Below are positions 1 through 64,000 of a DNA stretch of 64,000 nucleotides, in pieces. Both the position numbers and the translations under genes were made by a program. The DNA lies in NCBI GenBank assembly GCA_943788755.1, contig CALSRM010000003.1, forward strand, positions 620,001 to 684,000, written 5' to 3'. The stretch is from an uncultured Flavobacteriales bacterium. Lineage in GTDB: Bacteria > Bacteroidota > Bacteroidia > Flavobacteriales_D > Parvicellaceae. The notes under the pieces are model-generated. The model was not told the origin of the DNA. It made no database searches and saw only the letters and a list, made by a program, of their open reading frames with translations. The stretch's first letter is position 1. Every line of letters begins with the position of its first letter.

Positions 1-1188
1 TTTTGGTCGTTGACTAGAAATTTTATAAGCTGTATATCCAGAATGTGTCATTGTGACAATTCCTGCAGCTCCAACTCTAGAAGCTAAACGACAAGAAGTA
101 AAACAAATAGAATCCGTAATAAAACGCTCTATATCCTTTGCAGGCTCTCTTTCTTTTGAATACATTTCCTCATAATCTGATTCAATCTTTTCAATAATTT
201 TACACATTGCCTCAACTGTAGTAAATGGGTACTTCCCGACGGAAGTTTCTCCACTTAACATAACAGCATCTGCACCGTCCATAACAGCATTGGCAACATC
301 GTTTACTTCCGCCCTTGTAGGCGCAGCATTCTCTGTCATGCTTTCCATCATTTGCGTTGCTACAATTACAGGTTTTGCGTAATTCAAACAGGTTGTAATA
401 ATCTTCTTTTGAATTAACGGAACATCTTGCATAGGAATTTCAACTCCTAAATCACCCCTTGCAACCATTACCGCATCCGATTCTCTTACAATATCTTCAA
501 GTTCTTTAACCGCTTCCGGTTTTTCAATTTTTGCTACAACTTTTGTTTGTTTGTTGTTTTGAGAAATAAGATGCTTTAATTCAATAATATCTTTTGCTGA
601 TCTAACAAAAGACAAGCCTATCCAGTCCAGGTTGTACTCTAATATTACTTGTAAATCGTTTCTGTCCTTTTCAGTAAGGCTTGGTTGCGAAATCTTGGTA
701 TTAGGCAAGTTGACTCCCTTCTTGGAAGATAAGTAACCGCCATGAATTACCTTCAGTTTCACCTCATCTTTTAGGTTTGTTGAAATTACCTCGAACATTA
801 GCTTTCCATCGTCCAACAATATTCGTTCACCTTTTTTAACGTCCCTTGGCAGTCCTTGATAGGTTATTGAAACTTTATCTGCCGTTCCCATTACGGATTT
901 CGTTGTAATGATAATTTCCGCGCCTGGGACAAGCTCAATATTATCATCCTTTACGTCCCCTATTCTAATTTTTGGTCCCTGTAAGTCGCCTAAAATTGCC
1001 GTATGCGTTCCTAATTCCTTATCAGCTTCTCTAATGTTTTTTATTACCTCAATGTGCTCTTCATGGGTGCTGTGTGAGAAATTTAATCGGCAAACGTTTG
1101 CACCTGATTTTATTAATTTTACCAGGTTTTCTTTTGCCGAAGTAACCGGTCCAATTGTTGCCACTATTTTGGTCTTTCTTTGGTTCAT
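1..1188 (-). CDS. pyk: Pyruvate kinase, C-terminus cut by window edge
   Basis: Catalyses phosphoenolpyruvate + ADP to pyruvate + ATP, the last step of glycolysis, in the cytoplasm. The reading frame starts at the ATG at 1188-1186 (MNQRKTKIVATIGP) and stays open to base 1, giving 396 residues; roughly the last 80 of the usual ~475 lie outside the window. Visible family motifs are the N-terminal ATIGP and NFSH, the barrel segments KGVNLPNT and GLSFVRSA, the catalytic-lysine region VAKIEKPEA, the metal and substrate loop MVARGDLGVEIP, and MLSGETSVGKYP. It lies 12 bases downstream of the IPExxxVDY gene on the same strand, a pairing common in flavobacteria. Identification is certain; only the end is missing. 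Confidence 0.97.
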   Translation of the reverse strand, partial: MNQRKTKIVATIGPVTSAKENLVKLIKSGANVCRLNFSHSTHEEHIEVIKNIREADKELGTHTAILGDLQGPKIRIGDVKDDNIELVPGAEIIITTKSVMGTADKVSITYQGLPRDVKKGERILLDDGKLMFEVISTNLKDEVKLKVIHGGYLSSKKGVNLPNTKISQPSLTEKDRNDLQVILEYNLDWIGLSFVRSAKDIIELKHLISQNNKQTKVVAKIEKPEAVKELEDIVRESDAVMVARGDLGVEIPMQDVPLIQKKIITTCLNYAKPVIVATQMMESMTENAAPTRAEVNDVANAVMDGADAVMLSGETSVGKYPFTTVEAMCKIIEKIESDYEEMYSKEREPAKDIERFITDSICFTSCRLASRVGAAGIVTMTHSGYTAYKISSQRPK

Positions 1189-1200
1189 TGCTGTTCTTTT

Positions 1201-1617
1201 CTAAAAAATTAAATTCTCCTTCGACTTGAGATCTCCAACGTTTACTTCGAAAGCCGTAAGAACAAAAGGAATTGATTTAATATTTGAAATCAATTCCCCC
1301 AGATTTACATCGTAGCTTTCTTTTATCATAAATAAATAATCTGCATGTGCTCGTTCAGGTAGCAAATACCCGGAGTTGCCCCTGTTGTTTAGCAGCGTAA
1401 ATTCGTTTTCAGTATCTTCCTGAAAATATGAATACAATGCATGCTTACTAAACTCGTTTGTTTTTTTAATCAAAACTTCAACCTCTCCCTCCTCTTTAGC
1501 TAGAGATAAACGAAGACGGCTATTTAGTCCCCAGCAAATTCTGTAATCTTTTTCGTGACAGCTGATGCCAATTAGCCTAAAATCGTATTCATATTCTTCT
1601 TCGAGTGTATACTTCAT
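1201..1617 (-). CDS. IPExxxVDY family protein
   Basis: Small cytoplasmic protein of 138 residues, function unknown. I place the start at the ATG at 1617 (MKYTLEEEYEYDF); the frame is open 28 codons further upstream but that part has no protein character. The family signature appears here as LPERAHADY, a slightly altered IPExxxVDY, followed by a hydrophobic stretch LFMIKESY. The N-terminal half is acidic and aromatic. In Bacteroidota this family commonly sits beside pyruvate kinase and near fatty-acid genes, and here it directly precedes pyk with a 12-base gap, so the two are probably cotranscribed. Family assignment is good; no biochemical role can be inferred from sequence. Confidence 0.85.
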   Translation of the reverse strand: MKYTLEEEYEYDFRLIGISCHEKDYRICWGLNSRLRLSLAKEEGEVEVLIKKTNEFSKHALYSYFQEDTENEFTLLNNRGNSGYLLPERAHADYLFMIKESYDVNLGELISNIKSIPFVLTAFEVNVGDLKSKENLIF

Positions 1618-1716
1618 ACGTAACCAAAGGTAAGTCAATCTAGCACATAAAACGAAGGTATGTGTTGAGGTATTGTTAACAATCAAATGTTTCAACACCA
1701 TAAATGAAGAATGCTT

Positions 1717-3201
1717 TTACTTCTTTACAATTTTAATTTTAGTTCCTGTTTTTAGGTTATTGGAATTAAGGCTTCTGTTGTGTTGCTTTAAATCATCAAC
1801 GCTAACGCCATTATATTTCTGTGCTATATCCCACAGTGTATCGCCCTTGCGAATTGTGTAATAAATAAACTCTCCTGAAAATGTTTCTTGTTTCAGATCA
1901 GTCTTATTTGCAGATGAAGATGCATTCTGTATAGCATTACCCTCTAAATATATTGAAAGTTTTTTCCCCGATTTCAAATAATTAGAGGACAACAAGTTCC
2001 AAGCTTTAATCTCTTGCTCTGTGCAGTTATATTTTTTCGCTAAAGCACTTAGGGATTCCCCTGACTTCACATAGTGCGTTTTCAACACCTTTTTAGGTTT
2101 ATTTACGGCTACAAAATATTTATTTTCTAAAGAAGAGTATTTATAAATGGAATCTTCATGCATAATGAAATCTCCAATTAAAAAGTTAGGTAAGTAAATA
2201 AAATCAATGCTATCAGGTTTTGGTATTACATTTGAAATAAACTTCGGATTTAGATATTTCAATTTACTTATTTCATAGCCTAACCACTCTTCCAAAACCT
2301 CAAATTCTATTCTATCGCAAATGTGAATAGTATCTACCTCTAACGCTAAAAAGAGTGGTTTGTTCGGATAAAGATTATGCTCTGAGGCATAATTCATTAT
2401 ATAATTTACAGCAGTAAACGCCGGGATATAGTTCCTTGTTTCTTTGAATAAATAAGGTCGAATTTCCCAATAAGTAGTTTTACCACCAGAGCGCCGAATT
2501 GCTTTATTTACGTTTCCAGGCCCAGCATTATAAGCAGCTAATGCCATGCTCCAGTCATCGTATATAGAGTGCAAGAACTTTAAATATTGGCACGCAGCAT
2601 CCGATGCTAAGTAAGGATCAAATCGTTTATCAACATAGGATGTAATCGACAAACCATACATCATTCCTGTCTTAGGCATAAACTGCCATAACCCTCCAGC
2701 CCCTGCGCTAGACTTTGCTTTTGGATTTAAAGCGGACTCTACAATTGGAAGGTATTTTAGCTCCAAAGGCATGTCATATTTTATCAAGTACTCCTCAAAT
2801 ATTGGAAAGTACAATTCTCCATAAGCTAGCATTTTTGAAGTAAGTCTTTTACGCTTGTAGGCATATAACTTTATCATTGTAATAGTTGCATCATTCGCAA
2901 CAAATGAAAAAGGAGATTGTTGATCTAGCTGCCCAATTCTGAGTTTAAAAACGTCATCTGAAAATATCGGAAACGAGTCCGCTGGTAAGTTCAATACATT
3001 TAATTCCCCTGTATCAAGTGTAAAGTGTTTCATTTCTCGATAATGCGCTACAAGCATACTATCGTAGTTATCTACAAAAGATAAATCAGGTTTTTCAATA
3101 ACCTCGACCGTATCAACTATTGTGGTGTCAGTTTGACCATTGACCGGTGTTATTATCGCAGTTAAAAAACCAATTAAAATATACCACCCCCAATTACCCA
3201 T
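1717..3201 (-). CDS. mltD: LysM-containing membrane-bound lytic murein transglycosylase (MltD-like)
   Basis: Cleaves the MurNAc-GlcNAc bond of peptidoglycan with formation of anhydro ends, acting in the periplasm. The 494 residues begin with a signal peptide (hydrophobic residues about 5-20). An SLT lysozyme-like domain lies at about 140-290, with the catalytic Glu in ESALNPKAKS and the following GGLWQFMP and ALAAYNAGPGNV motifs. Two LysM peptidoglycan-binding modules follow near the C-terminus (about 375-420 and 445-494, the second starting YTIRKGDTLWDIAQ). This order matches MltD. It follows gatA by 10 bases on the same strand. The substrate detail is family knowledge; the domains are seen directly. 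Confidence 0.92.
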   Translation of the reverse strand: MGNWGWYILIGFLTAIITPVNGQTDTTIVDTVEVIEKPDLSFVDNYDSMLVAHYREMKHFTLDTGELNVLNLPADSFPIFSDDVFKLRIGQLDQQSPFSFVANDATITMIKLYAYKRKRLTSKMLAYGELYFPIFEEYLIKYDMPLELKYLPIVESALNPKAKSSAGAGGLWQFMPKTGMMYGLSITSYVDKRFDPYLASDAACQYLKFLHSIYDDWSMALAAYNAGPGNVNKAIRRSGGKTTYWEIRPYLFKETRNYIPAFTAVNYIMNYASEHNLYPNKPLFLALEVDTIHICDRIEFEVLEEWLGYEISKLKYLNPKFISNVIPKPDSIDFIYLPNFLIGDFIMHEDSIYKYSSLENKYFVAVNKPKKVLKTHYVKSGESLSALAKKYNCTEQEIKAWNLLSSNYLKSGKKLSIYLEGNAIQNASSSANKTDLKQETFSGEFIYYTIRKGDTLWDIAQKYNGVSVDDLKQHNRSLNSNNLKTGTKIKIVKK

Positions 3202-3211
3202 AAAACACAGA

Positions 3212-4639
3212 TTAACCTAAGTTCATCAACCGATCCGAAAATTCGAATAATTTCGCATCTTGAAAAGTACCTGCCATCAATTGCATTCCGAAAGGCAACC
3301 CATTACTGTGCTCTCCCAAGGGTAATGATACAGCAGGTATTCCCGCAAGGTTTGCATGAACCGTAAAAATATCTTGTAGATACATTGTAATAGGATCATC
3401 TATGTTTTCTCCGATACCAAACGCCGGAGACGGAGTAGTTGGTAAAAGAATAAAATCGTAATCTTTAAAAAGGGCTTCCGTTTTCTGCTTAATTATATTT
3501 CTAACTTTTAGCCCTTTTGTATAAAAAGCTTCGTAATAACCGGCGCTGAGGACAAATGTACCCAACATGATTCTTCTTTGAACCTCTTCTCCAAAACCTT
3601 CGCTTCGAGAATGTACATAAGTGGTTTCTACATCTTCTGCTTTGTCACTTCTATAGCCAAAATGAACACCATCATATCGAGCTAAATTTGAAGATGCTTC
3701 GGCCGTAGTTAAAACATAGTAATTAGGAACCAAGTAGTCTAAATATGGAAAATCAATTCCTTCGACTTCGTGGCCTTCTGCCTTTAATTTTTCAATTATT
3801 TCAAGCGTTTTTATTTTAACCTCTTCGTCTAAACCCGCCATGTCTAGACAATCTTTAATGTAGGCGATTTTATATTTTGGAGCTGGTTCTGTTTTTCTTA
3901 CATTAGAATGACCTTCAACCGGCCTTGTAGAACAAGTGCTGTCATAGGCATCGCTTCCAGAAATTATTTCTGTAATTAATGCTGCATCCTCAATATTGTT
4001 CGTTAAAGGCCCTATTTGATCGAAAGAAGAAGCGTAAGCTAACAAACCGTATCTGGAAACTCTCCCGTAAGTAGGTTTGTAACCAACGACACCACAAAAA
4101 GATGCTGGTTGACGAATTGAGCCTCCTGTATCTGAACCCAAGGCTGCTAAGCACAGTTTAGCTTTGACTGCCGCAGCTGAACCTCCAGATGAACCTCCGG
4201 ACACTTTGTCGTTTTGAACGGGATTTAAAACAGGGCCATAAGCACTATTCTCATTTGAACTTCCCATTGCCATTTCATCACAGTTTAATCGCCCAATAAT
4301 GATAACGTCCTCTTGTAATAACTTTTCAACTACCGTTGCGTTGTAAATTGACTCAAATCCCTCCAGTATTTTAGATGAACTAGAAACCTTATGTCCTTTA
4401 TAGCAGATATTATCTTTTAAACCAATAACCATTCCTGCTAGTCGTCCAGCAGTTCCGTTCTTAATTTTTTCATCCACTATTTGAGATTGCTCAATAGCAG
4501 ATACATCAAACACTTCTAAAAAAGCATTTAAATTAGAGAATTTAATTTTTTGGATATAATTTTCGGTAAGTTCTACACATGTAATTGCACCTTTTCCTAT
4601 ATCCTCTCTTACTTGTGCAAGGGAAATATATTCTTTCAA
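3212..4639 (-). CDS. gatA: Asp-tRNA(Asn)/Glu-tRNA(Gln) amidotransferase subunit A
   Basis: Amidase subunit of the GatCAB complex that converts Glu-tRNA(Gln) and Asp-tRNA(Asn) to the amidated forms, releasing ammonia from glutamine. The 475-residue length is normal for GatA. The amidase-signature motifs are all present: the catalytic Lys in GLKDNICYKG, the Gly/Ser-rich GGSSGGSAAAV with the cis-Ser, and GSDTGGSIRQPASFCG with the nucleophilic Ser. The usual C-terminal FGMQLMAGTFQDAKLF is also there. It lies 18 bases downstream of tatA and 10 bases upstream of the lytic transglycosylase, so a tatA-gatA-mltD transcript is likely. gatB and gatC are not in the window, which is common in Bacteroidota. 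Confidence 0.97.
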   Translation of the reverse strand: MKEYISLAQVREDIGKGAITCVELTENYIQKIKFSNLNAFLEVFDVSAIEQSQIVDEKIKNGTAGRLAGMVIGLKDNICYKGHKVSSSSKILEGFESIYNATVVEKLLQEDVIIIGRLNCDEMAMGSSNENSAYGPVLNPVQNDKVSGGSSGGSAAAVKAKLCLAALGSDTGGSIRQPASFCGVVGYKPTYGRVSRYGLLAYASSFDQIGPLTNNIEDAALITEIISGSDAYDSTCSTRPVEGHSNVRKTEPAPKYKIAYIKDCLDMAGLDEEVKIKTLEIIEKLKAEGHEVEGIDFPYLDYLVPNYYVLTTAEASSNLARYDGVHFGYRSDKAEDVETTYVHSRSEGFGEEVQRRIMLGTFVLSAGYYEAFYTKGLKVRNIIKQKTEALFKDYDFILLPTTPSPAFGIGENIDDPITMYLQDIFTVHANLAGIPAVSLPLGEHSNGLPFGMQLMAGTFQDAKLFEFSDRLMNLG

Positions 4640-4657
4640 AATAGTTGGTTTATAGAA

Positions 4658-4897
4658 TTACGCTTCCGACTTTTTTGAGTCGTCTGAATTACTTGAATCA
4701 TCAGACTTTTTTTCATCTGAATCTCCGTTAGCTGCTCCTTTAAATTCCTTCATGCCTTTCCCTAAACCTTTCATTAATTCAGGTATCTTTTTACCACCAA
4801 AAAGGAGTAACACAATAACCAATATAATAATTACCTGAGGAGCTCCAATCATTCCTGCCTGAGCCATCTCTGTTGATTCTACTGATTCTAATATCAT
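4658..4897 (-). CDS. tatA: Twin-arginine translocase subunit TatA/TatE
   Basis: Pore-forming subunit of the Tat system, which exports folded proteins across the inner membrane. The 79 residues show the classic layout: a short N-terminus, one transmembrane helix (about residues 22-33, [12 protein letters not shown]), the FGG/KKIPEL hinge, and an amphipathic helix [11 protein letters not shown] very acidic Ser/Asp/Lys tail follows. An alternative start at the internal Met 11 (base 4867) would remove an unusual ten-residue extension and leave a more standard protein; I cannot decide from sequence. It heads the gatA-mltD group and is divergent from the BLUF gene at 5052. Confidence 0.93.
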
Positions 4898-5051
4898 GGT
4901 GTTAGATTTTTATTCAAGCAAAGATAATAAAAAAGGGAGAGCTAAGTGCTATCCTTTCAATAATTTGTGATTCTCATTTAATTTAGTATTTTTGATTGAA
5001 TATTTTATTTGCAAAAGCTCCAAGTATCTAGGTAATAACAATTACTACAGT

Positions 5052-5468
5052 ATGAAATATCGTCGTCTCATTTATACCAGTCAGCCAGTAAAACAGTTTA
5101 GTGGGCCTGAATTGATTAGACTACTTCATGATGCTCGCGCTTATAATTCTATCGACAATATATGCGGTGTTTTATTGCATAGGAGTGGTTATTTTCTGCA
5201 AGTTATTGAAGGAGGTTCAGAGCCTATTGAAAACCTATTGATTCGCTTAAGAAATGATCCAAGGCATAAGAATATTGTAATTATTTATGATGGTTTTGTA
5301 GATAGGCGTGTTTTCTCGAATTGGGCTATGGGTGTTGCAGATTTAATGTCTCCTGAATTAAGTCTTTTGCCAGGTATTTGTTCAGATTTATCAGGGAGTC
5401 AGGCAGTTAAAGACCTTATTTTGGATCTGCCTGCTGTTGAGGATTTTTTACAGCAAAAAACGGCTTAA
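5052..5468 (+). CDS. BLUF-domain blue-light sensor
   Basis: Stand-alone FAD-binding blue-light photoreceptor of 138 residues. The start is the ATG at 5052 (MKYRRLIYTS); a TTG-initiated extension of 20 codons upstream is not protein-like. BLUF hallmarks are the Tyr in LIYTS, the ARAYNSIDNICGVLLH segment with the flavin-contacting Asn, the Gln in GYFLQVIEGG that switches hydrogen bonds on light absorption, DPRHKNIVIIYDG, and FSNWAMG with Trp and Met near the C-terminal strand. The last 35 residues are a short helical cap and no output domain is fused, so it must signal through a partner. It stands immediately before the photolyase operon, which suggests a role in light response, but no operator of the type found at 5747 lies before it. 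Confidence 0.9.
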   Translation: MKYRRLIYTSQPVKQFSGPELIRLLHDARAYNSIDNICGVLLHRSGYFLQVIEGGSEPIENLLIRLRNDPRHKNIVIIYDGFVDRRVFSNWAMGVADLMSPELSLLPGICSDLSGSQAVKDLILDLPAVEDFLQQKTA

Positions 5469-5822
5469 GATTTTAATTTTAACACACCCCCAGCTCTCCG
5501 GCTCCTCTATCTGTAGAATAATTACGTCTGTTATACTTAAGTATACACAAATAATCTGTATTTGTTTTTCAAGTCATTTTTCCATTTATAAGCTTGCAGT
5601 CTTTGCTCACAGATAATCCAGCAGTTTTTTTTATAACGCAATGCTGGATTAATATCATTAGAAATCCCTATAAGTCCAAGAAAAATCAAGTAATTCAATC
5701 TTCAGGCTTTATGTAAAAGTGGGTAATTTAAAATTTAACAACCTATTAATGTTTAACTTTTTATATAAATTGTTAAACATTATTTGTATTTTCGTGTAGT
5801 ATTTAACTAATTAACATGAATC
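5469..5822. other. Gene-free stretch with palindromes and a CarH-type operator
   Basis: 354 bases between the BLUF gene and the photolyase operon. It holds a perfect 14-base palindrome TATACTTAAGTATA (5532-5545). It also holds a perfect 10-base inverted repeat, TAATCCAGCA (5614-5623) with TGCTGGATTA (5642-5651), separated by an 18-base loop; there is no T-run, so it is a poor terminator. The operator-like inverted repeat at 5747-5782 is listed separately. No tRNA or further gene is visible. Confidence 0.7.
5747..5782 (+). promoter_or_regulatory. Operator site A (CarH-type inverted repeat) before the photolyase operon
   Basis: Perfect 11-base arms TAATGTTTAAC (5747-5757) and GTTAAACATTA (5772-5782) flank a 14-base AT-rich spacer. 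The same core and the same spacer length occur at 10458-10487 and 14390-14421. A -7-like element, TATTTTCG (5787-5794, one mismatch to TAnnTTTG), lies at nearly the same offset from the right arm as the perfect -7 element of site B. The first gene of the operon starts 41 bases downstream of the site. Assignment to the CarH-like regulator at 13484 is inference from proximity and shared sites. Confidence 0.75.
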
Positions 5823-5984
5823 ATGAGTCTATTTAAAAGAAAGTCGAAAAAAGAAAAACTCGAAAAAAAATATCGAGAGAAACTAGAAGAGGCCTATAAA
5901 ATGTCAACTATTAATCGATCAAAATCGGATGAATTGACCTATGAAGCAGCACAAATTTTAAAAGAAATAGAAAATGAAAAATAA
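5823..5984 (+). CDS. Lacal_2735 family small protein
   Basis: A 53-residue, highly charged, probably cytoplasmic protein, too short for many gene finders. It reads MSLFKRKSKKEKLEKKYREK at the start, then a central LEEAYKMSTINRSKSDE and a helical end YEAAQILKEIENEK. This arrangement (basic FKRK start, coiled helix, LSTxNR-like turn, final EA.QILK helix) matches the Lacal_2735 family known from flavobacteria, function unknown. The stop overlaps the next gene by 11 bases, so translation is probably coupled. It is the first gene after operator site A. An ATG seven bases upstream (5816) opens only a seven-codon frame and is not used. Confidence 0.8.
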   Translation: MSLFKRKSKKEKLEKKYREKLEEAYKMSTINRSKSDELTYEAAQILKEIENEK

Positions 5985-6534
5985 CATTCTCGGACTGTCG
6001 GTACTGTTTAGTATAGTTATCGTTGCCTGCAGTTTAACAAGCGAAAACATGAATTCCATATTTAACTTTTCACAAAGCGCTAAAATCAATAACTGGAAAG
6101 TCGTTAATGATGATGTTATGGGAGGAATCTCCAGCTCTACATTTGAATTGAATAGAGACGGCGATGCAGAATTTAAAGGAACTGTGTCTACTGCAAATAA
6201 TGGAGGTTTTGCATCCGTTCGTTATCGTTTCAGGGCAAAAGACATTGCGGGAAAAAAAACGATTAGTATTCGTTTAAAAGGTGATTCAAAACCCTACCAA
6301 TTTCGTGTAAAATCCAAAGCTACGGATTACTATTCATATATCACCACATTCTCAACATTAGGGGATTGGGAGACAATCCAAATCAATTTAAAGGATTTAT
6401 ACCCGAGTTTTAGAGGCAATAAATTAAATAAAGAAAATTTTAACGAGTCCTCTATTGAAGAAATCTCCTTTCTGATTGCCAACAAAAAAAATGAATCCTT
6501 TAAACTTATTATTGACAAAATTGAAATCAATTAA
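5974..6534 (+). CDS. CIA30 family lipoprotein
   Basis: 186 residues with a lipoprotein-type signal peptide (hydrophobic 5-18, lipobox IVAC with Cys 19), so probably membrane-anchored in the cell envelope. The body is a CIA30 (NDUFAF1-like) jelly-roll domain: W-x2-VNDDVMGGISSS near residue 42, then FKGTVSTANNGGFASVR, IRLKGDSKPYQFRV, and a C-terminal strand FKLIIDKIEIN. In mitochondria CIA30 assists complex I assembly; in bacteria the role is unknown and carbohydrate-like binding has been suggested for the fold. It overlaps the preceding small gene and is 6 bases from the SRPBCC gene, so it is part of the photolyase operon. Confidence 0.85.
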   Translation: MKNNILGLSVLFSIVIVACSLTSENMNSIFNFSQSAKINNWKVVNDDVMGGISSSTFELNRDGDAEFKGTVSTANNGGFASVRYRFRAKDIAGKKTISIRLKGDSKPYQFRVKSKATDYYSYITTFSTLGDWETIQINLKDLYPSFRGNKLNKENFNESSIEEISFLIANKKNESFKLIIDKIEIN

Positions 6535-6540
6535 AACGAT

Positions 6541-7029
6541 ATGGAAATCTCAAAACACTCCAATATATATAGGTTACACAACCAACAGTTTCTTCCGATA
6601 TCCAAAGAAATTGCTTGGCGATTTTTTTCGGCTCCTCAAAATTTACAAAAAATAACGCCAGAAGAACTCGATTTTAGAATGACCAGTCCAGATGAAGGGA
6701 AGGTGTATCTCGGTCAAATAATTACTTACACGATACGACTAAATAAAGTTTTCAAGATGAACTGGGTTACAGAAATCACTGGCATGATTCATGAAAATTA
6801 TTTTGTGGATGAACAACGCTTTGGACCTTATAAAATGTGGCATCATCGCCACGCTTTTGAGGAGGTTGAAGGCGGTGTTTTAGTGACAGATATTGTACAT
6901 TTTAAAATTCCTTTCTCATTAATTGCTCCCCTTGCTTATCGGTTTTTTGTAAAACAAAATTTAAAACGAATTTTCAACTACAGAGCAGAAAAATTAAATG
7001 AAATAGTTGCTTCAAATCAACTCGCATGA
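6541..7029 (+). CDS. SRPBCC family protein
   Basis: 162-residue START/Bet v 1-like ligand-binding protein. Visible family features are FLPISKEIAWRFFSAPQNLQKITPEE at the start, the strand GQIITYTIRL, WVTEITG, the strongly conserved FVDEQRFGPYKMWHHRHAFEEV, and the C-terminal long helix with RIFNYRAEKLNEI. Members beside photolyase genes are often called cell-division inhibitor or cyclase/dehydrase, without proof. It is likely cytoplasmic and may bind a hydrophobic or tetrapyrrole-type ligand. The last codons overlap the tspO start by 4 bases (ATGA), indicating translational coupling. Confidence 0.85.
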   Translation: MEISKHSNIYRLHNQQFLPISKEIAWRFFSAPQNLQKITPEELDFRMTSPDEGKVYLGQIITYTIRLNKVFKMNWVTEITGMIHENYFVDEQRFGPYKMWHHRHAFEEVEGGVLVTDIVHFKIPFSLIAPLAYRFFVKQNLKRIFNYRAEKLNEIVASNQLA

Positions 7030-7490
7030 AATTGGCTTTCAACATATTTATTTTTTTGTTACTTAACTTTACTGCACTTGCCATCGGGGGTTTTTTCACC
7101 GGTAATGGCGTAGCTTCTGACTGGTATTACAACCTTAATAAAGCGCCTTGGACTCCTCCAGGCTGGGCTTTTGGTGTTGCTTGGAGCACTATAATGATTT
7201 GCTATTCATTTTATATGGCAATTCTTTACAAAGCAAATACCAGACGCAATAAAGTCATCGCTCTTTATGCTGCCCAACTTCTTTTAAATGTCGCCTGGAA
7301 CCCATTTTTCTTTTATGTTCAAAATGCCTTAATAGCATTGTTCTCTATTCTGTTTTTAACAATTATTATAGCTTATTTTTTATTTAGCAATATAAAAACT
7401 ATGCGATGGACTAGCTTGTTAATTTCCCCCTACTTTATCTGGCTGTGCATTGCCACATCTTTAAATCTTTATATTGTAATTTATAATTAA
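7026..7490 (+). CDS. tspO: TspO/MBR family tryptophan-rich sensory protein
   Basis: Five-helix membrane protein of 154 residues that binds porphyrins and, in some bacteria, modulates photosynthesis or stress genes in response to light and oxygen. Features seen: five hydrophobic segments, the WYYNLNKAPWTPPGWAFGV loop that forms part of the ligand pocket, and LLLNVAWNPFFFYVQN with the conserved W-N-P-F. Length is typical. It starts inside the stop of the SRPBCC gene and is followed 4 bases later by the photolyase. Placement in a photorepair operon fits a role in handling photoreactive tetrapyrroles, but that is inference. Confidence 0.95.
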   Translation: MKLAFNIFIFLLLNFTALAIGGFFTGNGVASDWYYNLNKAPWTPPGWAFGVAWSTIMICYSFYMAILYKANTRRNKVIALYAAQLLLNVAWNPFFFYVQNALIALFSILFLTIIIAYFLFSNIKTMRWTSLLISPYFIWLCIATSLNLYIVIYN

Positions 7491-7493
7491 TCC

Positions 7494-8789
7494 ATGAAAG
7501 ATTCTATTGCGATATTTTGGTTTAGAAGAGACCTTCGACTTGAAGACAACACTGCTCTGAATGCAGCTCTTTTGCACCATGACAAAGTGCTGCCAATTTT
7601 CATTTTTGACACCAATATTCTGGAGGAACTGGAAGAAAATGACCCAAGAGTTTCGTTTATTCATAGCACCTTGGAATCCATCGATAAGGAGCTAAATAAG
7701 GTTGGATCTGGAATCAGTTGTTTTAAAGGAAAAGCTGAGACTGTGTTTAAACATCTAATTGAAAAATACAACGTCACGGATGTGTTTTTGAATAAAGACT
7801 ATGAACCTTATGCATTAAGTAGAGATAAATCTATCCGAACCATGCTTAATGCTAAGAGCATTTCCCTACATACTTTCAAGGATCAGGTTATCTTTGAAGA
7901 ACTAGAGATTACCAAAGATGATAAGTCTCCTTATACTGTTTTCACACCTTATAAAAAGAAATGGCTTCATCATTTTAATCCATCCAACTGTTCCTCCAAT
8001 TCAGCTTTTAAGCCCAAGCACTTTTACAAGAGCAACACCCGTTTCCCTAGCTTAAGTTCTATCGGTTTTAAGCCCTCGTTAATTAAGATACCGCCTTTTA
8101 ACTTGGCCGTGGTTGAAGATTATAAAAAGTTACGAGACTTTCCATCAATCAAAGGAACTAGTCAACTAAGCACGCACCTACGATTTGGCACAGTTAGCAT
8201 AAGAAATATAATACGGAATTTGAATTTAGAGTCCGTATTTCTAAGTGAACTTATCTGGCGAGAATTCTTCATGCAAATACTCTATAATTTCCCGCGGGTT
8301 GTGTCTTCTAATTTCAAGGCAAAATATAACCAAATTCAATGGAGGAATGACCTAACTGAATTTAATGCATGGTGTGAAGGTAAAACAGGATATCCGATTG
8401 TAGATGCTGGCATGCGAGAATTAAATGAAACAGGACTAATGCACAATAGAGTGCGAATGATTACGGCTGGTTTTCTTTGTAAGCACTTATTAATCGACTG
8501 GAGGTGGGGAGAAGCTTATTTCGCTTCAAAATTACTTGATTATGATCTTGCTGCGAATAATGGAAATTGGCAGTGGGCCGCAGGAACGGGATGTGATTCC
8601 GCTCCCTATTTTAGAATTTTCAACCCAACTTCGCAACAGATTAAATTTGATAAAAATGCTTTATATACAACCAAATGGAACCCTGGCTGGCAGCTATCTT
8701 CAACCATCCCAATTGTAGAACATGCCTATGCGCGAAAAAGAGCTTTGGATACATATAAAGTAGGCCTCTCCAATAGTATAGAACAGTAA
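7494..8789 (+). CDS. phrB: Deoxyribodipyrimidine photolyase (cryptochrome/photolyase family)
   Basis: Repairs UV-induced cyclobutane pyrimidine dimers with blue light, using reduced FAD. The 431 residues contain the N-terminal antenna-binding Rossmann domain (IFWFRRDLRLEDNTAL) and the helical FAD domain with FPSIKGTSQLSTHLRFGTVS, LIWREFFMQIL and TGYPIVDAGMRELNETG. The FAD-proximal stretch NNGNWQWAAGTGCDSAPYFR is also present. Trp residues near 293, 336/338 and 359 match the electron-transfer triad of class I enzymes. FNPTSQQIKFD is also typical. It sits 4 bases after tspO and under operator site A. A CPD photolyase is most likely; a cryptochrome-like sensory role cannot be excluded from sequence. 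Confidence 0.95.
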   Translation: MKDSIAIFWFRRDLRLEDNTALNAALLHHDKVLPIFIFDTNILEELEENDPRVSFIHSTLESIDKELNKVGSGISCFKGKAETVFKHLIEKYNVTDVFLNKDYEPYALSRDKSIRTMLNAKSISLHTFKDQVIFEELEITKDDKSPYTVFTPYKKKWLHHFNPSNCSSNSAFKPKHFYKSNTRFPSLSSIGFKPSLIKIPPFNLAVVEDYKKLRDFPSIKGTSQLSTHLRFGTVSIRNIIRNLNLESVFLSELIWREFFMQILYNFPRVVSSNFKAKYNQIQWRNDLTEFNAWCEGKTGYPIVDAGMRELNETGLMHNRVRMITAGFLCKHLLIDWRWGEAYFASKLLDYDLAANNGNWQWAAGTGCDSAPYFRIFNPTSQQIKFDKNALYTTKWNPGWQLSSTIPIVEHAYARKRALDTYKVGLSNSIEQ

Positions 8790-8821
8790 CTAATTAATAC
8801 CACACCAATACACATAGCTTT

Positions 8822-10243
8822 ATGAAAGTTCTTTTAACAGGTGCCACAGGATATATTGGGAAGCGTATTCTTCCTATATTAGTAAGCAAAGGCTATGATG
8901 TTGTTTGTTGTGTTAGAGATAAATCAAGATTCAATCCTCCGCAGTCTTTGAAGGAAAAAACTTCAATTATAGAAATTGACCTACTAGACCAAGCATCTCT
9001 TTCAAAAATCCCAAATGATATTGACGTTGCCTATTACTTAGTTCATTCGATGGCAACAGCAGACAATTATAAGTTATTAGAACAAGAATCTGCCATCAAT
9101 TTTCGGGATAGACTTTCTAATACTGACGTTAAACAAGTTATATATTTAAGTGGAATTGTAAACGAATCTAATCTATCTAAGCACCTTTTATCTCGAAAAA
9201 CGGTTGAAGAAGAGCTTGAAAAAGGGAACTACAACTTAACCTGTCTCCGGGCGGGAATAATTGTTGGTTCTGGAAGCGCTTCATTTGAAATAATGCGGGA
9301 TTTAGTAGAAAAACTACCTGTTATGATCACTCCTAAGTGGCTTTTAACAAAATGTTCTCCTATCGGCGTCTCTGACGTGCAAATTTTTTTAACGAAATGT
9401 ATCCTTAATGAAGAGACGTTTAATAAAAACTTTGACATCGGATGTGGTGATGTACTCTCCTACAGAGAGATGTTGCTTGATTTTGCTGAAGTTAGGAAAT
9501 TAAAAAGGAAAATTTGGACTGTACCCTTGATGACTCCAAAGCTATCCTCTTATTGGCTCTATTTCGTAACCTCCACCTCTTATAAACTAGCTAGATCATT
9601 GGTAGAAAGCATGAAGATCGAAGTTGTTTGTAGGGACCATGAAATTAATGCTATACTAGGAATTCAGCCTATTTCATACAAAGAAGCTTTAGTCAAGGCT
9701 TTTGATAGTATTGAAAATAACGATATTGCTTCTAGCTGGAAAGATTCTTATTCTAGCAGTGAGATAAATATGAGTATCTCGGAATACATTTCTGTACCTG
9801 TGTTTGGCTGCTTTAAAGATGCTCGAGTATCAGTTATTGAGAACCGTAAACAAACCATTGATAAAATCTGGAGTATTGGAGGTGAAAATGGCTGGTACCA
9901 TGGTAATTGGCTATGGAGAATACGAGGAGTTTTAGATAAATTAGCTGGTGGGGTTGGATTGAGAAGAGGTCGCACAAATCAGAAAACTATTTCCGTAGGA
10001 GATGCATTAGATTTTTGGCGAGTACTGTATGCGAATAAAGAGGAAGGAAGGTTGTTGCTTTTCGCGGAAATGAAACTGCCGGGAGAAGCTTGGTTAGAAT
10101 TTAAAATAATTGATGGAAAGCTTTTTCAAACGGCGACTTTTAGGCCCTTGGGATTATTGGGCAGACTTTATTGGTTAGTTGTTCTCCCGCTTCATGGTAT
10201 AATATTTAAAGGAATGATCAAAAAAATAAGCCAGGTTTGCTAG
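8822..10243 (+). CDS. SDR-type NAD(P)-binding protein with C-terminal DUF2867
   Basis: 473 residues. The N-terminal ~290 residues form an atypical short-chain dehydrogenase fold with the dinucleotide motif TGATGYIGKRIL and a YLVHSMA stretch, then CLRAGIIVGSGSASFEIMRDL typical of YbjT/NmrA-like proteins. The C-terminal ~150 residues match DUF2867 (IGGENGWYHGNWLWRIRG, DALDFWRVLY, LLLFAEMKLPGEAWLEF). Reaction unknown. It follows the photolyase by 32 bases on the same strand and closes the operon. Genes of this type are often found near bacterial photolyases. Domain calls are firm; function is open. Confidence 0.88.
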   Translation: MKVLLTGATGYIGKRILPILVSKGYDVVCCVRDKSRFNPPQSLKEKTSIIEIDLLDQASLSKIPNDIDVAYYLVHSMATADNYKLLEQESAINFRDRLSNTDVKQVIYLSGIVNESNLSKHLLSRKTVEEELEKGNYNLTCLRAGIIVGSGSASFEIMRDLVEKLPVMITPKWLLTKCSPIGVSDVQIFLTKCILNEETFNKNFDIGCGDVLSYREMLLDFAEVRKLKRKIWTVPLMTPKLSSYWLYFVTSTSYKLARSLVESMKIEVVCRDHEINAILGIQPISYKEALVKAFDSIENNDIASSWKDSYSSSEINMSISEYISVPVFGCFKDARVSVIENRKQTIDKIWSIGGENGWYHGNWLWRIRGVLDKLAGGVGLRRGRTNQKTISVGDALDFWRVLYANKEEGRLLLFAEMKLPGEAWLEFKIIDGKLFQTATFRPLGLLGRLYWLVVLPLHGIIFKGMIKKISQVC

Positions 10244-10457
10244 GTAATATGAAGACATTCATCAATCCCTATAGAGTAAATTAATTCTATTGCAGTAGTC
10301 TGAATAATTATAGAATTGTCTATTCCATTTTTTTGACTGAAATCTTTATTTTCTATTAGTATCGCGGCTGTTTTCAATTAACAATATTTTTTACACAACT
10401 CATAAACACCTTTTTATCAGTGCTTTATGACCTTCTAGTGTGTTTATTTTTAAATTT

Positions 10458-10487
10458 TGTTTAATATTGTTTGGATTTTGTTAAACA
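10458..10487 (+). promoter_or_regulatory. Operator site B (CarH-type inverted repeat)
   Basis: Arms TGTTTAAT (10458-10465) and GTTAAACA (10480-10487) with a 14-base spacer, one mismatch at the innermost base of the left arm. Core and spacer are the same as sites A and C. The -33 element of the promoter below lies inside the spacer, so a bound regulator would block RNA polymerase. This is the clearest geometry for repression among the three sites. Confidence 0.75.
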
Positions 10488-10502
10488 GATTATGTATATT
10501 TG
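10470..10502 (+). promoter_or_regulatory. Bacteroidota-type promoter (TTTG-N21-TATATTTG)
   Basis: -33 element TTTG at 10470-10473 and perfect -7 element TATATTTG (TAnnTTTG) at 10495-10502 with 21 bases between. It is directed at the two small membrane-protein genes starting at 10635, leaving a leader of about 125 bases. It overlaps operator B. Confidence 0.65.
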
Positions 10503-10634
10503 AGTCACAGTTTGATAAACTAAATAAACAAAAAACCAAATTACTCACTTTTTTCATTGATATTATACCAAAGATGAAAGTGGATGAGATTAAGTAAAAA
10601 CTTAAAAAATTATAACCAAAAACAATCAATCATT

Positions 10635-10802
10635 ATGAAATTTTTAGAGAAATACTATCCAGTTGTATTAGCGTTTATTAGTTTTCTAATTTCCGTTTAC
10701 CTCTGGTTTTTTATTGATAAAGAAGCTGGTATGTTCGTCGGAATATGGGTGCCTTCCATATTATCACTAGCTATATTCATAAGGCTTGTTCAAAACGATT
10801 AA
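10635..10802 (+). CDS. Small two-helix membrane protein, unknown function
   Basis: 55 residues from the ATG at 10635 (MKFLEKYYPVVLAF); the frame is open 17 codons upstream, but that part is Lys/Asn/Gln-rich and looks like leader sequence. Two hydrophobic segments (about residues 9-26 and 33-49) are joined by a short polar turn DKEAGMF. The second begins with GIWVPSIL, a motif I have the impression of seeing in other small bacterial membrane proteins, but I cannot name a family. It is the first gene under operator B and is followed 2 bases later by another tiny membrane-protein gene, so the pair is probably cotranscribed and translated together. Confidence 0.6.
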   Translation: MKFLEKYYPVVLAFISFLISVYLWFFIDKEAGMFVGIWVPSILSLAIFIRLVQND

Positions 10803-10804
10803 TT

Positions 10805-10975
10805 ATGGAAAAGACAGAAATTACAATATTTATTATAGGATTCTTCATTTTTGCCTCTTACTTGTTCTTCCTTCTCAGAATGATATCTAGACAGCATAAT
10901 ATCCAAAAGAAAACGCAATCTTCAGGGTCAAATACTGAAATGAAAAATAATGGTGAGCAACCGTCCTCTATCTAA
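10805..10975 (+). CDS. Small single-pass membrane protein, unknown function
   Basis: 56 residues starting at the ATG at 10805, two bases after the preceding stop; this spacing is the main reason for choosing the start. One transmembrane helix (about residues 6-24, ITIFIIGFFIFASYLFFLL) is followed by a basic RMISRQHNIQKK stretch and a polar Ser/Asn/Glu tail, predicting a cytoplasmic C-terminus. No family recognised. Layout resembles small accessory subunits of membrane complexes, but nothing links it to a specific one. Shares operator B with its partner. Confidence 0.6.
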   Translation: MEKTEITIFIIGFFIFASYLFFLLRMISRQHNIQKKTQSSGSNTEMKNNGEQPSSI

Positions 10976-11131
10976 GTTAATTTTTTGGTACAGATCGAAA
11001 ATACATTCCTGATTTACAACCTTTTTAGTGGACTGTTTAGACTAAAAAATTAAAATTGGGCCACGTCTAATTTTAAGTAATCGATTTATTCAGTATCTGC
11101 TAAGCGACACTTATAATTAAGCTAATTGAAA

Positions 11132-11824
11132 ATGAGAAATTATATAATAATTGGGGGGTCATCAGGCATAGGCCAACAACTAGTTCGTCTTCTTGAAAAG
11201 CAAGGAGCAAATGTGATAGCGACCTATAATAATAATTTAATTGAAGATCGACCAAATGTAAAATATTTACAATTCGAGGTTAAAACAGATGTTTTCAATA
11301 TAGATGATTTTCCAGAGGAAATTCACGGTTTAGCTTATTGCCCCGGAAGCATTAATTTAAAACCATTTCATCGTTTTAAAGAAGAAGAGTTTTTAGAAGA
11401 CTTTAAACTACAAGTTTTAGGAGCTAGTAAGGTCATCAAGTTTTTACTGCCGAAGATGAAGAAAAGTGGAAACGCTTCTATACTTTTGTTTTCCACCATC
11501 GCGGTCCAATCTGGTTTTAGTTTTCACTCCCAGGTATCTATGTCCAAGGGAGCTATTGAGGGATTAACGAGATCTCTAGCTGCGGAATTAGCACCAAAAA
11601 TAAGGGTTAATGCAATTGCGCCTTCCCTAACGGATACTCCACTAGCACTCAATTTACTCAATACTCCTGAAAAAGTTCAATTCCAATCCGAGAAAAATCC
11701 TTTGAAGAAAATTGGAGCTGCAAAAGACATAGCGGAAGCCGCGGTTTTCTTGCTAACCCAAAAATCTTCGTGGGTAACAGGACAAATTATTCATGTAGAT
11801 GGCGGACATTCAATAATAAAATAG
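11132..11824 (+). CDS. SDR family oxidoreductase lacking the catalytic Tyr
   Basis: 230-residue classical-length short-chain dehydrogenase. I start at the ATG at 11132 (MRNYIIIGGSSGIG), two codons after an in-frame TTG. The NAD(P) motif GGSSGIGQ, the catalytic Ser in FSTIAVQ and the Lys in MSKGAIEGL are present, as is RVNAIAPSLTDTPL and the end SWVTGQIIHVDGGHS. The position four residues before the Lys, normally Tyr of YxxxK, is Val, so the usual proton donor is missing. A subset of bacterial SDRs shares this loss. It begins a three-gene group (SDR, flavin reductase, small protein) inside the light island. Substrate unknown. Confidence 0.85.
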   Translation: MRNYIIIGGSSGIGQQLVRLLEKQGANVIATYNNNLIEDRPNVKYLQFEVKTDVFNIDDFPEEIHGLAYCPGSINLKPFHRFKEEEFLEDFKLQVLGASKVIKFLLPKMKKSGNASILLFSTIAVQSGFSFHSQVSMSKGAIEGLTRSLAAELAPKIRVNAIAPSLTDTPLALNLLNTPEKVQFQSEKNPLKKIGAAKDIAEAAVFLLTQKSSWVTGQIIHVDGGHSIIK

Positions 11825-11850
11825 CAGATAAATCAACCCTAATTGTTTTT

Positions 11851-12882
11851 ATGATATTTAAAAAGGAACAGATTCATTCATGGGAATCAGCATATAGGTT
11901 GAAGTTCGTCAACTCATTGTCGGGCTACAAAAGCGTGCATCTGATTGGAACAAAAAATGATAATGGTAACCCAAACTTAGCTGTTTTTAATTCCATAATA
12001 CACATAAGTTCAAATCCAGCTCGTATTGCATTTGTAATGAGATCTTTATCTGTGCCGCGGCACACATACAACAATATTATAGAAACGGGTTTCTACACGA
12101 TAAACCACGTGCATAAATCATTTTTCAAGCAAGCCCATTATACATCCGCGAAATTTGAATCAGATCAATCGGAATTTGACGTTTGCAACCTCACTGAAGA
12201 ATATGTGGATCAGTTCTCTGCTCCCTTCGTTGCTGAAAGTACAATGAAAATAGGAATGAAATTAGTTGAGGATATTGAAATTAAAGAAGGTCAATGCAGA
12301 CTAATTGTTGGTGAGGTACAATTTGTTGAGTCAAAAGAAGAGTACTTGGAGGAAGATGGTCAATTGGACTTGGAGAAAGCAAATGATGTTTGCATAACTG
12401 GTTTAAATCAATATTCTTCTGTAAAAAAGCTAGAAAACATTCCCTATGCTCGGGTAGGGAAATTACCCAATTTTTATCAAAAAGAGCGACCAGATAATAT
12501 TGTTTTTGATAAAGAAACTCAATCTTACAACGCTAACTTATTACCCTACGGAACAAATATAGGAGCTCCAAGCATAGGTACAAGCAACCTTTCAAGATGG
12601 AAAACTCAAGGAGTCACAAGTTTTAACCATGTTCTTAAAAGTAAAGTTGAAGGAATTAAAGATGCGTACGAAATACTTGTAGAAGCATACAAGATTAATG
12701 AGTTATTATACAATGCAAAATATGAGTTTGAGCCAATAATTGGGGAGGTTTACCATTTATATGAGAAGGATAATAGAGATGAAAATTTTTTATCATTGGT
12801 GCCTCCAAGTACGTGGAAAAGGAAACATATTGGATCATTTAAACTGAATAGTGAAAAAGTTTGGAGTGAATTAAAAAAATAG
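11851..12882 (+). CDS. Flavin reductase family protein (flavoredoxin-like)
   Basis: 343 residues. I use the ATG at 11851 (MIFKKEQIHSW); the frame extends 27 codons upstream but overlaps the SDR gene out of frame. The N-terminal ~200 residues fit the FMN-binding split-barrel flavin reductase domain: YKSVHLIGTKNDNGNPNLAVFNS, HISSNPARIAFVMR, RHTYNNIIETGFYTINHV, and CRLIVGEVQFV. The remaining ~140 residues include a LNQYSSVKKLENIPYARVGKLP stretch and a helical C-terminus, a longer form common in Bacteroidota. Likely reduces or binds FMN in the cytoplasm. It might supply reduced flavin to light-linked enzymes, which is inference from location. Confidence 0.85.
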   Translation: MIFKKEQIHSWESAYRLKFVNSLSGYKSVHLIGTKNDNGNPNLAVFNSIIHISSNPARIAFVMRSLSVPRHTYNNIIETGFYTINHVHKSFFKQAHYTSAKFESDQSEFDVCNLTEEYVDQFSAPFVAESTMKIGMKLVEDIEIKEGQCRLIVGEVQFVESKEEYLEEDGQLDLEKANDVCITGLNQYSSVKKLENIPYARVGKLPNFYQKERPDNIVFDKETQSYNANLLPYGTNIGAPSIGTSNLSRWKTQGVTSFNHVLKSKVEGIKDAYEILVEAYKINELLYNAKYEFEPIIGEVYHLYEKDNRDENFLSLVPPSTWKRKHIGSFKLNSEKVWSELKK

Positions 12883-12883
12883 T

Positions 12884-13252
12884 ATGTCAGATCCCAAAAA
12901 GCAGCTTCGTCCAGAAATTTTGAGTATTGTCCAAACAGGTGATTTCAGCGCTTTAGAAAAATTTCAAAACGAAGTACTTCGACCTATCATCAAGCTTCAA
13001 CATGAGTTAATAATAGCATGCTTTCGACATTATCTAAATAAATATAAAGTTCAAATAGTAGAATTAGATTTCTTGCAGAAAACACACTTAATCACCAAAT
13101 TATTTAAATCTGATACACAACTAAAAAACGATTGTAGGGGCTTAATAATCGGGTTATTTACACTTGAAGAATATGGAGAATATTTAATCCTTTCGCCTCA
13201 GTTGAATAAGCGAATAAATAATATGATTATGCAAAAGCTTTATTATTCATAA
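12884..13252 (+). CDS. Conserved hypothetical protein
   Basis: 122 residues, all-helical by composition, no signal peptide, probably cytoplasmic. It starts one base after the flavin reductase stop, indicating cotranscription. Notable stretches are RPEILSIVQTGDFSALEKFQ, RPIIKLQHELIIACFRHYLN and CRGLIIGLFTLEEYGEYL. I have the impression that such proteins follow flavin reductase genes in other flavobacteria (sometimes labelled glyoxalase without support, and I see no glyoxalase metal motif). Function unknown. It ends 231 bases before the CarH-like regulator. Confidence 0.7.
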   Translation: MSDPKKQLRPEILSIVQTGDFSALEKFQNEVLRPIIKLQHELIIACFRHYLNKYKVQIVELDFLQKTHLITKLFKSDTQLKNDCRGLIIGLFTLEEYGEYLILSPQLNKRINNMIMQKLYYS

Positions 13253-13447
13253 TGCGTGTTTTTCTTTTTACAAAATTTTAAATAGCCATAATATTGTTTG
13301 GCTTTTTATAACCAATGGACTATTAAGTTTTCGATAGTGTTCAACCAATAATACTAACGGGTATTCTAACTTCAAAAGAGCTAATTTTTAAATAATGCCA
13401 GCATGAGTAGTTAAATTTGATATTTTAATTCTTGCATATTCCCTTTT

Positions 13448-13475
13448 GTTAAGTATTTTTACCTTTTGATTAAAC
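13448..13475 (+). promoter_or_regulatory. Degenerate CarH-type site at the regulator's own start
   Basis: GTTAAGT (13448-13454) and ATTAAAC (13469-13475) are again separated by 14 bases, ending 8 bases before the regulator start codon. The right arm has one mismatch to GTTAAAC; the left arm only matches at 4 of 7 bases. It could be a weak autoregulatory site, or chance in AT-rich DNA. The 231-base gap around it (13253-13483) shows no other element I can support. Confidence 0.3.
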
Positions 13476-13483
13476 ATAAGTGG

Positions 13484-14365
13484 ATGTCAATATATTCAAT
13501 AAAGGAATTAGAAAAACTATCAGGTATCAAAGCGCATACTATTCGAATATGGGAAAAAAGGTATGCCTTGTTGACTCCATTGAGAACAGGCACTAATATT
13601 AGGTATTACGGAGATAATGAGTTAGTAAAGCTTCTAAATGTGACATCGCTAATTAGTCTTGGGTTTAAGATTTCGAAAATTTCTCAAATGTCTAACGATG
13701 AAATAAATCAACAATTGGATAATTTAATTGATGATATAAAGTTTTCTGACGCACTTTCTGAAGTGTTAGCCAATCAATTGATTGCATCAGCGGTAAATTA
13801 TGATGAGTTTGCTTTTGAAAAAGCATTTTCTACAGCCATTTTAAAGCATGGTTTTGTTGATACTTACATTAAAGTAATTTACCCTCTCCTAGAAAAGGCC
13901 GGCATATTATGGAAGAAATCGGATTTAATGCCAGCGCAAGAACATTTTCTTAGCAACCTTATTAAACAAAAAATTCAAAGTGCTATCGACAATGTTCCCC
14001 TATCGTCCCCATCTGACCAGCCATGGGTATTGTTTTTGCCTGAAGAAGAGGTCCATGAGATGGGTCTTTTGCTTTCTTCTTACATCATCAGAGAACACGG
14101 AAGGACAGTTATTTATTTAGGCGCTCGCGTTCCAGCAGACAGTCTTTACTCGGTTTTAGAATTGTTTCCGAAAGCTAAATTATTATTCTTTCTTGTGAAA
14201 GAATTTGACGGGAAGAGCATTAGCTCCTTTGTTAAAAACATAAATGCTAACTATCCCAATTCAACAATCCATATCAGTACAAATCTAAAAAGATTAGAGC
14301 AATTTGAAAAGAATATTGATTTCGAAAAAATCATCTCTGTTGAGTCCCTGGTTAAAAAATTGTAA
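13484..14365 (+). CDS. carH: MerR-family regulator with CarH-like cobalamin-binding domain
   Basis: 293 residues. I start at the ATG at 13484 (MSIYSIKELEKLSGI) rather than the in-frame TTG six codons upstream. An N-terminal MerR winged helix is clear (LSGIKAHTIRIWEKRY, GTNIRYYGDNELVKLL). The C-terminal ~200 residues resemble the B12-binding light sensor CarH/LitR. W143-x9-E153-H154 lines the adenosylcobalamin upper face, and E189-x-H191-x2-G194 contains the His that binds cobalt from below. The residue after the Trp is Lys, not the His that forms the light-state ligand in Thermus CarH. Known CarH proteins repress carotenoid genes in the dark. It lies 45 bases before crtI, and three matching operators are in the window. 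Confidence 0.88.
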   Translation: MSIYSIKELEKLSGIKAHTIRIWEKRYALLTPLRTGTNIRYYGDNELVKLLNVTSLISLGFKISKISQMSNDEINQQLDNLIDDIKFSDALSEVLANQLIASAVNYDEFAFEKAFSTAILKHGFVDTYIKVIYPLLEKAGILWKKSDLMPAQEHFLSNLIKQKIQSAIDNVPLSSPSDQPWVLFLPEEEVHEMGLLLSSYIIREHGRTVIYLGARVPADSLYSVLELFPKAKLLFFLVKEFDGKSISSFVKNINANYPNSTIHISTNLKRLEQFEKNIDFEKIISVESLVKKL

Positions 14366-14389
14366 TAAAAATAGTTATTCTATGGTTTT

Positions 14390-14421
14390 TTGTTTAACTT
14401 TGTTATGTATATGTTAAACAA
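14390..14421 (+). promoter_or_regulatory. Operator site C overlapping the crtI start and a -7 element
   Basis: Perfect 9-base arms TTGTTTAAC (14390-14398) and GTTAAACAA (14413-14421) around a 14-base spacer. A perfect -7 element TAACTTTG (14395-14402) lies across the left arm; I see no good -33 element upstream. The crtI start codon (14411) lies between the end of the spacer and the right arm, so transcripts from this promoter would have almost no leader. Confidence 0.75.
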
Positions 14422-15895
14422 TAAAAAAGTTTGTGTTATAGGATCCGGAGTTTCTGGGCTATGTTCGGCTATTGAATTAGCAGACAAAGGAATGGAAGTT
14501 CATGTTTTTGAAAAAAACAAGGAAATTGGAGGAAGAGCACGAAAATTTAGTGTTGAGGGTTTTACTTTTGACATGGGCCCAAGTTGGTATTGGATGCCAG
14601 ACGTTTTTGAAAATTTTTTTAAAAGATATGATAAGAATTTACACGACTATGTAAACTTGGTAAAATTAGATCCTGGGTTTCAAATTATTTACAATAACGA
14701 AACGATTCAAATACCTGAAAAATTTGAAGAGCTTGTTTTACTCTTCGAAAAAATCGAAAAAGGAGCCGGTGGTCAACTGATTAAATTTATCGAAGAGGCT
14801 GAAATCAAATATATGACCAGCATGAAAGATTTGGTTTTCAACCCAAGCCTTTCAATTAAAGAGTTCATCCGATTAGACGTTATAAAAGCAACATTTAAGT
14901 TAAATTTGTTTTCCTCCTTTAAAACCCATGTAAACAAGTTTTTTAAGCATCCTAAATTACTGTCTATAATGGAGTTCCCCATTTTGTTCTTAGGAGCACT
15001 GCCAAAAAACACACCTGCGCTTTATAGTTTAATGAATTATTCAGGGTTGAAGCAAGGAACATTTTATCCGATCGGTGGCTTTTCCAAAATAATAGAGGCC
15101 TTTTATGACTTAGCAATCGAAAAAGGAGTCACTTTTCATTCAGATACGGCAGTAACAAAGTTTCATTTAACCGGAAAACAAATAGACTATATTGAAACGA
15201 ATAAAGGAAGGTTTTTTGTAGATAAAGTGCTTTCATCTGCGGATTATAATCATACGGAACAAGCGTTACTTCCTATAATTCATAGAACCTATAGCGAAAA
15301 GTATTGGGACTCTAGAGTTTTTGCTCCCTCAAGTTTAATTTTTTACTTAGGAATAAATAAAAGAATTGAAAACCTAGAGCATCATAATTTGTTTTTTGAT
15401 GAAGATATTCAGAAACATGCAATGGAGATTTATGAAGATCCAAAATGGCCGACCAAACCCTTGTTTTATGTTTGTTGCCCAACTAAAACCGATAAGACAA
15501 TCGCACCTGATGGAATGGAAAATGTATTCATTCTAATGCCAATTGCAACAGACTTATCCGATACAGAAGAGCTTAGAGAGAAATATTTTAAAATAATTCT
15601 TCAGCGATTACAAAAGTATATTGGTGAGGATATTTCGCCTAATATAATCTATAAAAGAAGTTATTGCGTCGCAGATTTCAAATCAGATTATAATGCCTTT
15701 AAAGGAAATGCCTATGGACTGGCTAATACATTAAAACAAACCGCTTTCCTAAAACCAAAAATAAAGCACAAAAAAGTGGAAAATTTGTATTATACAGGGC
15801 AATTAACAGTGCCCGGTCCTGGTGTTCCTCCTTCTATTATTTCTGGGCAGTTAGTCGCTAACCAACTAATTAAAGACTATGAAACAGTTATTTGA
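14411..15895 (+). CDS. crtI: Phytoene desaturase CrtI
   Basis: FAD-dependent desaturase converting phytoene to lycopene by four desaturation steps, membrane-associated. The frame is open from 14390; I take ATG 14411 (MLNNKKVCVIGSG) because the dinucleotide motif GSGVSGLCSA follows at once. ATG 14405 would add two residues. 494 residues is normal. Seen: FTFDMGPSWYWMPDVFE, typical of flavobacterial CrtI, FYPIGGFSKIIEAF, and the C-terminal FAD motif NLYYTGQLTVPGPGVPPSII. The stop overlaps crtB by 17 bases. Expression is likely controlled by operator C and the regulator just upstream. Confidence 0.95.
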   Translation: MLNNKKVCVIGSGVSGLCSAIELADKGMEVHVFEKNKEIGGRARKFSVEGFTFDMGPSWYWMPDVFENFFKRYDKNLHDYVNLVKLDPGFQIIYNNETIQIPEKFEELVLLFEKIEKGAGGQLIKFIEEAEIKYMTSMKDLVFNPSLSIKEFIRLDVIKATFKLNLFSSFKTHVNKFFKHPKLLSIMEFPILFLGALPKNTPALYSLMNYSGLKQGTFYPIGGFSKIIEAFYDLAIEKGVTFHSDTAVTKFHLTGKQIDYIETNKGRFFVDKVLSSADYNHTEQALLPIIHRTYSEKYWDSRVFAPSSLIFYLGINKRIENLEHHNLFFDEDIQKHAMEIYEDPKWPTKPLFYVCCPTKTDKTIAPDGMENVFILMPIATDLSDTEELREKYFKIILQRLQKYIGEDISPNIIYKRSYCVADFKSDYNAFKGNAYGLANTLKQTAFLKPKIKHKKVENLYYTGQLTVPGPGVPPSIISGQLVANQLIKDYETVI

Positions 15896-16715
15896 TGAAA
15901 TATCAATAAAATCTAGTAAGCTAGTTACAAAAACATATAGTACCAGCTTTTCCTTAGGTATCAAGTTTCTAGACAAATCGATTCGAACACCAATTTATAA
16001 TATTTACGGTTTTGTTCGTTTCGCAGACGAAATTGTAGATACCTTCCAAGGATATGATAAAGAATACCTATTGAAGAAATTTAGACAAGATACAATTGAA
16101 GCAATAGAGCAGAAAATAAGCCTAAACCCTATCTTAAATTCCTTTCAAGAAACGGTGAATAAGTATAATATAGAATGGAACCTAATTGAAACATTTTTAG
16201 AGAGTATGAAAATGGACTTGGATCCAATTACCTCAAGTCAAAAATATTATGAAAAATATATCCTAGGTTCGGCAGAGGTAGTTGGTTTGATGTGCCTGCA
16301 TGTTTTCACTCAAGGAAATATTGAAGAGTATGAAAAACTTACACCCTCCGCTAAAAAGTTAGGCTCGGCATTCCAAAAGGTAAATTTTTTACGAGATGCA
16401 CAAGCCGATTTTATTGACCTAGGAAGAACCTACTTCCCTGGTGTTGATTTCAATAATTTTTGTGACGCTGACAAGACTAAAATTGAATTGGACATTGAAA
16501 ATGATTTTCAAGAAGCTCTAATTGGGATTAAACAACTTCCTCCTATATCTAGAGGTGGAGTTTACTTAGCTTATTATTACTACCTAAGGCTTTTCCAGAA
16601 AATTAAGAACGTCTCATCTGAAAAAATTATATCTGAAAGAATCCGTATTCCAAACACCCAAAAATTTATTTTAATGTTACAGTCTTTTGCCAAACACCAA
16701 GCCAACTTGTTGTGA
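15879..16715 (+). CDS. crtB: Phytoene synthase CrtB
   Basis: Condenses two geranylgeranyl diphosphates head-to-head into phytoene, the first committed carotenoid step. 278 residues. The two Mg-diphosphate binding motifs are present: DEIVD in VRFADEIVDTF and DAQAD in NFLRDAQADFIDLGRTYFP. SAEVVGLMCLHVF and KLGSAFQKVNFLRD are also characteristic. Squalene synthase is excluded by context and by similarity to phytoene-type motifs. The start lies inside crtI (17-base overlap) and the stop overlaps the next gene's GTG by 4 bases, so the operon is tightly coupled. No GGPP synthase gene (crtE) is in the window. Confidence 0.95.
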   Translation: MKQLFDEISIKSSKLVTKTYSTSFSLGIKFLDKSIRTPIYNIYGFVRFADEIVDTFQGYDKEYLLKKFRQDTIEAIEQKISLNPILNSFQETVNKYNIEWNLIETFLESMKMDLDPITSSQKYYEKYILGSAEVVGLMCLHVFTQGNIEEYEKLTPSAKKLGSAFQKVNFLRDAQADFIDLGRTYFPGVDFNNFCDADKTKIELDIENDFQEALIGIKQLPPISRGGVYLAYYYYLRLFQKIKNVSSEKIISERIRIPNTQKFILMLQSFAKHQANLL

Positions 16716-17218
16716 AAATATTTTTATTAATACTCATTTTTGCGTTACCAAACCTTGCTTCATTTGCTAAAGGTGATGATATGCTGGAGGTTCGTAAAGC
16801 TTATTATCTTGCAGTTGATAATGAACAAAGTCTTAAAGCTTTTGAGAACTTATTGATTAATTTTAAGAACCCTGATAATACTATTCTTGGTTACATCGGA
16901 ATGTCTTTTATGCTTAAAGCAAAATATGCTTGGCTGCCTAATAATAAATGGGAGTACTTTAACAAAGGGAAGAAATTTTTGGAGTCAGCGATATCAAAAG
17001 ACCCGAATAATATAGAGCTAAAGTTTATGAGGTTTTGTATACAGAATAATACACCTAGCTTTTTGCGTTACAACAAGAATTTAGAAAAGGATAAGGGGTA
17101 TATATTTAAAGCATTTTCAGGTATCTCAGACAATGACTTAAAGTTACGAATTTCCAATTACATGATAGTAGAGAAGATTCAATTAACGCAAGCAGAACTT
17201 GACATCCTAAGTAAATAA
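16712..17218 (+). CDS. Secreted hypothetical protein in the crt operon (TPR-like)
   Basis: 168 residues starting at GTG 16712, inside the crtB stop (GTGA), the best-placed start for translational coupling. A clear signal peptide (LLILIFALPNLASFAKG) suggests export to the periplasm. The mature part is helical with alternating patterns such as NTILGYIGMSFMLKAKYAW and KGKKFLESAISKDPNNIELKFMR, which resemble degenerate tetratricopeptide repeats. I do not recognise an enzyme motif. Located between crtB and crtZ, it may help carotenoid handling or transfer to the outer membrane, but this is only a context guess. Confidence 0.7.
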   Translation: MKIFLLILIFALPNLASFAKGDDMLEVRKAYYLAVDNEQSLKAFENLLINFKNPDNTILGYIGMSFMLKAKYAWLPNNKWEYFNKGKKFLESAISKDPNNIELKFMRFCIQNNTPSFLRYNKNLEKDKGYIFKAFSGISDNDLKLRISNYMIVEKIQLTQAELDILSK

Positions 17219-17221
17219 TAT

Positions 17222-17683
17222 ATGTTTTATTTAATCAGCATAGTAATTGTTATTGTGGCGTTTGTTTCTATGGAACTTGTTGCTTATTTAACGCATAAAT
17301 ATATTATGCATGGGTTTTTATGGAGTTTACATAAAGATCATCATGATCATTCGAATACCTCCAAATTTGAAAGAAACGATTATTTCTTTGTGATTTTTGC
17401 AATCCCAGGAATCTTAAATATCTTATATGGGTCGAGTGACTTATCTGCTCCGTATTTTTGGATTGGATTAGGAATAACTTTATATGGAGCTACTTACTTT
17501 TTTGTTCATGACTTATTTATTCATCAACGCATTAAGGTTTTGCGTAATACAAGTAATCCATATTTACTCCTTTTAAGACGCGCTCACAAAATTCACCATA
17601 AAAGTATAATGAAGCAGGGAGGGGAATCATTTGGGATGCTCTTATTCATAAAATACAGGAGTAATAAGACAATAAAACAGTAA
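17222..17683 (+). CDS. crtZ: Beta-carotene hydroxylase CrtZ
   Basis: Di-iron, membrane-embedded hydroxylase that adds 3-hydroxyl groups to beta-rings. 153 residues with the fatty-acid-hydroxylase His clusters: H25-x4-H30, H37-x2-H40-H41, then HDLFIH and HKIHH. Three to four hydrophobic helices are visible. It is the last gene of the crtI-crtB-orf-crtZ operon (3 bases after the preceding stop). Its stop is only 5 bases from the stop of crtY on the other strand, so there is no room for a separate terminator. Confidence 0.95.
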   Translation: MFYLISIVIVIVAFVSMELVAYLTHKYIMHGFLWSLHKDHHDHSNTSKFERNDYFFVIFAIPGILNILYGSSDLSAPYFWIGLGITLYGATYFFVHDLFIHQRIKVLRNTSNPYLLLLRRAHKIHHKSIMKQGGESFGMLLFIKYRSNKTIKQ

Positions 17684-17688
17684 TGCCC

Positions 17689-18834
17689 TCAAGTTTTAAA
17701 GATTCGCTTAAATATTGCAGATATAAACAGTTTTGTAGAGACAGACGACATAATTTTCAAATCTTGCGAAAAAGTAGATTCTTCATCCAGAAACTTCAAT
17801 ATAGTTTTAGCACTCACTTTTTTAAACATGGAACCAAATACGGTTGAACCTTTTCCATTGTTATTAGCCAATACATCTAAAAAAAGCAAGTCATAAAACC
17901 AGAATTTTGTTCTTTTTGAAAAGCGCGTCAAATCCTTTTCAGTTTTTAAAAATGCAACTAAATCTTTCGTTTTCTTCGAAGTATTATTAAACGTATAGCC
18001 CGTACTTGCTTTAGTCCAACCGCCGGCAGTGCCAATATTTAAAATACTTTTTGAGTTCAACTCTTCAAATTTAAAAGACGTCATAGGTATAGCACCATTC
18101 TCTTTTTCTAAAATCTCAAAATCGGTAATCTTTTTTTGGTTTAAATAATCCTTAATTGCGTCTTCGTAGTCGGAATGTTTTAATAAGTCTTTTGAAAATA
18201 AAGTGTATTCAAATAGCGCCGTATTTTTATCGATTGGCAATACGTACATAAAACGGGTGTTGCCATTCTGTGGGATATTGAAATCCATAAAACTAGCAAC
18301 GGAATCATCAAAGCAATCTGTTTTTGTTTTTACAAACCACCCCATAAAATGCTGTTGTAGAACAGGGTATTTTTGTTGCGTTTCGTACACTGTTTTATTC
18401 GGAATGCTATTTAGAAGCTTCAATCCAAAATAGGTCGATTTATTTGCAACAACGGTTACTCCTTTATCTCCTTCTGAATAGTTTGTGACGCTGTCTTCAA
18501 TAAAGGTAATATTGGGTCTTAGGTCAATACTTCTCCAAAGTTTATCATAGAATTTTTCGCTTCTAATCATTTTATAACTAAAAGGAGTAATAGTAATTGT
18601 TTTCGAAAATGATTCACTACCAAAAAACACTTTAGGCCATGTTTTAGTTAATAAATCGTCCCATTCTCCAGAACCATCTTCCCAGTAGCACCATGTCCTA
18701 TCGTTCCCTTTGTCTTTTACTTGATCAATAATTAAAATCGATTTTTCATCAAAAAAGCTGTCTTGAGACATTCTAAATGCAAGCATTAAGCCTGAGGCTC
18801 CGGCCCCTAATATTATGTAATCATATTGTTCCAT
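17689..18834 (-). CDS. crtY: Lycopene beta-cyclase CrtY
   Basis: Flavin-dependent cyclase that closes beta-ionone rings on lycopene. 381 residues from the ATG at 18834 (MEQYDYIILGAGASG). The start shares one base with the cruF stop (TGATG), giving coupled translation. Motifs: dinucleotide-binding GAGASGLMLAFRM, DRTWCYWEDG, and the family-defining NIGTAGGWTKASTGYTF. Bacteroidota of this type often make monocyclic gamma-carotene derivatives, so CrtY may act on one end only when CruF acts on the other. This is inference from the gene set. Confidence 0.93.
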   Translation of the reverse strand: MEQYDYIILGAGASGLMLAFRMSQDSFFDEKSILIIDQVKDKGNDRTWCYWEDGSGEWDDLLTKTWPKVFFGSESFSKTITITPFSYKMIRSEKFYDKLWRSIDLRPNITFIEDSVTNYSEGDKGVTVVANKSTYFGLKLLNSIPNKTVYETQQKYPVLQQHFMGWFVKTKTDCFDDSVASFMDFNIPQNGNTRFMYVLPIDKNTALFEYTLFSKDLLKHSDYEDAIKDYLNQKKITDFEILEKENGAIPMTSFKFEELNSKSILNIGTAGGWTKASTGYTFNNTSKKTKDLVAFLKTEKDLTRFSKRTKFWFYDLLFLDVLANNNGKGSTVFGSMFKKVSAKTILKFLDEESTFSQDLKIMSSVSTKLFISAIFKRIFKT

Positions 18835-19463
18835 CAATAGAATAAAAAACAAACAAAGAAAAATGTTATCGCAGCCAATATGTGAATCGATAATTTCATA
18901 TTGGTTTTTAAGGATAGTTGATTATATAAATAATGTGCTATACTTCCTATAATAAACCAAGCAATATAATTTTTTAACGGCACAGAATTGTTTTCAAATT
19001 GCCAAAAGTCAAATCTTGGAGCGGATACCTCTATAATCATATCCAAAGTCATCATAAGTAAACCTCCTAATAAAGAACGGACAATAATGTTTTTATGAAT
19101 CACCCTGCTCAAATCAGCAGTAATAAATGTTAGCAATGCCCAATTTACACAAATCATCAATGGTACTCCCCAAATTTTAATACCTAAATTTTCTCCATAT
19201 GAATAAGTTCCAAAGAGCAACCCATAATTAACTCCTAAATGTTCAGTGAAGAAGCCGATAAAAAAAGGTATAGAAAAAGCGATTAAAAATTTCTTAGATA
19301 TATGTTCCAAATTCCAAACGATAAGAACTACATAAATCAACAAATTTATAGGTGTTAGGCCTAAAAACCATGAAGAATATGCTGATAATATACCTACGAT
19401 TCCAGAGAGATTAAACAGCCAAATAATAAAAAGAGATATGAATATTTTATTTTTTGCTATCAT
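18834..19463 (-). CDS. cruF: Carotenoid 1',2'-hydratase CruF (DUF422 membrane protein)
   Basis: Polytopic membrane protein of 209 residues with about seven hydrophobic segments. The DUF422/CruF motif is clear: EHLGVNYGLLFGTYSYGE, then IWGVPLMICVNWALL, and LDMIIEVSAPRFDFWQFE. Known CruF enzymes add water to the acyclic psi-end of gamma-carotene or lycopene-type carotenoids, giving 1'-hydroxy groups. It lies between crtD and crtY with 4- and 1-base overlaps, so all three form one operon. Good family assignment; exact substrate is inferred. Confidence 0.87.
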   Translation of the reverse strand: MIAKNKIFISLFIIWLFNLSGIVGILSAYSSWFLGLTPINLLIYVVLIVWNLEHISKKFLIAFSIPFFIGFFTEHLGVNYGLLFGTYSYGENLGIKIWGVPLMICVNWALLTFITADLSRVIHKNIIVRSLLGGLLMMTLDMIIEVSAPRFDFWQFENNSVPLKNYIAWFIIGSIAHYLYNQLSLKTNMKLSIHILAAITFFFVCFLFY

Positions 19464-20962
19464 GTGTCTTTTAAAATTAATTCAGAAACAATTTTCCCAG
19501 AAAGTAAACAAAGAGGAATGCCTCCTCCTGGATGCACACTTCCTCCACAAAAGTATAAATTTGAAATTTGTTGACTAAAATTGGGGTGTCTTAAAAATGC
19601 CGCAAACTTATTATTACTTGAAGCTCCATATAACGCTCCTTGGTATGAAATTGTTTTAGCCTCTATTAACCTTGGATCCAGGACTGTTTCAAATTCTATT
19701 AAATCTTCCATATTTACGGAAAGAGAAACTGAAAGCTTTCTAAGAACCTCAATCCTCGTTTTTTCTATAATATGATCCCAGTCCTGACCCGTATTACTCG
19801 GAACGTTTACCATAACAAACCAATTTTCACAGCCTTCAGGTGCGTCAGCTTTATTTTCTTTTGCAGTAATATTAATATAAACAGTAGGGTCTTCATACAC
19901 ATTGTTTTTTTGAAAAATATGCTCAAATTCTTGTTTGTAATCATCAGAAAAGAAAATGTTGTGCAAATCTAATGTTGGAAATTCTTTTTTTATACCCCAG
20001 TAAAAAATTAATGCTGAACTAGACCTAGGCTGTTTTAAAGTTTTTTCAGGTGCCTTTTGATCTTTCAATAAAGTTCTATAGGTTGAAACTACATCACTAT
20101 TAGAAATGATATAATCAGCTAAGTAATCTTTGTTATTACCAAAAACACCAACTGCTTTTTTATGCTGAACAATTATTTTTTCAACTTTTGAATTAAAATG
20201 AAATTCAACACCTAAATCAAGTGCTAATTGATAGATGCTTTTTGTAATAGAGTGCATGCCCCCTTCTGGAAAAAAAGTGCCGTAATATTGTTCTAAGTGA
20301 GGGATCATAGACATAATACCAGGGGTTTGATATGGAGATGAGCCATTATATGTTGCAAATCTATCAAATAGCTGAACCAGTTTAGGATCATTAAAAGCCT
20401 TAGCATTATAAGCGTGTAAACTTGTGTTAATGTCTAAACTTCTTACTTTAAAAATAGCTTTTAATGTGTCTTTTGTAAGATAAGTAGATAATTTATGTAA
20501 TGAATTCTCTAGAAATAATGAAGAGGTTAAGTCGTACTTCTTTTTGCTTTTTTTAAAGTAATTTAAAACATCCTCTTCAGCTACATCAAAAGTGCTAGCT
20601 GCATTTGATGCAAATTCCTTTTCTTTAGAGGCTGCCTGAAAAGTTGTGCCGTCTTTGTAAAAATAATGACAAACAGTATCTTTTCGTTTATAGGAAAAAT
20701 AGTCTTCAGCCTTTTTATTTGACACAGTAAATAATTCATCAACAAAGTGCGGCATTGTAAACAAAGAAGGCCCCATGTCAAAGCGGTAACCCTGTTCTGA
20801 AAACGCTGTTAATTTTCCTCCTGGATAGTCATTCATTTCAAAAACAGACACTTGAAATCCTGAATTTTGAAGCCGAATAGCCGAAGATAGTCCTGCAATA
20901 CCAGCACCTATAACTATTGCCTTCTTTTTGTAATTCTTCTTTTCAGTTGATTCAATTACCAT
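19460..20962 (-). CDS. crtD: CrtD-like carotenoid 3',4'-desaturase (CrtI superfamily)
   Basis: 500-residue FAD-dependent desaturase paralogous to the CrtI at 14411. The start is ATG 20962 (MVIESTEKKNYKKKAIVIGAG); 27 open upstream codons are not protein-like. Seen: GAGIAGLSSAIRLQNSG, GYRFDMGPSLFTMP, GTFFPEGGMHSITKSIYQLA and the C-terminal NLYFCGGSVHPGGGIPLCLLSG. The HPGGGIP ending and pairing with cruF point to a 1-hydroxycarotenoid 3,4-desaturase rather than a second phytoene desaturase. It is the first gene of the crtD-cruF-crtY operon. A second CrtI function remains possible. Confidence 0.85.
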   Translation of the reverse strand: MVIESTEKKNYKKKAIVIGAGIAGLSSAIRLQNSGFQVSVFEMNDYPGGKLTAFSEQGYRFDMGPSLFTMPHFVDELFTVSNKKAEDYFSYKRKDTVCHYFYKDGTTFQAASKEKEFASNAASTFDVAEEDVLNYFKKSKKKYDLTSSLFLENSLHKLSTYLTKDTLKAIFKVRSLDINTSLHAYNAKAFNDPKLVQLFDRFATYNGSSPYQTPGIMSMIPHLEQYYGTFFPEGGMHSITKSIYQLALDLGVEFHFNSKVEKIIVQHKKAVGVFGNNKDYLADYIISNSDVVSTYRTLLKDQKAPEKTLKQPRSSSALIFYWGIKKEFPTLDLHNIFFSDDYKQEFEHIFQKNNVYEDPTVYINITAKENKADAPEGCENWFVMVNVPSNTGQDWDHIIEKTRIEVLRKLSVSLSVNMEDLIEFETVLDPRLIEAKTISYQGALYGASSNNKFAAFLRHPNFSQQISNLYFCGGSVHPGGGIPLCLLSGKIVSELILKDT

Positions 20963-21191
20963 ATACTTATATGAGAAAATTTGTTTGTGTAAATTTGATG
21001 AAAAGATTTCTAATATGCGTATTGAATAAAACATTTTCCGCATTATGTTAATCCTTTAATAGTAATGATAGTTGTTTGCCATTTCTCGAGCCCCTAATTT
21101 ACACCCATCATTTTCTGCTCTTTTAGATAAAGCCTTCTTCATAATGAGGACCTACTTTTAAGAGATTCCAAAGATTAGCTATCTTAGTTCC

Positions 21192-22118
21192 ATGAATAAA
21201 CTCAATAATTGTCCTATTTGTAACTCTGATTCTATTGGCTCTTTTATAAAAACAAAGGCTCAGATGCATTCTAATAATGAGCTGTTCAATTTTGACCAAT
21301 GCATAGAATGCCAGTTGGTTTTCTTAAATCCTAGAGTTCCGTTAGACGAGCTAAAAAACTACTACACTTCTCATTACTTGCCATACAGAGGAGCGAAAGC
21401 TTGGGGGAAGTTTGAGAAACTGGTAGAGAATAGCCAACATAAATTAGATTTAAAGCGGGTTAAGCGAGCAAAGGACACTCATAATATATCGGCAGATTCA
21501 TTGATTTTGGACATCGGCTGTGGCAAGCCAAGTTTCTTAAAAGCTTGTCGGAAAGAGTTAAAGTGCCAAACTTTGGGCATTGACTTTAGTGATGAGGGAT
21601 GGAAAGATGATTATACACAGTTTGATGGTCTGGACTTGCGCGTAGCAGAAATAAAAGACCTTTCTGCTATTCAGCCTGACGTAATTACCATGTGGCATTA
21701 TTTAGAGCATGACTACTATCCATTTGAAAATCTCAGCTATTTAAAATCCATTGCGAAACCATCTACTAAACTGATAATTGAAATTCCAAATTTTGATTCC
21801 TCGAGCAGGAAAAAATACGGTAAAAATTGGGCTGGTTGGCATACTCCTCGACACCTTTCTTTATTTTCTCCAGAAAATGTAACATTGTTACTTCAAAAAA
21901 GTGGATGGAAAGTTTCTGAGCTGGATACTTATGGCACCATGGATCCTTATTTGCTTTACTGGATGAGTAGAATGGAAAAAAAAGGGATCAAGTGGGACAA
22001 AAACATGGAAGATGAATTTTGGAAATTTGTATTTGGAATGATACTCTTCGCCCCTAAAAAGTGGATGCAGAAAAAATCTTCTCTTGGAATAATGACAGTC
22101 ATTGCAACTCCTAAATAG
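21192..22118 (+). CDS. Class I SAM-dependent methyltransferase with N-terminal zinc ribbon
   Basis: 308 residues. The N-terminus has C-x2-C (CPICNSDSIG) and a second C-x2-C (CIECQLVFLNPRV), a zinc-ribbon often preceding methyltransferases that act on sugars or lipids. The SAM-binding motif I is ILDIGCGKPSFL; later MWHYLEHDYYPFENL and WAGWHTPRHLSLFS are typical of Methyltransf_23-type proteins. Substrate unknown. It stands alone between the crtD operon (divergent) and crtA (convergent), so a role in carotenoid or glycolipid modification is possible but unproven. Confidence 0.85.
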   Translation: MNKLNNCPICNSDSIGSFIKTKAQMHSNNELFNFDQCIECQLVFLNPRVPLDELKNYYTSHYLPYRGAKAWGKFEKLVENSQHKLDLKRVKRAKDTHNISADSLILDIGCGKPSFLKACRKELKCQTLGIDFSDEGWKDDYTQFDGLDLRVAEIKDLSAIQPDVITMWHYLEHDYYPFENLSYLKSIAKPSTKLIIEIPNFDSSSRKKYGKNWAGWHTPRHLSLFSPENVTLLLQKSGWKVSELDTYGTMDPYLLYWMSRMEKKGIKWDKNMEDEFWKFVFGMILFAPKKWMQKKSSLGIMTVIATPK

Positions 22119-22144
22119 CTTCTGTTAATTCAGATTTCTGGTTA

Positions 22145-22843
22145 TTAAAAGACCAGCAAATCTTTACCTAACCAAGTTCCAACTGACTTATAGGGTTGAA
22201 AGCGTGCAAAAAGTTCTTCTCTATACCAGTCGTTCTTTCGTGTCCTTCTAATTGCTTCTTGATGTTGTTTGCTATTGTAAGCAAACTGTTTTACTGCTTC
22301 AAAATTTTTCCATAAGCTAAATGTGGCCATTTGAACTATTGGAATTTCACCTACTCCTTTCGTGTAAATTAAGCCTTCATTACCATCCAAAGCTTCTTGC
22401 GAAGTAGGCACATATTTCCAAAACCGGATAAGCCAATTCCACTTAATCGTGGCTCTAGTGATGACAGCGATCGGCAGGTCAGGATTCAAGTCTGCTCCCT
22501 TCTCAAAAGGGGTTTTACCAACCCAGGTGCCTCCTGCCGAAATATTTTTCATGTAAAGTGTAAACAACTCATCCGTGCGGCAGGTGTATTGCTTAATCAA
22601 ATCAGAAGCGTTAAAAAAAGCATGGGCAGCTTCTTCAGATTCCCATACTTGAAGAAGGCAGTAAACAGACCAATCTGGAAAAGGATTAAACCCTTTCCCT
22701 CTTCCACTTCCCAAAAGCCGATAAAAGGTTAACCCGTTCGTATTTGCTAAACCTTTGTGGGCAAACTGCATCATTTTCAACCCCCAAAACTTATTACGTA
22801 GTGAAGTATATTTACAAAACGAAAGTGTAGTAATTTGCGTCAT
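22145..22843 (-). CDS. crtA: CrtA-like carotenoid monooxygenase
   Basis: 232 residues of the spheroidene monooxygenase (CrtA) family. Recognisable motifs are FYRLLGSGRGKGFNPFPDWS, YCLLQVWE, and KGADLNPDLPIAVITRATIK, followed by FWKYVP and WYREELFARF. In purple bacteria CrtA oxygenates C-2 of acyclic carotenoids; a CrtA-related flavobacterial enzyme (Flavobacterium P99-3) is known to me as a carotenoid 2-hydroxylase of myxol synthesis. Together with cruF, crtD, crtZ and crtY here, 2'-hydroxylation giving myxol is the likely role. It converges on the methyltransferase gene (26-base gap) and precedes the aminopeptidase. Confidence 0.9.
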   Translation of the reverse strand: MTQITTLSFCKYTSLRNKFWGLKMMQFAHKGLANTNGLTFYRLLGSGRGKGFNPFPDWSVYCLLQVWESEEAAHAFFNASDLIKQYTCRTDELFTLYMKNISAGGTWVGKTPFEKGADLNPDLPIAVITRATIKWNWLIRFWKYVPTSQEALDGNEGLIYTKGVGEIPIVQMATFSLWKNFEAVKQFAYNSKQHQEAIRRTRKNDWYREELFARFQPYKSVGTWLGKDLLVF

Positions 22844-22860
22844 TCTTGAACTTACTAGGT

Positions 22861-25515
22861 TTACATCCCTAAATACTTCTTAACGTTCGGGTCTGTTTCT
22901 ATAGCTTTCAATTCACTTAATAAGTTAGCCACCTTAGTGTCTTGAATTTTGCAGATATTCATTTGTTTCTCTCGTTCAGCAACTTGTTCTGATTTACCAT
23001 CCGCTCGCGCACTTTCTATTTCAGCAGATATTTCCAATGCTCTTTTTGAATAAAAATTTTGAACACTTGCTAGCAGGTTATACCCTGATAACTTAACAAA
23101 CCAAATGGATTCAGTTTCAACAATGTTTTGATAAACAACAATTGCTTTATCAATTTCCTCATTTGGCATTCTTAGCACATATTCATTGTATTTTTGTAAG
23201 AATCCTAATTTATTCATTCCATTCAGTTCAGGCACCGTTCTTAAGAAAAACGCATGCTCTTTCAAGTCTCCATTATTCGCATATATTGCAGCAATTGCAT
23301 TGTTAACAGAAGCGCTTTCTGCGCCTTCCATTGCCCTTGCCATCATTAACCCTTTTTCCGGATCGATGGATGTGACACCCGCTAAAGCAGTCCCCATTAC
23401 GCGATACGAAGAGTCTTTTAATGCCACCTCATAAGCGCTAATTAAGGCCTTGTCGTCAGAGAAATATTTCATCAACGTTTTAATCGCTTTTGCCCTCACT
23501 TTGGGATTGTTGTCGTCGGTTACAAGTGTCTTAAGCTTATTTTTCACGACTTCTGGCTTTGCTTGAACAGCTTTTTTTATTTTTCCCATTGCCATTGTTT
23601 TAACATTCCAAAATGGCTGGTTTAATGCATTAATAATCGCCTCAACAGCATTTGGATCACTACTCTTTCCACATTTATCTATTGCTTCTTTTTTATCCAA
23701 CCAAAGGCCAGCATGGTTCAATTGATAAACCGATTGTTCTAGTGGTTTCTTATCTGTTTTTTTCGCTAATAAAACTTTTTTTGCATCAATGTTTACCAAA
23801 TTAGGTTGAGAAGAAGCATTAAACTCAAAGGTGTTTTCTACGTTTTCAACCCACACCAATTCTCTGCGCGGTTTCCCCCCAACATATATATCAATGTAAA
23901 TAGGCAATTTATAAACAGGCCATTTTTCGGTGTCTTGTTTTTGCATGATTGAAACGGTCAATTTTTTTGTAGAATCATTGTATTCTTGCTCATACTTTAA
24001 AACGGGGTGTCCGCTTGATAAAAACCACTGATTAAAAAACCAATTTAAATCTTCTCCTGTAGTTTCTTCAAACGCCAACCTTAAATCATGTATTTCAGCA
24101 CTTTTATGTGCATTTTCCGTCAAGTACAATTTAAGTGATGCAAAAAAAGCGTCATCCCCTACATAAGACCTTAACATATTTAATATTCTGCCTCCCTTAT
24201 TGTATGAATGCCCATCAAACATGTCTTCTTTACTTTGATAGTCAAATCGTATCATATCCACATGCCCCCCCTGTTGGGCAGACATAAAGTAACCTTCCAT
24301 TTCCCTATATGCATTCATGTCAGCTTCCATCCTTCCATGCTCAAAGTCATCCCATAAAAATTGGCTGTAATTAGCAAAAGACTCGTTTAACGGAAGGTTA
24401 GCCCAACTTTCACAAGTCACGAGATCTCCAAACCAATGGTGAAATAACTCATGTGCAATTATGGACTCATTTCCTCCATCAATAATCTCTCTTTTTGTTT
24501 GGTATAAAAACTCACCATGGATTGTAGCAGAGGTGTTCTCCATTGCTCCAGAAACGTAATCTCTTACCACTACTTGGCTGTATTTTGACCATGGGTATTC
24601 AACACCTAATAATTCAGAAAAGTGTTCAATCATTTTAGGTGTTTTTCCAAATATTGCTCTTGCATGTGGCTCAAACTTCTTCTCTACATAGTAGCTTACT
24701 TCCATTTCAGAGCTATCTTTCTTTCTCCAGGTGTCTTTAACTATCGCAAATTCACCTACGGCCATCATAAATAGATACGGTGAGTGAGGCTGATCCATCT
24801 TCCAATAGTCTGTTCTTGTTCCATTTTCATTTGGCGTAGACCCTACTAATAGCCCATTTGAAAGAGTCGTGTATTTATCTTTTACCGTAATGTAAATTTC
24901 TTCTGTAGTTTTTTCGTTTGGAGAATCAATTGTCGGAAACCAAGCTGAACTTGCTTCGGTTTCCCCTTGCGTCCAAATTTCCATATGTTTGTTTTTGTCT
25001 GCTCCATCGTGGTTTATAAAATAAAGACCCTTCGCGTCAGAAATAGCGCTACTTCCTTCTTGCTTGACTTCTTCTGGGTTAGCCGTATATTCAATGTAGA
25101 TGTTATACTGTTCTGTGCGGGTGTATTCTTTGGGTAATTTAATTCTTAAAAACTGCCCATCATAGGTGTATTTTAGCTCCATTGATTTTTCATCATTTTG
25201 CCTAACGGAATGTATGTCCATTGCTTTTGCATCAAGGGTTAATGAATCCGTAGCATAAAAGTAAGGTTTAAGAGTTAGGAAAGCTTCTCCGTTTAATTGT
25301 TGGTTTTCCCAATCAAAATTGACCTTTAGTTTTGTATGAAGTAGATCATTAAAGCGCTTTTCCGAAGGATTGTAATGCTTTCTCATTGCCGGCTCTTCTT
25401 CTTCCTCCTCAATTATATTTTCAACACTTGAAGTTTCTTGTATTTGTTTTTTAGGCGTACAACTAAATGTAAGCAAACCACTAAATATCAGAACTATTCC
25501 GTTTTTTATATTCAT
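22861..25515 (-). CDS. M1 family metallopeptidase (aminopeptidase N-like lipoprotein)
   Basis: Zinc aminopeptidase removing N-terminal amino acids, probably anchored in the cell envelope. 884 residues from the ATG at 25515 (MNIKNGIVLIF); a lipoprotein signal ends at FSC. The exopeptidase motif GAMEN and the zinc site HELFHHW followed 18 residues later by the Glu in NESF are intact. The C-terminal ~270 residues are helical, HEAT-like repeats (AVEAIINALNQPFWNVK, VKNKLKTLVTDDNNPKVR), as in many Bacteroidota M1 peptidases. Single gene, divergent from the biotin carrier gene at 25649. Confidence 0.95.
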   Translation of the reverse strand: MNIKNGIVLIFSGLLTFSCTPKKQIQETSSVENIIEEEEEEPAMRKHYNPSEKRFNDLLHTKLKVNFDWENQQLNGEAFLTLKPYFYATDSLTLDAKAMDIHSVRQNDEKSMELKYTYDGQFLRIKLPKEYTRTEQYNIYIEYTANPEEVKQEGSSAISDAKGLYFINHDGADKNKHMEIWTQGETEASSAWFPTIDSPNEKTTEEIYITVKDKYTTLSNGLLVGSTPNENGTRTDYWKMDQPHSPYLFMMAVGEFAIVKDTWRKKDSSEMEVSYYVEKKFEPHARAIFGKTPKMIEHFSELLGVEYPWSKYSQVVVRDYVSGAMENTSATIHGEFLYQTKREIIDGGNESIIAHELFHHWFGDLVTCESWANLPLNESFANYSQFLWDDFEHGRMEADMNAYREMEGYFMSAQQGGHVDMIRFDYQSKEDMFDGHSYNKGGRILNMLRSYVGDDAFFASLKLYLTENAHKSAEIHDLRLAFEETTGEDLNWFFNQWFLSSGHPVLKYEQEYNDSTKKLTVSIMQKQDTEKWPVYKLPIYIDIYVGGKPRRELVWVENVENTFEFNASSQPNLVNIDAKKVLLAKKTDKKPLEQSVYQLNHAGLWLDKKEAIDKCGKSSDPNAVEAIINALNQPFWNVKTMAMGKIKKAVQAKPEVVKNKLKTLVTDDNNPKVRAKAIKTLMKYFSDDKALISAYEVALKDSSYRVMGTALAGVTSIDPEKGLMMARAMEGAESASVNNAIAAIYANNGDLKEHAFFLRTVPELNGMNKLGFLQKYNEYVLRMPNEEIDKAIVVYQNIVETESIWFVKLSGYNLLASVQNFYSKRALEISAEIESARADGKSEQVAEREKQMNICKIQDTKVANLLSELKAIETDPNVKKYLGM

Positions 25516-25597
25516 TTTCTTTGAATTATTGTATGAATTGCAAATATGAACATTAATCAGCAATCTGTGAATGAAATATGTATGTCTGGTATAATTG

Positions 25598-25628
25598 TTT
25601 GTTTAGCGAGAGATTTTCTATACTTTTG
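25598..25628 (+). promoter_or_regulatory. Consensus Bacteroidota promoter before the biotin carrier gene
   Basis: TTTG at 25598-25601, 19 bases, then TACTTTTG (perfect TAnnTTTG) at 25621-25628, ending 20 bases before the ATG at 25649. This is the best match to the Bacteroidota primary-sigma promoter in the window and supports the taxonomic assignment. Confidence 0.75.
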
Positions 25629-25648
25629 GTACATTAAACATTCTTTTA

Positions 25649-26161
25649 ATGAAAGTAAGCGCGAAAATTAATAACAATACCTCCGTGGAATTTTTTCCCG
25701 ACGCAAAAAATCCTTTGCGAGGAAAATTAAGCAAGGGTAAGTTTGAAATTGAAATTGTAAATAAAAATGACAATGAACTTTTGATTTCAAGCGGAGGAAA
25801 AAAACACATTGCTCGTTTACTTGCTATTGATTCTGAAAGTAAAACAGTCACATTAAAAATTGATGGTGATCGATTTGAAGTAAAGCTTACCGATGAATAT
25901 GATGTCCTACTTCAATCTTTAGGAATGGATGCCGCATCAATTAAAAAAGTAAACGAGTTAAAAGCTCCTATGCCTGGTGTGGTTGTAGATATCATGGTTG
26001 GCATTGGCGATACTGTTGTAAAAGACGACCCTCTTGTAGTATTAGAGGCAATGAAAATGGAAAACATGCTTAAATCTCCATCTGATGGTATTATAAGCTC
26101 AATAAACATAAAAAAGGGAGATACGGTAGAGAAAAACCGTGTTCTTGTAAATTTTGAATAA
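25649..26161 (+). CDS. Biotin carboxyl carrier protein (acyl-CoA carboxylase biotinyl subunit)
   Basis: 170 residues. The C-terminal ~75 residues form a biotinyl domain: ELKAPMPGVVVDIMVGIGD, then the biotinylation site EAMKMEN with the acceptor Lys. The N-terminal ~95 residues are a beta-rich region seen in small carrier subunits of propionyl/methylmalonyl-type carboxylases of Bacteroidota. It would carry carboxybiotin between carboxylase and transferase subunits, neither of which is in the window. It has its own promoter (25598-25628) and is 17 bases before the YceI gene, so the two may be cotranscribed. Confidence 0.92.
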   Translation: MKVSAKINNNTSVEFFPDAKNPLRGKLSKGKFEIEIVNKNDNELLISSGGKKHIARLLAIDSESKTVTLKIDGDRFEVKLTDEYDVLLQSLGMDAASIKKVNELKAPMPGVVVDIMVGIGDTVVKDDPLVVLEAMKMENMLKSPSDGIISSINIKKGDTVEKNRVLVNFE

Positions 26162-26178
26162 TTAAACCAAATCATTAA

Positions 26179-26835
26179 ATGAAAAAACTTTTTATTGCCG
26201 CTGGAATTATCTCATCAACAGCACTGTTTGTTAGTTGTGGAGAAACTGAAAAAACAGAAGAAAAAAAGGAAGCCCCTTTAGATACAGCTATAGAGACGAA
26301 GCCTTGTTTGCTAGCCTTAGACAACGAAAACGTTGTGGTAAACTGGACTGCTTTTAAGTTGAGTGACAGGGTAGGTGTTGGAGGAACATTTGATACCGTT
26401 ATTGTAAGTGGAGTGACTGAAAACGAAACAATGGTTGGAGCTGCAGCAACTGCTCAGTTTGATATTATTACGGGTTCTGTAAATTCTAACAATACAGAAA
26501 GAGATTATAAAATATCAGATAGTTTCTTTGGTACAATGGTAAATACTGCAACAATTTCTGGAAAGGTTCTTTCTTTAAATGATGATGGATCTGGAGCTAT
26601 TTCATTGACAATGAATGGTGTTGAAAAAGAAATTGCCTTGGACTGGAAAGCAACATCTGAAAACCGTTTAAAACTGTCTGCCGCTATCAACGTTAATGAT
26701 TGGAGTGCTAAGCCATCTCTTGATTCATTAAATGGAGTGTGCACTGCAGTTCATACAGGAAAAGACGGGGTTAGTGTTTTATGGCCAGATGTAGAAATCG
26801 AAGTATTTGCCGATTTTACAACAGATTGCGAATAA
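26179..26835 (+). CDS. YceI-like lipoprotein
   Basis: 218 residues with a lipoprotein signal peptide (lipobox FVSC, Cys 20), followed by a Glu/Lys-rich linker. The body fits the YceI lipocalin-like fold: VVVNWTAFKLSDRVGVGGTF, FDIITGSVNSNNTERDYKIS, FFGTMVNTATISGKV and the closing strand DVEIEVFADF. YceI proteins bind isoprenoid-type hydrophobic molecules in the periplasm. Ligand unknown here. It follows the biotin carrier gene by 17 bases and ends shortly before a terminator-like hairpin (26850-26884). Confidence 0.85.
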   Translation: MKKLFIAAGIISSTALFVSCGETEKTEEKKEAPLDTAIETKPCLLALDNENVVVNWTAFKLSDRVGVGGTFDTVIVSGVTENETMVGAAATAQFDIITGSVNSNNTERDYKISDSFFGTMVNTATISGKVLSLNDDGSGAISLTMNGVEKEIALDWKATSENRLKLSAAINVNDWSAKPSLDSLNGVCTAVHTGKDGVSVLWPDVEIEVFADFTTDCE

Positions 26836-26849
26836 AAGTATTCGTGAAA

Positions 26850-26884
26850 AACTATAAAGCCGATAGCTACTTTCTTGTATAGTT
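26850..26884 (+). terminator. Probable terminator after the YceI gene
   Basis: Arms AACTATA (26850-26856) and TATAGTT (26878-26884), 21-base loop, followed by a T-rich tract (GTTTTTCTTTTT). The long loop and AU-only stem make it weak, but position, 15 bases after the stop, and the tail fit a terminator. Confidence 0.4.
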
Positions 26885-26944
26885 GTTTTTCTTTTTAGTA
26901 GTTTGGTCGGGGTTCAATGGGATTAATTTATTTTTGCAATCGAA

Positions 26945-27646
26945 ATGAATGAAACGGGAATTCCCATAGATAAAATTTCCTCTGTAGAATGGATGCTTAT
27001 CCCACTTATTATAGTTCTTGTTTCATATGCAATAATAAGACATATGAAAGCTGGAGTTATTGGAGACGCGTTTCATCAATATTTTTCTTTTACGCTTTCC
27101 AATCAAGACTATAAAGCAGCTCATGGCTTATCCTCTCGGCTTTCAGTTGCTCTGGTATTCAATTCAATTATTGTAATTTCTATTCTTTTATACAAGATAT
27201 TAGCTAGAATAATTACTCCAGTAAATCCTTATTGGTTTTATGGATTGGTTGTCTGCGGGTTATTAATATTGTTAGGGGTAAAAATTGCAATAATCAGTTT
27301 AGTTAAAGACCTTTCGGAGTCTCGTGATGTGCTGGAAAAAGCAAAAAGTTATAATTATAGATATTATCAAATAATAGGGGTTTTGTTACTTCCTGGGATA
27401 GTTGCAATTTTGTTTTTTCCGCACAGTACTAATTTAAATATATATCTATTGGGTGAAAAAAGTCAAAATCTCGGAGAGGTGTATTGTGCGTTTTTATTAG
27501 CCGGATCCTATGTTATTAGGCTATCTCAAAGTATTATACAAAGCTTAGGTGTTAAAGTTTCGTGGTATTATATTATTTTATACCTTTGCACCCTCGAAAT
27601 TTTGCCTCTAGTCGTAACATATGGGCTATTGGTTGGCAAATTTTGA
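26945..27646 (+). CDS. DUF4271 domain-containing membrane protein
   Basis: 233 residues with about six transmembrane segments and a polar loop SKDLSESRDVLEKAKSYNYRYYQ-type region in the middle. The pairing with hemD directly downstream is characteristic of DUF4271 in Bacteroidota. A perfect -7 element TATTTTTG lies at 26929-26936, 9 bases before the ATG, with TTTG 23 bases further up, so this is the operon's first gene. Function unknown; a role linked to heme synthesis or membrane homeostasis is only suggested by the neighbour. Confidence 0.85.
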   Translation: MNETGIPIDKISSVEWMLIPLIIVLVSYAIIRHMKAGVIGDAFHQYFSFTLSNQDYKAAHGLSSRLSVALVFNSIIVISILLYKILARIITPVNPYWFYGLVVCGLLILLGVKIAIISLVKDLSESRDVLEKAKSYNYRYYQIIGVLLLPGIVAILFFPHSTNLNIYLLGEKSQNLGEVYCAFLLAGSYVIRLSQSIIQSLGVKVSWYYIILYLCTLEILPLVVTYGLLVGKF

Positions 27647-27671
27647 ATGTTTAACTAAAAACGAATTAATT

Positions 27672-28412
27672 GTGGGAGTTAAAACCATTCTAGTGTCTCA
27701 ACCGGAGCCTAAAAGCGGAAAGAATCCATTTTCTGATTTAGCAGGTAAATATAGCGTACAAGTTGACTATCGCTCTTTTATTCATGTAGAAGGTGTTGAC
27801 GCGCAGGAGTTTAGAAAAGAGCGTATTTTATTGTCTGATTTTACGGGAGTAATTTTGACATCTCGTATGGCGGTAGACCATTACTTTAGAATGGCTAAGG
27901 AAATGCGATTTACAGTGCCTGATGATATGAAGTACTTTTGCATTTCTGAGGCAGTTGCGTATTACTTGCAGAATTATGTTGTTTATCGTAAAAGAAAAAT
28001 TTTTTTTGGAAAACAGACCACCGCAGATCTAGGGGATGTACTAAAGAAGCATAAAAAGGAAAACTTTTTAGTGCCATGTTCTGATATACAGCGAAAAGTA
28101 ATTCCAGAACAATTAGAAAAATTTGGAATTGCGTTTAAGAACGCTACCCTTTATAAAACGGTTTGTAGTGATCTATCTGATTTATGTGCTGTTAAATACG
28201 ACATGCTGGTTTTTTATAGTCCCTCAGGAATTCAATCTTTGATTAAGAATTTTCCAGAATTTATCCAAAACGGAACTAAAATAGCGGTGTTTGGACCAAC
28301 TACAGCCAAAGCAGTAGAAGAGGCAGGGTTTAGAATTGATGTGCAAGCACCAAGCTCAAATGCCCCTTCAATGACAATGGCAATTGAACAATATTTAAAA
28401 GGGAAAAAATAA
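27672..28412 (+). CDS. hemD: Uroporphyrinogen-III synthase
   Basis: Closes hydroxymethylbilane into uroporphyrinogen III, the branch point to heme and cobalamin. I choose the GTG at 27672 (VGVKTILVSQPEP), giving 246 residues; the frame extends upstream into the DUF4271 gene but without HemD character. Two Rossmann-like lobes are visible: ILVSQPEP, ILTSRMAVDHYF, IFFGKQTTADL, LVPCSDIQRKVIPEQL, FYSPSGIQSLI and FGPTTAKAVEEAG. HemD proteins vary strongly in sequence; the SPSG and GPTTAKA motifs are the best evidence. A strong terminator follows at 28440. Confidence 0.88.
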   Translation: MGVKTILVSQPEPKSGKNPFSDLAGKYSVQVDYRSFIHVEGVDAQEFRKERILLSDFTGVILTSRMAVDHYFRMAKEMRFTVPDDMKYFCISEAVAYYLQNYVVYRKRKIFFGKQTTADLGDVLKKHKKENFLVPCSDIQRKVIPEQLEKFGIAFKNATLYKTVCSDLSDLCAVKYDMLVFYSPSGIQSLIKNFPEFIQNGTKIAVFGPTTAKAVEEAGFRIDVQAPSSNAPSMTMAIEQYLKGKK

Positions 28413-28439
28413 TTTTATTACGTGTCGTGCGTATATTTA

Positions 28440-28463
28440 CAAGGTCGACTTTAGTCGACCTTG
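28440..28463 (+). terminator. Rho-independent terminator after hemD
   Basis: Perfect 11-base stem CAAGGTCGACT / AGTCGACCTTG with a two-base TT loop, followed by TTTTGTTTT. It lies 27 bases after the hemD stop and 23 bases before rnpA. It is the clearest terminator in the window. Confidence 0.85.
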
Positions 28464-28486
28464 TTTTGTTTTAATCAAATGCTTCC

Positions 28487-28867
28487 ATGAAAAATACCTT
28501 ATCTAAATCGGATAGATTAACCAGTGGTGTCTCTATATCCCACATTTATAACAAAGGGAAACATTTGAATGATTACCCTTTTAAAATCGTATGGGTAAAA
28601 GAAACCGGTGAAGCAGGGTTGAAAGTGGTGTTTTCTGTTCCAAAAAGAAAATTTAAAAGAGCGGTTGACAGAAATCAGATAAAAAGGAAATTAAGAGAAG
28701 CATATCGTAAACGTAAAAACGATTGCCAGAAGGCTGCAGAAAGTCAAAATATACGTGTTTCTCTATTTTTGATATACCTGGGAAAAGATATTCCTCAGTC
28801 AGAAATAGTGGATAATAAAATAATCTTACTTTTAAATCGTTTAACGAAAGAGATTACAGATAAATAG
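28487..28867 (+). CDS. rnpA: Ribonuclease P protein component
   Basis: Protein subunit of RNase P, which trims 5' leaders from tRNA precursors. 126 residues, strongly basic. The RNR signature is intact in KFKRAVDRNQIKRKLREAYR, preceded by KVVFSVPKRKF. The N-terminus KNTLSKSDRLTSG matches the usual start of bacterial RnpA. It is not next to rpmH or yidC here, which is common in Bacteroidota, and it is followed 5 bases later by the S41 protease, a typical pairing in this phylum. Confidence 0.95.
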   Translation: MKNTLSKSDRLTSGVSISHIYNKGKHLNDYPFKIVWVKETGEAGLKVVFSVPKRKFKRAVDRNQIKRKLREAYRKRKNDCQKAAESQNIRVSLFLIYLGKDIPQSEIVDNKIILLLNRLTKEITDK

Positions 28868-28872
28868 AACCT

Positions 28873-30549
28873 ATGTTCAAAACCAAAAAGTCAATTTATA
28901 TTTTTCTAATAGCAGGAATTTTCATCAGCGCAACTACTGTTACGTCTACATTAATTTCCAATAATAATGATGATAATTATTTCGAAATAACTAAGAATAT
29001 TCGAATAATGGCATCTGTTTACGATAACATTAATACGTTTTATGTTGATGAGCCAGAGCCAGGAAATTTAATGAAAAAAGGGATTGATGCAATGCTGAGG
29101 TCCCTAGACCCTTATACTGTTTATATTCCAGAAAGTGACATAGAAGATTATCGGTTTATGACTACTGGGCAATATGGTGGAATCGGCGCAATGATAAAAA
29201 CGCAAGACTCTCATGTTGTGATTTCGGAGCCCTATGAAGATTCTCCAACTGATAAAGCAGGAATTATAGCGGGCGATATTATAATGGAGATTGATGGTAA
29301 ATCAGTAGCTGGAAAAACCACGAAAGAAATGAGTGCTATTTTAAAAGGTGGAGCAGGAACTATTCTAAAGGTTAAATATGAAAGGGATGGTGTTGCTAGC
29401 GAAACAATGATTACTAGAGAAGTAATTAAAATCCCTTCGGTTCCTTATTATGGGATGGTTGATAACGAAATTGGCTATGTAAAGCTAAATTCGTTTACGA
29501 GTACAGCAAGTAGAGATGTTTTGAAGGCGCTGAAATATTTAAAAGATAGTAGTGGTATGAAAAAATTGGTTTTCGACCTTAGAGGGAATGGGGGAGGACT
29601 CTTACATGAGTCTGTAAACATTGTGAATTTTTTTATTAGCAAAGGAGAGACAGTGGTTTCCACTAAAGGAAGGTTAACAGATTTGAATAAAGAGTATAAA
29701 ACACTAAACACTCCGTTTGATCAAGAAATCCCTGTAGTGGTTTTGGTTGATGGTTATTCTGCCTCTGCTAGCGAAATTGTTTCCGGAAGTTTGCAGGATT
29801 TGGATCGTGCGGTAATAATTGGAATGACAACTTATGGCAAAGGGTTAGTGCAGCAAACCAAAGACTTAAATTTTGGGAGTAAAGTAAAGCTGACAATTGC
29901 TAAATACTACACGCCAAGTGGTAGGTGCATTCAAAAGTTGGATTACGCAAACAGAGACGACAAAGGTTCTGTCTCTGAAGTAGCAGATAGCTTGATTAAA
30001 ACCTTCACAACAAAAAATGGCAGACAAGTAAAAGATGGTCGAGGAGTTGAGCCTGAAATTAAAATAGATCCTGGGGTTTATAGTAAGCTGACAGCTGTTC
30101 TTGTTTTCAAGAATTATATATTCAATTATGCAACAGATTATAAAAGAATCCACTCAGAAATTCCTCCAGCAAGTACGTTTTCACTTTCAAAAACCGATTA
30201 CAAGGACTTTATTGCTTATTTAGGAGATAAAGACATTGAGTACACAACGGATTCTGAGGAAATGCTTCAGGAACTGAGGGAGGTTGCTAAGGAAGAAAAG
30301 TACTATGGAGATTGTGAAATTGAATTTAATGCTCTTTTTGCAAAATTAAAACCAAGCCTTAAGGAAGACATGGTTCGGTATAAAGATGAAATTATAGAGC
30401 TTCTTGAAAATGAAATTGTTTCACGGTATTATTACCAAAATGGACGAGTAGAAGCATCTCTCAAAAATGATCCATATATGAAAGAAGCGAAAGATGTTTT
30501 ACAGAACCAAGTGCGTTACAGTGTTATTTTATCGGGAGAATCTAAATAA
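28873..30549 (+). CDS. S41 family C-terminal processing peptidase (CtpA-like)
   Basis: 558 residues with an N-terminal signal or membrane anchor (about 7-27). A PDZ domain follows (about 85-175, GGIGAMIKTQDSHVV to GDIIMEIDG). The S41 catalytic domain shows the Ser in GYSASASEIVSG and the Lys in TYGKGLVQ, preceded by LRGNGGGLL. The C-terminal ~150 residues are a helical extension. Such proteases cut C-termini of periplasmic proteins. It follows rnpA by 5 bases and is 2 bases before the O-antigen ligase gene, so the three are likely one transcript. Confidence 0.95.
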   Translation: MFKTKKSIYIFLIAGIFISATTVTSTLISNNNDDNYFEITKNIRIMASVYDNINTFYVDEPEPGNLMKKGIDAMLRSLDPYTVYIPESDIEDYRFMTTGQYGGIGAMIKTQDSHVVISEPYEDSPTDKAGIIAGDIIMEIDGKSVAGKTTKEMSAILKGGAGTILKVKYERDGVASETMITREVIKIPSVPYYGMVDNEIGYVKLNSFTSTASRDVLKALKYLKDSSGMKKLVFDLRGNGGGLLHESVNIVNFFISKGETVVSTKGRLTDLNKEYKTLNTPFDQEIPVVVLVDGYSASASEIVSGSLQDLDRAVIIGMTTYGKGLVQQTKDLNFGSKVKLTIAKYYTPSGRCIQKLDYANRDDKGSVSEVADSLIKTFTTKNGRQVKDGRGVEPEIKIDPGVYSKLTAVLVFKNYIFNYATDYKRIHSEIPPASTFSLSKTDYKDFIAYLGDKDIEYTTDSEEMLQELREVAKEEKYYGDCEIEFNALFAKLKPSLKEDMVRYKDEIIELLENEIVSRYYYQNGRVEASLKNDPYMKEAKDVLQNQVRYSVILSGESK

Positions 30550-30551
30550 AA

Positions 30552-32114
30552 GTGTTTAGTAAATACATCCCTTATACCAAGATCTACATATTTGCCTTGC
30601 TGCTATTGGTAATTGGCCTTTCTACGGGAAAATTTTTGATGAGCGTTTCTTCACTAACTCTGGCTGGAGCTTGGGTTCTGGAGGGTAATTATTTAGCTAA
30701 ATGGCAAAGAATAAAGGAACTAAGTTACGCTCCGTTAATTTTGGTAGTAGGCTTTCTTGTGCATGTAATTTGGCTTTTTAACACTAGAGATTACGACTAT
30801 GCCTTTCATGATATAGTAAGAAAACTCCCCCTCTTAAGTTTTCCAATTGTAATTGGATCTATTCCGGCATTTTCAAAGCGAATGTACGAGTTAATTGTTG
30901 CTGTATTTGTAGCCGGATTGCTAGTAAGCACCTTGCTAAGTTTTGGCGCATACTTGGAGTTTTTTTCGATAAAGGAAGATATAACAGATGTCCGTAACAT
31001 TTCTTTTTTTATATCTCATATTCGTTTAAGTTTATTAATTTGTTTGGCAATAGTTTTATTATTTTACTATTTCTTTAAAAAAGGAAAGGTGTTCCAAATG
31101 GTAACAGTTTCTGTGAGTTTTTGGTTCTGTTATTTTCTTTACATTCTTTCGGGTACGGGCTTAATTGTCCTAATTTTAATATTTACCTATTCAGTGATAT
31201 GCATAGTAATAGCGCAGTCTTCTATAAGGGTTAAACTACTATCTGGATCAGCAGGATTTGGATTTCTTGTTTTTGTGATATTATACGTAATGAATTCTTA
31301 TAATGATTATTCTCAAATCAAGGATAATGTTGTTTTTCAATCTTTAGAAACCCATACACCGGCAGGAGAAAGATATATGCACGATACAACCAGTTTAGTA
31401 ACTGAGAATGGGTATTATTTGTGGCTGTATGTTTGCCCAACTGAAGTGGAAAAAACATGGAATTCGAAAAGCGATTATCACTTTGATTCGATTGATAAAA
31501 AAGCCCAACCAATCTCCGGAACCATATATCGATATATTACCTCTAAAGGGCTTAGGAAGGATAAGCAAGGTGTTTTGGAACTTACTAGCGAAGAAGTCTC
31601 CGAAATTGAATCGGGCTTGACTAGCTGTATTAAACTATCAAGCATCAAACAAAGACTATATCAAATATTTTTTGAATTCAAAAATAAGGAGAGCGGATTT
31701 AGTTCAAATGGACATTCTGTTACGCAGAGACTCAATTTTTCAAGCGCAGGAATACTAATTGTAAAAGATAACTTTTGGCTAGGAGTTGGAACGGGAGATG
31801 TTCCAGATGCCTTTGAAGATAAGTATATAGAGCTAAACTCAAGGCTTGCTCCTGAAAATAGAAAAAGAGGACATAACCAGTTCTTAACACTTTTTATAGC
31901 ATTTGGATTTGTTGGCTTGTTGATTTGGATTATTTCATTTACATATCCTATCTTCAAGGTATTCAAGGATAGATATATTTATGGTGCTTTTTTAATTATT
32001 AGCTTACTAAGCTTTTTAGGCGATGATACCTTAGAAACACAGGCAGGTGTAACTTTCTTTGCCTTTTTCAATAGCTTTTTCTTATTTCATTCCTTGCATA
32101 AAGCGGGAAGATAA
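30552..32114 (+). CDS. O-antigen ligase family membrane protein
   Basis: 520-residue polytopic protein with about ten to twelve transmembrane segments and a large central soluble loop (about residues 250-400). The Wzy_C/WaaL signature lies after the loop: GVGTGDVPDAF, then RGHNQFLTLFIAFGFVG. The start is GTG 30552, two bases after the protease stop. Members either ligate O-polysaccharide to lipid A core or glycosylate proteins; the choice cannot be made here. A long palindrome begins at its stop codon. Confidence 0.87.
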   Translation: MFSKYIPYTKIYIFALLLLVIGLSTGKFLMSVSSLTLAGAWVLEGNYLAKWQRIKELSYAPLILVVGFLVHVIWLFNTRDYDYAFHDIVRKLPLLSFPIVIGSIPAFSKRMYELIVAVFVAGLLVSTLLSFGAYLEFFSIKEDITDVRNISFFISHIRLSLLICLAIVLLFYYFFKKGKVFQMVTVSVSFWFCYFLYILSGTGLIVLILIFTYSVICIVIAQSSIRVKLLSGSAGFGFLVFVILYVMNSYNDYSQIKDNVVFQSLETHTPAGERYMHDTTSLVTENGYYLWLYVCPTEVEKTWNSKSDYHFDSIDKKAQPISGTIYRYITSKGLRKDKQGVLELTSEEVSEIESGLTSCIKLSSIKQRLYQIFFEFKNKESGFSSNGHSVTQRLNFSSAGILIVKDNFWLGVGTGDVPDAFEDKYIELNSRLAPENRKRGHNQFLTLFIAFGFVGLLIWIISFTYPIFKVFKDRYIYGAFLIISLLSFLGDDTLETQAGVTFFAFFNSFFLFHSLHKAGR

Positions 32115-32142
32115 TTACTACGTAAATACATTACGTAGTAAT
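32114..32142. repeat. Perfect 12-base inverted repeat overlapping a stop codon
   Basis: ATTACTACGTAA (32114-32125) and TTACGTAGTAAT (32131-32142) around a five-base loop. The first base is the last base of the O-antigen ligase stop. No T-run follows, so it is not a classical terminator; it may end the transcript in another way or bind a regulator of the gene at 32181. Confidence 0.6.
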
Positions 32143-32153
32143 CGCTAATATTT

Positions 32154-32175
32154 GTATTGTAATAATTAACAATAC
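32154..32175. repeat. Second inverted repeat before the orphan gene
   Basis: GTATTGT (32154-32160) and ACAATAC (32169-32175), eight-base loop, ending 5 bases before the ATG at 32181. It could be an operator or an mRNA hairpin near the ribosome site. Confidence 0.45.
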
Positions 32176-32180
32176 GGAAT

Positions 32181-32492
32181 ATGAAAACAATATCATCATT
32201 AACAAAAGGGAGTAAAATGGAAATTCAATTCATCGTATATGAACGAAACGATGATGGTTTATTACTTGCTTGCAAAGTTTTTAAAGGGGGTAAAAGTTAT
32301 TTTACAAACATCAGCATCAATTTTAATGAACTCAATAATTTGATTGGTAAAATACCAATAATCAATGGAATTGATGTTTCCGAGCTAATTACAAATGAAT
32401 TGTTATCTAATGATGATGAAATAAGTGAAATTAATTTGAAGAATAAGCTGGGTCAAACGATTATTCTAAATGAACAATTATTAGCTGCATAA
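32181..32492 (+). CDS. Hypothetical protein
   Basis: 103 residues, no signal peptide or membrane segment. It begins MKTISSLTKGSKMEIQFIVY, then two beta-like stretches (LLLACKVFKGGKSYFTNISI) and an acidic, Asn-rich second half ending with INLKNKLGQTIILNEQLLAA. I recognise no family. The start is the only ATG that follows the palindromes at 32114-32175. It lies 21 bases before the HIRAN gene, so the two are probably cotranscribed as an isolated small pair between cell-envelope genes. Confidence 0.6.
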   Translation: MKTISSLTKGSKMEIQFIVYERNDDGLLLACKVFKGGKSYFTNISINFNELNNLIGKIPIINGIDVSELITNELLSNDDEISEINLKNKLGQTIILNEQLLAA

Positions 32493-32513
32493 CCAATAAT
32501 ATCCAAAATAATT

Positions 32514-32864
32514 ATGATACAAATAAATAATATTTCTTCTTTGAAAGTAGCAGAAGCACTGCCAAACCTTGGATTGCTTACAAACGTGGCAGAATTATCC
32601 TATTACGATATGATTTATATTTATCACAGGATTAAACATAATAGTAGAATTGAATTGAGAAGAGAGCATAGCCACATCTTTGACAAAAATGCTGTGGAAG
32701 TATATTTTGAAGGTTTCAAGTTAGGGTATATATCTTTAAAAGTCAATTCGATCGTTTCGAAACAGATGGATAGAGGAAACATTATTATAGCTAGAGTAAA
32801 AAGTATGAAAAAGTATCACAACAATCCATTAAGGAATTTGGATATTGAAGTAATGGTTATGTGA
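32514..32864 (+). CDS. Stand-alone HIRAN-domain protein
   Basis: 116 residues consisting of little more than one HIRAN-like domain (about residues 32-110): IYHRIKHNSRIELRREHSHI, then FDKNAVEVYFEGFKLGYIS with the conserved D-x-N-A-V and L-G-Y-I, and a closing strand. In eukaryotic helicases HIRAN recognises 3' ends of single-stranded DNA; bacterial stand-alone forms are uncharacterised to my knowledge. The stop (TGA) directly abuts the stop of the convergent EnvC-like gene with no base between. Pairs with the unknown gene at 32181. Confidence 0.72.
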   Translation: MIQINNISSLKVAEALPNLGLLTNVAELSYYDMIYIYHRIKHNSRIELRREHSHIFDKNAVEVYFEGFKLGYISLKVNSIVSKQMDRGNIIIARVKSMKKYHNNPLRNLDIEVMVM

Positions 32865-34073
32865 CTACCTATAAATCCAAAGTGATGGGTCCACGGTATC
32901 CATATTTCCAGTTGAGATTTTCCATATTTCCAAATGAGCTTCTGAAACATTACCATTTTCAGAGGGCAGTAGTGTCCCGAGCACTTCTTTGGTGCTTAAT
33001 TCGTCCCCTTTCTCGACAATTACATCTTTTAGGTTGGCATATACAGTTCGATAGTTTCCGTGACTAACCATTACAACTTTTCCGGCCCCCGGGATTATAA
33101 ATATACTTGTTACTTTTCCGCCAAAAATTGTCCTTACATCTGCTCCCTTTATTGTTGTAATATCAATTCCTTTATTTTCAATTGTTGCTGTTTTAACTAC
33201 CTGGTGTTGATGCTTACCATACTTTCCAGTTATTTCTCCTTTAGCAACTGGCCAAGGCAATCTACCTTTATTAGTTGCAAAGGACTTGGCTAAGGCGGCA
33301 GTTTCTGGAGTAATTTTAAAATCGGATTTTTTCTCTAAAAGTGCTGCTTTCTCCAATTCTTTTTCTATTGCTTTGCGGATAGCAGAAGCCAAATTTTTTC
33401 TCTCTTGATTTTGTTTATTTAACTTGTTTTTAAGCTGCTGTTCGTTTTGTTTTAAACGAGACAGCAATATCTGTTGAGTTTGTTTATCTTCTAAAAAACG
33501 TATCTTTTCTGTTTTTTGGATAGTTTTTAAACCCTTCTTTTCTCGCTTTTTTATCTCTAGTTCCGTTATTTTTTCGTTTAAAAGATTTTTCGTTTCTTTT
33601 ATTCTTTCCACTTGTTTTTTCCTATAGTCTTTATACTGTTTAATATACTGCATCCTATGGTAGGCTTTAGTATAAGATTCGGCAGAAAATATATAGATTA
33701 ATTGATATTCTGTATTCCGATTTTTATATGCGTATTGAAGCATTTTGGCATACTCATCCTTTAACTCCTTTAAATTATTTTCGAGAGATAATATTTGTTT
33801 TTTGCGGCTGTTTAAATGCTCATCTAATTTCCGCATTTGATAATTCAAATTTGCTTCCAATTCTTCTCGGTAAGCAATTTGATGGTTAATTATTCCTAAT
33901 TCCGCTATAGTCATCTGTTGAGAGTTTCTAGCGGTTTTGATTAGAGACTTAGTATTAGAAATCTTGTTTTTTAGCTCTCTTTCTTTTTGTTTCAATTTAT
34001 CTTTATTTTGACCGAAAGAAGTCAAAAAGCCAATCAGAAAAATCATCAATGCTATGCCTTTACTTATTCTCAT
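32865..34073 (-). CDS. envC: EnvC-like murein hydrolase activator (degenerate M23 domain)
   Basis: 402 residues: signal peptide, a long coiled coil (about 25-255, rich in Lys, Glu, Gln), and a C-terminal LytM/M23 fold (about 280-400). Two zinc ligands of active M23 peptidases are replaced: the first His is Asn in NKGIDI, and the second His of the HxH pair is Glu in HLEIW. This matches EnvC-type proteins, which activate amidases for cell separation instead of cutting peptidoglycan themselves. It overlaps the DUF4292 gene by 14 bases and ends the five-gene minus operon from dut. Confidence 0.88.
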   Translation of the reverse strand: MRISKGIALMIFLIGFLTSFGQNKDKLKQKERELKNKISNTKSLIKTARNSQQMTIAELGIINHQIAYREELEANLNYQMRKLDEHLNSRKKQILSLENNLKELKDEYAKMLQYAYKNRNTEYQLIYIFSAESYTKAYHRMQYIKQYKDYRKKQVERIKETKNLLNEKITELEIKKREKKGLKTIQKTEKIRFLEDKQTQQILLSRLKQNEQQLKNKLNKQNQERKNLASAIRKAIEKELEKAALLEKKSDFKITPETAALAKSFATNKGRLPWPVAKGEITGKYGKHQHQVVKTATIENKGIDITTIKGADVRTIFGGKVTSIFIIPGAGKVVMVSHGNYRTVYANLKDVIVEKGDELSTKEVLGTLLPSENGNVSEAHLEIWKISTGNMDTVDPSLWIYR

Positions 34074-34899
34074 TTAGTTCAAAGGGAGAATAGTTATCGT
34101 TAATTTTAAATGACATTTTTTGCGGTTCGTTTATCTTAACCTTATTACTGTAGTTAATCTCTAACGATAAAGTATCGTAAGGAGTGGTAAAATAAATTGA
34201 AGATTTTTCAGGAAAACTCTGTCCGTCGACATCAATCCAATCAGAATAATTGACCTCTAGTTCACTACTATCAGACAAAAAATTTATTTCCACTTTTGCG
34301 CATTTAAAATTTGATGGCTCTATCCAACACCGATAAAACAATGAATGCTTTCGATTACCTTTTCCTTTTTTTAGCAATTTTTCTATTTTTTTCGATTTAT
34401 CCGAAGATAACAGATACATGCCATTTTCTATTTTTGACTTGTACTTGCCTTCATAATCGAACATAATTGCAGTTCCTGAGAGGACGTCTTGTAAAAGAAG
34501 ATAATTGAAATCTAGGTTGAATAAATCGTTTATTTCGTCATACCCCCCTAAATAGTATTGTTTCCCATCAATTTTTTTTAGAAACTTTAATGAATCTGCG
34601 GAAATTAAGGCGTTTAGCAATGGTATCGTACTTTTTGAAATACTCGTCCAAATTGCGCTGTCTTTACGAATTCTAAAATTCACTTTAAGGGTGTTTTTGT
34701 CACCTTGAAAATTAACAACGGCATTTCCTTTTGTTCTTAACCAAGTGTAATCAAATTCTGTTTTTGAGAGAGAGTCTGTTAGATATTTTGGCGAATGATT
34801 TTTGAGTTTTTCACCATCTATCGTTTTTTTTCTACCGCTGCACGAATAAAGAGATGCAATTGCGCAAAGTAATATTGTATATTTTCTAAAATTTGTCAC
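34060..34899 (-). CDS. DUF4292 lipoprotein
   Basis: 279 residues with a lipoprotein signal peptide (lipobox SLYSC). The mature protein is a beta-rich lipid-carrier-like fold: FRIRKDSAIWTSIS near the start, LLQDVLSGTAIM in the centre, and FPEKSSIYFTTPYDTLSLEI near the end. DUF4292 proteins regularly occur between a TPR protein and an M23/EnvC gene in Bacteroidota, exactly as here. They resemble LolA/LolB-like lipoprotein carriers by fold; function unproven. It overlaps the EnvC start by 14 bases and starts 2 bases after the TPR gene. Confidence 0.87.
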   Translation of the reverse strand: MTNFRKYTILLCAIASLYSCSGRKKTIDGEKLKNHSPKYLTDSLSKTEFDYTWLRTKGNAVVNFQGDKNTLKVNFRIRKDSAIWTSISKSTIPLLNALISADSLKFLKKIDGKQYYLGGYDEINDLFNLDFNYLLLQDVLSGTAIMFDYEGKYKSKIENGMYLLSSDKSKKIEKLLKKGKGNRKHSLFYRCWIEPSNFKCAKVEINFLSDSSELEVNYSDWIDVDGQSFPEKSSIYFTTPYDTLSLEINYSNKVKINEPQKMSFKINDNYSPFELNENK

Positions 34900-34901
34900 G
34901 T

Positions 34902-36650
34902 CTAATCTGCCACTGGTTCTATGTATTCTTTCTTAAGTATTTTCTCCCCAACAAGTTGTGATGCTCCTCCAGCATCTTTTGCTTTTTCCCAAGAACTAAT
35001 TGCCTCTTCTATTTTATTAAGTTTAAAAAGGACATCACCAAAATGCTCTAAAATTGTTCCATTCTCAGTTGCACTCAGGGCTATAGCCTTTTCAAGGAGT
35101 GTTTCTGCTTCTTGATAGTTGCCTTTTAAAAACAGTACCCAAGCATATGTGTCTATGAAGTTTGGACTATCAGGAACCTGGTTATTCGCTTCTTTTGCCA
35201 TAGTTTCGGCTAGCGCTAATTTTTCATTTCTCAGCGAAAGGTAGTAACTGTAATTATTTAATACATATGGATTATATCGATTAAGCTCCAATGACCTTTC
35301 ATAACTTTCATCTGATTTTATATGCTCATTTTTTGCATGGTAAGCATCACCTAAATACTGAAAAAATTCAGCCTGAAGCTGTGCATTATCAAAGACCATT
35401 TCTTTTCCTGCTAGTAATGATGTAATAGCTTTATCATAGTTTTTGAGTTTAATATTAGCAATCCCGTTGAAAAAGTAAAAAGTTGGATGTGTAGGGAAAA
35501 CTTCAAGTGCGGACTGAGTATCCTTTTCCAATAATTCAAACTCTTTCAAGTCCGATTCTAAAAAGACAATTTCACTCCAAATAGGGAATTTTCCGCTGTC
35601 CAGACTGGCTGCTTTCTTAAACATCTGAAGTGCTTCTTTTAGTTTTCCGTCGCGAGATAAAAAATCCCCATACATAGAGAAACTTTTTGCTTCGTTTGAG
35701 TGAACATCGACAAGTATGTTAGCTAATACATATGCTTGAGTTTTAACTTTTTCATTTCTTTCGGAATTCGTAAAAAACTGCAACATGATTTGCATTTTAG
35801 TATCGATGTGAACTGTCGAATTTTCAAATGCTAATGTCAATTCGGACAATGCTTTATCCTGATTTCCATGATAGCGATAGTATTCGTACAAAGACAAATG
35901 AACCGTACCATTTGAAGGATCAATCTTCAAGACTTTATTATAAATCTCCAGAGCCTTTGACTCATCACCTTCGTTTTCGTACAAATCTGCTAGTAATCTA
36001 TAATAATCAATATTCGCAGGGTTTTGGTCTATCAATTTTTGTATTTCAGCAATTGCTTTATCAGATTCGCCTAGTCTTAAATACAATTTATGTTTGTGAA
36101 TAATTAAGTCAGCTGATGGACCTAATATCTTTTCAATCGCATCATAAACTTCTAGCGCTTCGTTTATCTTGCCCTGGTATAAATAAGCTTCCGCTAGCGT
36201 AAAATGATATTCACTTCTTTCGGGAAATAGCGTGATTAATTCTTTATATAAACCTTCAGCTTTTTCGTAAAGTTTTGACTCTTGATAGATAACCGCCAGG
36301 TTCGTTTTGTACCAGCCGTTGCTTGAATTATAAATTACTGCTTTTTCCGCATATTCGATTGCTTTTTCTTCAGCATGTTTAAATAAGTATATCCCAGATA
36401 GCTCAAAGCAGGTTACTGCGCTTTTTGAATTTATTTGGAGGCATTCTAAGTAAATTTTTTCAGCCTCTTCATAATTCCCCAGTACCTTTTCAGTAGTTGC
36501 TTTTATTAATAGATGTTTTAAAGCAATTTCTTTCTTTTCTGACAAGAAGCCTTTCTCTCCTTTTTCTGCAGAAGTGCTTTTTTTAGCATGGCAACCGGAG
36601 AGTCCAATTAGAAAAAACAATATGAAGAACAGCTTACCCAATTTATTCAC
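34902..36650 (-). CDS. Tetratricopeptide-repeat lipoprotein
   Basis: 582 residues. Lipoprotein signal ends at LIGLSGC. Nearly the whole mature chain is TPR repeats (at least ten visible), for example NPANIDYYRLLADLYENEGD followed by the classic ALEIYNKVLKIDPSNG, and NPYVLNNYSYYLSLRNEKLALA. It probably serves as a protein-interaction scaffold at the outer membrane. It overlaps the nucleotidyltransferase gene by 8 bases and precedes DUF4292 by 2 bases, which places it inside a conserved Bacteroidota operon. Confidence 0.9.
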   Translation of the reverse strand: MNKLGKLFFILFFLIGLSGCHAKKSTSAEKGEKGFLSEKKEIALKHLLIKATTEKVLGNYEEAEKIYLECLQINSKSAVTCFELSGIYLFKHAEEKAIEYAEKAVIYNSSNGWYKTNLAVIYQESKLYEKAEGLYKELITLFPERSEYHFTLAEAYLYQGKINEALEVYDAIEKILGPSADLIIHKHKLYLRLGESDKAIAEIQKLIDQNPANIDYYRLLADLYENEGDESKALEIYNKVLKIDPSNGTVHLSLYEYYRYHGNQDKALSELTLAFENSTVHIDTKMQIMLQFFTNSERNEKVKTQAYVLANILVDVHSNEAKSFSMYGDFLSRDGKLKEALQMFKKAASLDSGKFPIWSEIVFLESDLKEFELLEKDTQSALEVFPTHPTFYFFNGIANIKLKNYDKAITSLLAGKEMVFDNAQLQAEFFQYLGDAYHAKNEHIKSDESYERSLELNRYNPYVLNNYSYYLSLRNEKLALAETMAKEANNQVPDSPNFIDTYAWVLFLKGNYQEAETLLEKAIALSATENGTILEHFGDVLFKLNKIEEAISSWEKAKDAGGASQLVGEKILKKEYIEPVAD

Positions 36651-37647
36651 TTATTTCGGTATAATCCCCAATGCTTAAAGCCTTATTATTCACCTGGTAA
36701 GTTGCTTTATTGCCAATCATACTTTCGGTAAAAGCGGCTCCTGTTAAGACGCTGTCATTTTGTATGATGCTGTTTTCAATAATACAGTTGGTTATAACTG
36801 TATTGTTTCCAATCGACACGTGAGGTCCTATTACCGAATTTTTAATTCTAGCATTTTCAGCGATATAGCAAGGTTGAATAATTACGGAGTTTTCAATATT
36901 AGCTTTATCTGAGACATTGTTAGTGTCTTTTTCAAACTCAAGAACACGTTGGTTTGAATATACCGTGGCATTTTTATTTCCGCAATCTAACCATTCACTA
37001 ACAGCTCCAGTTTTGAATTTTGTTCCTTTTTGCTTCATGTTTTCCAAAGCATTAGTAAGCTGAAACTCTCCTTTTTCCTTAATGTCATTATCTATTAAAT
37101 ACTGTAACTCATTAGATAAAAACTCTCCGTCTTTGAAGTAGTAAATACCTATTATTGCAAGGTCAGATACAAAAGTTTCTGGTTTTTCTACGAATTCAGT
37201 AATTACTTTATCATCATCTAGCTTTACAACCCCAAAAGCACTTGGGTCATCAATTTGGCTTACCCAAATGATGCCATCTGTAGAAGTGTCTAAAGTAAAA
37301 TCAGCTTTAAAGAGCGTATCTGCAAAGGCAACAACGATGTTTCCTGTTAATGATTCTTTAGCACATAATATTGCATGCGCAGTTCCTAGTGCTTCTTCTT
37401 GATGATAGATTGTCCCTTTCGCACCTAATCCTTCTGCAACTTTTATTAAGTCTTTTTCTACTTTATCACCAAAATCTCCAATAATGAATGCTATTTCGTC
37501 CACAGGCTCTCCGCATACCTTAGTAATGTCTTCTACCAGTCTTTGAACAATTGGTTTTCCTGCAACAGGAATAAGTGGCTTCGGAACGGTTAATGTATGC
37601 GGTCTTAGCCGTGATCCTCTTCCTGCCATTGGTACTATAATCTTCAT
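36643..37647 (-). CDS. Sugar-1-phosphate nucleotidyltransferase
   Basis: Transfers a nucleotide to a sugar-1-phosphate, giving an activated sugar for envelope polysaccharides. 334 residues: N-terminal catalytic GT-A-like domain with GRGSRLRPHTLTVPKPL, the loop VAFADTLF and EKPETFVSDL. A C-terminal left-handed beta-helix follows (hexapeptide-like VIQPCYIAENARIKNSVIG and VSIGNNTVITNCII). Both glucose-1-P thymidylyltransferase and mannose-1-P guanylyltransferase types look similar; I cannot choose. It is followed 8 bases into the TPR gene and preceded by dut with 12 bases between. Confidence 0.9.
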   Translation of the reverse strand: MKIIVPMAGRGSRLRPHTLTVPKPLIPVAGKPIVQRLVEDITKVCGEPVDEIAFIIGDFGDKVEKDLIKVAEGLGAKGTIYHQEEALGTAHAILCAKESLTGNIVVAFADTLFKADFTLDTSTDGIIWVSQIDDPSAFGVVKLDDDKVITEFVEKPETFVSDLAIIGIYYFKDGEFLSNELQYLIDNDIKEKGEFQLTNALENMKQKGTKFKTGAVSEWLDCGNKNATVYSNQRVLEFEKDTNNVSDKANIENSVIIQPCYIAENARIKNSVIGPHVSIGNNTVITNCIIENSIIQNDSVLTGAAFTESMIGNKATYQVNNKALSIGDYTEISE

Positions 37648-37659
37648 CTTTTTATTTTT

Positions 37660-38094
37660 TTATTTAACTCCTGTACTTCCAAACCCTCCTATCCCTCTTT
37701 CGGTTTGTGACAAATCTTCCACTTTTACCCATTCAGCAACTTCATGTTTGGCAATTACTAATTGCGCCACCCTTTCACCATCTTCAACAACAAAATTTGT
37801 GTCAGAAAGATTGACAAGAATAACTCCTATTTCACCTCTATAATCTGCATCAATAGTTCCAGGTGAATTAAGGACGGTGATTCCTTTTTTGTAAGCTAAA
37901 CCACTTCTAGGACGAACCTGTGCCTCTGCCCCTTCAGGTAAAGCGATAAATAACCCTGTTTTTATTAAACTTCTTTCAAGTGGCTTTAATACAACAGCCT
38001 CTTCCAAATTCGCTCTTAAATCTAACCCAGCGGAGAGATTTGTAGAGTAAGTTGGTGTAGCGTGTTTCGATTTATTTATTAATTCAATTTTCAT
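37660..38094 (-). CDS. dut: dUTP diphosphatase
   Basis: Hydrolyses dUTP to dUMP, keeping uracil out of DNA and supplying dTMP synthesis. 144 residues from the ATG at 38094 ([16 protein letters not shown]); a longer open frame upstream overlaps the flippase gene and is not used. All five trimeric dUTPase motifs are visible: [47 protein letters not shown] and the Gly-rich tail [10 protein letters not shown]. It follows the flippase by 8 bases and precedes the nucleotidyltransferase by 12. Confidence 0.96.
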
Positions 38095-38102
38095 ATTCAA
38101 AA

Positions 38103-39698
38103 TTAAGGTTGTGAAAGTACCTCTTTTTTCGCGGATTTTTCTAAAAAATACGCCATCGCAATAAAAATTATGATTAATGCAAAGTGGTATAAATAAACAT
38201 ACCACGCATAACTTACATAAGCCTCAAAAGGGACTTTAATTAAAAACAACATAGTTCCAAAGCCAAGGTAGGTTCCAATCTTTTTTAAATTATATGGAAT
38301 TGGATAGTGTTTCTGTCCTAAGAAATAAGAAACTAGCATCATTGTTCCATAGCAAGCTAACGTAGCCCATGCTGAAGCTAGATATCCATAAACTGGAATA
38401 AAAATAAAGTTGATTGCGATGGTTATAGTTGCCCCCATAATGGAAATGTAAGCTCCGTAATTCGTTTTTTGCGAAAGTTTATACCAAATAGAAAGATTTA
38501 CGAAAATTCCCAAAAAGACATTTGCTAATAGTAAAATAGGAACCACTTCCAAACCTATCCAGTATGTTGGATTAGGCGTGAAATATTTTAATATAGGCAA
38601 AAAGAGGTCCAAACTTAAAAACATAACAATTACTACAATAACGAAATAGGTCATTACCTTAGCTATAACATGTTTTGAGTTTTTTTCTTTTTCCTGATTG
38701 AAGAAAAAGGGTTCGGCAGCATATCTAAAGGCTTGAATAAACATTGAAATAAACATTGTTATTTTGTAATTCGCACCATATATTCCAAGTTGAATTAAAG
38801 CGTTTTCCGTGGCATCGGTTATTGATTGACCCTCCTCCATAAACTGAGTGGTTAGTATTCTTTTAAGCATGCTCCTATCAAGAGTTTCGTTTACAATTCC
38901 TGCTAAACCAACGAACAACATTGGGAAAGCATACCACCACATGTATTTGAGTAGTTTCCAGTCAAACGTACCTTTAAAATTCATGATCGGAGTAAGTAAT
39001 AAAAACTTAACAATACTAGCAATAAGGTTGGCGATAAAAACATATCCAACGCCAGTTTTCGGATCATAAACTAATTTAAAAACCCCATTTAGCTCGCCGG
39101 TGTCAGTGTTGTATACAATATTTACTAACCAGTCAAAACTACTTAACTCAACCCCGCCATTTTCTATTAAGTGGGTACTGTAGATTAAAGCTATGTAAAG
39201 TAAATTTAGCAGAATATTGGTTCCTACATTTGCAAACTGAATTACAGCAAATCGTTTTGCTCTGCCTTGTTGTCGCAGTTTAGCAAGAGGCACCGCTCCA
39301 AGAGCGTCTAGCCCGACAATAATTGCAAACCAAACAATGTATTCCGAATGATCAGGGTAGTGCATCCAATCTGCAACATTTTGAGAAAAAATAATTGTTA
39401 ATAAAACGAAAATGGCTGTTGTGCTGGTTAAGGAATAAAGAGCGTTTGCATATACTTTTTCACCCTCTTTTTTGTTTAAGGTAGAGTACCTGAAAAAAGC
39501 GGTTTCCATTCCGTAGGTTAGAAATACCACAAGAAATGCTACATAAGCATACATCTCTGTGATGATGCCGAATTGTTCTGCCGAAAAAATGGCCGAAAAA
39601 GTGTAAATTGGAGTCAATAAAAAGTTAAGAAACCTTCCAATCATACTGCTTGCGCCGTAGATAATTGTTTGCCCAGCTAATTTTTTTATGGTACTCAT
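38103..39698 (-). CDS. Oligosaccharide flippase family membrane protein (MATE/MVF-like)
   Basis: 531 residues with about fourteen transmembrane segments, starting at ATG 39698 ([15 protein letters not shown]). The N-terminal [20 protein letters not shown] is typical of Wzx-like polysaccharide flippases of Bacteroidota; later segments include [20 protein letters not shown] and the C-terminal [13 protein letters not shown]. It probably moves lipid-linked oligosaccharide across the inner membrane. It is first in the flippase-dut-nucleotidyltransferase-TPR-DUF4292-EnvC group. Confidence 0.9.
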
Positions 39699-39828
39699 TG
39701 TTCTAACCTTCAAAGAAACAAATATCTGTTCTTCAAATGAGATAAGGAATCAAGAACTGTTAACACTATATTATTAACATGTCATATCGTTAGAGATATA
39801 ACATGAATTATTGTTTAGTGTTTTCTAA

Positions 39829-39863
39829 AGACCTCTTTTTTGTTAAAAAGGAAAAAGAGGTCT
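39829..39863 (-). terminator. Hairpin at the end of the enoyl-CoA hydratase gene
   Basis: Perfect 12-base arms AGACCTCTTTTT (39829-39840) and AAAAAGAGGTCT (39852-39863), 11-base loop. It overlaps the hydratase stop codon. On the minus strand it is followed by only a short T-run, so strength is uncertain, but the position fits a terminator. Confidence 0.55.
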
Positions 39864-40641
39864 ATTTACCTGTAAATTCAGGCTTCCTTTTTTCAAGAAA
39901 AGCAGTTGTACCTTCCTTGAAATCTTCAGTACCAAAACATTTTCCAAACTCCGATATTTCAGTTTTATAACCGTCAACACCTTCTTTATATTGTGCGTTT
40001 ACTGAGATTATAGCACTGGATATTGCTCTCGGAGAATTACGGGCAATCTTTCCTGCAAGTTTTTCACAAGTTGGCATCAATTCCTCTAAAGTAACCACTT
40101 GGTTAACAAGCCCCCATTTCTCAGCATCTTCAGCAGACATCATTCCAGCAGATAGTATTAGTTCAAAGGCTTTCCCTTTTCCAACAAGCTGGGAAAGCCT
40201 TTGCGTCCCTCCGTAGCCAGGAATAACCCCTAAGGAAACTTCAGGGAGCCCTAATTTGGCATTATCCGAAGCGATTCTAATGTGAGATGCCATGGCTAAC
40301 TCCAGCCCACCTCCAAGTGCAAAGCCATTTACGGCAGCAATTACTGGAGTAGAAAGGTTTTCAACCAAATTAAACAGTTTTTGATGCCCTTGAGCAGAAA
40401 GAAGTTTTCCTTCTTCAATAGAAAAATCTGCAAACTCTTTAATATCTGCACCAGCTACAAAAGCTTTTTCTCCAGAACCTGTAAGAATAATAACTTCTAT
40501 TTCATTGCTTTCTTCGGCTAATTGAAGTGCTTGGCCTAATTCATCGATCGTTTCTTTATTCAATGCGTTCAGTTGATTTGGACGATTAATGATTATTTTA
40601 TGAATTGCGCCGTTGGACTCTGAGAGGATATTATTATACAT
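39862..40641 (-). CDS. Enoyl-CoA hydratase/isomerase family protein
   Basis: 259-residue crotonase-fold enzyme, likely hydrating trans-2-enoyl-CoA in fatty-acid oxidation. Signature segments: INRPNQLNALNKETIDEL, GEKAFVAGADIKEFADFS, the oxyanion-hole NGFALGGGLELAMAS, and the catalytic-Glu regions LGLPEVSLGVIPGYGGTQRL. Both Glu positions (in LELAM and LPEVSLGVIP) appear present. Single gene; the convergent or divergent neighbours are unrelated. Exact substrate not determinable. Confidence 0.94.
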   Translation of the reverse strand: MYNNILSESNGAIHKIIINRPNQLNALNKETIDELGQALQLAEESNEIEVIILTGSGEKAFVAGADIKEFADFSIEEGKLLSAQGHQKLFNLVENLSTPVIAAVNGFALGGGLELAMASHIRIASDNAKLGLPEVSLGVIPGYGGTQRLSQLVGKGKAFELILSAGMMSAEDAEKWGLVNQVVTLEELMPTCEKLAGKIARNSPRAISSAIISVNAQYKEGVDGYKTEISEFGKCFGTEDFKEGTTAFLEKRKPEFTGK

Positions 40642-40713
40642 GGTTTTGCGTTTTAATGGCGCAATATAAATTTAATTTTTCCGCTATGGATGAATTATTC
40701 CTACTTTTGCAGT

Positions 40714-41049
40714 ATGAATTTTGAGTTGGAAAAAAAGTGGAGAGAAACAGTTGAAAAAGTTTCAGAACATTTTGGTGAAATATTGGATATGCAGTCCATA
40801 CTATTCATGATAGGCGTTCAAGAGTTAAATAAAGGTTTTCAAAAGCTATCCAAAGATAGAAAAGTTGACGTGATGCATATTGCTGTTTGTTCGGTATTAG
40901 AACCAGCAGGGTATTATGAGTTTTTGGGAAGAGATGAAGATGGTTGGCCACATTACGAAAACATAAAAAAAATGCCCCATCTCAACGACATGGAGCAAGA
41001 TACATTGATGAAAGAAGCCATCATCGAATATTTTCATCAAAAGTTTTAG
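40714..41049 (+). CDS. Conserved hypothetical protein
   Basis: 111 residues, starting at ATG 40714 (MNFELEKKWRETVEK); eight upstream codons are not protein-like. Helical first half (LDMQSILFMIGVQELNKGFQ), then KVDVMHIAVCSVLEPAGYYEFLGRDEDGWPHYE, a motif rich in aromatic and acidic residues that I recall from many Bacteroidota proteins of unknown role. No signal peptide. Its stop overlaps the end of the broken lipoprotein gene on the other strand by 3 bases. Confidence 0.72.
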   Translation: MNFELEKKWRETVEKVSEHFGEILDMQSILFMIGVQELNKGFQKLSKDRKVDVMHIAVCSVLEPAGYYEFLGRDEDGWPHYENIKKMPHLNDMEQDTLMKEAIIEYFHQKF

Positions 41050-41407
41050 ATAATTACAGTCTCCTCTGAAATTTTTTCTTCTTCAATTTTAATAATTCCA
41101 ACAAGAGACCTTGTACATATATGTCTAATACAGCAAAACCTGCTTGCCCTGACTTATATAACTCATTAAAATTAAAAGTTGCTGTTCCACCACCTCCTGT
41201 AGTTCGCTGTTTTATCAATTCTAGCTGAATCAGCACTATACATAGAAAAGACGAACTTCAGCTCCGCTTCACCATGGGCCCAGTGTGTTCGATGTGAGTA
41301 CAGTTATATTGAGCAATCGTGTCTTTTTTCTTATAACAGCTAGTAAAGGAAAAAACCAAAATGAGCAATGTTGTAAATAAAAAAGTATTTCTAAGAGTAG
41401 TTTTCAT
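41046..41407 (-). pseudogene. Broken lipoprotein gene (about four frameshifts)
   Basis: Reading from ATG 41407: MKTTLRNTFLFTTLLILVFS then SCYKKKDTIAQ, a lipoprotein start. Protein-like sequence continues only by changing frame near 41322 (ITVLTSNTLGP), 41273 (GEAELKFVFSMYSADSA), 41209 (TTGGGGTATFNFNELYKSGQ) and 41118 (LVGIIKIEEEKISEETVII, stop at 41046). The assembled ~120 residues resemble a flavobacterial lipoprotein family with FNF/YKSGQAGFAVLDI motifs. All lesions are small indels without other decay, so recent inactivation or sequence error are both possible. It is divergent from the equally damaged isomerase gene. Confidence 0.7.
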
Positions 41408-41448
41408 AGTATAATGCGCTTTTATCTCAAATATTTCTACAAAATCAT

Positions 41449-41464
41449 TTACTTTGCAAAGTAA
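41449..41464. promoter_or_regulatory. Palindrome forming overlapping divergent -7-like elements
   Basis: TTACTTTGCAAAGTAA is a perfect 16-base palindrome. Each half, TTACTTTG, is one mismatch from TAnnTTTG, so the same bases offer a -7 element on both strands, pointing to the lipoprotein gene (minus) and the isomerase gene (plus, ATG 41487). Confidence 0.45.
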
Positions 41465-41486
41465 CAAAGTTATTAAAATATAATAT

Positions 41487-42410
41487 ATGAGTCAAGTTAA
41501 AAGATTAAACATGGTGATTCTTACAGTAATAGTGTCTTTTTAGCAGCTTGTGGTGTTTCTGCAGAGACAGAAAAGGATACGGATAATTTACAAAAAGGTT
41601 CTCTAAAAGTTGAGGAAATAGAAAAAGAACAGAAAACGCGACCAAAGTCAGGATAAAAACATCGCATGGTGATGTAGTAATCGCCTTGTACAACGAAACT
41701 CCAAAACATAAAGAAAACTTTATCAAATTGGTTAACGAAAGTTTTTATGATAACACCCTATTTCATAGGGTTATTAAAGATTTTATGATTCAAGGAGGAG
41801 ACCCTAATTCTAAAGGAGCTGCTGCAGGAATTGCCTTGGGAGAAGGCGGGCCAGGATATACAATAGAAGCCGAAATTAAGACTAACCTTTATCATAAAAA
41901 AGGGGCGTTATGTGCTGCAAGACAAGGAGACAATGTTAATCCTGAAAAAAGGTCAAGTGGCTCTCAGTTTTATGTTGTTACAGGGAAACCTATCAAAAAG
42001 AAGAATTGGAACAAATGGAAGTTCAGCAAAATAGACAAAAGGAAAATGGTTTGATGCAAGCATTTATCCAAGCTCCAGAAAACGCAGCATATATGGCTCG
42101 ACTTCAAGAAGCTCAGAAAATAGGATCAGATCCGTCAAAAAGAGAGGAAGCGCAGGACGCTATTAAGGTTTTGACAGAAGAAATTAAACCTCTGGCTTTA
42201 GCTGGCTTCATACCTTTTAAATTTGCAGATGAGCAATTGAAAGACTATACTACAAATGGTGGAACTCCATTTTTAGACAATGCGTATACCGTTTTTGGCG
42301 AAGTAATAAAAGGGATGGAGGTAATTAACAAAATTGGTACAACAGCTACTGCACCTGGAGACAGACCTCTAGAGGATGTAGTTGTACTATCCATGGAAAT
42401 AATTAAATAA
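41487..42410 (+). pseudogene. Peptidylprolyl isomerase (cyclophilin type), frameshifted
   Basis: Cyclophilin-type isomerase catalysing Pro cis-trans change in the periplasm; lipoprotein signal with Cys in FLAACG. Coding sequence is clear end to end but needs three frame changes. The first is near 41537 (after MVILTVIV). The second is near 41650 (an A missing in CCAAAGTC, before VRIKTSHGDVVIALYNETP). The third is near 42005 (an A missing in ATCAAAAAGAAG, before EELEQMEVQQ). Cyclophilin motifs FHRVIKDFMIQGGDP, SSGSQFYVV, NAYTVFGEVIKGM are intact, with a ~65-residue helical insert. Each lesion is one missing base, two of them in A-runs. It may be functional in the living cell if these are sequencing errors. 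Confidence 0.8.
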
Positions 42411-42422
42411 AAGAACCCAAAC

Positions 42423-43436
42423 ATGTTGAACAAGGTCGATCCAATAATGGATGAAGTTAATTCGTTTAACTCTTCCGACCCAAATGAAATTGAAGCGTTT
42501 CGAATTAAAATGCTTGGGAAAAAAGGACTAATAACTGGGTTATTAGCGGAATTTCGCAATGTTCCTATCGAACACAAAAAGGAATTTGGACAAAAGATTA
42601 ATGTGTTAAAAAAAGCTACTCAAGACAAGGTAATTGATTTAAAAGCAAGTATCGGAAATTCTAAATCTACCAAAGGGGATCTTGATTTAAGTATGTCTGG
42701 TGAGCCTTTTGAACTAGGTTCAAGGCACCCATTGTCTATTGTTCGTAAAGACATCCTAGACGTTTTTACTAGAATTGGTTTTTCTATATCTGAAGGCCCT
42801 GAAATAGAAGATGACTTTCATAACTTTACCGCCTTAAATTTTCCAGAAGAACATCCTGCAAGAGATATGCAGGATACTTTTTTTATTGATAAGGATATCG
42901 CTCTTCGAACACACACTTCTTCTGTTCAGGTAAGAGTAATGGAGGAGTCAGAACCTCCAATTCGAACTATTTCACCAGGAAGAGTGTTTAGAAATGAGGC
43001 TATTTCCGCTAGGGCACACTGTATTTTTCACCAATTAGAAGGATTGTATATAGAGAAAGATGTTTCATTTGCTGACCTAAAACAAACACTACTTTATTTT
43101 GCAAAAGAAATGTTTGGTGAAGAAACCGAGATTAGATTACGCCCCTCTTATTTTCCTTTCACGGAACCAAGTGCAGAGGTGGATGTCTCTTGTCAAATAT
43201 GTTCTGGAAAAGGCTGTAATGTTTGTAAAAATTCAGGATATCTTGAGATTATGGGGTGTGGAATGGTTGACCCAAATGTCCTTGAAAACTGCGGCATTGA
43301 TAGCTCTATTTATTCGGGGTTTGCATTTGGAATGGGAATCGAAAGAATAGCGATGCTTAAATACCAAGTAAACGATTTGCGTCATTTCTTCGAAAATGAT
43401 TTACGGTTCTTAAAGCAGTTTAAATCGGCACAATGA
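42423..43436 (+). CDS. pheS: Phenylalanine--tRNA ligase alpha subunit
   Basis: Catalytic subunit that charges tRNA(Phe). 337 residues: N-terminal helical coiled arm (about 1-90), then the class II core with GSRHPLSIVRKDILDVF, motif 2 around SPGRVFRNEAISARAHCIFHQLEG, and motif 3 GFAFGMGIERIAMLKY. CQICSGKGCNVCKNSG adds a Cys-rich insert seen in many PheS. The partner pheT lies 15 kb away on the minus strand, as is usual in this phylum. It follows the isomerase by 12 bases. Confidence 0.97.
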   Translation: MLNKVDPIMDEVNSFNSSDPNEIEAFRIKMLGKKGLITGLLAEFRNVPIEHKKEFGQKINVLKKATQDKVIDLKASIGNSKSTKGDLDLSMSGEPFELGSRHPLSIVRKDILDVFTRIGFSISEGPEIEDDFHNFTALNFPEEHPARDMQDTFFIDKDIALRTHTSSVQVRVMEESEPPIRTISPGRVFRNEAISARAHCIFHQLEGLYIEKDVSFADLKQTLLYFAKEMFGEETEIRLRPSYFPFTEPSAEVDVSCQICSGKGCNVCKNSGYLEIMGCGMVDPNVLENCGIDSSIYSGFAFGMGIERIAMLKYQVNDLRHFFENDLRFLKQFKSAQ

Positions 43437-43531
43437 ATATTTTGAAACCAATTAAAGAAAGAGCATTACTTAATCTACCAGTTCTAAAGAACCTTTTGAA
43501 AAAGAGCAGGCTAATAATGCTGTTTATATAG
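43433..43531 (+). CDS. Tiny ORF overlapping the pheS stop
   Basis: 32-residue frame beginning at the ATG inside the pheS stop (ATGA): MNILKPIKERALLNLPVLKN then a basic LLKKSRLIMLFI. The overlap suggests coupled translation, and the peptide is basic and amphipathic. It may also be the truncated start of a longer lost gene, or chance. No family recognised; low confidence. Confidence 0.25.
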   Translation: MNILKPIKERALLNLPVLKNLLKKSRLIMLFI

Positions 43532-43540
43532 AAAAGTAAA

Positions 43541-43558
43541 ACTTGAACTTTTTCAAGT
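43541..43558 (+). terminator. Weak hairpin after pheS
   Basis: ACTTGAA (43541-43547) and TTCAAGT (43552-43558) with a four-base loop, followed by CAAAATTTTT. Short stem, but location about 100 bases after pheS and the T-rich tail fit a weak terminator. Confidence 0.35.
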
Positions 43559-43619
43559 CAAAATTTTTAATTCTACAAATTTGCAGCCTTGCAAAAAACG
43601 GCGGTTATGGTTTCGTAAT

Positions 43620-44924
43620 TTATTCTGAACTAGACCCATTATCTAATTCGGGATAGGTTCTTTTACCTTCAGAATACATGATTACAAATGCATCTGGCTG
43701 ACCTTTGCTTCTTACCTGCTTTTTGTATTGAAGAGCTTCATTCAGTGTTTTAAATTCACCTAAAGTAAATCTAGTAATACCATCATCCAGGATTACTTTT
43801 TCAATTCTTCCAAAACTAACTAAGTGACTAGCATCATAATTTGAAGCGTTTTTATAAGCAGCAACCTGAACCGTATAAATAGCTTCTTGAGATTTCGTTT
43901 CTGTTTCAATAGGTTCTTCCACCACGGGTTCTTCAGCAATGACTTTGGCTATGGGTTCTTCAATAACGACTTCTTCCACCACAGGTTCCTCCGCCACGGG
44001 TTCTTCAATAACGACTTCTTCAACTAGGGGTTCTTCACCAATTACTTCAATTATAATTTGTGTAGTAAAAATGTCGTTTTGACCATCATTTCGGTTACTC
44101 GAAAAATAACCAAGATTATCTTGTCCGATTGAGAAATAAGCATCAAAGCCTGTTGAATTCACATTCGCGCCTAGGTTTATGGGGTTGCTCCATGTAAACC
44201 AATCATCACCAAGCTTATCTATATAAAAAATGTCAGCATCACCTTCGCCACCAAAACCATTACTCGAAAAATAGATCCTGTTATTGTCAGTTGTTAAAAA
44301 TGGCGACATTTCATAGCCCTCAGAATTTACGTTTTCACCTAATGATTTTGGAGTTGACCAACAAGTATCCCCTTCTTTGAGTGAAATGTGCAAATCCTCC
44401 TTGCCCTTCCCATTTTCTGAGACCATAGAAATTAACATAACGTTTTCATCAGGATTAACATAAAACCCATAAAAATGATTGGCTATATAATTTAACCCTG
44501 GTATTTCAATATATTTTGGTTTGCTCCATTTTTTACCACTTAATTTTGAAAGAGCAATCCCGTAATTGTCATCTTCACCTTTTTCGTATGCATCGACTAA
44601 ATAAAGCGTATTACCATCTTTAGAAAATCCAACTACCGCATTATTTTTCTTGTTGTTTAGATGACTGGTTTTAATTGTTGCTTTTCCCCAGTCATTTTCT
44701 GTTTTTTTTGCACGAAAAATATTTTGATCATTTTTGGATTCTTCTCCCGCATCTCGCACAAAAAATAAAGTCTGACCATCGGAAGAAACTAAGGGCATAA
44801 TATCATCTTGGGATGAATTGACGGATGGCGCTAGCTGAGAAGCTTCACCATATGTAATAATTTCCTCTTGCGCAATTCCAAAGAAAAAGGAAAGTGCTAA
44901 AAAGCTAAAACTCACAAGTTTCAT
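43620..44924 (-). CDS. PD40 beta-propeller protein with SPOR-like C-terminus
   Basis: 434 residues with a signal peptide (about 1-18). Residues ~30-290 contain WD40-like/PD40 repeats (MPLVSSDGQTLFFVRD, VVGFSKDGNTLYLVD, MSPFLTTDNNRIYFSSN, YFSIGQDNLGYFSSNRN). A low-complexity Glu/Val/Pro linker follows (about 295-345, VVEEVVIEEP repeated). The last ~80 residues look like a SPOR domain (YTVQVAAYKNASNYDA, RFTLGEFKTLNEALQYKKQV), which binds denuded peptidoglycan. The combination resembles T9SS-linked envelope proteins that tie surface machinery to the cell wall. It ends the operon with PorP/SprF and the giant protein. Confidence 0.82.
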   Translation of the reverse strand: MKLVSFSFLALSFFFGIAQEEIITYGEASQLAPSVNSSQDDIMPLVSSDGQTLFFVRDAGEESKNDQNIFRAKKTENDWGKATIKTSHLNNKKNNAVVGFSKDGNTLYLVDAYEKGEDDNYGIALSKLSGKKWSKPKYIEIPGLNYIANHFYGFYVNPDENVMLISMVSENGKGKEDLHISLKEGDTCWSTPKSLGENVNSEGYEMSPFLTTDNNRIYFSSNGFGGEGDADIFYIDKLGDDWFTWSNPINLGANVNSTGFDAYFSIGQDNLGYFSSNRNDGQNDIFTTQIIIEVIGEEPLVEEVVIEEPVAEEPVVEEVVIEEPIAKVIAEEPVVEEPIETETKSQEAIYTVQVAAYKNASNYDASHLVSFGRIEKVILDDGITRFTLGEFKTLNEALQYKKQVRSKGQPDAFVIMYSEGKRTYPELDNGSSSE

Positions 44925-44931
44925 TATTTGT

Positions 44932-45900
44932 TTATTTAATGAGGATGCCGATCATAATTTCATGACCTCCAGAATTATAATCAGAAAGATTAGAAAGCGT
45001 GTAGTCAAAGGAATAACCAATGCGGAACATGTCGTTGAATTTCGCTCCTAACATTACAATTAAAGCATCTCCATTTCTAAATGAAAACCCACCAAAATAT
45101 GTATCATCAAACGTTAATTTTGCAGTAAAGTCTAAAGAGACTGGAGCAGGATTCATGTATTTTACTAAGAACCCTGGGGTTAACTTCATTTTATCCGAAA
45201 TTTTAAAATGATATCCACCCATTAAAAAATGATGAATATTCAACTTCCCGTTTGTCGGTACACCCCCAAAATAAATCTTATTTTGCATCATTTGGTTTGA
45301 CGAGTAACCCATAAAAAATTCGCTGTTATAGACATAAGTTCCAACGTTCATATCAACATAATTTATCTTACCTTGATTAGCTGCAAAAGCGTTAAACGTG
45401 TTGTCCGAACTTTCTGCCAAGGTAATTTGATCTCTATCAAAGTTTAAATTTGACATCCCCGCGTTCAATCCAATCGACCAATGAAATTTATTTGTGATGG
45501 GTAAATGAATAGCATATGCCAACATTCCAGTAATTTTCTTAAATGGCCCATAGTTGTCTGCAGCTACAAATCCTCCAATCCCATGTTTTAATTTAATTTG
45601 CTCAGTAGGGGTTTCGGGAATAATTTCTGAAGACCCTGTTCTTAGCGATGCGTTACCAATTATTTTTCCGTTTAGGTTTAATGTAGAGTTAACACTTAAG
45701 TAGTAATTCTGAGGAGCATTATCTATTCCAACCCATTGTTCTCGGAAGCCAAGACTAATATCTAATCCATTTTCAGCCCCAACCGCTGCCGGATTCATTA
45801 AGAAATGATTGTTAATATACTGGCTATATTGACCAAGTTGTTGACTGGTTAGACTTCCTATTGAAACTACAAGTATTGAACTTAATATAATCTTTTTCAT
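44932..45900 (-). CDS. PorP/SprF family type IX secretion system membrane protein
   Basis: 322-residue outer-membrane beta-barrel-like protein with signal peptide. The family start is clear: QLGQYSQYINNHFLMNPAAVG, followed by LGFREQWVGIDNAPQNYYLS. The C-terminus RIGYSFDYTLSNLSDYNSGG with HEIMIGILI is also diagnostic. SprF-type proteins are needed for secretion or surface attachment of large gliding adhesins, and here it lies 8 bases after such a protein's sorting domain, so it is probably the dedicated partner of the giant protease. Confidence 0.94.
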   Translation of the reverse strand: MKKIILSSILVVSIGSLTSQQLGQYSQYINNHFLMNPAAVGAENGLDISLGFREQWVGIDNAPQNYYLSVNSTLNLNGKIIGNASLRTGSSEIIPETPTEQIKLKHGIGGFVAADNYGPFKKITGMLAYAIHLPITNKFHWSIGLNAGMSNLNFDRDQITLAESSDNTFNAFAANQGKINYVDMNVGTYVYNSEFFMGYSSNQMMQNKIYFGGVPTNGKLNIHHFLMGGYHFKISDKMKLTPGFLVKYMNPAPVSLDFTAKLTFDDTYFGGFSFRNGDALIVMLGAKFNDMFRIGYSFDYTLSNLSDYNSGGHEIMIGILIK

Positions 45901-45908
45901 AGCTGAAC

Positions 45909-47444
45909 TTATTTAATGATGGTTACTGTTCCTTTTAATGGATCTGAACTTCCGTCGTTTAGATGGATTATATAATAAAAGGCTCCTACAGGAAGCGGAC
46001 TTCCATTAACTGTTCCATCCCAAGCTGTTGTATAGCCGGTGGAAGTAAAGATACTATTTCCCCATTTATTAAAGATTTCTACCTGGCAATTTGGGTATTG
46101 ATTTATCCCGACCAATTCCCAATCGTCATTTACTAAATCCCCATCAGGTGTAAATCCAGAGGGTATTAAAAGATTGACTGCAGAAGTAGCTAAACATTCT
46201 TCCATTGTGATGATTACATTGGACGATGATGAAGCACAGGAACCATTTGAAATTGTCCACATATATTCATTGTCACCAATGGTTAAGCCTGAAACATCTG
46301 TTACTCCATCAGAATCATCAACAAAAGTACCACTTCCGGAAAAAACGGTCCATAAACCTGTGCCAATAGCCGGACTGTTTCCCTCTAAAGTAACAAGGCC
46401 TACAGTGTCACAAACAGTCTGACCAAGACCAGCACTCGATGTGGTTGGAGTAGCATCTACCGTTATTGCAAACGAAGTTTCATCGGAGCATGTTCCATTC
46501 GCATCATAAATAAATAATATCACAGAGTTTGTAATGATTGAACCATCTGAGTAAGCGATCCCTGACCCTCCATTACCATCATAATAAGACTCAGTTCCAC
46601 TTAGTCCGCTCCCTAAAATTACAGGCAGTGTTAATGAACCACAAACGGTTGTATCTGAAATGACAGCAATATTTGGGGTTGAGGTTACTGTTATGGTTAC
46701 CATAGAAGAAGAAGAACAAGCACCAACAGTTGTATAAGTGATGTCGTAGACTCCTGGTGTTGCCGTTGAAAGGTCTATTGAACCAGTAACGGGGTCAATT
46801 CCACTTCCTGCAGGAGTTGCAGCAAAGCCACCTCCAGTTACACCAGTTATTGATGGAGTTTCAGTTCCCGCACCCGTGCAATAGGTTGTTGCCAAATAAC
46901 TAAATGTTGGGTCATCAAATGGAGTTACATCGAAAGTTACGTTTGTGAATGTAACGCATGGTCCGACTGAGGTATATGTGATTGTGTAGGTACCTATTGT
47001 AGATGCAGATAAATCAACTAACCCAGTAACACCATCAACGACTAATCCAGCAGGTGATGAAGTAAATGCTCCTCCAGGTTCTCCCGTGATTGTTGGTGTA
47101 GGATCCACATCCGCTTGACAGTAAGATGCAGCGGCATAGTTAAATGTAGCATCGTCATTATCCGCTATAGTTACTTCAATATCTAATGTTGCAGGGCAAA
47201 TACCTGTTGTGGTATACGTAACGGTGTATAAACCTCCTATTGAAGCAGAGACATCAATTGATCCAGTAGTTCCGTTAATTGCTAATCCTGCAGGTGTGGC
47301 TGTAAACGTACCGCCAAGTGTTCCCGTAATTGTAGCAGTAATGTCAGTTCCATTTTGACATTCAGAAACTGAACTTAATGTATATGTGCCATCATCATCA
47401 GCTGAGATGGTAATGGATGCATTTGAACTGTTCGGACAAGTCAC
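45909..47444 (-). CDS. C-terminal part of the giant T9SS protein with gliding-type sorting domain
   Basis: 511-residue frame starting at an internal Met; not a true gene start. It continues the repeat array of the next entry after a frameshift at about 47445-47460, adding three more ~79-residue units (SECQNGTDITATITGT, CQADVDPTPTITGE, CTGAGTETPSITGV). Two further Ig-like stretches follow. The last ~85 residues are the gliding motility-associated C-terminal domain (LLIPSGFTPDGDLVNDDWEL to LKGTVTIIK), the T9SS type B sorting signal. It is probably part of one ~2630-residue protein with the entry at 47460-53813. Confidence 0.88.
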   Translation of the reverse strand: MTCPNSSNASITISADDDGTYTLSSVSECQNGTDITATITGTLGGTFTATPAGLAINGTTGSIDVSASIGGLYTVTYTTTGICPATLDIEVTIADNDDATFNYAAASYCQADVDPTPTITGEPGGAFTSSPAGLVVDGVTGLVDLSASTIGTYTITYTSVGPCVTFTNVTFDVTPFDDPTFSYLATTYCTGAGTETPSITGVTGGGFAATPAGSGIDPVTGSIDLSTATPGVYDITYTTVGACSSSSMVTITVTSTPNIAVISDTTVCGSLTLPVILGSGLSGTESYYDGNGGSGIAYSDGSIITNSVILFIYDANGTCSDETSFAITVDATPTTSSAGLGQTVCDTVGLVTLEGNSPAIGTGLWTVFSGSGTFVDDSDGVTDVSGLTIGDNEYMWTISNGSCASSSSNVIITMEECLATSAVNLLIPSGFTPDGDLVNDDWELVGINQYPNCQVEIFNKWGNSIFTSTGYTTAWDGTVNGSPLPVGAFYYIIHLNDGSSDPLKGTVTIIK

Positions 47445-50305
47445 CTGCAGTGGTGTATGTTATACCGTGTAAGTTCCCGTAGCTGACACAGATACATCAA
47501 TTTCTCCTGTTGCGCCATCAAGGGTTAGTCCAGCCGGTGTCGAGGTGAAGACTCCTCCGCCTGTATTAATCGTAGGAATTGGATCCGCGTCTAACTGACA
47601 ATAACCAGTTGAGCTATAACTGATTCCAGCATCATCCAGTGCGGTAATTGTTATAGGCGCAGTTGCATTGGCAGCAGCACACCCTCCGGAAGCAGCTATG
47701 TCATTTGACACGGTATACCCCCCAGGGGGTAACAATGAAAGATCAATTTCTCCCGTCGATGAGTTTAGCCCCGACCCAGCAGGCAGAATTGAAAAGACTC
47801 CGCTACTTGCTCCACCGCCAAAGGTTACTACAGCGGTTCCTCCATTTTCGCAATATGTAGTTCCAATATAACTAAATGTTGCATCAGGAGATGTGGTTAT
47901 GTTAATCGCAGCATCGCTGCTTGTAGAGCAAACACCTCCAGTGACATATGTAACAGTGTATGACCCAATACCCGGTACATCAAGATCAATTTCTCCAGTT
48001 GTTCCATTAATCGTTAGGCCTCCTGTTGCAGTAAATGTACCTCCACCTGTTCCTGTAATAGTTGCTTCCGGATCTATTGCAGTTAAACAAAAAGTTCCTG
48101 CTGAATAGGAGAATGAAGGATCATCATCTCCACTGATAGTAACTGATATAATAGAAGAAACAGAACAGATTCCAGGAGTTGTGTATGTGACGTCATAAGT
48201 ATCAGCTGTAGAAGCTGAAACATCAATTTCTCCAGTAGTTGCGTTAATTGATAACCCTGCAGGTGTGGCTGTAAATGTACCTCCACCGGTCCCCGTGATT
48301 ACAGCAGCCATATCAGTTCCGTTTTGACACTCTGTTGTAGAGTTATACGAATAGGTAGCGTCCTCATCCAGAGAAATTGTTACCACAAGATCAAGGAAAT
48401 CAGAGCAAGTACCGGGGGTAGTATAAGTAACAGTAAATACTCCAGGAACTGAAGCAGAGACATCAATTTCTCCAGTAATTGCGTTAATTGTTAGCCCTGA
48501 AGGCGCGGCTGTAAATGTCCCCCCACCTGTTCCAGTAATGGATGCGGTTATGTCTGTTCCCCCTTGGCACTCTTCAGTAGAGCTGAATATATATGTTGCA
48601 TCTTCTGCTGGGTCAATTGTTATAGATGTTGATGTATTAGCAGCTGCACACCCTCCTGAAGCAGCTATGTCATTAGATACTGTATATGTATTAGGTGTTG
48701 AAGTGTTTAAATCAATTTCTCCGCTTCCAGAATTTATGCTTAAACCAGCAGGAGAAGCTGTAAATGTACCTCCACTGGCTCCAGCATCAAATGTGACTGA
48801 TGCAGTTCCTCCATTTTCACAGTAAGGCGATCCCGCGTAGCTAAATGTTGCATCAGGGGCAAGTGTAATGTTTACCGCGAAATCGGAACTGGCAGGACAT
48901 ACTCCTCCAGTGGCATATGTAACAGTGTATGACCCAATACCAGAAACACCAAGATCAATTAATCCAGTTGCTCCATTAATAGTAAGTCCACCAGTTGCAG
49001 TAAAAGAACCACCAGTTGTTCCAGCAATTGTTGCAAGTGGGTCTGCTCCTGTCACACAAAATGTTCCTGATAAGTATGAGAAAGTGGCGTCCTCATCTGC
49101 ATTAATAGTAACAGGAATGATTAGTGAAGCAGAACACGTTCCAGGGGTTGTGTATGTAACAGTATATGAATTAGCAGTCGATGCTGAAACATCAATTAGC
49201 CCAGTTCCTGCATTAATAGTCAATCCAGCTGGTGTAGCTGTAAATGCACCTCCAGCAGTTCCGGTAATTGTAGCTGTCATGTCCGTTCCACTTTGACACT
49301 CTGAAGTTGAACTATAAGAATATGTCGGATCTTCGTCCGCAACTATTGTAATGGCTTGATTCGAGTTTGCAAAACATGCCCCAGTTGTTGTGTATGTAAC
49401 AGTATATGAATTAGCAGTCGATGCTGAAACATCAATTAGCCCAGTTCCTGCATTAATAGTTAATCCAGCTGGTGTAGATGTAAATGCACCTCCAGCGGTT
49501 CCTGTAATAGTAGCAATTGCATCTGTACCACTCTGACATTCATTTGCAGAGCTTAATGTAAATGAAGCATCTTCATCAGCGTTAATTGTAACCGATATAA
49601 TACGAGTAGCTGAACAAGCTCCAGGGGTTGTATAAGTTACATCGTAAGTGTTAGCCATAGAAGTAGAAACATCTATTGATCCAGTTGAACTATTCAAAGA
49701 AAGACCAGCTGGTGTAGCTGTAAATGTGCCTCCAGGGGTTCCAGTAATAGCAGCAGTCATGTCGGTTCCACTTTGACACTCTGAAGTTGAACTATATGTG
49801 TAAGTAGCATCTTCATCTGCAACGATAGTAATTGCTTGATTTGAAGTTGCCGAACAAGGACCTGCAGTAGTATATGTTACAAAGTAAGATCCAGGATCCG
49901 ATGCAGATAAATCAATTAACCCACCAGGGTTTAAACTTAGACCAAGCGGTGAAGTAAATGTTCCACCAGCAGTTCCAGTAATTGTAGGTGTTGGATCAAT
50001 TCCACCGACACAGTAAGAAGCTGAAACATAATTAAAGGAAGCGTCTTGATCGGCATTTATTGTAACAGAAATAATTAGCGTATTTGCACAAACCCCAGGA
50101 GTTGTGTAGGTCACATCATATGTATTCGGTGTAGATGCAGAAACATCTATAAATCCAGTAGTTGCGTTTAAACTAATCCCAGCAGCTGGAACAGAAGTAA
50201 AACCACCTCCAAGCACCCCTGTTATTATAGCTTCCATATCCGTACCACCCTGACATTGAATTGTTGAATTATAAGTATAAGTTGGGTCTTCTGCAATTCC
50301 ATCCA
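46685..50305 (-). repeat. Tandem array of about fifteen ~240-base coding repeats
   Basis: Each unit encodes ~79 residues with a C-x-n-G-T-D / ITGT-GG-F-TATPAGL / IDVSAS / Y-TVTYTT-G-C pattern. Twelve units lie before and three after the frameshift. Bases 49141-49260 and 49381-49500 differ at only 5 of 120 positions by my count, while other stretches match best at 480 or 960 bases distance, showing a mosaic of duplications. Subtypes recur: units with CVTG/CLTA and CENGGTA follow each other twice. Confidence 0.85.
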
Positions 50306-53300
50306 CCGTAATCACTATAGTTTCAGTCGAACAACCCCCTGAGTTGCAGGCCTCAAAAATCACATTGTATGTTCCAGTTGCAGTATATGTATGGGAAGGA
50401 GGGTTTTGCAAAGTCGAAAAAGTTCCATCATCGAAATTCCATAACCATGAAGTTGCAGGATCGCCAATTGTTGTTACGTCTGTAAATGTAACATCTAATG
50501 GTGCACATCCTGAATTAATATTTGCAGAACCATCAGCTGTTGGAAGAGTTACAGAACAATCTATAATCTCAACATAATCTAATTTTTGATCCGTGTTTGA
50601 ACAGCCCAGTCCTTTTGTCCCGATTAGAATATCATCAATTGCGATAATATTCATATCGGTTGAATTATTCCTAAAGGCGATATATACTGTTTGACCTGCA
50701 TAAGCAGATAAATCGACACTTCTATTAGTAGGGGTTGTCGATTCCGCAGCTGTGGAAAACAATAAGGTACTAAAGTTGCCTACATCTGCAGGTAACGCTC
50801 CGGTAGTAGATAACCTTACTTCATATCCATCAGGCCAACCTGGATCGGAAGCAAATGCTTCCCAATATAGCTTTTGGTCTGCTGGCAAAGGTCCAATTGC
50901 AGGTGTAATCATCCAGTCATCTGCAGTGAAAAATGTTCCAGCAATCCAACTTGAGCTTACTGCTTCAAACTCACCGTTGTCGTCAATATCATATGTTCCA
51001 CCAACCCAATCGCCAATACCATAATTATCTACCCCACCATCTTGATCAACAAGCGTAAAGGTTCCTGGTATTGCGGCTTCAAACTGTTCTAAGAACAATG
51101 TGTCAGCTGCGTATGGAGATTCATCGGTTGTAGTTAATGAGACATAGTAAATTCCGGGCGTAGAGTAGGTATGCGCTTGAGTTGTTGAAGTGCCCGATGA
51201 CATAACTGTACCATCACCAAAGTCCCAAGTATAATCAGACATTCCTAAAGGTGTGCCAGTGAAGGTTATATTTTGAGTATTACAAATTGGGTTCGCTTGA
51301 TCTTTTGTAAAATCAGCATCGGGAGTAGTTTGGAATGGATAAACCAAAGATGTTTGTAAAGTGTCTATTCTACCGCAAGTTAAACTTGTGGCTATTATAT
51401 CAAGATCCACTGGACCTGCTGAAGTGAAATAAGTGTTTACGGTTCTTTCTGCAGAAAATGGTGGAGTAAATGTAAATACTTGACCATCTGAAAATTGATA
51501 TTTAACCGAAGCTAAATCTGAAAAAGGAGTGTAAAAAACAGTATCGGTTATTTCAACATATGTTGTGTCACAAACGGAATTGTAAATTGCTGATTCAATT
51601 TGCGGTAGTGGGTTCCATGGCCCCAAAAGAGGTATTAAAGCAAGGTCAAAGTCTACTGCGTGATCATTTTGATATGATTCAGTTGTTGATGTATTGCTGT
51701 TCCAAACAAAATTTGAATTATCAGTTTCGCCCTCACCGTCATCAGAATGACCTAATAATAACCTATCTGTGTTTTCACCGCCCGGGTATATCAACATTTC
51801 AACATGAAAGAATGCGCTTGGAATGGTTACCGGATTAGTAAAAGGAATCCATATTGTATAATAGCTGGCATCTTGTGGCAACCAATTTGCAGGAGTATAC
51901 ACTCCTGTGCCTCCTAAATACCCACCAGCAGTTGCAGTAGCCAACCAGTCAGGCTCACCAATTTGTGCTCCTGTTGCGTCATCATATATACTTAAGGCAA
52001 ATTGTAAATTAGCATTATCATCAACAAAATTCCCAATTGTAATTCTAACCCCACCAACTACAGTTCCAGCTCCGGCGCTTGGAAATCTTTCCGACATTGC
52101 AACAAAATCATCTGGTGCAGACTGTAAAGTTGTAGATCGAGCTCCTGTCATCCAATTATTTGGAGCTCCAGAAAATGAAAATTGTGAAAGTGTTGATACC
52201 GGAGTATTCCACTGGACATTTAAAGTGTCACAAAAAGATGGTGGATTGATTACTTCTACATAATCTATTTTCGATTCGCTATCATTACCATTTCCACTTG
52301 TTATTTCAAGTGAAACAGAATAAAGACCAGGAATGGTATAAGTAACATCTGTTGGGGGGGTTTGACCAACAAATGTTGCGTCAGCACCCGTACAGCCTGT
52401 ACAGGTTACAGTGCCCGAAGCACCTAAGTCAAATTTCCAAGTCCAAGAATTGATAATAGCCGTTGGAGAAGAAAGGTCGATAAAAGTTGTAACCATTGGA
52501 CCAACACCATAAAGCGGTGTTCCAGTAAATTCTGCAACAGGAGGTTGTGCTCCACATACACCGCCTCCATAGGAGGTCCAACTGGAAAGATATGTGTTTG
52601 TCATGCAATGCATTCTTCTACCCTGTTGGTCTGTAAATTGAGAAGAACAGAAAGAGTAGGACATGTGGTTGTTTACTGGGGCATTGTTCCAAGGGTTACT
52701 GTCGCATCCACCATTAGCGTTTGAACTTGTTGAACAATTATAAGCATAGGTGTCATGTGGATTCGTATCCGAGCACCAATCACCTTCACGATCACCTTCA
52801 TCAGTGTAGGGGCCACCATTGATTGTTGGCGCACCTGAAGTATTGGAAGACCCGTTAGCATTTCTTACTTTTTCATAACAACTTGAACACTCACCTCTTT
52901 CATCAACTCCAGAAAATGTGTGCTCTAAACCAAAAGTGTGCCCCATTTCATGGGCTAAAGTATGTGTGCCCACATTACAATTTCCTTTATTCATAACGAT
53001 TCCGCTTGAAGTACTACTTGTTCCTCCCATAGGGTCATAAGGGAATCGGGCATATCCTCCAGCACCCATAGATCCCACAACATATATATTGATTAATTGC
53101 GCAGGATTTGTAATATGCGCCATTTTTAGCTGTACCTCTTCGGTGTCTTCATTGTGGTTATAATTCACATCATCTACCACAAAGTTGGTGGGATCTGAAC
53201 AAAAAATCATGTTGTATGGTGCATAATCACTATTCAATTCCGTCATCAAATCATCAATTCTTGTTTGATCGATATTAGAAGATGCTCCTCCTGAACTTGT

Positions 53301-53813
53301 TTGCAGGACGTGCCATATAACTTGAAAATATTTTGTTGGAGCCGCGGCAGCATCCCTGTTTGAAGCATTATCACAAGGAACAGAATAACCACAACCAGCA
53401 TCTTTTGTTCCGCCAGTTACATAAGGTCTTGGAGTAAAACAAATTGAAGAGATCTCTGTATTGTCCGGGACTGTAAAATCTACCTCAAACCCATCTACAG
53501 AAAGTAGTTTTCCGTTTTCAGATAATGGTAAATTACGCGGGTCACAATGTCCATTTGCATGATCACATAGCTGATGAGAGTTAGTAGTTTTATCGCTACT
53601 CTTCACAAGCTTCATATTCGCAATAACGTTATTTATAGGTAAGTTTTGTTTTACTATTTTCGGCCTTTTCTTAGTCGCCAGAGATTGTTCCTGCAAGCCG
53701 CTATTAGAGATGCTCTTGATTTCTTTTTTAACTAAAGAAGTTGATTGTGTTTGACTAAACCCGCTAATAATTAAACCGGTCGAAAAGAATACTGAAAGGA
53801 TTAAATTTTTCAT
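47460..53813 (-). CDS. Giant secreted M43 metalloprotease with PKD domains and repeat array
   Basis: 2117 residues up to a frameshift stop. Signal peptide (1-20) and propeptide come first. An M43 (cytophagalysin/pappalysin) protease follows with HEMGHTFGLEH at about 288 (HExxHxxGxxH) and a Met-turn HMSYSFC. Then come a PKD domain (about 430), a jelly-roll region, a second PKD (about 855, YTWDFGDGT), a cleaved-adhesin/choice-of-anchor J domain (about 910-1060), and a third PKD (WLWNFDDGTF). Twelve Thr/Ser-rich repeats extend from about 1170 to the end. The last repeat breaks at GTYTV. Its sorting domain lies in the next frame (45909-47444). A surface-anchored protease/adhesin is likely. Confidence 0.88.
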   Translation of the reverse strand: MKNLILSVFFSTGLIISGFSQTQSTSLVKKEIKSISNSGLQEQSLATKKRPKIVKQNLPINNVIANMKLVKSSDKTTNSHQLCDHANGHCDPRNLPLSENGKLLSVDGFEVDFTVPDNTEISSICFTPRPYVTGGTKDAGCGYSVPCDNASNRDAAAAPTKYFQVIWHVLQTSSGGASSNIDQTRIDDLMTELNSDYAPYNMIFCSDPTNFVVDDVNYNHNEDTEEVQLKMAHITNPAQLINIYVVGSMGAGGYARFPYDPMGGTSSTSSGIVMNKGNCNVGTHTLAHEMGHTFGLEHTFSGVDERGECSSCYEKVRNANGSSNTSGAPTINGGPYTDEGDREGDWCSDTNPHDTYAYNCSTSSNANGGCDSNPWNNAPVNNHMSYSFCSSQFTDQQGRRMHCMTNTYLSSWTSYGGGVCGAQPPVAEFTGTPLYGVGPMVTTFIDLSSPTAIINSWTWKFDLGASGTVTCTGCTGADATFVGQTPPTDVTYTIPGLYSVSLEITSGNGNDSESKIDYVEVINPPSFCDTLNVQWNTPVSTLSQFSFSGAPNNWMTGARSTTLQSAPDDFVAMSERFPSAGAGTVVGGVRITIGNFVDDNANLQFALSIYDDATGAQIGEPDWLATATAGGYLGGTGVYTPANWLPQDASYYTIWIPFTNPVTIPSAFFHVEMLIYPGGENTDRLLLGHSDDGEGETDNSNFVWNSNTSTTESYQNDHAVDFDLALIPLLGPWNPLPQIESAIYNSVCDTTYVEITDTVFYTPFSDLASVKYQFSDGQVFTFTPPFSAERTVNTYFTSAGPVDLDIIATSLTCGRIDTLQTSLVYPFQTTPDADFTKDQANPICNTQNITFTGTPLGMSDYTWDFGDGTVMSSGTSTTQAHTYSTPGIYYVSLTTTDESPYAADTLFLEQFEAAIPGTFTLVDQDGGVDNYGIGDWVGGTYDIDDNGEFEAVSSSWIAGTFFTADDWMITPAIGPLPADQKLYWEAFASDPGWPDGYEVRLSTTGALPADVGNFSTLLFSTAAESTTPTNRSVDLSAYAGQTVYIAFRNNSTDMNIIAIDDILIGTKGLGCSNTDQKLDYVEIIDCSVTLPTADGSANINSGCAPLDVTFTDVTTIGDPATSWLWNFDDGTFSTLQNPPSHTYTATGTYNVIFEACNSGGCSTETIVITVDGIAEDPTYTYNSTIQCQGGTDMEAIITGVLGGGFTSVPAAGISLNATTGFIDVSASTPNTYDVTYTTPGVCANTLIISVTINADQDASFNYVSASYCVGGIDPTPTITGTAGGTFTSPLGLSLNPGGLIDLSASDPGSYFVTYTTAGPCSATSNQAITIVADEDATYTYSSTSECQSGTDMTAAITGTPGGTFTATPAGLSLNSSTGSIDVSTSMANTYDVTYTTPGACSATRIISVTINADEDASFTLSSANECQSGTDAIATITGTAGGAFTSTPAGLTINAGTGLIDVSASTANSYTVTYTTTGACFANSNQAITIVADEDPTYSYSSTSECQSGTDMTATITGTAGGAFTATPAGLTINAGTGLIDVSASTANSYTVTYTTPGTCSASLIIPVTINADEDATFSYLSGTFCVTGADPLATIAGTTGGSFTATGGLTINGATGLIDLGVSGIGSYTVTYATGGVCPASSDFAVNITLAPDATFSYAGSPYCENGGTASVTFDAGASGGTFTASPAGLSINSGSGEIDLNTSTPNTYTVSNDIAASGGCAAANTSTSITIDPAEDATYIFSSTEECQGGTDITASITGTGGGTFTAAPSGLTINAITGEIDVSASVPGVFTVTYTTPGTCSDFLDLVVTISLDEDATYSYNSTTECQNGTDMAAVITGTGGGTFTATPAGLSINATTGEIDVSASTADTYDVTYTTPGICSVSSIISVTISGDDDPSFSYSAGTFCLTAIDPEATITGTGGGTFTATGGLTINGTTGEIDLDVPGIGSYTVTYVTGGVCSTSSDAAINITTSPDATFSYIGTTYCENGGTAVVTFGGGASSGVFSILPAGSGLNSSTGEIDLSLLPPGGYTVSNDIAASGGCAAANATAPITITALDDAGISYSSTGYCQLDADPIPTINTGGGVFTSTPAGLTLDGATGEIDVSVSATGTYTV

Positions 53814-54104
53814 TTTTATACAATTGATTTGAGTTTAAATATGACGAAAATTTCATATGAAAAGATGCTTTGCATGAAGAACATCAATTTCTGTTGTCGA
53901 AATATCAGAGCAGAAAGTTAAACAATAATAATCAATACTCGATTTAAAAGTAAAACAAGTTAACTAATTATCATCATTTTTATTTTAGGAAGTTGTCTAC
54001 AACTAAAAAGAATAGATCGTGCATGTCGTTATCCGTTTATTTGGGAACTAGGAAAAGCTTGTTCCTGAGCGTAATTTTCCATCTAATAATAACGGGTAAG
54101 TTTA
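53814..54104. other. Intergenic stretch between two T9SS genes
   Basis: 291 bases, AT-rich. It carries an isolated GTTAAACAA half-site at 53918 without a second arm, and a short GGAAC/GTTCC inverted repeat near 54045. I see no gene and no convincing promoter or terminator. Confidence 0.4.
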
Positions 54105-56426
54105 TTATTGAACAATAAACTTATTCCAGTTTCCCTTAGAATTTACAATAATATATGTTCCTGGGGGAATTTTTTTAGTTAAAAAAGAAGCTTCAGGCTT
54201 GTCCGTTTCATACACTAACTCTCCGAGAATATTGTAAACCTTAAACATAGCATCATTTGACAAATGCAAAATGTCAGTCACTGGGTTCGGGTAAATACTT
54301 AACTTCTGATAATTTGATTCAACGATGTTGATTGTCGATAAATCTAAATTATGCGCATACAAGCCAGTACCTGTTCCAACCAATAGGTCGTCATAAAAAA
54401 GCACATTAATGTTTGTTCCAACAGGATAATTATAAGCCACATTCCAAGGATTAGAAAAGTCTAAAGGAATGGTGTGTATCTGCTCATTTATTGCCATAAA
54501 AATATAACCTTCTCCAAGCGTGATTGCACTACCATACCCTCCTGCCCACGGTCCAAAATAGGAACTCCAAACACCTCCTGCTAATTCTTTAATCTGAACA
54601 TTGTTAACTGGTAATAGACCAGGATCTGTGTTCAAGAAAACAAGTGTATCTCGGGTATTATTGATTTGAATGTCTACTACGCCATCGGTTGCTCCATATG
54701 ACCCGTCTCTTGCAAGAGACCAAACACCGGTAATTAATTCAGCTCGAAACAAACCATATGCTCCTGAGGTAATAGGGTCTGATTCTAAACCGATGTAAGC
54801 TACAACATTGCCGTTTTCCAATGCAAACTCAACATCAAGAACATTAACATCTTGGCCATTCACACTTGAGATTAAAAGTAATTGGTTCCATGATGCACCT
54901 GCATCTAAACTATAAAAACAACCACCTCTATCTCCGAATTTACCGGTAAATCCAGCTACTACAACAGAAGAATTATCCGGAGAAACTTCTATTGAAGTAC
55001 AATGAGAGTTTATTGAATTAAAATTGTAAGGAGCATTTTCCGGAGAAAATGCTTGGCTCCACAGAGCTCCAGAATTAGATGTCTTATAAATTCTTTGATT
55101 ACCTGCATAAATTACATTATCATCATTTGGATCCATACCGATAGCTTCATAAGGCGCACCATCACCTGTTGGAAAAATAGTTGAGCTCCATGTCTCGGAA
55201 GCAGTGTTATAATCCATCACACTTCTAATTCCAGATTTAGAAGCAACCCAACCTTTTGTAAATCCAGCATTCATGTCAATGTCATTTACTTGAACTGCCT
55301 CTAAGCCTGTATTCCATCCAAAAATTGAATCCGATTGGGAAGTTGAATATCCCATACCAATATTGGTAGAATGATATTTTAAATCATTGATGATGGGATC
55401 AGCTTTTGTAACACCATCATTAGCTCGATTATAGTTCCCTATGTACATGCTGCCTGGATTAACCCAGTCACTCATAAAACTGGTGTCTTTTAAAACAGCG
55501 TTGCCTATAAAAAGATTTCTTTCTGTGGCAAGGTCGTCAATGATTAGGTTGCTGCCAACAACTCCCCCAACGAGGCCAGGAGTATTAATAGGTTCATAAT
55601 CCCAAGAAGCGCCGTTGGAATTACTCCAGGCAATATGTCGATTTGTAGCAGTTGGGTTCCCAAGCGGCGGCTGTCCTGCAACATACCAAGTGCCATTGTC
55701 TGCAAATCCATATGTTTGCCATTCTATATTAGTTACAGACGGAGCTGGGATAAAAAAAGACAGTATGGGAGTAGAATTAGTCATTAAGTGTATAGGGTCG
55801 TCAAAGGACAACATGTGTGGACTAGCACCTCTTTCAAAAATGCATAATACATTATTAGAAGAGTTTACAAGCATTTGAGGAGGGTCAAAGTATGTCTTTA
55901 GCATAGACAATCCGTTGGTTGACGTATAACTGCCAACTGAACTAATAGCGCCAAATTCAAGTGTATCATCACCACTTGGTAAAGGGTTGTTTTTTAACAA
56001 AAACATTGTATCCCCTACAATTAAAAATTCCTTAACCATGCTATCCACTGCTACTGCAGATGATGAGGTGAAATCTGTTTGATAAACATAGCTTTGGTGT
56101 AGAAAAAATATAGAATTACTTGTTTCATGAATTTCAATATTTCCAATACCCCCGCCATAACCATTGTCAGCATCTGCGCTTGGAAGTGGTGTCCAATCAA
56201 AATTTGTTAAAGGTCCGGTCCCTGGCCTGTAGGCTTTAGAAAAGAAAATGGAGTTAGGACTTTCGGTGCTAACAACAACATAAACAGAGTCTGTATCAAA
56301 AGACCAAGTTTCTATATCGCCAACTGTGCCACCGTAAACTTCTTGTGCAACAGGTGCTGTTAAAGTTTGGGAGTTAATTTGAAATGAAGCAAAAAAACAA
56401 ATAGATAGGGTAGATAAGGTTTTCAT
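54105..56426 (-). CDS. T9SS-sorted beta-propeller exoprotein
   Basis: 773 residues. Signal peptide (about 1-19), then a long region of propeller-like repeats of sialidase/VPS10 type (HIAWSNSNGASWDYEP, IYKTSNSGALWSQAF, GGCFYSLDAGASWNQ; the S/T-x-x-G-x-x-W Asp-box pattern recurs). The C-terminus is a T9SS type A sorting domain: LSIYPNPVTDILHLS, VYNILGELVYE, IPPGTYIIV. Secreted and probably attached to the surface or released; no catalytic residues recognised. Single gene, separated from the giant protein by 291 bases. Confidence 0.87.
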   Translation of the reverse strand: MKTLSTLSICFFASFQINSQTLTAPVAQEVYGGTVGDIETWSFDTDSVYVVVSTESPNSIFFSKAYRPGTGPLTNFDWTPLPSADADNGYGGGIGNIEIHETSNSIFFLHQSYVYQTDFTSSSAVAVDSMVKEFLIVGDTMFLLKNNPLPSGDDTLEFGAISSVGSYTSTNGLSMLKTYFDPPQMLVNSSNNVLCIFERGASPHMLSFDDPIHLMTNSTPILSFFIPAPSVTNIEWQTYGFADNGTWYVAGQPPLGNPTATNRHIAWSNSNGASWDYEPINTPGLVGGVVGSNLIIDDLATERNLFIGNAVLKDTSFMSDWVNPGSMYIGNYNRANDGVTKADPIINDLKYHSTNIGMGYSTSQSDSIFGWNTGLEAVQVNDIDMNAGFTKGWVASKSGIRSVMDYNTASETWSSTIFPTGDGAPYEAIGMDPNDDNVIYAGNQRIYKTSNSGALWSQAFSPENAPYNFNSINSHCTSIEVSPDNSSVVVAGFTGKFGDRGGCFYSLDAGASWNQLLLISSVNGQDVNVLDVEFALENGNVVAYIGLESDPITSGAYGLFRAELITGVWSLARDGSYGATDGVVDIQINNTRDTLVFLNTDPGLLPVNNVQIKELAGGVWSSYFGPWAGGYGSAITLGEGYIFMAINEQIHTIPLDFSNPWNVAYNYPVGTNINVLFYDDLLVGTGTGLYAHNLDLSTINIVESNYQKLSIYPNPVTDILHLSNDAMFKVYNILGELVYETDKPEASFLTKKIPPGTYIIVNSKGNWNKFIVQ

Positions 56427-56541
56427 AATTTTTATTTTGTACAGCTACAATATATAATAAATTAGGGTAAAAAACAAAGTTAATTTATGATAAAAACTTG
56501 ATGCCATGAAACAAATTAATGAGGTTTGAGTAGAATGATGT

Positions 56542-57192
56542 ATGAAATACAGCGTTTTTCTTTTCATCATTGTAACCACATCTATAAGTGTTGCCCAGGA
56601 TTACTACTCAACAAGTTCAAAAGAGTTTTTCGAGACAAGCATCGCAAATGATACAGCTAAATTAGAGTCCTTAAATTTAGAATTACTCCAGGCTGCAATA
56701 TTTCATGCAACGAATTTGGAACGATCAAAAAAAAGACAGTTTAAATACGGTAAAAACCTCGAAAAAGGCGCTTCTTTTCATTCGACAGAAATGGAAGTAA
56801 AAGGTTTTTTTAGTCATACAAACAGAAAGAACAAAAAGTATAAAACACCCTTTCATAGAGCGAAAAAGTTTAACGCCAAGTATGCAGTGATAGGAGAAAA
56901 TATCCTAGAAGAAATTGCTCTTGACTATAAAAACAATAGCGTCTATGATTCGAAGCTGGAAAATGGAATTTATGTTTTTTCCCACCACAATAATGGAAAA
57001 AGAATTAGAGAACTAACGTATAAAGAAATTGCAAATAAGATAGTTGATTCTTGGATGCACTCTCCAGGCCATAAAGCAAATATTTTAAGTAAAAATTACA
57101 CATATTTAGGAGTTGGTGTAGCGATAAAGAAAAGTCCTTATGGAGCAGATGATTTGCCAACTGTATTTGCTACACAGCTTTTTGGTGGGTAA
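56542..57192 (+). CDS. CAP-domain secreted protein
   Basis: 216 residues with a signal peptide (about 1-18). The CAP/SCP fold is clear: HATNLERSKKRQFKYGKNLE, ASFHSTEMEVKGFFSHTNRK, IGENIL, and the C-terminal VDSWMHSPGHKANILSKNY with LGVGVA. The His and Glu residues of the CAP cavity are kept. Role in Bacteroidota unknown; such proteins may bind lipids or act on the envelope. It stops 4 bases before the stop of the convergent acyltransferase. Confidence 0.9.
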   Translation: MKYSVFLFIIVTTSISVAQDYYSTSSKEFFETSIANDTAKLESLNLELLQAAIFHATNLERSKKRQFKYGKNLEKGASFHSTEMEVKGFFSHTNRKNKKYKTPFHRAKKFNAKYAVIGENILEEIALDYKNNSVYDSKLENGIYVFSHHNNGKRIRELTYKEIANKIVDSWMHSPGHKANILSKNYTYLGVGVAIKKSPYGADDLPTVFATQLFGG

Positions 57193-57196
57193 GCTG

Positions 57197-58525
57197 CTAT
57201 TGGTATATTTTTGTTAAAACGTTTTCAATAGCTGAATACGCTGCTTTTAGTTTTAAGAACCTTTTATCTCTATTTTTAGCAAGCTTATTGTATTTTAATT
57301 TCCCTTTTGTTTTAAGAGTAATTATCCAATAGTGATAACTGAACACCGCCGAAACCATTAACGAACCAAAGTAGTACAACCAGATATAGTGGTCTGTAAA
57401 AATTGCTACAAGCATCATTTGCACACCCCAAAACATCCAAAATAGAATAACTCCCATTGCCATCTTGATGGAGCTATGAAAATGAATGTCCTTTACTTTT
57501 TTCTCGACAAACAAAGCAGGCAATTTATAAGGAAGGTAATTATTAATTACGCCATAAAGGTGCAACGGAAACCCTATAATCAGAATTAATATTGGCAGAA
57601 CGGCATTATGTTTTTCTTTTCGGAATAACCAGGATTTTAATTCTAGGACTTTCAGCAAAGAGGTAAGTTGTTCTGAACTTTCTTTCCATTCGTTGGCTTC
57701 ATTTGGATTTTTTTTGATCCAATTTTCGGCTTTTGCAATAAATCCTTTTTGACAATTAAATTCGTCAATTATTTTATTCCCTTTAATTTTTTCATATTGG
57801 TTTATTTCATCGTCAAAATCAAATAGGGCCGCATGAATTGTATCATAATATTCAGCATTTTGAATATCAACCATTAAGTTGCTCATTCTGCTACTTAATT
57901 CAGCTTTCATTGTGTTTAATGTCGATCCATCATCTTTCTCATAGGCTTCGAGGTAATCATTTATTTTCATCGGCTTGCCGAAATTGATTAGCATTTTCGC
58001 TCCCATGTTTACGGTGTCGCTATAATACAATCCTACAGGTATAATATTTACATCATCCTCTTTGTATTTAGCGGCGACGCCTAAGCCAATTCGAAAAACT
58101 CCTTTTTGCAACGGCCTCAATTTTTTTTGCTTACCTTGATTACCTTCGGCAAAGATTAATATTGGTTTATTTGCGTGCAGCAAATCAAAACATTTATCAA
58201 AAACAGCCTCATTTTTCTTTACTGTGTTTCCTCCATCTCTTTGCCTATAAATAGGCATCATATTTATAGACCACAGAAGTCTCGCCATGGCTGGTTTTTT
58301 AAATATATCGGCCCTAACCATATAATAAAGCGGTTTATTAAGCTTTATTCCGATAACAACCGGATCCATAAAAGCATTTTGGTGATTAGCTGCAAAAAGA
58401 ATGGGTTTGTCTTTTGGGATATTTTCTATTCCAATAGCTTGGTGTTTTTTGTAAAATGTTCGCGCTCCTATGGTTACTAAAGAATATCCAAAAAAATACA
58501 GAGGTGTCCAATCTTTAATCCGCAT
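57197..58525 (-). CDS. Lysophospholipid/glycerol-3-phosphate acyltransferase family protein
   Basis: 442 residues. The N-terminal ~240 residues carry the PlsC-like acyltransferase domain with ILFAANHQNAFMDPVV (catalytic His and Asp, one residue further apart than in the usual HX4D), MARLLWSINMMPIYR, and FAEGNQGKQKKLRPLQKG. The C-terminal third holds three to four hydrophobic segments and is membrane-embedded. It likely acylates a glycerolipid at the inner membrane. It follows pheT by 2 bases, so the two are probably cotranscribed. Confidence 0.88.
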   Translation of the reverse strand: MRIKDWTPLYFFGYSLVTIGARTFYKKHQAIGIENIPKDKPILFAANHQNAFMDPVVIGIKLNKPLYYMVRADIFKKPAMARLLWSINMMPIYRQRDGGNTVKKNEAVFDKCFDLLHANKPILIFAEGNQGKQKKLRPLQKGVFRIGLGVAAKYKEDDVNIIPVGLYYSDTVNMGAKMLINFGKPMKINDYLEAYEKDDGSTLNTMKAELSSRMSNLMVDIQNAEYYDTIHAALFDFDDEINQYEKIKGNKIIDEFNCQKGFIAKAENWIKKNPNEANEWKESSEQLTSLLKVLELKSWLFRKEKHNAVLPILILIIGFPLHLYGVINNYLPYKLPALFVEKKVKDIHFHSSIKMAMGVILFWMFWGVQMMLVAIFTDHYIWLYYFGSLMVSAVFSYHYWIITLKTKGKLKYNKLAKNRDKRFLKLKAAYSAIENVLTKIYQ

Positions 58526-58527
58526 GT

Positions 58528-60966
58528 CTATCGTAATTCGGCCTCTAGTTTTTCAATAAGAGATAATTGAATTTTGCTCATTACACCGTCAATTTCTTTA
58601 TCCTTGAGTGTTTTATTTTTGTCTTGTAAAGCAAACCGAACCGCATAAGACTTTTTCCCTTTCTCCATATTCTTTCCCTTATAGACATCAAAAAGGCTAA
58701 TCTCTTTTAGCAATTCGCTATTACAAGTTTTCGCTATTGACACAATTTCAGAAAACTTTATTTCCTCGTTTAACAACAAAGATAAATCTCGTTTTACGCG
58801 TGGAAATTTATCCAACTCCTTAAATTTTACCGAACTATTGGCGGCAATATCTAACAACGCATCCCAATTAAATTCTGCATAAAAGACATCATTGTTTAGC
58901 CCGAACTCTTTTTTAAGGTCAGCTCTTATCCAACCAAAGTCAACTACTTTTTTCTTTCCTATTTTGTATGCCAAACCATCTTCCAATAAATCATTTTTAG
59001 TCGGCGAAGCTTTATATCTTCCTCCACTAACTTTATTTAACAGAGAATCTACCATTCCTTTTAATGTAAAAAACGAAACATCACTTATACCGCTATTCCA
59101 TAATTCTTCCGTCTTCTTTCCGCTTAAAAAGAGCGCCAACTGACTACTTTCTGAAAACCCGGATTCAAATTTTTGATAAATTTTTCCAAATTCAAAAAGT
59201 TTAACGGAATCACTTCCATGGTTTTGATTCAATCGAACAGCTTCTAAACCATTAAACAATAATGATTGTCGCATTACACTTAAATCACTACTTAAAGGAT
59301 TAAGCATTGCTACATTAAATTCGGATTTGATACTCGGTGTGTTGGCCAGGTCAACGTAACTATCTTTTGTCAATGAATTTGACATTGCCTCGTTTAATCC
59401 AAATGAAACAAGCATGTCGCTCACCATGTTTTGCAACTGTTCCTTGTCAACTTTTGGGCGGCTGGTAATAGAGCTGTTTAGTTTTTCAGGAATGGGAACA
59501 TTGTTGAAGCCATAAATACGTAATACTTCTTCAGCAATATCGGCTTCTCTCAAAACATCTACCCGATAAGAAGGAACTTGAATTTTTAATTTAGAGCCTT
59601 GTTTATTTAAGATAGTAATGTCTAATAATGTTACTATTCTTTCAATATCAGCTTGCACAAAACCAACTCCACATAGGCTTGAAATTCTATTACAATCAAC
59701 TTCAAAAACAAAATCTTCAATAACGGTTGGGTAAATATCTGTTATTTCAGAAGCTACTGTTCCTCCGGCAATTTCTTCAATTAAAAGTGCAGCTCTTTTT
59801 AAAGCAGGGATAGCCGTATTAATATCTATTCCCCTTTCAAAACGGAAAGAAGCATCAGTGTTAAATCCGTGTCTTTTTGCTGTTTTTCGAACACTAACAG
59901 GATTAAAATAAGCACTTTCTAAAAAGATAGTAGTTGTTTCTAACTTAACGCCAGAATCAATACCACCAAAAACACCAGCAAGGCACATTCCTCCCTTTTC
60001 ATTACAAATCATTAAATCATTTTCCGAAAGCTCTCTTTCTACATCATCCAGTGTTGTAAATTTTGTCCCTTTGCTTAGCTTTTTAACGATAACATTACTT
60101 CCAACAAAGTTAGCATCAAAAGCATGAAGTGGTTGCCCATATTCGTGCAATACAAAGTTGGTAATATCTACTATATTATTAATTGGAGAGAGTCCAATTG
60201 AACGCAATTTATGTTGTAACCATTCTGGAGATTCCTCTACTTTAACATCGTTAATAACAAGGCCTGCATATCGTGGACAAGCTGCATAATCTTCGACAGA
60301 GATATTAATTTTAACATCATTTGATTTGATAGAGAATGAACTTGTGTCTGGAGTGTTTAACGCTTCATTTTCACCAATTAACCCTTTATATTTTAGCGCG
60401 GCTAATAAATCTCTAGCAACACCGATATGCCCCATTGCATCCGCACGGTTTGGCGTTAATCCAATTTCTATAACTGTTTCGTTTTCGACTTTAAAGAACG
60501 CGCTTGCATCCAGACCAACTTGAGCGTCTTCTTCCAAAACCATGATTCCATCATGCCCTGTTCCTAATCCAATTTCATCTTCAGCGCAGATCATACCAAA
60601 AGATTCTACACCTCTGATTTTAGCCTTTTTAATTTTAAAAGCTTCTTCACCTGTTGGATGAATTGTAGTTTCAGGCAATGCAACAACTACTTTTTGCCCT
60701 ACTTCTACATTAGGAGCTCCGCATACAATTTGTTGCGACGATTCTTCCCCAACATCAACGGTTGTAATATTTAAACGATCAGCATTTGGGTGTTTTTCTT
60801 TCGTTAAAACGCAGCCAATTTTTAAGCCTTTTAGTCCACCAGGGATTGACTCTATGGTTTCCACTTTTTCAACTTCTAAACCTATATCAGTCAAAATTTC
60901 AGATACAGTTTCAGCGTCAAGATCTGTATTAATATATTCTTTTAACCAGTTGAAAGAAATTTTCAT
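58528..60966 (-). CDS. pheT: Phenylalanine--tRNA ligase beta subunit
   Basis: Non-catalytic, editing and tRNA-binding subunit of PheRS. 812 residues, normal length. Domains in order: MKISFNWLKEYINTDLD start; tRNA-binding OB fold (about 40-150, GCVLTKEKHPNADRLNITTV); B3/B4 editing region (PRYAGLVI, NFVLHEYGQPLHAFDA); B5 (around 410-480); the degenerate class II core (SNSLTKDSYVDL); and the C-terminal FDX-ACB anticodon-binding domain (FKELDKFPRVKRDLSLLLNE). Its partner pheS is 15 kb away. Confidence 0.97.
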   Translation of the reverse strand: MKISFNWLKEYINTDLDAETVSEILTDIGLEVEKVETIESIPGGLKGLKIGCVLTKEKHPNADRLNITTVDVGEESSQQIVCGAPNVEVGQKVVVALPETTIHPTGEEAFKIKKAKIRGVESFGMICAEDEIGLGTGHDGIMVLEEDAQVGLDASAFFKVENETVIEIGLTPNRADAMGHIGVARDLLAALKYKGLIGENEALNTPDTSSFSIKSNDVKINISVEDYAACPRYAGLVINDVKVEESPEWLQHKLRSIGLSPINNIVDITNFVLHEYGQPLHAFDANFVGSNVIVKKLSKGTKFTTLDDVERELSENDLMICNEKGGMCLAGVFGGIDSGVKLETTTIFLESAYFNPVSVRKTAKRHGFNTDASFRFERGIDINTAIPALKRAALLIEEIAGGTVASEITDIYPTVIEDFVFEVDCNRISSLCGVGFVQADIERIVTLLDITILNKQGSKLKIQVPSYRVDVLREADIAEEVLRIYGFNNVPIPEKLNSSITSRPKVDKEQLQNMVSDMLVSFGLNEAMSNSLTKDSYVDLANTPSIKSEFNVAMLNPLSSDLSVMRQSLLFNGLEAVRLNQNHGSDSVKLFEFGKIYQKFESGFSESSQLALFLSGKKTEELWNSGISDVSFFTLKGMVDSLLNKVSGGRYKASPTKNDLLEDGLAYKIGKKKVVDFGWIRADLKKEFGLNNDVFYAEFNWDALLDIAANSSVKFKELDKFPRVKRDLSLLLNEEIKFSEIVSIAKTCNSELLKEISLFDVYKGKNMEKGKKSYAVRFALQDKNKTLKDKEIDGVMSKIQLSLIEKLEAELR

Positions 60967-61458
60967 GCGTTCTTTTGATAATTAATTGACATCAAAAGTA
61001 ACGGTTTTGCTAAGAATAAAGAAATAACAAGAGACTGTTTTAAAGCGCTCCCTTTTTGTTATTTCGATCGAAGCGGGAAATCTACATAGCTACTTTGAGA
61101 AACAAGATTGATTTGTTATACATAGAGGAGCAGAAGTCACTCGTTTTAGAAAAGAATTCGGGAGTATTTTTTAGGAATAGAAAAAAATAATGCATAAAAA
61201 ACTCCCTGTTTTTAGATGCGGTTTTGATTCAGTCACCTTGTGTTCTCATTTGCATTATTAATGGATGCACCATAATTAATAAGGGTATTATTTGGCCTGG
61301 TAACCACAACCAATCCATTCAAGAACGTAAAAACTAGGACACTAATTGAAATTACCTCCGATAGAGGATTTAATTGACTTCATAGATACGAACCCAATGC
61401 AGAAGCCCTGCAACGCTAAGGTTATAGAGCTAAGTGTAATTGTGAAGGGACTTTGAAC
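60967..61458. other. 492-base gene-free stretch
   Basis: Upstream of pheT and downstream of the DUF5679 gene. It contains the hairpin at 61160-61206 and an imperfect hairpin AGCCCTGCAAC / GTTATAGAGCT (61404-61431) without a T-run. Short coding-like fragments have no start or family match. No RNA gene recognised. It looks like low-constraint DNA, possibly a remnant of lost genes. Confidence 0.5.
61160..61206. terminator. Bidirectional terminator-like hairpin
   Basis: GGGAGT-A-TTTTT (from 61160) pairs with AAAAA-ACTCCC (61196-61206). On the plus strand TGTTTTT follows; on the minus strand the stem is followed by GAATTCTTTTC. It probably ends the DUF5679 transcript arriving from the right. Confidence 0.5.
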
Positions 61459-61605
61459 CTATTTTGCCTTCCCAAGTATTCTAAACATGCCAGTTCCACA
61501 AGTTGGGCATTTTCCTTTCATTGCTTTTCTTCCATTTTTCATCGTCACTTCTGCACCATCTTTTATTTCTTTCTTTGCTTTACATTTTACACAATAACCT
61601 TCCAT
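61459..61605 (-). CDS. DUF5679 zinc-ribbon small protein
   Basis: 48 residues from the ATG at 61605: MEGYCVKCKAKKEIKDG, then EVTMKNGRKAMKGKCPTCGT and GMFRILGKAK. Two C-x2-C pairs (CVKC and CPTC) form a rubredoxin-like zinc ribbon. The sequence matches the DUF5679 family seen in many bacteria; function unknown, possibly nucleic-acid binding given the basic charge. Isolated gene, with a hairpin downstream. Confidence 0.85.
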   Translation of the reverse strand: MEGYCVKCKAKKEIKDGAEVTMKNGRKAMKGKCPTCGTGMFRILGKAK

Positions 61606-61932
61606 AACGTATAGTTTTTAGTTTCTTAAAAAATTTATTATCTCCCAATATACATATTAAACTTTAAAAACACCCTAATTTCTTCAGGCTTTATTAACAG
61701 TTCGTTGTGAACATCCTCATGGGGGTTAAAAATAAAAAAAGGGTAGGTATGGTAGTAAATAATTTGTAGATAGGGAGTTTTGAAAGCTGATAGGGTTAAC
61801 CTAAAAGTTCGTTGGATAACAAAAAACACCTAAAAAGACAATGGAAATAATGATTTTGTAGCTTTTTAACTATATTGGTCCATAACAGTATAAAACACGT
61901 GTTTTAACGCTACGTTGTAAATTACCAAATAA
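61606..61932. other. 327-base intergenic stretch with a 16-base palindrome
   Basis: Lies between the divergent DUF5679 gene and the TPR-PP2C gene. The notable element is TAAAACACGTGTTTTA (61891-61906), a perfect palindrome 26 bases before the ATG at 61933. TATATTGG (61871-61878) upstream could be a weak -7 element. An open frame at 61638-61829 on the minus strand has no protein character. Confidence 0.5.
61891..61906. promoter_or_regulatory. Perfect 16-base palindrome before the TPR-PP2C gene
   Basis: TAAAACACGTGTTTTA, symmetric at every base, 26 bases before the start codon at 61933. It has the size of a homodimeric regulator's operator. No other copy noticed in the window. Confidence 0.4.
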
Positions 61933-64000
61933 ATGAGAAATATTCTATTCATACTACTTATAATCTCTTTGGCAAGCAAAGGACAATTCTCAATAGACCA
62001 CCAAGCAAAAGTAGATTCATTGAATCAGGCGATCAAAACTGCAAAGCATGATTCTACATTAGTTGCGTCTTGGATCGCGTGGGACAACATAATCTATCTA
62101 ACAGACCCTGAGCTCGATTTCATCTTGAATCAAAAAATAGACAGTCTTTGTGAATTAAACCTTGACAATAACCTCAGTAAACAGGAAAAAACGTTTTTCC
62201 TCAAGTCTAAAAGTGTTGCTCTTAATAACATTGGTATTATCTATAAACACCAAGGTGACTTTGCAAAAGCCATCGAGTACTATTCTGAAAGCCAAAAAAT
62301 ACGAGAGGAAATAGAAGATAAACCTGGCATCGCTGCAACTTTAAATAACATTGGACTTATTTATCGAGACCAAGGCGACTTTGCTAAAGCCATTGAATAC
62401 TATTCTAAAAGTCTAAAAATACGAGAGGAAATAGGAGACAAACTAGGCGTTGCTATGTCCTTAAACAATATTGGGATTATCTATAAAGACCAAGGCGATT
62501 TTACGAAAGCCATTGATTACTATTTTAAAAGCTTAAAAATAAAAGAGGAGCTTGGTGACAAAAAAGGAATCTCTGCCTCTTTCAACAACATTGGGGGCAC
62601 CTATGCTAACCAAGGGGATTATACTAAAGCCATTGATTACCACTCTAAAAGTCTAAAAATAGATGAGGAGCTTGGTGACAAAAAAGGAATCGCTATCTCT
62701 TTAAATAACATTGGGTTTATCTATGCTAACCAAGAGGAATTTGCTAAAGCCATTGAGTACTATTCTAAAAGCCTTAAAATAGACGAGAAAATCGGAAACA
62801 AATTAGGTATCGCTAGCTCTTTAAATGACATTGGGGGTGTCTATGCTAGCTGCGGGGATTATGCTAAAGCATTAGGCTATTGTTTGCGTTCATTGTCCAT
62901 TGCCCAAGAAGTAAATGCAGTTGCTCAAACAAGGCGATCTGCTAAATCCCTTTGGACAATAAATAAAAAACTAAATCGCCATAAAGAAGCGCTTGAGATG
63001 CATGAGCTCTATATTACAATGCGTGATAGCATTAATTCTGAAGAAAATCGAAAAGAAGTTATTCGTCAAGAACTGAAATATAATTATGAAAAACAAGCAG
63101 ACTCAATTGCAATAGAGCTAAGTAAAAAAGAGGAGCTCTCTAAAGCCGAACAAAAGCGAAAAGAAGACCTCGCTACTAAGGAAAATGAAAAGAAAAATCT
63201 GATTATAGCTGCTGGTGCTGGGCTCCTAGTGCTGACCCTCATCTTTACCCTTTTTGTGATTAATCGCCTAAGGATAACTCGAAAACAGAAAAGCACCATA
63301 GAAGATCAAAAAAAAATAGTAGAAAAAGCCCACAAAGAAACTGAACGACAAAAGCACCTGATAGTAGAAGTACACACCGAAATAACAGATAGTATTAAAT
63401 ACGCTAAGCGCTTGCAAGATGCTATCCTCCCCTCTTTTGAAGAAGTCAACAAGTATCTGCCAAATAACTTTATTCTGTTTAAGCCCAAAGACCTGGTAAG
63501 CGGAGACTTCTATTGGTTTGAACAGTCAAGTGGCACGGCTTATTTAGCTGCTGCCGATTGCACTGGTCATGGCGTGCCTGGAGCTATGGTAAGCGTAGTG
63601 TGCTCTAATGCTCTCAATAGGTGTGTAAAAGAATTTGGAATTACGGAACCCTCTAAAATACTGGACAAAACAAGAGAACTAGTCATAGAAACCTTTGCTA
63701 ATAGCAGTGATGAAGTAAAAGACGGAATGGACATTGCTCTATGTGCTTTTAAGGACAACAAGGTTATCTATTCAGGAGCCAATAATCCCCTATGGATTGT
63801 GCGAAAAACAGATTTAATTACCGAAGCACAAAAACAAGAACGAAGCACCGTTATTGAAAATGAGCTGTCTTTAATTGAATACAAAGCAAATAAACAGCCC
63901 ATTGGACTCTATAATGGCATGAAGAAGTTTCGCCAAGAAATAATAGAATTACAGCCTGGAGATAGCATCTACTTTTTTACAGATGGATTTGCGGATCAGT
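61933..64000 (+). CDS. TPR sensor with PP2C (SpoIIE-type) phosphatase domain, C-terminus cut by window edge
   Basis: 689 residues seen. Signal peptide (1-17); TPR array (about 60-330) with a strict 120-base period, at least six near-identical units of the type LNNIGIIYKDQGDFAKAIEY. A coiled coil and transmembrane helix follow (about 420-442, LIIAAGAGLLVLTLIFTLFV), then a second coiled coil with DSIKYAKRLQDAILPS. The start of a PP2C/SpoIIE phosphatase domain comes next (about 500 onward): LVSGDFYWFEQ with a metal-binding Asp, AAADCTGHGVPGAMVS, DGMDIALCAF and FFTDGFADQ at the edge. The layout is a periplasmic TPR sensor controlling a cytoplasmic phosphatase, a common Bacteroidota regulator type. 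Confidence 0.9.
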   Translation, partial: MRNILFILLIISLASKGQFSIDHQAKVDSLNQAIKTAKHDSTLVASWIAWDNIIYLTDPELDFILNQKIDSLCELNLDNNLSKQEKTFFLKSKSVALNNIGIIYKHQGDFAKAIEYYSESQKIREEIEDKPGIAATLNNIGLIYRDQGDFAKAIEYYSKSLKIREEIGDKLGVAMSLNNIGIIYKDQGDFTKAIDYYFKSLKIKEELGDKKGISASFNNIGGTYANQGDYTKAIDYHSKSLKIDEELGDKKGIAISLNNIGFIYANQEEFAKAIEYYSKSLKIDEKIGNKLGIASSLNDIGGVYASCGDYAKALGYCLRSLSIAQEVNAVAQTRRSAKSLWTINKKLNRHKEALEMHELYITMRDSINSEENRKEVIRQELKYNYEKQADSIAIELSKKEELSKAEQKRKEDLATKENEKKNLIIAAGAGLLVLTLIFTLFVINRLRITRKQKSTIEDQKKIVEKAHKETERQKHLIVEVHTEITDSIKYAKRLQDAILPSFEEVNKYLPNNFILFKPKDLVSGDFYWFEQSSGTAYLAAADCTGHGVPGAMVSVVCSNALNRCVKEFGITEPSKILDKTRELVIETFANSSDEVKDGMDIALCAFKDNKVIYSGANNPLWIVRKTDLITEAQKQERSTVIENELSLIEYKANKQPIGLYNGMKKFRQEIIELQPGDSIYFFTDGFADQ

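Follow-up and report, generated by a model that had tools for sequence, protein, structure and literature searches.

Rhodopsins are present in many marine Bacteroidota, whose physiology is altered by light, and the membrane components that respond to it are poorly known. The closest described systems of light control are the CarH/LitR regulons of Myxococcus, Thermus and Streptomyces, in which a MerR-type regulator with the motifs W-X9-EH and E-X-H-XX-G is found beside carotenoid and photolyase genes and the operator lies at promoters. The locus analysed here, located in a stretch of DNA of 64 kb (the window), resembles these regulons in each of these respects, the operator being placed in relatives also at carH itself. 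It differs in that its operator, GTTTAA-N16-TTAAAC, is an AT-rich palindrome with a long spacer, whereas the Thermus/Myxococcus CarH operator has been described as a different one, in that some members lack E-X-H-XX-G, and in that the regulon includes an undescribed pair of small membrane proteins, here called SM1 and SM2. With respect to the proteins, CydX and CcoS-type small accessory subunits are likewise tiny and conserved, have one or two transmembrane (TM) segments and are in some lineages encoded together with a membrane complex, whereas SM1 and SM2 match no Pfam or NCBIfam family above cut-off and form a separate two-gene module in most genomes. The alternative complex III (ACIII) of Flavobacterium johnsoniae (PMC8552683) is a further system with which the pair can be compared.

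The initial annotation had described two consecutive genes for membrane-embedded proteins of 55 and 56 residues, separated by 2 bases, and both open reading frames are present with this arrangement (Table 1). It had also regarded them as the only genes directly behind site B (operator B). SM1-SM2 do lie directly behind this site, but the statement is too narrow, since an SDR gene starts 156 bp beyond SM2 and the unit probably continues into it; this is suggested by genus g9 (L089/L110), where SM1, SM2 and SDR genes overlap or abut. In operon A, the SRPBCC gene was identified by reading its sequence. A 53-residue charged open reading frame (MSLFKRKSKKEKLEKKYREKL...) at 5823-5984, between operator A and the CIA30 gene, is probably the first gene of this operon. 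Just upstream of the photolyase operon, at 5052-5468, a BLUF-domain blue-light sensor is encoded, and together with CarH this gives a cluster with two kinds of photoreceptor candidates.

Table 1. Positions of genes, operators and candidate promoter elements in the window
Feature	Position	Strand	Remark
Operator A	5750..5779	.	upstream of the CIA30-SRPBCC-TspO-photolyase-DUF2867 operon
Operon A: CIA30, SRPBCC, TspO/MBR, photolyase, NmrA-DUF2867	5974..10243	+	
Operator B (site B)	10458..10487	.	palindrome TGTTTAAT-N14-GTTAAACA before SM1-SM2
Candidate -33 box TTTG	10470..10473		inside operator B
Candidate -7 promoter box TATATTTG	10495..10502	+	matches TAnnTTTG
SM1	10635..10802	+	55 aa, ATG, predicted two-TM hairpin, GIWVPSIL family
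SM2	10805..10975	+	56 aa, ATG, single TM, variable polar C-terminal tail
SDR-family oxidoreductase	11132..11824	+	probable continuation of the SM1-SM2 transcription unit
Flavin reductase-like + DUF2452 two-domain protein	11851..12882	+	recurrent neighbour of SM1 pairs
U122, 122-aa protein without family match	12884..13252	+	recurrent neighbour of SM1 pairs
CarH-type regulator	13484..14365	+	MerR HTH and B12-binding-like domain
Operator C	14391..14420	.	overlaps crtI start

The SM1 protein (MKFLEKYYPVVLAFISFLISVYLWFFIDKEAGMFVGIWVPSILSLAIFIRLVQND) has two hydrophobic peaks in the hydropathy profile and SM2 has one, and an AlphaFold2 model of SM1, made with 20 homologues as input, is a helical hairpin with helices at residues 3-27 and 29-52 (mean pLDDT 92). 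Membrane embedding, as initially proposed, is thus predicted for both proteins. Aromatic residues are conserved in both helices. Comparison of SM1 codons between genera, e.g. L008/L011, gave 26 synonymous versus 12 non-synonymous changes (pS 0.69, pN 0.09), and within the genus the SM2 proteins have a nearly identical membrane helix and a variable tail. These comparisons indicate that SM1 is under strong purifying selection, with dN/dS far below 1, and that SM2 is also constrained; selection at the codon level is not in line with the absence of translation that had been named as a possible objection. Neither protein, nor any of the relatives searched, has a Pfam or NCBIfam match above the curated cut-off, and a sequence search of solved structures and a Foldseek search with the SM1 model returned nothing significant and no relative among solved structures. 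In the part of the open-access literature available to us on CarH in Bacteroidetes, light-induced small membrane proteins and ACIII small subunits, no such pair is described. Judged from the sequences, SM1-SM2 is a conserved and never-named pair of membrane proteins, without Pfam or NCBIfam name.

A scan of 84,980 species genomes gave 191 relatives of SM1, and the best 80 of these 191 loci, which were examined, belong to Flavobacteriales, other Bacteroidota and Gemmatimonadota; many of the loci are from metagenome-assembled genomes, and the neighbour labels at many are based on BLAST to the window proteins. In essentially all 80, Gemmatimonadota included, an SM2-like open reading frame with one hydrophobic segment is found -4 to +10 nt from the SM1 stop, and close relatives whose flanks are readable keep the pair essentially without exception, which speaks against the other objection, that conserved homologues might not occur as a pair. 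Divergent SM1 sequences retrieved by profile search repeat the pairing across the sequence types GIWVPSIL, GLWPVTIL, SAHWPGTILLF and MFKKFTxxDKLLF...GLWVPSILAFGIYLKL, each with its own type of SM2, and a few divergent SM1 open reading frames (e.g. L090, L091) have no clear SM2 follower. As a rule there is one SM1 copy per genome. The initial annotation of the pair is confirmed by these data, and the observation is stronger than first reported.

The three operators share the 30-bp palindrome TGTTTAAY-N14-RTTAAACA, and its core, GTTTAA-N16-TTAAAC, has exactly three mismatch-free copies in the window. Of the 39 family genomes, 31 contain the 30-bp pattern, while the reversed control pattern gave 0 matches across the same 39. 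All four species of the genus carry the palindrome before SM1, and with 0-1 mismatch it also occurs at the SM1 promoters of other genera (Crocinitomicaceae-like loci L005, L008, L010, L011, L013). Elsewhere in the genome of the window it precedes TIGR03643-like and photolyase-like genes and a gene for a fasciclin-domain protein (labels assigned by reading the sequences), and its coordinates in G008 and G011 place it immediately upstream of rhodopsin. Operator C has an unusual position, in that it overlaps the start codon region of crtI and is not upstream of a promoter. At operator B, the sequence TATATTTG matches TAnnTTTG, which we take to be the Bacteroidota -7 promoter consensus, and is likely to be the -7 box, with TTTG as the likely -33 box; the location of the -33 region inside the operator fits repression. 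In the relatives L259, L260, L263, L269 and L278-L280 the palindrome is found before genes whose products were read as SOUL-like heme-binding, PTPS-like pterin, glutathione peroxidase-like and ECF-sigma-like proteins, and the CarH regulon may by this last observation include an ECF sigma factor.

The CarH-type protein of the window carries both B12-type motifs. An operator before carH is seen in relatives and not in the window: L262, L266, L271, L274 and L281 have the palindrome 1-23 nt ahead of the CarH-type gene, L282 has two copies, the first 71 nt from carH, and in G005/G007 it is by coordinates also placed at carH. Among the 39 genomes, some of which lack operator or CarH in incomplete assemblies, 28 have both, 5 neither, and 3 and 3 have one alone (33/39 in agreement, Fisher p=0.004). 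The placement before carH and this correlation support the original proposal of a CarH-type operator, and the finding that in the window the palindrome marks the photolyase operon, SM1-SM2 and crtI alike is in agreement with the putative common regulon with photolyase and carotenoid genes. The reading of the palindrome as a CarH regulon, although inferred, is well supported, and the CarH protein would bind this operator with light as the inducer. The palindrome thereby provides a sequence-defined CarH regulon for the family, which could serve to list light-regulated genes. The CarH-type proteins of L262, L266, L271 and L274 keep W-X9-EH and miss E-X-H-XX-G, which suggests altered or lost B12 sensing. 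A second CarH-type paralogue (39% identity) is encoded at G000:C2:198791-199513, about 4 kb from the palindrome preceding the fasciclin-domain protein.

The light-related interpretation first proposed for the pair is supported. In the neighbourhoods, a light gene lies within 5 kb at 17 of 70 non-redundant SM1 loci as compared to 4 of 64 control windows drawn partly from the same genomes (p=0.004). The pair also co-occurs with rhodopsin, which is present in 52 of the 68 SM1 genomes versus 89 of the 231 others among 299 genomes of the order (p=4e-8; phylogeny and marine habitat are not accounted for in the co-occurrence statistics, and both traits track marine surface life). Photolyase is present in 68/68 SM1 genomes and 211/231 others, likewise uncorrected for phylogeny, and the difference in photolyase copy number is not significant within rhodopsin-positive or rhodopsin-negative genomes alone. 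The order SM1-SM2-CIA30 is found in a different phylum, Gemmatimonadota (L052, L072, L076), flavin reductase, SDR and CIA30 genes adjoin SM1 in several Flavobacteriales, rhodopsin and CrtY-like genes lie near SM1 in L134 and L143, and four family f33 genomes have a divergently oriented rhodopsin gene about 130-230 bp from the pair. However, at 26 of the 34 set A loci, mostly marine Flavobacteriaceae, the pair stands alone, and neither a light gene within 5 kb nor this operator is present. The light link of SM1-SM2 is therefore recurrent but not universal.

A different connection is seen in one lineage, where SM1-type genes (L199, L200, L201, L202, L205) are located between actB and actC, in an operon whose genes read ActA, ActB, ActC (NrfD), ActD, ActE, ActF, SCO1 and caa3-type oxidase subunits, not every gene being intact at each of these loci; the domain matches in L205 include ActD (PF11821, 5.6e-64), NrfD (1.3e-21) and COX1 (8.8e-153). 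A natural SM2-SM1 fusion of 93-100 residues occurs in L199, L201, L202 and L205, with a separate SM2 additionally in L199, L202 and L205. Homology between the ACIII-type SM1 and the window family is shown by hhalign (98%, E 1.4e-13), and the ACIII-type SM2 is homologous to that of family f33, in which some pairs lie beside rhodopsin (97.7%); flavobacterial SM2 is weakly related to f33 SM2 (55%). A heme A synthase-like neighbour was noted in L203. The resemblance to an ACIII subunit thus lies in these distant homologues, encoded within the ACIII operon, and does not extend to the window genome, whose own ACIII operon has no small open reading frame between actB and actC and no SM1/SM2 genes. 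A client there would accordingly be reached in trans or be another complex. To our knowledge, SM1/SM2 are not among the ActA-F subunits described for the F. johnsoniae complex.

The genes, their conserved pairing, the membrane hairpin, the operator and the regulon membership are well supported. To account for them we favour, tentatively and at somewhat below even probability, a light-induced two-subunit inner-membrane module, accessory to a bioenergetic complex and controlled by a CarH-type repressor. In the dark, the repressor would occupy the palindrome over the promoter and keep the SM1-SM2 unit off; light would release it, and the pair would be produced alongside photolyase, CIA30, TspO, SDR/flavin reductase and the enzymes of carotenoid synthesis. 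The hairpin of SM1 and the helix of SM2 would pack together, as the natural SM2-SM1 fusion suggests, and act as an accessory or stabilising subunit that adjusts a membrane bioenergetic complex to light, the client most likely being a quinol-oxidising or respiratory complex, with rhodopsin as an alternative. A family of such subunits without light specificity, wired in different lineages into different regulons and captured by CarH in Crocinitomicaceae-like bacteria, would account for the ACIII-operon members, the heme A synthase-like neighbour, the standalone Flavobacteriaceae pairs and the family f27 members beside crcB-like genes. We consider this unlikely, and the independent recurrence of light genes in Gemmatimonadota (CIA30), f33 (rhodopsin) and Flavobacteriales (photolyase, CIA30, crt) argues against it. 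Slightly less probable again is that SM1-SM2 shield the membrane under light and serve no respiratory complex, by carotenoid or retinal binding or by stabilisation of lipid packing, as an unrelated analogue of one-helix light-stress proteins. The common regulon with carotenoid synthesis and photolyase, the rhodopsin/CrtY clusters of L134 and L143 and the conserved aromatic residues are consistent with such shielding, and the high-light-inducible and one-helix proteins are also small membrane proteins linked to light; yet homologues lie inside the ACIII-caa3 operon of another lineage, many carriers have no light gene nearby, and none of the pigment-binding motifs of known light-stress proteins can be seen, the ExNxxGR helix of the chlorophyll a/b-binding-like proteins being absent from SM1 and SM2.

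Two tiny hydrophobic open reading frames that overlap or abut could also form a short hydrophobic toxin or a toxin-antitoxin pair. This was rejected as very improbable on the basis of the strong purifying selection, the single copy per genome as a rule and the natural fusion of both proteins, and the membership in a repair/carotenoid regulon and the lack of a mobile-element setting around the inspected pairs point in the same direction. Small size alone would favour chance open reading frames or a leader peptide region, a reading to which hardly any credence can be given and which is refuted by the conservation over phyla, the dN/dS far below 1 and the confident fold model. Small proteins with two TM segments often precede transporters, and a symporter small subunit was likewise rejected: a gene for an SSS-like transporter lies beside L196 alone, and none of the curated small-subunit families was matched.

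On the favoured reading of a light-induced accessory module, the pair probably contributes to the adjustment of the membranes of these marine bacteria to sunlight. SM1-SM2 is a concrete target, small in genetic terms, for which the operator is defined and a client can be tested. It is tempting, though doubtful, to go further and propose an unnamed superfamily, consisting of a two-TM hairpin and a one-TM partner, that links the respiratory chain of non-photosynthetic bacteria to light; a light-gated repressor would switch on a small subunit retuning a quinol-oxidising complex or a rhodopsin-containing membrane.

The SM1/SM2 family spans Bacteroidota and Gemmatimonadota, with weak matches to SM1 on haloarchaeal plasmids (E 0.02-0.04, core similar), the neighbourhoods of which yielded no clear lead. 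Many flavobacterial SM2 C-termini (among L014-L080) share a conserved DxDGIGNQGRFP/DKKPKNRA motif. SM1-like proteins are found in many sampled genomes of family f27 (L190, L191, L194, L195, L198), several of them beside crcB-like genes; this family is of the same phylum and possibly represents green sulfur bacteria.
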